IMG/VR virus record: IMGVR_UViG_3300046011_002950
Location: 1-25,400 of that record
Source of the DNA: a virus
DNA: 25,400 nucleotides
Direction: 5' to 3' (one strand)
Shown here: piece after piece, positions 1-25,400 of the stretch
How positions within the stretch are numbered: the first letter of the stretch is position 1
Layout of the letters: the number at the start of each line of letters is the position of its first letter
The notes under the pieces: model-generated
Told to the model about the DNA's origin: nothing
The model's database searches: none
What the model saw: only the letters and a program-made list of their open reading frames with translations
Position numbers and translations under genes: made by a program

Positions 1-1061
1 GGAGACTTTCCGTTTCTAGCTGACTCGACAATATTGGCTCCGACGACACGCATCCCCCGGCCAGCAATTTGTACATATAGGACGGGCGACTTTGTGTTCC
101 TGAGCAGGGCAATGCAATCCACTTCAGGGACATCGAAGCCCGTGGTAAGTACGGCGACGTTGCAAAGACAGCGCAGACGGCCAGAGCGGAAATCCTCAAT
201 GAGTGCGGCGCGTTCAGCCTTTGGCGTGACAGCACTGACAATCCCTGACGCAATGCCTCTTGCGATGAGCGCATCGCAAACGTGCTTGGCATGCTCCACG
301 GTAACGCAGAAGACCAGCCACCGCTTTCTGTTTGTTGCAAGTTGAACGATTTCATCACAAGCAGCCTCCACTAGTTCTTCTTTATCGACTCGTTCAGCCA
401 GTTCGCTGATCTTGTAGTCGCCATTGACCACGCTGATGCCTTCGGCGCTGATTACCGTATTGACGCCACCCGCTTTTAGCGGAGCAAGAAAGCCAAGGTC
501 AATCAATTCGCGCATCGTTACTTTTGTTGCAACGCCATGAAACAGCGGAGTTTCGCTGGCTGTAAGCCACACGCCAGAGCCACGAAACGGCGTACCAGTC
601 CAGCCGATCACCCGGCAGGCCGGGTTGTACTTCTGAAGGCCGGCAATCAGATTGCGCCACATGCCTTCTTCTTTGGGGTTTATCAGATGGCATTCATCGC
701 ACAGCACCAAATCAACACGACCAAGCAGGTGCGCTTTCTTCTGGATGCTGCCAATGGTTGCGTACAGAATGTCGTGACCGAGGTCAGACTTGCCAACGCT
801 GGCGCTATGCACGCCAACGGGGGCGGCAGGCCATACGGCACGCAGCTTGTCGAGGTTCTGCTCAAGCAGTTCCTTTTGATGCACAACAACCAGAATGCGG
901 GTGCCTGGGTACTCGCTCATGGCACGCTGGCACAGGGCGGCAATCAGCACCGACTTGCCGGCACCGACCACGGCATTCACGATTGGGTTGCCACTATCAT
1001 GCTTGTGGAACCACGTCCAAAGCTCATCTAGTGCGCGGGATTGGTAGGGGCGGAGGATCAT
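1..1061 (-). CDS. SF2 DEAD/DEAH-box DNA helicase (3' end beyond the window)
   Basis: ATP-dependent DNA helicase/translocase of superfamily 2, similar in build to phage UvsW/SSL2-type helicases and likely to act in replication restart, recombination or branch migration. Seen directly on the minus strand: the start reads MILRPYQSRALDELW (a Q-motif-like RPYQ), then Walker A VVGAGKS at about residues 28-34, motif II DECH, motif III TGTPFRG, and near the window edge motif VI QIAGRGMR. The ATG at 1061 overlaps the stop of the upstream gene as ATGA, so translation is probably coupled. It is the most distal gene of the leftward operon visible here. The gene runs off the left edge after about 353 codons, so the C-terminus is not seen. 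The helicase assignment is firm. The exact pathway is inference from neighbouring recombination genes. Confidence 0.9.
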   Translation of the reverse strand, partial: MILRPYQSRALDELWTWFHKHDSGNPIVNAVVGAGKSVLIAALCQRAMSEYPGTRILVVVHQKELLEQNLDKLRAVWPAAPVGVHSASVGKSDLGHDILYATIGSIQKKAHLLGRVDLVLCDECHLINPKEEGMWRNLIAGLQKYNPACRVIGWTGTPFRGSGVWLTASETPLFHGVATKVTMRELIDLGFLAPLKAGGVNTVISAEGISVVNGDYKISELAERVDKEELVEAACDEIVQLATNRKRWLVFCVTVEHAKHVCDALIARGIASGIVSAVTPKAERAALIEDFRSGRLRCLCNVAVLTTGFDVPEVDCIALLRNTKSPVLYVQIAGRGMRVVGANIVESARNGKS

Positions 1062-1288
1062 TTCCAAAATACCTCAAGTGACTGGTAGCAATTGACTAGC
1101 TCTGCCAGGGTTGCGCGGCCTGTCTTGCACATCTCGGCAGCACGCTGTGAGCGTTGCTTGAAGACAACCGACTCGCCGTGGCTCCATTCGTTGTAGCTGG
1201 GCGGCATCTGCATCGACATCCGGTAAAGCTGTGTCTCGATGATGTCTTTCGACCTGCCGATTAGCTGGTTGCTTGGCCTGGCGCTCAT
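1058..1288 (-). CDS. Small hypothetical phage protein, 76 aa
   Basis: I do not recognise this protein. It is a small, basic, soluble polypeptide with no signal peptide, membrane segment or cysteine pair. A central stretch (SHGESVVFKQRSQRAAEMC) and the following helix-prone segment could form a small helical domain. It is supported as a gene by its position: it overlaps both neighbours by ATGA four-base junctions (1285-1288 upstream, 1058-1061 downstream), the pattern of a translationally coupled operon. A second open frame over the same DNA (1074-1316) lacks this coupling and is taken as a shadow. A role beside the helicase and nucleases is only suggested by location. Confidence 0.7.
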   Translation of the reverse strand: MSARPSNQLIGRSKDIIETQLYRMSMQMPPSYNEWSHGESVVFKQRSQRAAEMCKTGRATLAELVNCYQSLEVFWK

Positions 1289-1989
1289 GCCGATACCTTC
1301 GACATAATCTCATCAAGCGTTACAAGCAACACGCCAGAAGACCTGAAGAAGAATTTGGCTTGATCAAGTGTTATTGCCTTGCTTGAAAAGCTCTCTGTAA
1401 CAAGGGCATATGCGTCTGGCTGGTGATACCTGTTGGCTACAGCAATCCTTCTGGCGGTCATTATTTGACGAAGAATTGCCGGATAGTCGTCACCTATTGA
1501 TGGCTTAACCTCAACTGCAACTCGTATGGTTTTCCCATTGTCGGTAAAGCAATCAGTGCAAACAGTCTCGCACCCGACCAGAACGTCAAATCCATTCCAT
1601 TCAAATGTTATTGGCCGACCAATCATAAAATGGCTGGTAATTAACTTTGAGACAGGGTTGTATGACCTTGATTCTGTATCGATTCCGTCAGCTTTGTCTT
1701 TTGACTCTGTGCAGGATTGGCAATATATGTCCAACCCTTTGGTATATATGTGCGAAGCAAACCCACTGCAAAACGCCCCATCCATGAATTTTGATTGCAG
1801 CGCGTTATGGACTGGTGTTTCGCTGAGAGTGCTATCTCCATGACATATAAACTCAATGACATCAGGGTGCTTTTCAACAATACCGGGCTGCGCAACAACC
1901 CATTCGCAGTAGCTTTGATCGGAAAGAAGAACTGACGCAGGTTGCCCTTTGTACTTTCCAAAAGTAATGATTGCTGTGCTATCCATCAT
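1285..1989 (-). CDS. Putative PD-(D/E)XK-like nuclease with FGKYKG N-terminal motif and Cys clusters
   Basis: 234 residues, function not established. Residues 8-30 read ITFGKYKGQ...Y..W, which resembles the short FGKYKG motif of DUF3820/exonuclease-X C-terminal-type domains. The middle holds two cysteine groups (C90/C93 and C140/C144/C147) that could bind zinc. Residues 158-162 (AVEVK), preceded by FD at 134-135 and followed by a helix with RQI, fit the D...ExK pattern of restriction-endonuclease-fold nucleases. The fold is inference from this motif only. The gene is coupled by ATGA overlaps to the Cas4-like gene upstream and the 76-aa gene downstream. Its DNA is visibly more AT-rich than its neighbours, which suggests separate acquisition. 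The first of two adjacent ATG codons is used because it makes the overlap. Confidence 0.7.
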   Translation of the reverse strand: MMDSTAIITFGKYKGQPASVLLSDQSYCEWVVAQPGIVEKHPDVIEFICHGDSTLSETPVHNALQSKFMDGAFCSGFASHIYTKGLDIYCQSCTESKDKADGIDTESRSYNPVSKLITSHFMIGRPITFEWNGFDVLVGCETVCTDCFTDNGKTIRVAVEVKPSIGDDYPAILRQIMTARRIAVANRYHQPDAYALVTESFSSKAITLDQAKFFFRSSGVLLVTLDEIMSKVSA

Positions 1990-3002
1990 GCTGCCACCTT
2001 CGCTTCAAAAAGATTTCTAAAATCTTGAACTCCTGGGTCACCCAGGGCGCGCTTGTCTTCACAGGCGAAGATCTCTTCTGACGACAGGTCGCCGTTGTAG
2101 AACTCGTTGCCTGTGAGCTTGTTCTTGTACTTGACCCAGTTATCCTTCTCGCTGGCGTCAGTCATCTCAGCAAACTTTTCCAGCAGGATGGGGATGAAGC
2201 GGTGGTCGCTGCAGGTCTGGACAACATCGCCATGCTTTGCGCAAGTCCATCCGCCATCCTGAATATCAGGCGTCGAGTGAGCGCATGTTCTGCAATTTAC
2301 CTCTGGCGCTTTCGTTCCGTGGCAGATGGAGTGAGAGTCACAGAACTTGCACTGGAACCATGACGGGTCTTCACTAATGCGGAGCGGCGGCTCTGATGCG
2401 CTGATAATCCTGGCGGCACGGGCGTGCAGGCGCTCAAATTCTTGCGGGTCAAAGTGCAGGTACTCGGTATAAATGTCGTCCGTGTCCTTATTGACGGCGA
2501 AGTACAAGGCGCGGGTCATTCCAGACAGCCCCATATAGACCTGCATCTGTGCGTAGTGCAGCGGCTTTGCCTTCTCGACGCGCTTCTCGGTCAGTTCCTT
2601 GAACGACTTGGCGTTGTGCGTCTTCATCTCACATACCAGATACTGCGTTGGCGCTTCGTGGTAGCCGTGCAATACGGCGTCCATCGATCCGGCAAAGTGA
2701 CCGCCGATAGATTTCACTCGGTACTGGCTGCTGCCGTCGTCGGCGAATACTTCACAGCCAATGTTGCGCAGGTCTTCAATGATCCGCGCCTCTTCTCGCT
2801 TGCCGGTATCGAACAGGCGCAACATACGGCCAGGAAACTTCTTGCTGATGGCGTGACGAAAGACGTACCAGAGGTGCCGTTCGCACGGGTTGCCGATCAG
2901 CGATGCACCAAGGTGCGGACGGTGGCCGGAATCTGCGTTGCGCTCATAAGCGGCGTAGATCATGTTTGCAGTGCTGTGGATTGGTGCGGGTATTTGTGCC
3001 AT
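1986..3002 (-). CDS. Cas4/RecB-like PD-(D/E)XK exonuclease with Fe-S type cysteines
   Basis: Single-strand DNA exonuclease-like protein of the Cas4/RecB nuclease superfamily, 338 residues. The catalytic pattern is visible: D108 in GSMDA, E125-M-K127, and QMQVY at 152-156. Four cysteines sit as in Fe-S nucleases: C40 in NPCER near the N-terminus and C218/C221/C227 in CKFCDSHSIC. A further group (C237, C240, C254, C264) may be a zinc site and is unusual as an appendage. The start at 3002 is chosen over an open upstream extension to 3194 because GGAGG lies just upstream (about four bases before the ATG), and the longer version would run across the neighbouring gene. In phages such nucleases supply resected DNA to a recombinase, here probably the Sak4-like ATPase two genes upstream. 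Family confident, exact substrate inferred. Confidence 0.88.
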   Translation of the reverse strand: MAQIPAPIHSTANMIYAAYERNADSGHRPHLGASLIGNPCERHLWYVFRHAISKKFPGRMLRLFDTGKREEARIIEDLRNIGCEVFADDGSSQYRVKSIGGHFAGSMDAVLHGYHEAPTQYLVCEMKTHNAKSFKELTEKRVEKAKPLHYAQMQVYMGLSGMTRALYFAVNKDTDDIYTEYLHFDPQEFERLHARAARIISASEPPLRISEDPSWFQCKFCDSHSICHGTKAPEVNCRTCAHSTPDIQDGGWTCAKHGDVVQTCSDHRFIPILLEKFAEMTDASEKDNWVKYKNKLTGNEFYNGDLSSEEIFACEDKRALGDPGVQDFRNLFEAKVAA

Positions 3003-3052
3003 GTGGCCTCCAACGTAATTGATAAAGCCCTCTGTCACAGGGCTGTGTTCAA

Positions 3053-3541
3053 TTAGGCTGCTGCCTTTGCCCAAGGCGGTGCTGCTGAAGGAGGAATGGG
3101 AGCCGATGCTGCTTGCTGGGCGAATGACGGAACGCCTGGTGCTGCGCCAGCGCCTGCAGACTCGTATGCCTTGACCTCGTTGCTGTCGCCCCACTGGGCA
3201 TCAACGCGGATCTTCAGGGTTATCTTGCAAGGGCGGCCATGAAGCTGATTGCTGTCAGCCAACTTCAGGACGCCGGCAGCGTGGCAAATACTGGAAAGCT
3301 GACGCTGTCCGATCTTCTCGGCTTCAGGGTTGGCGTTCTGGATATTCACGCGGTCAAAGACCTTGCGGTTGGCGAATTGGCCATCGAGGATCGTCCATGT
3401 CAGGTTCAAGATGGTGCCGGTGCCAGACTTGGTTGGCTTGATGCTTGAGTCGGTGACTTGGGCGATGTACGTGCCAGCCGGCAGCGGAGCAAAAGAATCG
3501 GATGGGGCTACGTTGGTTGCGTCAAAGTTAAGAGATGCCAT
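3053..3541 (-). CDS. DUF669-family phage protein, putative ssDNA-binding
   Basis: 162 residues. The N-terminal 120 residues (start MASLNFDATNV, then PLPAGTYIAQV, GTILNLTWTILDGQFANRKVFDRVNI) match the well-known DUF669 phage family, a beta-rich, OB-like protein usually encoded beside recombinases and thought to bind single-stranded DNA. The tail is Ala/Pro-rich and ends PPWAKAAA, reminiscent of an SSB-like flexible tail although it is not acidic. A strong AAGGAG lies eight bases before the ATG. It stands five bases downstream of the Sak4-like ATPase gene in the same operon, which supports a joint role in strand annealing or exchange. Family assignment is good. DNA binding is by family expectation only. 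Confidence 0.85.
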   Translation of the reverse strand: MASLNFDATNVAPSDSFAPLPAGTYIAQVTDSSIKPTKSGTGTILNLTWTILDGQFANRKVFDRVNIQNANPEAEKIGQRQLSSICHAAGVLKLADSNQLHGRPCKITLKIRVDAQWGDSNEVKAYESAGAGAAPGVPSFAQQAASAPIPPSAAPPWAKAAA

Positions 3542-3546
3542 GCTTG

Positions 3547-4242
3547 TTACTCCTTGGAGGTAATGGGGGAAAGAATCTTTGCTGCTACTGATGCGAGGTT
3601 CGGTGCTTCGTACAGATCGAGAGCGCCTGACCGGTCTTTTGCTACGTACTGGAAGTCAGCGCCGGTCTGCAGGGTGCGATACACCTGACCGTCATCCGCC
3701 TTCTCGGCACGCAACACGAACACTTCATCGAACAGGTACGGGATGCCCTGGCCAAGCTTTGCGCCGGGCATCGATGGGCCGTAGAGCATGGCTCCTGTCA
3801 TCTCATCCTTGACGCCGGCCATCTTTGCCGACATGAATACGTTCTTGCCGGGCAGGTCGCGGAAGGCACGCAGCAAGTCTTGCATCTGCTCAGACAGAGC
3901 GCCGTATGCGGCACGCGGATCTTTGTTGTTCTTCTTTTCAAAGTTCAGAACAACCTCGGCGATCTCCGAGATCGAGTCGAGACAGACCCAGCGGAAGTCT
4001 TTGCCGGCCTCAGAGATGACGTAGGCGTAGGCTTCATGGACATCGGCGATGCTGGTGACCTCGATCACTGCAATGTCGGTGTGGCGCAGCGAGAGCAGGC
4101 CAGACTCAGCAGAGATGATGATGGTCGGTTCGCCCGTGGTGGCGCAGAGCGATGTCTTCCCAGCGCCGGCCTGGCCGTAGGTCAGAATCTTGATGCCATT
4201 GACCTGTGCGGCTTCTTTTGTGCTTGTTAGCTTGATTGCCAT
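3547..4242 (-). CDS. RecA/Sak4-like phage recombination ATPase (AAA_24 type)
   Basis: 231-residue P-loop ATPase of the phage nucleotide-binding family that includes Sak4-type single-strand annealing proteins. Walker A is GQAGAGKT at residues 23-30. Walker B is WVCLDS at about 85-90. The segments AAYGALSEQM and GPSMPGAKLG are typical of this family. It lacks the extra DNA-binding regions of full RecA, as expected for Sak4. AAGGAG lies before the ATG. Together with the DUF669 protein and the Cas4-like nuclease downstream it forms a self-contained recombination set. Its role would be ATP-dependent loading or annealing of phage ssDNA during replication and repair. Some annotators call this family 'ATP-binding protein' without function, so the recombination role is partly inferred from neighbours. 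Confidence 0.85.
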   Translation of the reverse strand: MAIKLTSTKEAAQVNGIKILTYGQAGAGKTSLCATTGEPTIIISAESGLLSLRHTDIAVIEVTSIADVHEAYAYVISEAGKDFRWVCLDSISEIAEVVLNFEKKNNKDPRAAYGALSEQMQDLLRAFRDLPGKNVFMSAKMAGVKDEMTGAMLYGPSMPGAKLGQGIPYLFDEVFVLRAEKADDGQVYRTLQTGADFQYVAKDRSGALDLYEAPNLASVAAKILSPITSKE

Positions 4243-4249
4243 TTGTTGG

Positions 4250-4648
4250 CTACTCCTTGGTGATTAGCTCGACCGAAACACTGGCCGATGCAGGTTTGGT
4301 GGTGATGGCTGCTGCCACAAAGGCGTAGTCATCGGGTCGAAATTCTTGGAGCTTGCGAAGCTCAGTGGTGCTGGCTTCTGCTTTCCACTTGAATGCCTTC
4401 TGAGCCTGTTCGCTCATGGCAGACCACATACCAGCGAGCATGTCGGCATCGACACTGCGAGTCATCTTGTAGGTGACCGTAGCCTTGTAGTCTTCAGTGG
4501 TTTCGGTGATGCTGCCTTCGTCTTTCTTTGGCAGCATGGACTGGATCGTCTTGTCCAGGTCGCGGCGGCGCTCAATCGCCTTGCGCTCGTCTTCTTTCGC
4601 CTGCATCCAGACGGAAAGGACTTGCGCCAGAGTTACTGGTGCGTTCAT
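4250..4648 (-). CDS. Charged helical phage protein, first gene of leftward operon
   Basis: 132 residues, function unknown. The N-terminal half is a charged helix (residues 10-45, rich in K/E/R/D, LSVWMQAKEDERKAIERRR), likely a coiled coil. The rest contains alternating beta-prone segments (EDYKATVTYKMTRSV) and a helix (FKWKAEASTTELRKLQEF). Small proteins of this type commonly precede Sak4/DUF669 genes in temperate phages. AAGGA is placed before the ATG at 4648. It is the first gene after the predicted leftward promoter, with a leader of about 210 bases. It ends seven bases before the ATPase gene starts, so both are surely on one transcript. No catalytic motif is visible. Confidence 0.8.
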   Translation of the reverse strand: MNAPVTLAQVLSVWMQAKEDERKAIERRRDLDKTIQSMLPKKDEGSITETTEDYKATVTYKMTRSVDADMLAGMWSAMSEQAQKAFKWKAEASTTELRKLQEFRPDDYAFVAAAITTKPASASVSVELITKE

Positions 4649-4739
4649 AGCTTTTCCTTGTTCAATCGGGCATCCAATGAAGTTTTCACCGTGGATACCA
4701 AGCGGCTTTAGTTGTGCTGCGTGGTTTTGTTGCGTGGTT

Positions 4740-4769
4740 GTGCTGCTTTGTGCTGCCTTGTACTGCTAC
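4740..4769 (-). repeat. Three tandem decamers in the leftward leader
   Basis: On the plus strand GTGCTGCTTT, GTGCTGCCTT and GTACTGCTAC follow each other with an exact 10-base period. A fourth GTGCTGC lies at 4714-4720. GCGTGGTT also occurs twice nearby (4719 and 4732). The block lies in the untranslated leader before the operon's first gene. Function is unknown. It might bind a phage regulator or be an antitermination-type RNA element, but no boxA/boxB was recognised. Confidence 0.55.
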
Positions 4770-4854
4770 GCTTCAGTGGTTCTTGTTTCGGCTCATGCCA
4801 CCGCAGTGACCGTCTTGCCTAACGCGATACCCCACTCGGAGGTTTTGCTGAATC

Positions 4855-4871
4855 GTTGAGTGAGACTCTAC
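4855..4871. promoter_or_regulatory. Operator-like dyad OL1
   Basis: GTTGAG-TGAGA-CTCTAC: 6-5-6 architecture with one mismatch in the left arm compared with the perfect dyad GTAGAG-N5-CTCTAC at 5619-5635. It covers the -10 of PL. Proposed binding site of the phage repressor and/or Cro. Confidence 0.6.
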
Positions 4872-4893
4872 TCTCGTTGCGCACCAACGTCAA
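4865..4893 (-). promoter_or_regulatory. Predicted early leftward promoter PL
   Basis: Read on the minus strand, TTGACG (4893-4888) is followed after exactly 17 bases by TAGAGT (4870-4865), a good sigma70 promoter pointing into the leftward recombination operon, with its expected start near 4858. The -10 lies inside the operator-like dyad 4855-4871 and the -35 inside the second dyad 4889-4905, so repressor binding would block both elements. Confidence 0.7.
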
Positions 4894-4905
4894 GCATTAC
4901 TCTAC
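4889..4905. promoter_or_regulatory. Operator-like dyad OL2
   Basis: GTCAAG-CATTA-CTCTAC: the right arm is identical to the consensus half-site and the left arm has two mismatches. The centre lies 34 bases from OL1 and covers the -35 of PL. Spacing of about three helical turns would suit cooperative repressor binding. Confidence 0.5.
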
Positions 4906-4909
4906 ACAA

Positions 4910-4947
4910 TGGGCAATAAAAAGCCGCTGTCGAAGCGGCATTGCCCA
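4910..4947 (-). terminator. Intrinsic terminator for leftward repressor transcripts
   Basis: On the minus strand GCCGCT-TCGAC-AGCGGC (4939-4923) is followed directly by TTTTT (4922-4918), a standard intrinsic terminator. An outer 8-bp pair (TGGGCAAT at 4910-4917 with ATTGCCCA at 4940-4947) encloses it and the U-tract, so two alternative folds exist. It lies downstream of the repressor gene and just upstream of PL, so it separates repressor transcription from the leftward operon. The -35 of the rightward SOS gene falls in the outer arm. Confidence 0.75.
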
Positions 4948-4969
4948 CAATTAAAGTAGGGAGTAATCT
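4941..4969 (+). promoter_or_regulatory. Predicted promoter of the SOS-regulated gene
   Basis: TTGCCC (4941-4946), 17 bases, TAATCT (4964-4969). The expected start point near 4976 falls inside the LexA box. A degenerate operator-like dyad (GTAGGG-AGTA-ATCTAC, 4956-4971) overlaps the -10, so the phage repressor might also act here. The promoter is inferred from spacing and sequence only. Confidence 0.55.
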
Positions 4970-4970
4970 A

Positions 4971-4986
4971 CTGTATGTAAATACAG
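4971..4986. promoter_or_regulatory. LexA (SOS) box
   Basis: CTGTATGTAAATACAG matches the proteobacterial LexA consensus CTGT-N8-ACAG at all eight fixed bases, and its dyad symmetry extends to ACTGTAT-GTAA-ATACAGT (4970-4987). It lies immediately downstream of a predicted -10 and 16 bases before the start of the gene at 5002, the classic position for repression by host LexA and release on DNA damage. Confidence 0.85.
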
Positions 4987-5001
4987 TCGGAGAATAAGAA
5001 G

Positions 5002-5199
5002 ATGAGTAAGTATGTCAAGTTGCAGGAATTGCTTCAGGAAATGATTGATTCAGGAGAGATCGTTGCCATGTCGGCGATCATCACAGGCGCTGATGGCAGT
5101 GCATCAAGTATTGCGGTCAGTGCTTCGCCTTGGTCTGGCTATGTATCCTCAGATAGTGGATTATCTCCGTCTGATCTGACTTGCTCAGTGAGTCAATAA
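5002..5199 (+). CDS. Small LexA-box-controlled protein, candidate SOS antirepressor
   Basis: 65 residues, not recognised by family. The N-terminal helix (SKYVKLQELLQEMIDSGEIVAMSAIIT) is well formed and amphipathic. The rest is Ser/Gly/Ala-rich and soluble, with no membrane segment. GGAG lies nine bases before the ATG. A LexA box and a promoter lie directly upstream, so the gene should be off in the lysogen and induced by DNA damage. Its last 83 bases overlap the 3' end of the repressor gene on the opposite strand, so its transcription also runs antisense through the repressor. As the neighbouring repressor has no self-cleavage domain, a role as antirepressor that links the SOS response to induction is attractive (compare Tum or the Gifsy antirepressors). 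That function is inference. The overlapping C-terminal third may be constrained by the opposing gene. Confidence 0.7.
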   Translation: MSKYVKLQELLQEMIDSGEIVAMSAIITGADGSASSIAVSASPWSGYVSSDSGLSPSDLTCSVSQ

Positions 5200-5524
5200 T
5201 CTTTGCCGCCTCGATGGCAATAGCGCCGAACCTGGGAACCTCATCAATTTGCTTTGCGTTGGGGAACGCAATGATCTCTACGCGATGCTTCCAGTCGCTG
5301 GAGATGTCGGCGCTATCATCAAGCAGCCATTCAATCGGTGCGCCGGTTATCTGACTGATCAGCTTTAAGTTGTCGATCGTCGGCCTGGTGTATTTGTCTG
5401 GGTTGGTCGTTTCCCACATGCTCACCGCTGACTTACTGACGCCGACAAGCTCGCCAAGCTTTTCTTGACTAAGCTTTGCGTGCTGCCGTGCGGCTTTGAT
5501 TCTGTCGCGGATGTGGGAACCCAT
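5117..5524 (-). CDS. Phage repressor, XRE/cI-type HTH without peptidase domain
   Basis: 135 residues. An XRE helix-turn-helix occupies roughly residues 3-66 (RIKAARQHAKLSQEKLGELV, then VSKSAVSMWE as the recognition region and WLLDD at its end). The C-terminal half is short and helical and has no S24/LexA-type serine-lysine self-cleavage domain, so RecA-stimulated autocleavage is not expected. The start at 5524 is chosen because AAAGGA lies eight bases upstream and the HTH begins here. The open frame extends to 5659 but would run through the operators and the start of cro. It is transcribed leftward from the predicted PRM and ends before the terminator at 4918. It would bind the GTAGAG-N5-CTCTAC dyads on both sides. 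Role from position and domain, family confident. Confidence 0.88.
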   Translation of the reverse strand: MGSHIRDRIKAARQHAKLSQEKLGELVGVSKSAVSMWETTNPDKYTRPTIDNLKLISQITGAPIEWLLDDSADISSDWKHRVEIIAFPNAKQIDEVPRFGAIAIEAAKIIDSLSKSDQTEIIHYLRIHSQTKAKH

Positions 5525-5561
5525 CAGTTTATTCCTTTGTATTAACTCGCTCCCCATTGTC

Positions 5562-5578
5562 GTACAGCTTGGCTCTAC
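5562..5578. promoter_or_regulatory. Operator-like dyad OR2 overlapping PRM
   Basis: GTACAG-CTTGG-CTCTAC, one mismatch from a perfect 6-5-6 dyad. It overlaps the -10 of the predicted repressor promoter, so binding here would autoregulate the repressor or let Cro shut it off. Confidence 0.6.
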
Positions 5579-5599
5579 ATGAAACGGAGCATTGCTCAA
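5572..5599 (-). promoter_or_regulatory. Predicted repressor promoter PRM
   Basis: On the minus strand TTGAGC (5599-5594), 16 bases, TAGAGC (5577-5572), with an expected start near 5565 and about 40 bases of leader before the repressor ATG at 5524. The -10 is formed by the right arm of the dyad 5562-5578. Confidence 0.55.
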
Positions 5600-5616
5600 C
5601 ATTTCGCTTTTGTTTG

Positions 5617-5635
5617 TGGTAGAGTAACGCTCTAC
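5617..5635 (+). promoter_or_regulatory. Perfect operator dyad OR1 with extended -10 of PR
   Basis: GTAGAG-TAACG-CTCTAC at 5619-5635 is a perfect inverted repeat. TG-G-TAGAGT (5617-5625) reads as an extended -10 element pointing toward cro at 5658. No good -35 is present, which is usual for extended -10 promoters. Repressor bound here would cover the -10 and the start point. This is the best site from which to derive the operator consensus. Confidence 0.65.
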
Positions 5636-5657
5636 TGCAACAGATTGGAATGACATC

Positions 5658-5885
5658 ATGGAATCACCTCTTCAAAAAGCTATCGACTTGGCTGGCGGCA
5701 AGATTGCCCTGGCACTGGCGCTTGGCCTTGATCGCACCGCCGTGTATTCGTGGAAAGAGTGTCCGCATGAGCGCGTCCTGCCTGTCTCTGAGCTTGTTGG
5801 CTGGGAAGTTACGCCGCACCAGTTGCGCCCAGACCTGTACCCGAACCCGACTGACGCGCTGCCCCAAGTAAAAGAGGCCGCTTGA
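5658..5885 (+). CDS. Cro-like regulator (YdaS-type HTH)
   Basis: 75 residues. The protein follows the small Cro/YdaS pattern: residues 5-30 hold LQKAIDLAGGKIALALALGL followed by DRTAVYSWK as the recognition helix, then PHERVLPVSELVG and the near-invariant ending TPHQLRPDLYP. It would bind the operators in competition with the repressor and commit the phage to lytic growth. It is divergent from the repressor and the first gene after PR. The Shine-Dalgarno is weak (TTGGAA), with an ATG in another frame at 5650 just before the real start. A one-base gap separates its stop from the next ATG at 5887, so the two are cotranscribed. Confidence 0.85.
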   Translation: MESPLQKAIDLAGGKIALALALGLDRTAVYSWKECPHERVLPVSELVGWEVTPHQLRPDLYPNPTDALPQVKEAA

Positions 5886-5886
5886 T

Positions 5887-6096
5887 ATGCCTGAAATCAG
5901 ACTGGAAGTACCAGCGGATGAGCTTGCCGTACTCGACGGATACTGCTCTGCGAGAGGTAAAGCGCGGACTGAGGTCATTCGGACTCTCCTTAAACAATGG
6001 TCGGATGAGAAACACCGTGAAGCCATTGTCATATGCCGCGTTGCAGGCATCAATCCGACCCAACCGGATAGCGACCGGCACGGGTCGCCGCCGTAG
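5887..6096 (+). CDS. Ribbon-helix-helix (CopG/Arc-like) DNA-binding protein
   Basis: 69 residues. The start MPEIRLEVPADELAVLDGYC gives a beta strand (EIRLEVP) followed by two helices (ELAVLDGYCSARG and ARTEVIRTLLKQWSDEKH), the ribbon-helix-helix layout of Arc/CopG repressors, which act as dimers inserting the strand into the major groove. The C-terminal 25 residues look disordered. AAAGAGG lies inside the end of cro, before the ATG, so translation is probably coupled. In this place phages often carry a CII-like or accessory early regulator. The precise target is unknown. Confidence 0.75.
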   Translation: MPEIRLEVPADELAVLDGYCSARGKARTEVIRTLLKQWSDEKHREAIVICRVAGINPTQPDSDRHGSPP

Positions 6097-6137
6097 TCGA
6101 TCTGGAATCCGCTTGTAAGAAGTTTCCGACAAATAGA

Positions 6138-6178
6138 AACAGCCCCGTCATCGGTGCGCGAACACCTCAAGGGCTGTT
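6138..6178 (+). promoter_or_regulatory. Nested stem-loop in the leader before the primase gene
   Basis: AACAGCCC (6138-6145) pairs with GGGCTGTT (6171-6178), and within the loop GGTG (6153-6156) pairs with CACC (6163-6166). There is no T-run after it, so it is not a standard terminator. The gap 6097-6204 otherwise holds no gene. It may be an attenuator, an RNA-stability hairpin or a protein-binding site before the replication gene. Function is inferred only from structure. Confidence 0.45.
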
Positions 6179-6204
6179 AGATAAGACAGAAAGAAGTATA
6201 TCAA

Positions 6205-8235
6205 ATGACAACCAATATTTCTCAGATCTTCTCAGGTGGTTTCGTTCCAGCCGCCATGATGGAAGAGGTTAGGCAAGATCCTGAAGCCGCTTTCATTGGG
6301 AAGCTGTCAGAGATTGGGATTGATGTTGATGCGCTGGTTTATGAAGAGCTAACGCGCATCAAGACAAATTCCGATAGGGGCGGCGAGAAGTCTGGATGGT
6401 ACGTCTATTATCCGAGCGGCATACCATCAGGCGCTTACGGCGACTGGCGCAACGGCGGAGAAACTATTACTTGGTGCCACAAGGCACAGCATGAAATGCA
6501 GGCCAATGAGTGGGTCGAGAACAAGCGCCGCATGGAGAAGGCCCAGCGCGAAAGAGCCGCCATGCTGGAGGCCGAACACAAAGCAGCAGCAGTTCAGGCC
6601 CGTGACATCCTCAGTGAAGCACAGGCAGCAACCGATGACCATCCGTATTTGAAGTCAAAAGGCGTCAAGGCGCATGGGATTTCCATCCATGATGGTCGCC
6701 TGGTGATACCGGCAATCAACGAAGACGGCGAGATCACAACAATCCAGACGATCGACCAGGCCGGCAAGAAGTTATTCCTGAAGGGCGGCAAGAAGTCTGG
6801 CACGTTCTTCTGGATGGAAGGCAGCAGAGACACCATCTACATCTGCGAGGGCTACGCAACAGCCGCAACAATCTACGAGGCAACAGGCTGCGCCGTGGTC
6901 GTGGCGTTCGATGCTGGCAACCTGCCCAAGGTGGCACCAATCATTCGCGGCAAGTTTTTATCGACCAAGATAATCATGGCTGCTGATAATGATCAGTTCA
7001 AGGGCAACCACAATGCCGGCGTCAAGTGCGCCAAGGAAGCTGCCGAGGCGATCGGTGCGGACGTAGTAATTCCTCAGTTCTCAAACCTCAATAGCAAGCC
7101 AACAGACTTCAATGATCTGATCACGCTTGAAGGCATTGACCGGGTGCGCGAGCAGTTGATCGGCAAGCCATCCGTCGCAACGCCAAGAACACGCTACGAG
7201 TTTTCCCGCGTCGATACGCTGGAGATTATCGATATCGATTACGTGGTCGATAAGTACATCGAGGCAGACTCGCTGGATCTTATCTTCGGTGAGCCTGGTT
7301 GTGGCAAGTCATTCATCGCCATTGATATTGCCTGCTGTATTGCTACCGGTACGCCGTGGCATGGTCATCCAGTAAAGCAGGGTGTCGTCATCTACATAGC
7401 AGGCGAGGGTCACAACGGCCTTGCCAGGCGCTTCAAGGCGTGGGAGCTAAAGCACGGAGTCAGTCTCAAGGGTGCGCCGCTTTACAAGTCTCACCGTGCA
7501 GCCCAGCTATATGATCAGTCAAGCGCAGTTCAGGTGGCTGAAGCTGTCCGCGCTATCTCTGAAGCCGAAGGCGTACAGCCGGCCATGATCATCGTGGATA
7601 CCGTCGCACGGAACATGGGCGGAGATGAGAACAGCACGCAGGACATGAACCAGTTCATCGAGCATATCGACGCCATGCTGCGCCATCCTTACAAGGCTGC
7701 AGTTCTGCTGGTGCATCACAGCGGCAAGGCTTCACCGGGTCAAGCAAGGGGCAGCACCGCATTGCGTGGCGCTCTTGATGCCGAGTATCAGGTCGAGATG
7801 GATCAGTCCAGCCGGATGATCGTCATGTCCAACAAGAAGATGAAGGACGGCGAGATACCAGCAGAGAAGAAGTTCTCCATCTCCAAGGTCGGCCTGGGCG
7901 TCATAGGCAAGGACGGCGAAGAGATCAGCGGGGCTGCGCTTGAGACGGTTGATATCAGCGGTCTGCTGAACCAAGCTGCCGATGCGCGTGAGTACCTTGG
8001 GAAGAATCAAAGGAAGGGTATCACCGCTCTTGAGGCGCTTATCTTTGCACGTAAGCGCGACGGAGTACCTTCACCGATAACCCTAGATGACTGGCGCGAG
8101 GCTTGCAAAGAACACGGGCTTGATCGTCACGCTTTCCGTGACCTAAAGGATAGCTTGGTTGCAAAAAACAAGGTGTCAATTAACTCGATCGGCGTCATAA
8201 CTCTTGATTACGAGATAGGTGGAAACGGTGAGTAA
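6205..8235 (+). CDS. Phage replication protein: Toprim primase fused to RepA-type hexameric helicase
   Basis: 676 residues. The N-terminal part (to about 200) resembles the phage primase/DUF3987-like region with YLKSKGV and GRLVIPAI. A Toprim domain follows, with DTIYICEGYATA at about 209 and IIMAADND near 253, where E and the DND acidic pair would hold catalytic metal. The second half is a RepA/DnaB-like ATPase: Walker A GEPGCGKS near 362, Walker B MIIVDT near 461, and the sensor-like segment LLVHHSGKASPG. A C-terminal helical domain (from about 600) ends the protein. It would synthesise primers and unwind phage DNA at the origin. AAAGAAG lies before the ATG at 6205. The gene begins the rightward replication block and is followed by a repeat-rich stretch that may contain an origin. 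Confidence 0.92.
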   Translation: MTTNISQIFSGGFVPAAMMEEVRQDPEAAFIGKLSEIGIDVDALVYEELTRIKTNSDRGGEKSGWYVYYPSGIPSGAYGDWRNGGETITWCHKAQHEMQANEWVENKRRMEKAQRERAAMLEAEHKAAAVQARDILSEAQAATDDHPYLKSKGVKAHGISIHDGRLVIPAINEDGEITTIQTIDQAGKKLFLKGGKKSGTFFWMEGSRDTIYICEGYATAATIYEATGCAVVVAFDAGNLPKVAPIIRGKFLSTKIIMAADNDQFKGNHNAGVKCAKEAAEAIGADVVIPQFSNLNSKPTDFNDLITLEGIDRVREQLIGKPSVATPRTRYEFSRVDTLEIIDIDYVVDKYIEADSLDLIFGEPGCGKSFIAIDIACCIATGTPWHGHPVKQGVVIYIAGEGHNGLARRFKAWELKHGVSLKGAPLYKSHRAAQLYDQSSAVQVAEAVRAISEAEGVQPAMIIVDTVARNMGGDENSTQDMNQFIEHIDAMLRHPYKAAVLLVHHSGKASPGQARGSTALRGALDAEYQVEMDQSSRMIVMSNKKMKDGEIPAEKKFSISKVGLGVIGKDGEEISGAALETVDISGLLNQAADAREYLGKNQRKGITALEALIFARKRDGVPSPITLDDWREACKEHGLDRHAFRDLKDSLVAKNKVSINSIGVITLDYEIGGNGE

Positions 8236-8410
8236 TCGTGAGAAACACACAGTTTCTCACTGTGCGGAAGTTTTCGTGAGAAACGTGAGAAACAGTATGA
8301 AACCGTGCGCTGAATGCGGTGGAGTGTGCGTGAGAAACGGTGTGACACCCCTTAAGGGGGTCACCACTTTCTCACACCACGGCATTTCTCACTCATGTTG
8401 GGAGTTTTGA
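8219..8410 (+). CDS. Questionable small ORF, 63 aa, in the repeat-rich stretch
   Basis: An open frame begins at a GTG inside the end of the primase gene and runs to 8410. It contains CAECGGVC, a possible zinc knuckle, but also VRN repeats (FVRNVRN, VCVRNG) that are simply the translation of the GTGAGAAAC DNA repeats. An internal ATG at 8297 gives a 37-residue product. No clear ribosome-binding site stands before either start. The DNA here forms a long hairpin (8330-8375), which argues that nucleic-acid structure rather than coding is under selection. It is listed so that the frame is on record. I consider it more likely non-coding. Confidence 0.25.
   Translation: METVSNREKHTVSHCAEVFVRNVRNSMKPCAECGGVCVRNGVTPLKGVTTFSHHGISHSCWEF
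8238..8392. repeat. Cluster of GTGAGAAAC 9-mers in direct and inverted orientation
   Basis: Direct copies lie at 8238-8246, 8276-8284, 8285-8293 (head-to-tail) and 8330-8338. An exact inverted copy GTTTCTCAC lies at 8252-8260, and eight-base inverted copies TTTCTCAC at 8368-8375 and 8385-8392. Seven occurrences in 155 bases directly after the replication helicase gene suggest an iteron-like array, for example a replication origin or a protein-binding cluster. Confidence 0.75.
8330..8375. repeat. Long imperfect hairpin
   Basis: The arm beginning GTGAGAAACGGTGTGAC at 8330 pairs with the arm ending GTCACCACTTTCTCAC at 8375. The core is GTGAC-a-CCCC, loop TTAA (8352-8355), GGGG-GTCAC. The two outermost pairing segments are GTGAGAAAC-type repeats. 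No T-run follows, so it is not a typical terminator. Confidence 0.65.
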
Positions 8411-8460
8411 ATGACTGAAGCAGAACATCAGATTTTGGTTATGTGCTGGGCGAAAAACAC
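8411..8460 (+). pseudogene. Truncated 5' end of a VRR-NUC nuclease gene
   Basis: The first codons encode MTEAEHQILVMCWAKN. The same stretch reopens the intact VRR-NUC gene at 9348 as LTEAGHQILVFCWAKK. The two DNA stretches (8414-8457 and 9363-9406) match at 35 of 44 bases. GGAG lies seven bases before the ATG, so this looks like the original start of the nuclease gene, cut off after about 16 codons by the intervening 0.9 kb. The frame stays open all the way to the end of the homing endonuclease gene (9355), so a fusion protein could be made, but the middle part overlaps a structured RNA locus and shows no protein family. Confidence 0.65.
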
Positions 8461-8474
8461 ACACAAAAATCACG

Positions 8475-8503
8475 TTGACCGTAACAGTCTATCGGAGTAC
8501 ATT
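8475..8503 (+). promoter_or_regulatory. Predicted promoter of the C4-like RNA locus
   Basis: TTGACC (8475-8480), 17 bases, TACATT (8498-8503), with an expected start near 8510. It stands directly before the structured RNA region and inside no functional gene, as expected for the constitutive promoter of an immunity-type RNA. Confidence 0.5.
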
Positions 8504-8532
8504 TCGCCTGTCGCTGAAACAACAGCGACCAA

Positions 8533-8723
8533 GATTGGCGTCTTGGAATCAACCGGCGGACGAACCGCCACCAGTGCGGTATTTTTTCGTCCACAGCATG
8601 GCACTCCCTTTCGGGCGGGCTGTGCGGGAGAGTCTTCGGACTCGCCGGCCCGGTTGCCGGTACGCCAATCCTGCACAGTCTGCCCACCCCGATTGGCGTC
8701 GGGACGGCAGTTTAAAAAACTGC
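8533..8723 (+). ncRNA. C4-type antisense RNA locus (P1/P7/P4 immunity-RNA-like), candidate
   Basis: Dense self-complementarity. GATTGGCGT occurs at 8533-8541 and again at 8691-8699, and both can pair with ACGCCAATC at 8662-8670. GGGCGGGCTGTGCGG (8613-8627) can pair over 15 bases (three G-U) with CTGCACAGTCTGCCC (8671-8685). Local hairpins are GAGTC-TTCG-GACTC (8630-8643), CCGGC/GCCGG (8645-8660), GGCGG/CCGCC (8555-8569) and GCAGTTT-AAA-AAACTGC (8707-8723). Two antisense segments followed by their two targets just ahead of a small ORF is the arrangement of C4 antisense RNAs, which repress a downstream antirepressor or cell-division-inhibitor gene. The overlapping open frame resembles what is often annotated as an 'ash/ICD-like' protein, probably a by-product of conserved RNA. 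Boundaries of the mature RNA cannot be set from sequence (roughly 8600-8670 for the antisense part). Confidence 0.55.
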
Positions 8724-8738
8724 AACCGGAGTACCACC

Positions 8739-8867
8739 ATGAACACCAATCAAATCACCACATCAGTTTCCAAGAAGTGTCCTCCTTGGGCTTCTTACGT
8801 TTCGCCAACCTGCAAGACCATCAAGGTCGGCAACTTGTTCGTTACCGTGCAGAAGGTGGCGAAATGA
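8739..8867 (+). CDS. Small ORF under the C4-like RNA, 42 aa
   Basis: MNTNQITT...WASYVSPTCKTIKVGNLFVTVQKVAK, 42 residues, with GGAG seven bases before the ATG. The protein has a compact beta-prone C-terminal half (CKTIKVGNLFVTVQKV) and no membrane segment. It lies just behind the predicted antisense target and hairpin, so its translation is likely under RNA control. Its stop overlaps the start of the endonuclease gene as ATGA. In P1- and P4-type loci the controlled gene is an antirepressor or a division inhibitor. Here the function is unknown, and the small size fits a regulatory or toxic peptide. Confidence 0.6.
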   Translation: MNTNQITTSVSKKCPPWASYVSPTCKTIKVGNLFVTVQKVAK

Positions 8868-9355
8868 ACAAGAACAAAACCCGTCAAGCTCGGATGCTGG
8901 CTATTGATCCATCTGACAGCCACAACACGCATGGCATGTCGTATTCGTATGAATACTGCGCATGGCAGAACATGAAGAGTCGTTGCGGCAACCCAAAGAA
9001 CCACAAGTTCCCAATGTACGGCGGAAGGGGAATCAAAGTCTGCGATGCGTGGGTTAATAGCTTCGAGTCGTTCTACGCAAGCATGGGCGCGAGGCCATCT
9101 CCAAATCATTCAGTTGATCGCATTGATTCAAACGGGAATTACTCCCCAGAAAATTGCCGGTGGGCCGATAAAAAACTTCAGTCAGAGAACAGGCCGGGTT
9201 GGGTTCGATGGCTTGAGTTCAATGGTCAAAAAAAGACCATAACCGAATGGGCAAAAGAAATAGGAATTGCCAGAAGAAGCCTATCAGACAGGATTGATTC
9301 AGGTTGGTCTGTTGAAAAGGCTTTGACAACACCAAAGAGGGGAAAGCTTGGATAA
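8864..9355 (+). CDS. Homing-type HNH/AP2-like endonuclease
   Basis: 163 residues. The central block (CAWQNMKSRCGNP, then YGGRGIKVCDAWVNSFESF, ARPSPNHSVDRID, NGNYSPENCRWA) is the hallmark of a widespread phage/intron endonuclease family related to HNH nucleases. The SVDRID and NYSPENCRW stretches hold the metal-site region. The C-terminus (EFNGQKKTITEWAKEIGIARRSLSDRIDSGWSVEKAL...) is a helix-turn-helix DNA-binding module typical of NUMOD-like domains in homing enzymes. It starts in an ATGA overlap with the 42-aa gene. It sits exactly between the two copies of the VRR-NUC gene start, so it appears to have inserted at that gene, probably together with the RNA locus. Homing activity is inferred from the family and the context. 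Confidence 0.8.
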   Translation: MNKNKTRQARMLAIDPSDSHNTHGMSYSYEYCAWQNMKSRCGNPKNHKFPMYGGRGIKVCDAWVNSFESFYASMGARPSPNHSVDRIDSNGNYSPENCRWADKKLQSENRPGWVRWLEFNGQKKTITEWAKEIGIARRSLSDRIDSGWSVEKALTTPKRGKLG

Positions 9356-9764
9356 AAAACTTACCGAGGCAGGACACCAGATATTGGTGTTCTGCTGGGC
9401 CAAAAAGATGTCTTTGTTAGGTAGAGTGGAGCTTGACTTGATGGCGCACATTCCAAACGGGGAATATCGCACAAAGTCAGCAGGGTCGAAGCTAAAGGCA
9501 ATGGGAGTAAAGGCCGGAGTTCCAGACATTCTTTTACCAATAGCTAGGAATGGATTCAACAACCTTTGGATCGAGATGAAGGTCGCTGACGGAAGTGTGT
9601 CAGAGACGCAAGAGAAGTGGCACAGGATGCTTGAATTGAACGGCGGGTATGTGGTGGTGGCTTACGGATGGAAAAACGCAGTAGCGGCGATTTGCGGGTA
9701 CTTGGGTGGCGTGTGGCCTGAGATTGATATGGAAGCGATGGAAGGGAGACTTGAGCATGGCTAA
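9348..9764 (+). CDS. VRR-NUC domain nuclease
   Basis: 138 residues. Core motifs of the VRR-NUC (PD-(D/E)XK) family are visible: GVPDILLP with the catalytic D, LWIEMKV with ExK, and SETQEKW with the conserved Q, followed by YVVVAYGW. These stand-alone phage enzymes are thought to cut branched or flap DNA and act in recombination or replication fork processing. The start is a TTG at 9348 with GAGGGG five bases upstream, and it overlaps the endonuclease gene by eight bases. An unusual start codon would fit a gene whose original start was displaced by insertion: its old 5' end survives at 8411. The next gene overlaps its end by eight bases. Confidence 0.88.
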   Translation: MDKKLTEAGHQILVFCWAKKMSLLGRVELDLMAHIPNGEYRTKSAGSKLKAMGVKAGVPDILLPIARNGFNNLWIEMKVADGSVSETQEKWHRMLELNGGYVVVAYGWKNAVAAICGYLGGVWPEIDMEAMEGRLEHG

Positions 9765-9888
9765 GTATCTGGAAAAACCACCGATCTTGAACCGGCATTG
9801 CCTGGAGTGCGGCATCGACATGGAGAAGCTCGGCTTCTTCTGCTCACTGGCCTGCAGAGATAAACATTATTCAAACACGGAGTTTTGA
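9757..9888 (+). CDS. Small zinc-finger-like protein, 43 aa
   Basis: 43 residues with the pattern CLECGIDMEKLGFFCSLACRD: two CxxC-type pairs (C-x2-C and C-x3-C) able to hold one zinc ion, similar to DUF2116-type zinc ribbons. GGGAG precedes the ATG at 9757, which lies inside the end of the VRR-NUC gene. A longer frame from 9706 lacks a ribosome-binding site and is rejected. The following gene encodes a similar double-cysteine motif, so these may be relatives. The role is unknown, probably nucleic-acid or protein binding. Confidence 0.7.
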   Translation: MAKYLEKPPILNRHCLECGIDMEKLGFFCSLACRDKHYSNTEF

Positions 9889-9890
9889 GC

Positions 9891-10118
9891 ATGGCCGATG
9901 AAGCAGACGTAGCAAACGACCACCACGAACGCTGGCTGCAGGGTCAGCTTGAAGAGCATCAGCACCAGTTGAACCAGGTTGGCCACCACCGCTCGGTGAA
10001 GTACGTGGAGTGCGTGTTCTGCCAAAGCTCAACAGAAAACGGCGACAAATACTGCTCACCAGAATGCCGAGACGATGACGAGCGATTGATCGCAGCAAAG
10101 ATTCGGAACGGTCTTTAA
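9891..10118 (+). CDS. Small zinc-finger-like protein, 75 aa
   Basis: 75 residues. The N-terminal half is a charged, His/Gln-rich helix (HHERWLQGQLEEHQHQLNQ). The second half carries CVFCQSSTENGDKYCSPECRDD, a four-cysteine zinc-binding pattern like that of the preceding gene (CxxC...CSxxC). GGAG lies eight bases before the ATG at 9891. A TTG two codons upstream (9885) is possible but weaker. It continues the rightward early/middle transcript. Function unknown. The coiled N-terminus plus zinc knuckle suggests a small DNA- or RNA-binding adaptor. Confidence 0.7.
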   Translation: MADEADVANDHHERWLQGQLEEHQHQLNQVGHHRSVKYVECVFCQSSTENGDKYCSPECRDDDERLIAAKIRNGL

Positions 10119-10121
10119 CCC

Positions 10122-10448
10122 ATGCGAAAACGACAGATTGAACGAGAAGAGAAGGACGAAGCTGCATTCTCAGCCCTGGACGAAGACAACTTCCTGTCAG
10201 CTGTCGAAGTCGCAAGGAGAATCAACCGAACCCATCAAGCCGTCGCCCATGCTCTCAGAAGGCTATGCGAACAGCAAAAGGTAGAGCGGATCATCGTCAA
10301 GGTTCATACCAAGTCTCGATACACCGAAGACCTCGCCAAGTACCGCATCCCCGGCGTGTCGAAAGCGATCTTCGCCTCTTGGATCAAGCCGCAGATCCCT
10401 GTCGCGTTCAAAGATCTGCCGAAGCGGACTGTGAAACTTTTGAAGTGA
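10122..10448 (+). CDS. Winged-helix-like DNA-binding protein
   Basis: 108 residues. The segment FLSAVEVARRINRTHQAVAHALRRLCEQQKVERIIV has the shape of a winged helix: a helix-turn-helix followed by a wing strand. The remainder is basic and Pro-containing (WIKPQIPVAFKDLPKRTVKLLK). It is the last gene before the packaging genes, where a late transcription activator commonly resides in temperate phages. The repeated motif CAAGGACACCCAC follows directly after its stop. That regulatory role is inference from domain and place. Three bases separate it from the preceding gene, and the ribosome-binding site is weak. Confidence 0.6.
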   Translation: MRKRQIEREEKDEAAFSALDEDNFLSAVEVARRINRTHQAVAHALRRLCEQQKVERIIVKVHTKSRYTEDLAKYRIPGVSKAIFASWIKPQIPVAFKDLPKRTVKLLK

Positions 10449-10461
10449 CAAGGACACCCAC
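10449..10461 (+). repeat. Intergenic motif CAAGGACACCCAC, copy 1 (before terS)
   Basis: Exact 13-base match to copies at 13658 and 23756. It begins right after the stop of the winged-helix gene, in the gap before the small terminase gene, about 30 bases ahead of its ATG. Confidence 0.7.
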
Positions 10462-10490
10462 ATTGGAAGACTGAAGGTAAATAAGCAAGT

Positions 10491-10820
10491 ATGGGAACAG
10501 AAAACGACGCAAGTTTTAAAAAAGGCAAAAAACCAGGGCCGGGAAGACCGCCTGGATTGCCCAACAAATCCACGCAAGCAGCGCGTGAGGCTATCGCTTT
10601 GTTTGTCGATGGCAACGCGCATCGCCTGCAGGAATGGCTGGACAGTGTCGCTATCGGCGTGAAGAACGACGATGGTGAGTACGTTGTCGCCCCAAACCCA
10701 GAAAAGGCGTACCAGCTATTCCAGAGCGTGATCGAGTATCACGTACCGAAACTGTCGCGCTCTGACGTGACAGCAACCGTCGCAACGACCACTGTCGAAG
10801 CCCTCAAAGAACTCGGATGA
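10491..10820 (+). CDS. terS: Terminase small subunit-like protein
   Basis: 109 residues. The N-terminus is basic (KKGKKPGPGRPPGLPNKST), a nucleic-acid-binding tail typical of this group of small terminase-like proteins. A helical body follows (AREAIALFVDGNAHRLQEWLDSVA, then PEKAYQLFQSVIEYHVPKLSR). It would recognise the packaging site on phage DNA and hand it to the large subunit. Its stop overlaps the start of the large terminase gene by four bases (ATGA), strong support for the assignment. An AAGG lies rather far (about 13 bases) before the ATG. Confidence 0.8.
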   Translation: MGTENDASFKKGKKPGPGRPPGLPNKSTQAAREAIALFVDGNAHRLQEWLDSVAIGVKNDDGEYVVAPNPEKAYQLFQSVIEYHVPKLSRSDVTATVATTTVEALKELG

Positions 10821-13453
10821 GCGAACTAGCCGAAGCATTGCGTCCGTTCAAGACGGACTTTCTGCATTACGCGCCCCGCGCCTTGAAGATCAGAGCCAAG
10901 TCCGGCGCTATCGAGCCGCTGAACCTGAACACCGCGCAGACGCTGATCCACTCGCATCTTGAGAGGCAGCTGGCGGAAACCGGGAGAATCAGAGCGATCA
11001 TCATCAAAGGCCGGCAGCAGGGCGCTTCGACTTACATCGAGGCGCGTTTCTACTGGCGCACGTCGATGGCTTTCGGCAAGCAGGCTCTGATTCTGACACA
11101 CCTGCAGGACTCAACCGACGCGCTGTTCGACATGACCAAGCGTTACCACGACCTCTGCCCCACTGTGCTGCAGCCAAAGACCTCTGCTGCATCGGCCAAG
11201 GAGTTGAAGTTCTCAGACCTTGACTCAGGCTACATCGTGGCTACTGCCGGATCCAAGGCTGTCGGGCGAGGGCGCACGATCCAGTATTTTCATGGTTGTC
11301 TTGGCCTTGATGTCGATGTCGTCACGGCAAGCGGTTCGTTGATCAAGGTTGGCGACGTTGCTGTTGGTCAAGACCTTGTCACGCACACCGGCAAGATTGC
11401 CAAGGTGTCAGGAATATCGGATCTGGTTAAGCCGGCGTTTGATGTTCGCATGAAGGGCTTGCGCGGCTTCCCGCTTGTTGCGACAGATGAGCATAGGTTC
11501 TGGACGCAAGACGGCTGGAAAGAGTTGCGCGACATACCTGTTGGCGGCGTCATTGGCTACCCGGTCAGGACGATAACACCTGAAATCACCAGCCTACCGT
11601 TCAGGAAACCTGATTCGATTCGCCCACAAGGCGGAGGATCACGCGAGACTGGCCCAGACAGAGTTGATTTAACTTTTGACCTTGGTCGGATTGTCGGTCT
11701 GTATCTCGCCGAAGGCTGTCTGATCAGGCAGGCGAAACCGCCAAAGGCAGCATCGGCCATAACCTTCGGCATCCATGAGCGCGAGGCAGAGCGAACCATT
11801 GAATGGCTTGGGAAGTGCAGCCACCTGTTCAAGTCCGTCAGTCACGCCAAGAGCAAGACATCGAAAACGAATATGGTTACAGCGTATGGCCGCAGCTTCG
11901 CCATGTTCATCGAAGAGTTGGTTGGCAGCAAAGATGGAAAGCGGTTCCCCGCCGAGTGGTGGAAGATGCCACGCGACTTTGTTGAAGGCATCTGCCTTGG
12001 CTACTTGGCCGGCGACGGACACAGCAGCAAGCGTGAGTATGATAGACGAATATCAGTTCCGTCGATTCGGAGCGCGACAATACTTGGATTGCGCGATGCT
12101 CTGGCCAGCCTTGGCTACGGCTGGGCAACCGTCACAAGCCGTGAGGCCGCAGTCCGCAGCGGAAGGAACGAAAAGAAGCAATGGACGCTGCGTCTCTCAG
12201 GGCAAGGCGTTGATGATCTTTGCAAGAAGCTGGGATGGACGATGCCAGAGCGCCGCAGGTTTGGAAGCTATGGTGATGTTAAGATTTCCGATGGATACGC
12301 TTGGATACCAGTCGTTTCCAAAGAGCCAGTCGGTAGCGTTCAGGTTAGAGACTTTGAGATTGATGACGACGACCACTCGTACTGCGTAATTCATGGTGGC
12401 AGTCACAACAGCGAGTTCGCGTTTTGGGCTAATGCCGAGGATCACATGGCTGGCCTGGGTCAAGCGGTGCCGGATCTCGATGGCACTGAAGTCATCATGG
12501 AGACAACCGCCAACGGTGTCGGCAACCTGTGCCACAAGATGAGCATGGCCGCGCTGAAGGGCATCGGTGACTATCGCCTGATCTTCGTGCCGTGGTTCCT
12601 GCAGGAAGAGTACCGCAGCACCGCCCCGTCTGACTTTGTCTTGGTCGGCGAGGAAAAAGACTACGCCGAGACGTTCAAGCTGGACAATGACCAGATGATG
12701 TGGCGCAGGCGGAAGATCCAGGATGATTTCCGTGGCGACGTGGCTTTGTTCGATCAGGAATACCCCGCAACTGTTCACCTTGCGTTCAGGCGCGTCTCCG
12801 GCAATCCTTTGATAGATCCGGCTAAGGTTGCCCTCGCAAGGCTCCCAGAGCGCTGTAATATCGATCCTACGGGCAATCGCATTATGGGCGTCGATCCGGC
12901 TGAGTACGGCGATGACGCTACCGCGATCGTCATGCGTCAAGGCCGAAAGGTCGATACCGTTATCCGCTACTACAAGCGCGGCCCGATGGAAGTGGCCGGC
13001 CTGGTGGCTGTTGAGGCGGATCGCTGGAAGCCTGACGCGATTAACGTCGATTGCACAGGCGTCGGATCGGGTGTTGCTGACCGACTGATTGAGCTTGGTT
13101 ACCCGGTCAATCGCGTGCATTTCGGTGAGCGTGCGATCCAGAACGACATCTATGGCCTGCGCCGCGACGAGATGTGGGGCGAAATGAAGCGATGGCTTGA
13201 GGATCAGCCCAACAGTTTGCCAGACGACGACTCGCTTGAGGCCGACCTGACTGCCCCGCAATACACCTATGACTCATCCCGCAGGCTGAAGCTTGAGAGC
13301 AAGGAGGTGATGAAGCGGCGCGGCATCAACTCGCCAGACTCAGCGGACGCCCTGGCGCTAACCTTTGCGATGCCTTTCTCTTCGACATCCGGCAAGGCTT
13401 CAAGCTTCAAAGAACAACGCTCAACCGCAAAACGCGACTGGAGATCCGCTTAA
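10817..13453 (+). CDS. terL: Terminase large subunit precursor containing an intein
   Basis: DNA-packaging motor, 878 residues as translated. The extein begins with an ATPase domain: deviant Walker A IKGRQQGAST near 63-72 and the conserved GRGRTIQYFHG before the insertion. It resumes with SEFAFWANAEDH, QAVPDLDGTEVIMETTANG and the nuclease domain (MGVDPAEYGDDATA near 690, VDCTGVGSG, and SPDSADALALTFA at the end), which holds the acidic metal ligands for cutting the concatemer. Residues 161-531 are an intein. After splicing, HG joins SEFAFW and the mature protein is about 507 residues, the normal size for the family. It overlaps terS upstream (ATGA) and the FmdB-like gene downstream (TAATG). 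Confidence 0.93.
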   Translation: MSELAEALRPFKTDFLHYAPRALKIRAKSGAIEPLNLNTAQTLIHSHLERQLAETGRIRAIIIKGRQQGASTYIEARFYWRTSMAFGKQALILTHLQDSTDALFDMTKRYHDLCPTVLQPKTSAASAKELKFSDLDSGYIVATAGSKAVGRGRTIQYFHGCLGLDVDVVTASGSLIKVGDVAVGQDLVTHTGKIAKVSGISDLVKPAFDVRMKGLRGFPLVATDEHRFWTQDGWKELRDIPVGGVIGYPVRTITPEITSLPFRKPDSIRPQGGGSRETGPDRVDLTFDLGRIVGLYLAEGCLIRQAKPPKAASAITFGIHEREAERTIEWLGKCSHLFKSVSHAKSKTSKTNMVTAYGRSFAMFIEELVGSKDGKRFPAEWWKMPRDFVEGICLGYLAGDGHSSKREYDRRISVPSIRSATILGLRDALASLGYGWATVTSREAAVRSGRNEKKQWTLRLSGQGVDDLCKKLGWTMPERRRFGSYGDVKISDGYAWIPVVSKEPVGSVQVRDFEIDDDDHSYCVIHGGSHNSEFAFWANAEDHMAGLGQAVPDLDGTEVIMETTANGVGNLCHKMSMAALKGIGDYRLIFVPWFLQEEYRSTAPSDFVLVGEEKDYAETFKLDNDQMMWRRRKIQDDFRGDVALFDQEYPATVHLAFRRVSGNPLIDPAKVALARLPERCNIDPTGNRIMGVDPAEYGDDATAIVMRQGRKVDTVIRYYKRGPMEVAGLVAVEADRWKPDAINVDCTGVGSGVADRLIELGYPVNRVHFGERAIQNDIYGLRRDEMWGEMKRWLEDQPNSLPDDDSLEADLTAPQYTYDSSRRLKLESKEVMKRRGINSPDSADALALTFAMPFSSTSGKASSFKEQRSTAKRDWRSA
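11297..12409 (+). mobile_element. LAGLIDADG intein within TerL, 371 aa
   Basis: The insert begins with Cys1 (CLGLDVDVVTASG, block A) right after QYFHG, carries the block-B type ATDEHRFWT (T..H), and ends DDDHSYCVIHGGSHN followed by Ser+1, the usual His-Asn/Ser splice junction. Two LAGLIDADG-type helices are visible, IVGLYLAEGC near residues 292-301 and LGYLAGDGH near 394-402, with acidic E and D, so an encoded homing endonuclease is likely and possibly active. All residues needed for class 1 splicing appear present. The insertion site lies in one of the most conserved ATPase motifs, typical of homing into invariant codons. Confidence 0.92.
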
Positions 13454-13653
13454 TGCCACGTTATGACGCTAAATGCCGCCAATGCGGCAAGACTCAGGAA
13501 TACACCCGCTCAATCGCCGAGATGTACGCCACGCCCGTGTGCTGCGGCGAGAACATGGAGAAGGTGACGCTGACGCCGATTGCCGGCTTTCTTGACTTCC
13601 CCGTGGGCGGTGAGCGGAAGGTCTGGGGAAAACCAAGTTGGCATAAGCCTTAA
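13453..13653 (+). CDS. FmdB-like zinc ribbon protein
   Basis: 66 residues. MPRYDAKCRQCGKTQEYTRSI and TPVCCGENMEKV form the four-cysteine FmdB/zinc-ribbon pattern (CxxC...CCG), with a basic C-terminus. Such small proteins commonly stand between terminase and portal genes in podovirus-like phages. Their role is unknown, possibly regulatory. The ATG overlaps the terL stop in TAATG, so translation is coupled. The gap to the portal start (13654-13720) contains copy 2 of the CAAGGACACCCAC motif. Confidence 0.75.
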   Translation: MPRYDAKCRQCGKTQEYTRSIAEMYATPVCCGENMEKVTLTPIAGFLDFPVGGERKVWGKPSWHKP

Positions 13654-13657
13654 TGAG

Positions 13658-13670
13658 CAAGGACACCCAC
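13658..13670 (+). repeat. Intergenic motif CAAGGACACCCAC, copy 2 (before the portal gene)
   Basis: Exact 13-base copy five bases after the stop of the zinc-ribbon gene and 50 bases ahead of the portal ATG. Confidence 0.7.
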
Positions 13671-13720
13671 CCGCCCCGCTAGTCGTTACTCTTCGGCCAA
13701 CTTTTGCAAAGGTTAGCCGG

Positions 13721-16120
13721 ATGAAAGCGCAGTCAATCACACTTGAAGAGTCTCGCCGTATCGCGGAGGATATCCGCCGCCAGCCTGCATGGCGCAGTAG
13801 CTCGGATATTTCCTGTGATTACTACGATGGCAACCAGATCAGTTCGACCATCGCCCAGGAGCTAGAAGCCCGTGGCATGGGGCCGCTGATCACCAACATC
13901 ATCAAACCAACCGTCAATGCCTTGCTGGGCATGGAAGCCAAGCAGCGCACCGACTGGCGCATCAAGTCCGACGATGACGAGCATCAGGAAGTCGCTGAAG
14001 CGATCTCCGCCAAGCTGGCCGAAGCCGAGCGCGAAACCCGCGCTGATCAGGCGATCTCCGAGGCTTATGCCAATCAGGTGAAAGCAGGACTCGGTTGGGT
14101 CGAGGTTGGCCGCAACCCTAACCCGTTTGGGTATCGCTATCGCGTCGAGCCTGTCCATCGCCGGGAGATCTTCTGGGATTGGTCAGCACGCAAGCCCGAT
14201 CTGTCCGACGCACGCTACTTTGTCCGCGAGCGTTGGTATCCCTACGATCTGGTGGCGCAATACTTCCCTGAGAAGGCCGAACTGATCACGGCAGCTGGCT
14301 CTGGCTGGGATGCCGAGTGGCGACTGCTGGCTCAGAAGAGCGAGGAGTTGCTGCACGCTTTTGACCAAGAGACGCGCACGTCATGGCTTGAAGACGAGTG
14401 GCGCAACCAGGAATCGAAGCTGATCCAGGTGCGAGAGATCTGGTATCGCGTGTTCGTCCGTGAGAACGTGATCAACCTGCCGTCTGGCAAGACCGTCTGC
14501 TTTGACGAGAAGAACCCGGCCCATGTGATGGCGGTCTATACCGGCGTCGCCCAGGTTCGTGAGGCTGTCTTCCCCAAGCTGCGCGTCAGCATCTGGGTTG
14601 GCCCTCACATGCTGCAGGACATCGCCCACACCTCTGACGATCTGCCCTACATTCCGTTCTGGGGCTACCGCGAAGACAAGACGATGATTCCGTATGGCGT
14701 CATCCGCGACATGATCCCGATGCAGGATGAGGTCAATGCCCGTAGGCGCAAGCTGCTCTGGCTCTTGTCAAGCAAGCGCGTGCTGGCTGACTCCGACGCC
14801 CTGGATACCGCATACAACGACATGAGCGATCTGGTGCGTGAAGTCGCCCGGCCTGATGCTGTTGTCGTACTGAACCCGAACCGTCGCAATGCCAACGGTG
14901 TCCATGTCGAGAACGACCTCGGCCTGAGTGATCAGCAGTACAAGATCATGCAGGACTCGGAAGAGGCGATCCAGCGCGTGGCAGGCATCTACAACACGAT
15001 GATGGGCCGCACCGATGGCGCAACATCCGGCACAGCGATCAACTCGCTGGTAGAGCAAGGCACCAACTCAGTCGGCGACATCAACGACAACTACCGCTAC
15101 GCACGTACCCTGGTCGGGGAGCGCCTGGTGGATCTGCTGATCGAGGACATGAAGACTCAGACCAATGTGGTTGTCATGTCTGGCGAAGAAGGCCGGCAGA
15201 AGAAGGTCATCCTCAACAAGCCAATGGTCGATGAGTTCTCCGGCGTTGAGTATCGGCACAACGACATTACCCGCGTCACCCTGAAGGTCGCCCTGTCTGA
15301 CATTCCAAGTTCGCCGGCCTACCGCCAGCAGCAGATGGTTCAGATCGGCGAAGTCCTGAAGTCCATGCCGCCGCAGCTGCAGGCTGTTCTTGTTCCTTTC
15401 TACCTTGAATCGACTGATCTACCGAAGCGCCGCGAGATGGCGGATCTGATCCGCAAGCAGCTTGGCATGGACGTTGATGGCCAAGAGCAGCAACCTCAGA
15501 TCCCGCCTGAGTTGCAGCAGCAGATCGAGCAGGGCATGCAGATGATCCAGATGCTGCAGCAAGAGAACCAGGCTCTGCAACAGCAGGCCGATGGAAAGAT
15601 GCAGGAGCAGCAGGTCAAGCAGATCCAGTTCAATCAGTCGCAGCAGCTGGAGCGCGAGAAGCTATCAACCACCCAGGCGCTTGAACGGGAGAAGCTGGCC
15701 ACGATGCGTCTGATCGAGGATGAGCGTGAGCAGTTCGCCAAGCTGATGAAGGTTGCCGAGCTTAAGGCTGCGAAGGAAAGCGAAGAACGCGCCATTGCCG
15801 CCCGTATGGAAGAGGCCAAGATCAAGGCCGCAGCTGATGCTGAAACCAAGATGGCGCTTGAGCGCATGCGTATCGAGTCGGCACCGAAGGAAGAGCCAAA
15901 GCAAGATGACGGCAAGGAGCTAGACCAGATCAAGTCACTGATCGAACCGCTGCAGAAGCAGATCGAAGCCCTGGCAAAGCAAGAGAAACCTGAGCCGAAG
16001 GAGTCAGCCCCTTCTGTGATCAACCTGTCTGTCGGCGGCACAAAGAAGCAAGTGACCGTCAAGCGTGATGCGTCTGGCGCGATCACCGGAGCGGACGTAA
16101 CCGAGACTGATGAAGCATGA
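13721..16120 (+). CDS. Portal protein (P22-like)
   Basis: 799 residues from the ATG at 13721, with AAAGG upstream. An open extension to 13580 overlaps the previous gene and is rejected. The N-terminal 580 residues contain the familiar portal stretch (ITNIIKPTVNALLGMEAKQR, WVEVGRNPNPFGYRY, REIFWDWSARKPDLSDARYF, TSGTAINSLVEQG) of P22-type dodecameric portals, which form the ring through which DNA is packaged and to which the tail joins. From about residue 595 to 725 there is a very long Gln/Glu/Lys-rich coiled coil (repeats of QQ, and LEREKL occurring twice), likely the barrel or an interior extension. The end (SVINLSVGGTKKQVTVKRDASGAITG) is beta-rich. The coiled-coil extension is larger than in many relatives. 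The gene overlaps the next one by ATGA. Confidence 0.9.
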   Translation: MKAQSITLEESRRIAEDIRRQPAWRSSSDISCDYYDGNQISSTIAQELEARGMGPLITNIIKPTVNALLGMEAKQRTDWRIKSDDDEHQEVAEAISAKLAEAERETRADQAISEAYANQVKAGLGWVEVGRNPNPFGYRYRVEPVHRREIFWDWSARKPDLSDARYFVRERWYPYDLVAQYFPEKAELITAAGSGWDAEWRLLAQKSEELLHAFDQETRTSWLEDEWRNQESKLIQVREIWYRVFVRENVINLPSGKTVCFDEKNPAHVMAVYTGVAQVREAVFPKLRVSIWVGPHMLQDIAHTSDDLPYIPFWGYREDKTMIPYGVIRDMIPMQDEVNARRRKLLWLLSSKRVLADSDALDTAYNDMSDLVREVARPDAVVVLNPNRRNANGVHVENDLGLSDQQYKIMQDSEEAIQRVAGIYNTMMGRTDGATSGTAINSLVEQGTNSVGDINDNYRYARTLVGERLVDLLIEDMKTQTNVVVMSGEEGRQKKVILNKPMVDEFSGVEYRHNDITRVTLKVALSDIPSSPAYRQQQMVQIGEVLKSMPPQLQAVLVPFYLESTDLPKRREMADLIRKQLGMDVDGQEQQPQIPPELQQQIEQGMQMIQMLQQENQALQQQADGKMQEQQVKQIQFNQSQQLEREKLSTTQALEREKLATMRLIEDEREQFAKLMKVAELKAAKESEERAIAARMEEAKIKAAADAETKMALERMRIESAPKEEPKQDDGKELDQIKSLIEPLQKQIEALAKQEKPEPKESAPSVINLSVGGTKKQVTVKRDASGAITGADVTETDEA

Positions 16121-16545
16121 CCCACGAAGACCGCCGCAAAGGAGACCAGTTGCAACAGCAGATTGAAGATTTGATCGTTGCCGCCTCCGATCCCAAAGAC
16201 AAAGCATTCCTGCTCATTATGAACAAGATCGCTACCTCGCTTGATGCCAACACATCGCTGACCAAGGCGCTGTCCGACGACTTCAAGAGCCACACCGTCG
16301 CTTTCTCGGAACACGAGAGAAAGGAGATGGAACTGATAAATCAGGGCCGTGGCGGCTTTCGTGTGGCGCTGGCTCTGCTTGCTGTGCTTCAGGTCTTCGT
16401 TGGCTTCGTCATCACCAATACGCTGGCTGATATCAAGGATACAAAGCAAGACGTAATCACCTTGCAACGAGAAGTGGCTATCCACAAAGAGCATCACGCA
16501 CTTGAAGAGCGCGAGAAGAAGTCAGCACCGAGGGTTGGGCCATGA
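16117..16545 (+). CDS. Single-span membrane protein with coiled-coil flanks
   Basis: 142 residues. A charged N-terminal half is followed by one membrane segment at about 81-103 (FRVALALLAVLQVFVGFVITNTLA) and a short charged, coiled-coil-like tail (DIKDTKQDVITLQREVAIHKEHH). It has an ATGA overlap with the portal stop and an ATGA overlap with the next gene. It opens a run of small membrane and lysis genes, so a role in lysis or membrane attachment is likely, but no family was recognised. It could be a holin accessory or spanin-like protein. Confidence 0.7.
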   Translation: MTHEDRRKGDQLQQQIEDLIVAASDPKDKAFLLIMNKIATSLDANTSLTKALSDDFKSHTVAFSEHERKEMELINQGRGGFRVALALLAVLQVFVGFVITNTLADIKDTKQDVITLQREVAIHKEHHALEEREKKSAPRVGP

Positions 16546-16637
16546 ACGAGTCAGAGCTTTTCTTCACAGTCTGCGTCCTGTTCTTCTGCGGCGTACTCGT
16601 CTATCTAACCGCTAAAGCTGGCGATGACGACGAATGA
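16542..16637 (+). CDS. 31-residue single-span membrane peptide
   Basis: MNESELFFTVCVLFFCGVLVY then LTAKAGDDDE: a short polar start, one hydrophobic span (about residues 6-24) and an acidic end. ATGA junctions on both sides (16542-16545 and 16634-16637) tie it into the operon and make it very likely real despite its size. It could be a small holin, antiholin or spanin partner. Function not known. Confidence 0.65.
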   Translation: MNESELFFTVCVLFFCGVLVYLTAKAGDDDE

Positions 16638-16951
16638 AACTCACGATCCACGACGGCAAGCTGTACCTCAATAACGTCAGATTCTCACTAGCGGAAGAAC
16701 TCAATGGACGCGGCAATTTACCAGTTGGAAGACATCAGGTCGAAACGCGCTACTCGCACCACCATAGCTGCATTCTCCCCTATGTCGAATCTGTCGGATG
16801 GCTTGGCTTTACTACTGACTGTGCAATCGTTCTGGGCGAAGTACGCGCTGGCGGCGGGATCATTCCATGCCGCAATACTGTCGAGCGCCTTGTCGGGCGC
16901 GTCGAAATCCAGACAGACACAGGTGGTACGGCTGTGATGGAGATTAAGTGA
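16634..16951 (+). CDS. Hypothetical protein in the lysis cassette, DUF5675-like
   Basis: 105 residues, beta-rich, no signal peptide. The order GRGNLPVGRHQVETRYSHHHS, then GWLGFTTDCAIVLGEV and CRNTVERLV faintly resembles DUF5675-type phage proteins, small beta proteins with a conserved polar pocket that often neighbour endolysin genes. The match is by eye and weak. It overlaps the 31-aa gene by ATGA and the endolysin gene by one base (TGATG). It may act on, or help, cell-wall degradation, but this is inference from place. Confidence 0.6.
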   Translation: MKLTIHDGKLYLNNVRFSLAEELNGRGNLPVGRHQVETRYSHHHSCILPYVESVGWLGFTTDCAIVLGEVRAGGGIIPCRNTVERLVGRVEIQTDTGGTAVMEIK

Positions 16952-17457
16952 TGGCTGACTTCAATATCGCCTTTGAAAAGACGCTGCTAGCCGAAGGTGG
17001 CTACAAGCTGACAAACATCGCAAACGACAACGGTGGGCAGACGTATGCAGGCATTTCGCGCAAGGCAAACCCTAATTGGGCCGGCTGGTCAGCTATCGAT
17101 GCAGGCGGCACGCCGCCGTCAGAACTTGTGCGTCAGTTCTACAAGCTCGTCTATTGGGATACCCTCCGCTGCGACTCAATCATCAGCCAGCAAGTTGCCG
17201 AGTCCATGTACGACTTCGGCGTCAATGCCGGCGTCAAAACCTCAGCAAAGCTAGCCCAGATCGTCGTCGGCGTAACGCCTGATGGGGTCATTGGCCAGAA
17301 GACACTGATGGCGATCAACGCTATGCCGGCAGATAGTTTTCGTCCTGCCTTTGCGCTGGCGAAAATTGCGCGCTACCGCGACATCGTTGCCCGTGACCGG
17401 ACGCAGATCAAGTTCCTGATGGGCTGGCTAAACCGCACCTTGAAGGACGCAGCATGA
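16951..17457 (+). CDS. Endolysin, glycoside hydrolase family 108 type
   Basis: 168 residues. The start MADFNIAFEKTLLAEGGYKLTN contains the EGGY motif (catalytic Glu about residue 15) of GH108 N-acetylmuramidases (ZliS-like). A peptidoglycan-binding_3-type C-terminal half follows (LAQIVVGVTPDGVIGQKTLMAIN, FMGWLNR-like ending). It would cleave the glycan backbone after holin action. There is no signal peptide, so export depends on the holin. ATG 16951 shares one base with the previous stop. A GTG one codon upstream is a less likely start. The following holin gene overlaps by ATGA. Confidence 0.88.
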   Translation: MADFNIAFEKTLLAEGGYKLTNIANDNGGQTYAGISRKANPNWAGWSAIDAGGTPPSELVRQFYKLVYWDTLRCDSIISQQVAESMYDFGVNAGVKTSAKLAQIVVGVTPDGVIGQKTLMAINAMPADSFRPAFALAKIARYRDIVARDRTQIKFLMGWLNRTLKDAA

Positions 17458-17846
17458 CCCCGATCATCGGCGACATCATCCAGACAGTCGGCAATCTGGC
17501 CGGCGATCTCATCACCACCGAGAAAGAAACCCGTCAGCTCGACATTGACGAGTACAACGCGGAAACCAAGCGGCTGGAGTCGCAGACCGAGATCAACAAG
17601 ATTGAGGCCGCATCGTCCTCGCTGTGGGTCGCTGGTGCGCGTCCATTCATCATGTGGGTGTGTGGTATCGCCTTCGCTTACGCCTCCGTGCTTGAGCCTG
17701 TGCTGCGCTTCGCCAGCAAGGTCTGGTTCGGCTATGCCGGCGACTTCCCGGTGATCGATACCAACCTGACCATGCAAGTCCTGTTCGGCATCCTTGGCCT
17801 GGGCGTGATGCGTAGTGCCGAGAAGTGGAAGGGCTTTGCTAAATGA
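17454..17846 (+). CDS. Holin, 3TM (GTA-type) family
   Basis: 130 residues. Hydrophobic N-terminus (IIGDIIQTVGNLAGDLI), a charged helix (KETRQLDIDEYNAETKRLES), then two membrane segments (SSLWVAGARPFIMWVCGIAFAYASVLEPV and LTMQVLFGILGLGVMRS) and the ending EKWKGFAK. The motif AGARPFIMWVC is typical of the 3TM holin family, which makes membrane lesions that release the endolysin. It lies between endolysin and spanin-like genes, with ATGA overlaps on both sides. Confidence 0.85.
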   Translation: MTPIIGDIIQTVGNLAGDLITTEKETRQLDIDEYNAETKRLESQTEINKIEAASSSLWVAGARPFIMWVCGIAFAYASVLEPVLRFASKVWFGYAGDFPVIDTNLTMQVLFGILGLGVMRSAEKWKGFAK

Positions 17847-18073
17847 CCGAGCGCGTTCCGGTATTCGCTTCGACCATCTCCATCCTCGCCATCGTCGCGG
17901 CAATCATCGCGTCTGAAACCGAGGTGCGGGAGATGAGCAAAGAGAACCGGCAGATCATCAACGAATTGAAGTCTGACCTGCGCGAGTACCGCACGCTGCT
18001 TGAGAAAGAACTGCGCCTTCAGTCTGAGCGCGTAACACGAATCGAAGCGACTAATTGCAAGGCATGGAAATGA
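17843..18073 (+). CDS. Rz-like inner-membrane spanin, putative
   Basis: 76 residues. One N-terminal membrane segment (VFASTISILAIVAAIIA, about residues 6-22) is followed by a long charged coiled coil (VREMSKENRQIINELKSDLREYRTLLEKELRLQSERVTRIE). This is the topology of a small i-spanin that spans the periplasm to disrupt the outer membrane at the end of lysis, although no partner lipoprotein (o-spanin) was found embedded in its frame. It overlaps the holin gene by ATGA and the next gene by ATGA. Alternative: a generic membrane-anchored coiled-coil protein. Confidence 0.6.
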   Translation: MTERVPVFASTISILAIVAAIIASETEVREMSKENRQIINELKSDLREYRTLLEKELRLQSERVTRIEATNCKAWK

Positions 18074-18285
18074 CCTACCGCACCTACCAACTCCCCAACG
18101 GTTCGTTTGTGACCACATCGGTCAATATCCCGCCTGAGTATTCGGCGGTGTTCGACATCACGCCTGAGCAGGCGCATGAGATTGAGCGGGGCTGTGGGCT
18201 GTACGTTGAGGATGGTGTGCTGGTAGTCGTGCCGCTTGTTGAGTCTGAACCTGATCCGGTCATCCCGCAGGACGGAGATTTCTAA
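18070..18285 (+). CDS. Small acidic hypothetical protein, 71 aa
   Basis: 71 residues from the ATG at 18070, which overlaps the spanin-like stop as ATGA. A slightly longer version from TTG 18055 or ATG 18064 is possible. The sequence (YRTYQLPNGSFVTTSVNIPPEYSAV, TPEQAHEIERGCGLYVEDGVLVVVPL) is beta-rich and acidic, without membrane segments. It precedes the large structural gene directly, with the TTG start of that gene right after its TAA. Perhaps a tail-fibre chaperone-like or minor protein. Function unknown. Confidence 0.6.
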   Translation: MTYRTYQLPNGSFVTTSVNIPPEYSAVFDITPEQAHEIERGCGLYVEDGVLVVVPLVESEPDPVIPQDGDF

Positions 18286-20906
18286 TTGGCTGCGTACACT
18301 CACAACACTGGCGGAACGATAAATTTCGACGGCCTTGCTGCGGGTAGCGTCAATGCGACGCTGGATACGCACGTTATCTCAAACAACACGACTTTTGTTG
18401 TCCGTACTGATACCTACGCCTGTGCAAACCACACGATTGCTGGCGGATCGTTAGACACGATCTCTTGGTCTGGTACGGGCGGAACGCTGCGCTTTGATCC
18501 GACCTATGTCCGAGTCATTGCCTACACGGGTGGTTCGGGTAACTCTCCGGCCTATGGCGCAGCAATCTCTCAAGGAGGCGTGTCTGGTGTGTTCCTTGGC
18601 TGCTGGACTAGCTGGCAGTCAGACCCTATCGTAGCAGGCGCTGCCATCGGTGCTACTGGCTACATGAAGATTGGTGGCGTTACTGGTGGCAACTTCGCTG
18701 CCGGGGCGCTGACTGGTATTGCCGCCACCTGTTCCGGCGCTGATGTCCAAGGCTGGATTGAGGTCAAGTCGCCTGATACTGCAACGATCACGATGTCCAA
18801 CATCGCCAAGGTTGAATCAACTGAGGCATGGTTTGAGATTGGCACGACCAACGGCGCACGCAACCAGATCATCCATTGCCCGACCACGGCGACGGTGGCC
18901 GGCGTATTCCCCGGCGTCTGGATTGAAACGGCTGCTGGTTCGGGCGTCTATGAGCAGTATCACGGCATGGGGTCAATGGTGGCTCTTTCCACCTTCGCCA
19001 CGGACTCGCGCAATAAGTGCATCTGGCAGACAACGGGCGGCATCCGTATCGGCAATGACGGCACAAACGGGGTTGGTTATCTCCCGCCAACCGGCTGCAA
19101 GGTTCGCATCCCGGCCACGATCCTGACCAACTGCACACGCTCTGCATCCGGCTCTGGCCCTCGCGTCCTGCCCAATGCAACGATTGCCACTCGCCAAGAG
19201 TTCATCACGACCAATGCCGGTACGGTTGATCTGAAGACCTGTGTGATTCAGTGGTACATGAACATGGCACAGGCATTCTTGGTCAAGTACAAGTCCTGTG
19301 CGATCAACGATTCGATGATTTTCACGGAGATTGCTTCTCCGCTTGATGTGGATGATTGCATCGTCGCGCCGACTCAGGCGCAGCTTAACTTTGCCCTGAA
19401 CATCACCTCATGTTTCGGTGGCGGCACGATCAAGAACAGCCGGTTCTCTCGGTTCTCTCTCGCGGCTTCTGGTGCGTATGCGGTGCAGACCAACTACGTT
19501 ACCGGGGTGGCATTCCAGAATAACGTGATTCACTCCCTTGGCTTGGCGACTCGCGGCAACGCCACAACGGGCGCATGGACTTGCACCAAGACCGTGAATT
19601 GCGTGTGGGATAACAACTGGACAATCGGTGGCCGGATCATCCATAACCAGTGCATCAATCCCAGCTACATCACAGGCTTCCGCTACTCCGACACCGTGAT
19701 CAGTACCGCCACGGTTACGACAAACCCGATGGTGCTGGTTGAGTTCTCTCCCGGCACTTCCAGCGTGGTGTTCGACGGTTCAACCTGTCCTGTCTCATTC
19801 CCGGTATCAAACCAGCAGCCCTACACAGGATTGTTTGGCGTGACGGGTGCTTTGGGTGTAGAGATCAAGAACATCGGCACCAAGGCATCGCCGCTCGTCT
19901 GTAATGCTGGCGGCTCTGCTACGGGCGTGATCGTTCAAGGCGGCGGCAACTCGGCGTCTGTTCGCGCTAAACGCTCTTATGTTACTGGCTTGCGTACTGG
20001 CCCTGTCGCTGGCGTCAACTCTGATTCTGATTGGGTTGTCGAGAACTGCAACGTGACCGGCTACGGCGGCACTGGTGTTACTGCGATCCTGAACGCGACG
20101 ATCAAAGGCTGTCGCTATATCGGCGCAACCACAGGCCAAACCTCGGTCTATGGTACGCACTGGCGCGATGTCTTCACCGCTGCGACGACAGGTTCTATCT
20201 GGCTGGAAATGAACGAGCCGACTGCCGCCTCGGCTTCTCAGTGTGCCAAGACTGGCGGGTTCCTCAGTTCAGTTCGACCGGCAACCTGCTGCTTACCAAA
20301 GCCGGCGACCAAGTCACTTGGGAAATGCCCTACTACTGCAAAGGCCACACGGCTTTTGCGACTACCGCTGTCGGCGTTACGGGTACAAACGCCACATTTA
20401 CCAGTGGTTCGACCTACGGAAACCACACGATTGAATTCCAGATTGATCTGAACAACGGCTCTGGATTCAACGGCACATGGCTCGGCCTGAACTCGACCAA
20501 CCTGCGCACCTTCACCATCAGCCCGTCACTCGGCTTCAAGCTGAAGATCAGAGCCACGACTTTGACTGTCGCGGCAACCAACGTGCTGACGAATATCCGT
20601 ATCTACACGGAATCGACTGACGCAGCGCAGGACAACTACTACCCGATTTCGGTTAATACGGTGACATTCACCGGCCTGCCAACAGGTTGTGATGCGGTTG
20701 TTCTGACGGCTGGCACATCGACCATCCTTGCCCAAGCTGACGCGCTGGCGGGTACATCCTACAGCTACCAGTACGAAGGAACACCGACAATCGACATCGG
20801 CTTTATCAAAGGCGGCTATGTGCCTTACTACATCCGCAACCTGGCGCTTACATCATCCGATTCATCACTGCCCGTTAGCTTGACCGTAGATAGGGCTTAC
20901 GCATAA
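18286..20906 (+). pseudogene. Large structural/receptor-binding-like protein, interrupted by a 5-bp duplication
   Basis: A beta-rich Gly/Thr/Asn protein, probably a tail spike, fibre or head decoration, with long beta-helix-like repeats (GCKV, NATIATRQEFITT, repeated NCxV and GC turns). It starts at TTG 18286, with GGAG nine bases upstream. The frame breaks at 20266-20275, where AGTTC occurs twice in tandem: the reading leaves the family-like sequence and stops at 20451, while another frame continues FSSTGNLLLTKAGDQVTW to 20906. Removing one AGTTC joins GGFLSS to TGNLLLTK and gives exactly 872 codons (871 residues plus stop). As sequenced, a 721-aa truncated product with a scrambled tail would be made. 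Real mutation, phase-variation slip or sequencing error cannot be told apart here. It precedes the HNH gene with a TAATG junction. Confidence 0.75.
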
Positions 20907-21448
20907 TGGCTAAAAGAAAAATCGACTGCACGCCTGAAGAATGGGATCGCCAAAAGGCAATGAGCCGAGAGCGAAATCGCCGGTATCTTGCAAAGCAAGA
21001 CCCAGCAGTAAAGGCAAAGCGTGATGCGGCGCACTCTGCGTATCTAAACCGCCTAGCAACCGATCCAGCTTACGCGAAAAAGAGCGAGGCGAGAAAACGT
21101 AAAGCCGTTGCGCGCGCCGCAGCTTGGCAGAAAGCAAACCCTGAAAAGGTCAAGCAATCAGCGAAAGCTGGTAGGCAGCAAAACAAAGAGCGAGAGGCCG
21201 CTAAAGTTCAGCGCCGGAATGCGGCAAAGATTCAAGCCATTCCATCGTGGGCGAACCACGAAGCAATTAACCGGCACTATGCAAATGCCAGATACCTAAC
21301 AGAGATCACAGGGCATCAGCACCATGTTGATCACATAATTCCGCTTCGTGGCGAAACGGTGTGTGGGCTTCATGTCGAAAATAATCTACGTGCAATTCCG
21401 CACTTCTTAAATACCCGAAAGGGTAACTCTTTGCCGGCAGGAGCTTAA
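20906..21448 (+). CDS. HNH endonuclease, homing-type
   Basis: 180 residues. The N-terminal two-thirds is a very basic Lys/Arg/Ala-rich helical region (EARKRKAVARAAAWQKANPEK, KEREAAKVQRRNAAK) for DNA binding. The C-terminal nuclease core is HHVDHIIPLRGETVCGLHVE followed by NNLRAIPHFLNTRKGN, the HNH pattern with its Asp-His metal ligand and the final N..K.N. Codon use looks more AT-rich than that of the flanking structural genes. It is wedged between two structural genes, starting in the TAATG of the first and ending just before the ATG of the next, the typical mark of a free-standing homing endonuclease gene. The natural target may be one of these neighbours. Confidence 0.88.
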   Translation: MAKRKIDCTPEEWDRQKAMSRERNRRYLAKQDPAVKAKRDAAHSAYLNRLATDPAYAKKSEARKRKAVARAAAWQKANPEKVKQSAKAGRQQNKEREAAKVQRRNAAKIQAIPSWANHEAINRHYANARYLTEITGHQHHVDHIIPLRGETVCGLHVENNLRAIPHFLNTRKGNSLPAGA

Positions 21449-21449
21449 T

Positions 21450-22835
21450 ATGGCGAAAATCACAAGCAAGACACAACTCAATGTCGGAACTGAGATCATC
21501 ATTGATGAACCGGGAAGGACTGTCCGGCTCGTTCAGGCTGGAAACCTTGTGGCAAAAGATGGCGTTACGTTCCAAGCCATTTACTCTAAGTGCGTCGATC
21601 TTTGGGCGACAGCTTCGTACCAAGACTCCCCGTTTCCTTTTTATGCGATTGACAATCTTTCGGGCCAGTATCAGGTCGGCACTGATGGCGCAACTTATAG
21701 CGGTTGGACATGGTTCGATGACACAACCAGAGAGATGATCCGCGATGCAGGCTGGTCTGAATACTCATCAGCAGGAGTTCTCCAACAGCAGTACGCAGGC
21801 TTCATTGGCCTTGGAACCATTACCCCGGCCACCACGGTTCAGCCTTACTACCACCTGGGCGCGACTGACTCGCCGATCAACTTCCCATTCACCGACCAGT
21901 TTAATATCGGCGTCCGTGTTTATGGCGATGCCTCGCACGGCAACCTTGATAAGCGCACCTACGCCAAAGCGTTTGTCCGTGAGTACGGCAAGAAATTCAA
22001 GTCATCTGTTCTAGCCGATACCGGCGCAACTTCAACCGGCGCAAACAAGGTGAACTTCCTTGTGTCGAATGAGGATGATCTGAAAATCACCACGCTGCTC
22101 GGCGCTGTCGCCGCTACGGGTGACGCCGCAATGTCGGGCGCTCCGTACTCTGGCATCACGGTGGCGTACTACACCGCCAACCAGACTCGCGTAATCAACT
22201 CGGTGTCGTGCAACTTCAAGATCATCATTGCCGGCAACGGCGCAACGCTTGAGCAGATTTACGCCAAGATTCAATACCTGCTGCGTCAGGGTACGGACAT
22301 CAACACGGGCGGCACGGCTGGCTCCAAGATCGGCAAGATTCAGTCCGACCTGCTGGCTTTCGTCGGTGATACCCTGGTCACGTCCAACTCTGTATTCATC
22401 GACAACATCCAGACCACGGACAGCAACCGCATCGAGTTCTATGATGATGGCGGCACCAAGCGCACCAATCCTTACACCGCAGCCGGCACGCTAAACTTCA
22501 ACGCTGTTCTGGTTGGGGCTGGCTCTTCCTATCGCCTCATGTACTCGGCCCCGGCTGGTGCAGGTAACGACTACGGTGAAGCTGGCGCAATCACGGTCAA
22601 GAACGCAGCCGGAACGGACATCACAGGAACGATCTCCGCCGCGTCCATTGGCTTCGACTTCGACTACGACAACTCAACCGCAGGCGGCACGGCAGGTACT
22701 GACAAGGCGGTCACGCTGATCGGCATCCGGCCAGGCGTCAATGGCGGCAAGTTCGCAATGGCCACAGGTACGCTATCCCGCTCAAAGACGATTAGCCTGT
22801 CTCTTGTAGCGGAGCAAGATCGAGTTTATGCATAA
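21450..22835 (+). CDS. Phage structural protein (tail/virion, conserved family)
   Basis: 461 residues, beta-rich, no signal peptide or membrane segment. The start region (GTEIIIDEPGRTVRLVQAGNLV, KDGVTFQAIYSKCVDLW, then DSPFPFYAIDNLSGQYQVGTDG and FVREYGKKFKSSVLADTGATSTG) is a widespread family in podovirus-like phages found among virion genes, of unknown exact role. The ending LVAEQDRVYA resembles VSLTVDRAYA at the end of the preceding structural protein, so the two may share a C-terminal module. ATG 21450 lies directly after the HNH stop. Its stop overlaps the next gene by TAATG. Probably a tail or collar component. Confidence 0.72.
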   Translation: MAKITSKTQLNVGTEIIIDEPGRTVRLVQAGNLVAKDGVTFQAIYSKCVDLWATASYQDSPFPFYAIDNLSGQYQVGTDGATYSGWTWFDDTTREMIRDAGWSEYSSAGVLQQQYAGFIGLGTITPATTVQPYYHLGATDSPINFPFTDQFNIGVRVYGDASHGNLDKRTYAKAFVREYGKKFKSSVLADTGATSTGANKVNFLVSNEDDLKITTLLGAVAATGDAAMSGAPYSGITVAYYTANQTRVINSVSCNFKIIIAGNGATLEQIYAKIQYLLRQGTDINTGGTAGSKIGKIQSDLLAFVGDTLVTSNSVFIDNIQTTDSNRIEFYDDGGTKRTNPYTAAGTLNFNAVLVGAGSSYRLMYSAPAGAGNDYGEAGAITVKNAAGTDITGTISAASIGFDFDYDNSTAGGTAGTDKAVTLIGIRPGVNGGKFAMATGTLSRSKTISLSLVAEQDRVYA

Positions 22836-23338
22836 TGGCCATAACATTTGATCCAGCAAATAAGCGGATCATCCTTGACTCAGCCTCAGTCACTGCCACG
22901 GAAATCTACTCGCGGTGGGTTGATTGGGCTGCGTCCTCGGATAACGTCAAGTACGGGGAAGTCATTACCCAAGTGGGTTCTGACGACCTCGGCGGCGGCT
23001 TATCGATCCCGCCTTACTACTTTCTGCAAATGGGCTGGCGTGTTCGCCCGATGGAGAGCAGCCATAACCTGACGATTACGGGCAACCTGTTCGTTGAAGG
23101 CGGTGGCGTTCCTGTTGTCGCTACGCTTGGCACGTATCAGGTTAATGTGAATTACACCGTACCGGTGCAGGCGCAGGGTATTTCTACGAGCGGATCAACC
23201 GGCCCGACAGCCGCCGAGATCGCCGCGGCCATCCTCGCCGCAGCCCAGATCACGCCGATCTATTCCGACATCAGGAAGGTGAATGCTGTGACCGTCAAAG
23301 GCACTGGTACGACAGGTGACCCGTGGAATCCAGCCTAG
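22835..23338 (+). CDS. Conserved phage virion-associated protein
   Basis: 167 residues. MAITFDPANKRIILDSASVTATEIYSRWVDW is a conserved beginning of a phage family encoded beside the preceding structural family. A beta-rich middle (YGEVITQVGSDDLGGGLSIPPYYFLQ, SSHNLTITGNLFVEGGGVPVV) is followed by an Ala-rich segment (TAAEIAAAILAAA) and VKGTGTTGDPWNPA at the end. It most likely contributes to the virion (tail or fibre assembly). Assignment rests on family resemblance and position only. It is linked to its neighbours by TAATG upstream and a 16-base overlap downstream. Confidence 0.65.
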   Translation: MAITFDPANKRIILDSASVTATEIYSRWVDWAASSDNVKYGEVITQVGSDDLGGGLSIPPYYFLQMGWRVRPMESSHNLTITGNLFVEGGGVPVVATLGTYQVNVNYTVPVQAQGISTSGSTGPTAAEIAAAILAAAQITPIYSDIRKVNAVTVKGTGTTGDPWNPA

Positions 23339-23745
23339 CGTGGTTTCAGGCGTGGGGCGACTCCTGGGCATCAAGCTGGGGGCCGCTGCATGAAGTCTAT
23401 GAGCCGCCTCGTATATCCGGCCCTGATAACGCTGGCCGCGATTACGACTACGAGCAGGAGCGGCACTTTGAGGCGATGCGTGCTGTCGGCCAGAAGCTGT
23501 ACGCCAAGCCTGAAGTGGTCGAGCCTGCCCAGGTCGTTACGCCTGAAGCGCCTACCGTTGAAGCGCCGCCATCCGTCGAGCCACCTCAGACCATTGCAAG
23601 CAACCCAGAGATCGCGCTGCTTCGCACCGAGCTTGACGAGATCCAGCAGTCTGTCACTGCTCTGGCCAACGATGCCATCGCCAAGGCCAAGCGCCAGGCT
23701 GATGACGAAGAGGCGTTGATCTTGATTCTGTCTCAGATCTTATAG
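23323..23745 (+). CDS. Hypothetical phage protein, 140 aa, helical C-terminus
   Basis: 140 residues starting with GTG at 23323, inside the end of the preceding gene. The N-terminus MESSLAWFQAWGDSWASSWGPL is a Trp-rich motif seen at the start of small proteins in this phage neighbourhood. The centre is Pro/Glu/Val-rich (PEVVEPAQVVTPEAPTVEAPP) and looks disordered. The C-terminus (EIALLRTELDEIQQSVTALANDAIAKAKRQADDEEAL) is a coiled coil. It may be an assembly adaptor. Function unknown. Confidence 0.6.
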   Translation: MESSLAWFQAWGDSWASSWGPLHEVYEPPRISGPDNAGRDYDYEQERHFEAMRAVGQKLYAKPEVVEPAQVVTPEAPTVEAPPSVEPPQTIASNPEIALLRTELDEIQQSVTALANDAIAKAKRQADDEEALILILSQIL

Positions 23746-23755
23746 TCACTGCGTA

Positions 23756-23768
23756 CAAGGACACCCAC
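23756..23768 (+). repeat. Intergenic motif CAAGGACACCCAC, copy 3 (before the scaffold gene)
   Basis: Exact 13-base copy in the 109-base gap after the 140-aa gene and before the scaffold start. CAAGGA alone recurs at 24845-24850 just before the capsid gene, where it could serve as ribosome-binding site. Confidence 0.7.
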
Positions 23769-23801
23769 CCCAATAGCTTTCTTCTATCGTCCGGCCATCG
23801 C

Positions 23802-23821
23802 TGCCTCTGCGTTAAGAGGCA
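23802..23821 (+). other. Hairpin in the scaffold leader
   Basis: TGCCTCT (23802-23808) pairs with AGAGGCA (23815-23821) across a six-base loop. No T-run follows, so an RNA-processing or stability role is more likely than termination. Confidence 0.45.
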
Positions 23822-23854
23822 TACGGATTTCCAACCGATAGAGGAAACGCAGCA

Positions 23855-24835
23855 ATGACAGTAAAAGATTTTGAGTATTACGCGCAGAACCCGGACGAAC
23901 TACCGACCGATCCTGCTGCAATCGATGCCCTTCTGACCGGCGATCAGCCACAAGAAGAGCCTGCAGCGGAACCGGAGCAACCGACCGAAGAGGGTGTAAC
24001 AGAGGCTCCACCCAGCCTGGAAACGGAAGCAAGTGCGGAAGAGACACCGGCACCGATTGAAAGCAAGGATGGGAAGCACTCCATACCTTACGCAGTCCTG
24101 CAATCCGAGCGCGAGAAACGCCGGGCGGCAGAGCAGGTGCAGCAAGAACTGATGCAGCGTATTGCTGAGATCGAAAGCAAATTGGCCTCTTCTGGCCAGG
24201 GCGCTCCGGTCGAAAGCAGTGCAGTCGCCGAGTTGTTGTCAGATGAGTCGATCAGCGAAATGGTAGTGGATTTCCCATCCATCAAGCCAATGATCGATTA
24301 CACGAAACAGCTTGAAGGCAAGCTTGCCCAGTTTGAGCAGCGTTTTGCGGAAGTCGAGCAGATTGAAATGTCTCGGCAACAGGCTCAAGCAGTTAAGCAA
24401 CAGGCAGAAGTTCGCCAGGAAATAGATGCTAATCCCACCCTCCGCTATTGGGAAACCAAAGACCCGGAGAAATGGCAGGCGGCACTAGAGGCGGACAACC
24501 AGTTGCGTAGCTTGCCAGCAATCGAACGACTGTCATTAGGCGAAAGATTTTCAAAGGTTGTTTCTGTGGTGGAAGCGATTTATGGCGCAACGGAGTTGCC
24601 GCCTGAGTTCGCGCCGCGACAGGAGCCGCCGAAAGACTTAAGCGCCAAGGTGAAGAAGGCGGTTGAATCTGCAGAGACGTTCAAGCCGAAGACTATTGGG
24701 GATATGCCAGGTGGCACTGTCTCTTCTAGCGATCCGATTGAAGCGATGTTCGACCAGACTCCAGCGAAGTTGGCTGCGATGATGAGCCGAATGACTCCAG
24801 ACCAGATTACCGAACTTCTTGCCAAGGCAGGCTAA
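23855..24835 (+). CDS. Scaffolding protein
   Basis: 326 residues, strongly acidic, predicted helical. The first 70 residues are Glu/Pro/Ala-rich and flexible. SIPYAVLQSEREKRRAAEQVQ begins a long coiled coil (to about 120), with another at about 150-185 (QLEGKLAQFEQRFAEVEQIE and following). The C-terminus ends with a helix (LAAMMSRMTPDQITELLAKAG) that would bind the capsid protein. This architecture, directly before the major capsid gene, is that of a scaffold that guides procapsid assembly and then leaves. GAGG lies before the ATG. It has no cysteine and no enzyme motif. Confidence 0.8.
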   Translation: MTVKDFEYYAQNPDELPTDPAAIDALLTGDQPQEEPAAEPEQPTEEGVTEAPPSLETEASAEETPAPIESKDGKHSIPYAVLQSEREKRRAAEQVQQELMQRIAEIESKLASSGQGAPVESSAVAELLSDESISEMVVDFPSIKPMIDYTKQLEGKLAQFEQRFAEVEQIEMSRQQAQAVKQQAEVRQEIDANPTLRYWETKDPEKWQAALEADNQLRSLPAIERLSLGERFSKVVSVVEAIYGATELPPEFAPRQEPPKDLSAKVKKAVESAETFKPKTIGDMPGGTVSSSDPIEAMFDQTPAKLAAMMSRMTPDQITELLAKAG

Positions 24836-24859
24836 CCCTACTGACAAGGATTTTCGATC

Positions 24860-25400
24860 ATGGCTTCTACTGGTGGTTTCGCTACTTCTGTAGCAGCAGG
24901 CTCCGCGCTTGCACGTAAGCTTTATTCCGTTGCCCTTTTTGCTCAAACGCAAAAGGCTCCGGGTTTCTCCCGCGCTCTGACCGGCCCGGCTCCTTCTACT
25001 GGCGACGCTCTCAACAAGCTGCGCGGCCAGTCGTCGTCCGACATGCCGATTGTTCGCGTAACCGACCTCTCCAAGACTGCCGGCGACAAGATCTCCGTCG
25101 ATATGTTTGGTGTTCTGACCGGCTCCCCGAAGATGGGCGATGCCGATGCAGAGGGTTCTGGCTCCGCTCTGAGTTCTTCGACTCAGGAAATCGCCATCGA
25201 CCTGACCACCAAAGTTGTTGACGTTGGTGGCAAGATGTCTGCACAGCGTACCGTGCATGACCTGCGCAACATCGCTATGGCCAACCTGACCAGCTACTTT
25301 GCTCGTCTCGATGACCAGGCTTCGTTGGTTCATCTGGCCGGCGCACGCGGTACTGAAGTCAATGCTGACTGGGTTCTCCCGCTGGCAGCTGACGTTGATT
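24860..25400 (+). CDS. Major capsid protein, N4-gp56 family (5' part only)
   Basis: The first 180 residues are present and the gene runs off the right edge. The start MASTGGFATSVAAGSALARK and the later block (DKISVDMFGVLTGSPKMGDADAEG, VVDVGGKMSAQRTVHDLRNIAMANLTSYFARLDDQASLVHLAGARG) match the N4-gp56 / DUF4043-type capsid family with an HK97-like fold. AAGGA lies before the ATG at 24860. It follows the scaffold gene by 24 bases, the normal order. The minus-strand frame that crosses this region (24638-25333) is a shadow. Confidence 0.88.
   Translation, partial: MASTGGFATSVAAGSALARKLYSVALFAQTQKAPGFSRALTGPAPSTGDALNKLRGQSSSDMPIVRVTDLSKTAGDKISVDMFGVLTGSPKMGDADAEGSGSALSSSTQEIAIDLTTKVVDVGGKMSAQRTVHDLRNIAMANLTSYFARLDDQASLVHLAGARGTEVNADWVLPLAADVD

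Follow-up and report, generated by a model that had tools for sequence, protein, structure and literature searches.

The immunity region of an incomplete phage genome carries a 65-codon open reading frame directly behind a consensus LexA box, and this reading frame runs head-on into the gene for a repressor that lacks an S24 self-cleavage domain. We propose that its product is probably an SOS-induced antirepressor, by analogy with those of Gifsy, SPC32H, 186 and N15. As such it would represent a known trick in an unusual position, since the gene lies within the immunity region and runs antisense to the repressor, its presumed target.

Organization of the immunity region

The window analyzed here comprises 25,400 bases of IMG/VR virus record IMGVR_UViG_3300046011_002950, and DNA comparison with the phage collection revealed no near relative. 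The segment from about 4.6 to 6.2 kb is a classical immunity region of a temperate phage. A leftward operon starts at 4648 on the minus strand and encodes a DUF7173 protein, Sak4, a 162-aa protein, a nuclease and a helicase. The prophage repressor gene (5117–5524, minus strand, with an AAGGA ribosome-binding site) is accompanied by a plus-strand Cro-like gene of the YdaS family (5658–5885; PF15943, 5.7e-13; phrog_35), 3′ of which an RHH protein and then a primase-helicase are encoded rightward.

The repressor is 135 aa long, matches HTH_3 (2.5e-12) and also resembles P22 C2-like N-terminal domains. Pfam and PHROG scans identified no S24 family in it, which distinguishes it from lambda-type CI and confirms the first-pass annotation; as proposed there, it is predicted to be unable to cleave itself. 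No homologues of the repressor were found in phages, or in IMG/VR and genome contigs by pattern-based searches, and plasmids yielded distant HTH matches only.

Four putative operators with the motif GTAGAG-N5-CTCTAC form PL and PR pairs flanking the region, one pair over PL and the other around PR. OR1 (GTAGAGTAACGCTCTAC, 5619–5635) is a 12/12 palindrome over the PR −10 element, and the other three copies match 10 or 11 of the 12 positions: OR2 (GTACAGCTTGGCTCTAC, 5562–5578), OL2 (GTCAAGCATTACTCTAC, 4889–4905, over the PL −35 element) and OL1 (GTTGAGTGAGACTCTAC, 4855–4871, over the PL −10 element). The PL-like promoter itself (TTGACG-N17-TAGAGT, 4865–4893, minus strand, ranked third) would serve the leftward recombination operon. 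When the two intergenic regions were shuffled, the mean number of such operators was 0.011, and at least three occurred in 0 of 5,000 shuffles. The 65-aa reading frame is situated between the OL and OR operators and thus inside the immunity region. A possible weak repressor site (GTAGGGAGTAATCTAC, 4956–4971) abuts the LexA box; it matches at 10 of 12 positions with a spacer one base short, and has a 0.6% shuffle chance for the region at that spacing. This is suggestive only, but the repressor may be placed on the promoter of the small gene too.

A LexA box precedes a small gene facing the repressor

The predicted LexA box (TACTGTATGTAAATACAGTC, 4969–4988, plus strand) contains an exact match to the core CTGTATGTAAATACAG at 4971–4986 and ends 13 bp before the ATG at 5002. 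On a matrix built from 14 E. coli LexA sites it reaches 25.4 bits, although the LexA of the host may differ in specificity. This is the sole strong site in the window, where the runner-up reaches 7.7 bits, and the maximum over 60 shuffled windows was 17.5. By itself, the CTGT-N8-ACAG core is no rarity, with two exact occurrences in 25.4 kb against about 0.4 expected from simple base counts; the second of these, at 6174 and 5′ of the primase gene, was dismissed at 7.7 bits. We also rejected the box as an operator of the phage's own repressor, as the repressor operators show a different motif. Positive controls on the same matrix scored 26.2 bits for SPC32H ant, 25.3 for Gifsy-2 dinI-gftA, and, in N15, 22.7 before a 79-aa reading frame that we take to be AntC and 25.3 before a UmuD-like gene. 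Boxes at proven LexA-controlled antirepressor loci therefore span 22.7–26.2 bits, compared to 25.4 in the window. As sequence the predicted box is real, in agreement with the consensus LexA box described earlier.

The reading frame behind it (5002–5199, plus strand) was taken from the ORF list and has a GGAG ribosome-binding site (4989–4992, plus strand) 9 nt before the ATG. The chance of an ATG reading frame of at least 60 codons with a Shine-Dalgarno sequence within 40 nt of the box is 1.2% in local shuffles, or 2.7% when the repressor part is kept, and the earlier call of a small gene with a good ribosome-binding site is upheld at a chance of about 1–3%. Its last part overlaps the 3′ end of the repressor gene in antisense over 5117–5199, the 83 bases originally reported. 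Codons 1–39 have a phage-like codon score of +9 bits and the 26 codons sharing bases with the repressor score −12, giving a total of −3; because this signal is mixed, the reading frame is likely, rather than proven, to be coding.

The 65-aa protein had been said to belong to no recognizable family, and neither tblastn against phages nor searches of Pfam, PHROG and PDB identified a homologue. There was also no relative in IMG/VR or genome contigs, which is weak evidence, since the pattern-based searches used there catch close relatives only. Homologues beside other S24-less repressors, a check suggested in the first-pass annotation, were not found in the collections searched. Structure prediction of the protein by itself, also suggested earlier, returned a helix followed by three strands (AlphaFold without alignment), although with a pLDDT of 53 this is no confident fold and is too weak to use; such single-chain, low-confidence models were left out of the fold search. 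A by-eye resemblance to GftA (phrog_4847) was rejected as not significant, with no PHROG match and an alignment p of 0.45, or 0.21 with softer gaps. The SPC32H Ant (phrog_450) likewise gave no PHROG match, with an alignment p of 0.11.

Comparison with known antirepressors

In the Gifsy phages of Salmonella, the repressors are short and uncleaved and are bound and removed from DNA by small proteins under LexA control, and a frameshift in Gifsy-2 proved the protein to be the inducer (PMC3121763). The GftA, GfoA and GfhA systems share with the window a short S24-less HTH repressor, a small protein and a LexA box of equal quality. Gifsy LexA boxes also come after a terminator-like palindrome (PMC3121763), and one is present 5′ of the box in the window. 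However, the Gifsy antirepressor gene belongs to a dinI-antirepressor-irsA operon that lies away from the immunity region (PMC3121763), whereas the window gene stands alone, inside that region and antisense to the repressor. A location outside the immunity region is common to the published LexA-controlled antirepressors, although not strictly defining.

The SPC32H repressor is reportedly not cleaved. The SPC32H Ant (KC911856) is similarly a small protein with a LexA box directly upstream (26.2 bits), but its gene lies about 14 kb away from rep, the repressor is 198 aa long, and the proteins are unrelated. Two further LexA-controlled antirepressors, Tum (phage 186) and AntC (N15), are cited in PMC3121763. 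Tum differs from the window protein in being 146 aa long with a DinI-like half, and in N15 the box precedes the 79-aa reading frame about 5 kb from the repressor.

Precedents for small orphan antirepressors that have no homologues come from the TF-smORF modules of Vibrio and Aeromonas phages (PMC10432266), and antirepressors without homologues are also documented in PMC11323111. The TF-smORF genes are activated by a phage transcription factor independently of SOS and adjoin that factor rather than lying antisense to cI (PMC10432266), unlike the window gene, which is antisense to its repressor.

Mutually antisense transcripts

The predicted small-gene transcript runs antisense through the final 83 bases of the repressor gene, and the terminator scan detected a weak terminator-like hairpin where the small gene ends (5177–5195, plus strand). 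In the opposite direction, the only minus-strand terminator found 3′ of the repressor is a hairpin with its stem at 4939–4923 and a TTTTT tail (4910–4947; z −5.2). This lies beyond the small gene, so the 3′ part of the repressor mRNA would be complementary to the entire small gene.

The OOP RNA of lambda is a LexA-controlled 77-nt non-coding RNA that pairs with the 3′ end of cII. The window is similar in that a LexA-controlled transcript would cover the 3′ end of a regulator gene in antisense, although OOP is non-coding and acts against cII rather than the repressor, whereas the window has a reading frame with a ribosome-binding site. The reading frame could nonetheless be incidental, with the plus-strand transcript acting as an OOP-like RNA that pairs with the repressor mRNA at its 3′ end or collides with its transcription. 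The 83-bp overlap and the fully antisense repressor 3′UTR are consistent with this, as are the weak terminator at the end of the reading frame, which would yield a short RNA, and the overall neutral codon signal. We consider such a mechanism unlikely, however, as a stable repressor would outlast its own mRNA, the ribosome-binding site is good and codons 1–39 are coding-like, and the Gifsy-2 frameshift pointed to the protein as the inducer (PMC3121763).

Relatives and a second locus with the same layout

By its late genes and RHH protein, the closest relative of the window is locus L049 (portal 63%, TerL 67%, MCP 72%, RHH 62%). The repressor that it encodes in the same place, beside the same RHH gene, is 215 aa long and includes a Peptidase_S24 domain (PF00717, 3e-26), and no LexA box above 15 bits was found in L049. 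The two genomes thus display an apparent natural swap of an S24 repressor for a LexA box. Among the 41 loci that encode a related Cro, 8 of 27 S24-less repressors but 0 of 14 S24 repressors are accompanied by a strong LexA box (Fisher p 0.023; the loci are not independent and their flanks are limited). The lack of an S24 domain does not imply LexA control, since a relative with a short S24-less repressor, L002, has no LexA box in its record.

When IMG/VR was scanned for strict LexA boxes, 141 were recovered in 140 loci. One of these loci, L239 (IMGVR_UViG_3300050156_000163), is a viral contig of 4.2 kb unrelated to the window. Its LexA box lies 196 bp past the 3′ end of an S24-less HTH repressor, and a 62-aa reading frame overlaps the repressor 3′ end in antisense by 60 bp, the same combination of LexA box and small antisense reading frame as in the window, although the proteins are unrelated. 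In L239, the small protein shows a resemblance to the C-terminal helices of the repressor it faces (p 0.002, in one of five comparisons), which hints at hetero-oligomerization of the two. L239 is only a lead because, in contrast to the window gene, its reading frame has no clear Shine-Dalgarno sequence. Loci L065 and L075, in which a LexA box past the repressor 3′ end sits within a DUF6932 gene, were not counted as a second example. In both, this 29-bit box is at 5224, beside a short S24-less repressor, and DUF6932 also adjoins the L002 repressor.

These loci bear on whether the 65-aa protein might be LexA-controlled and yet have some other role, such as SOS modulation, defense or that of a moron, with inactivation of the repressor taking place elsewhere, such as through a factor whose gene lies beyond the 25.4-kb fragment. 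Some phages have LexA-controlled repressor neighbors without a known antirepressor role; precedents are the same-strand genes 117–120 bp past the S24 repressors of L105, L124 and L184. The contig is also incomplete, and it carries a C4 antisense RNA like the regulator of the P1 antirepressor. An accessory role is nevertheless even less likely than an OOP-like RNA, given that the LexA box is the only one in the window, that the three precedents involve self-cleaving repressors and same-strand genes, and that S24 and LexA control are exchanged relative to L049.

Promoters at the LexA box

The small gene had been credited with its own promoter. There is a plausible candidate on the plus strand (TTGCCC-N17-TAATCT, 4941–4969) that overlaps the LexA box, but it is weak, ranking 11 of 50,728 positions, and it is equalled in 13% of local shuffles, not being rare in such AT-rich DNA. 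The stronger promoter points leftwards. This is the window's best consensus promoter (TTGACA-N16-TATTCT, 4991–5018, minus strand; rank 1, local-shuffle p 0.008), and its start lies inside the LexA box. LexA bound at 4969–4988 would cover both the leftward and the rightward start points, so the leftward promoter is a rival LexA target, and a LexA-controlled promoter could fire leftwards. RNA from it would end after about 60 nt at the 4939–4923 terminator. No reading frame precedes that terminator, no convincing pairing with phage gene starts supported a regulatory role for this RNA, and there was no Rfam match for either it or the OOP-type antisense transcript. That the LexA box serves this promoter, yielding the 60-nt RNA with the facing reading frame arising by chance, is the least probable of the explanations considered, as for all the strength of the promoter, the RNA has neither reading frame nor recognizable target and a ribosome-binding site followed by 65 open codons on the opposite side would be a coincidence.

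A model for prophage induction

Under the antirepressor interpretation, we infer that host LexA would occupy the promoter of the 65-aa gene, head-on to the repressor 3′ end. DNA damage would lead to LexA cleavage and translation of the 65-aa protein, which would bind the repressor and free OL and OR, so that PL and PR fire. There is probably a second layer, in which the 3′ part of the repressor mRNA would, in the lysogen, capture any small-gene mRNA that leaks through, and the SOS-induced small-gene transcript would anneal to the repressor mRNA and collide with repressor transcription.

An SOS antirepressor switch was the central proposal of the first-pass annotation, and it is partly supported. 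There is good support for a small gene under SOS control opposite a repressor without S24. The antirepressor role is supported indirectly, by the quality of the box and its match to proven loci, the absence of S24 from the repressor, the four operators, the L049 swap, the distribution of boxes over the 41 Cro loci, the Gifsy-type Cro and repressor context and L239; counting against it are the lack of a homologue, the pLDDT of 53, the lack of significant similarity to GftA or the SPC32H Ant, the neutral overall codon signal, the weak plus-strand promoter with its stronger leftward rival, and L002.

A bolder version is possible, if doubtful: a self-contained convergent toggle, in which a LexA-triggered orphan antirepressor and its repressor lie head-on with mutually antisense mRNAs and a protein-protein step, in a layout that would have arisen more than once (in the window and L239) and that would be a swappable SOS sensor in place of the S24 domain. 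If this holds, temperate phages would sense SOS through a swappable cassette with two forms: either the repressor carries an S24 tail, or a tail-less repressor is paired with a LexA box and a tiny gene on the strand opposite to it. The overlap would then tie SOS induction to lysogenic silence through RNA in addition to protein, and LexA boxes facing the 3′ ends of short repressors would provide a rule for finding unannotated antirepressors.

Other features of the surveyed loci and the window

Several surveyed loci show LexA boxes in other arrangements. In L102, L140, L170, L192 and L232, short S24-less HTH genes (137–147 aa) begin 4–20 bp after a strict LexA box, and they are apparently LexA-controlled HTH regulators. 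In L105, L124, L184, L194, L179 and L169, a LexA box lies 102–120 bp past an S24 repressor; where read in detail, these boxes precede a same-strand gene of 82–104 aa (phrog_2707 in L124), which they presumably drive. L008 (Fels-1) has a 25-bit LexA-like box at 5796, within the annotated repressor gene.

Elsewhere in the window, a C4 antisense RNA (RF01695) is present at 8608–8690 on the plus strand, scoring 66 bits against a gathering threshold of 45. RNA of this type controls the antirepressor in P1 and P7. Here it precedes a 42-aa reading frame (about 8739–8867), an HNH-like reading frame and a VRR-NUC-like gene, among which no ant gene was recognized. The large terminase reading frame (10817–13453, plus strand) has an apparent intein-like insert at residues ∼158–525, which begins with CLGLDVDVVTASG and ends with HGGSHN before SEF.
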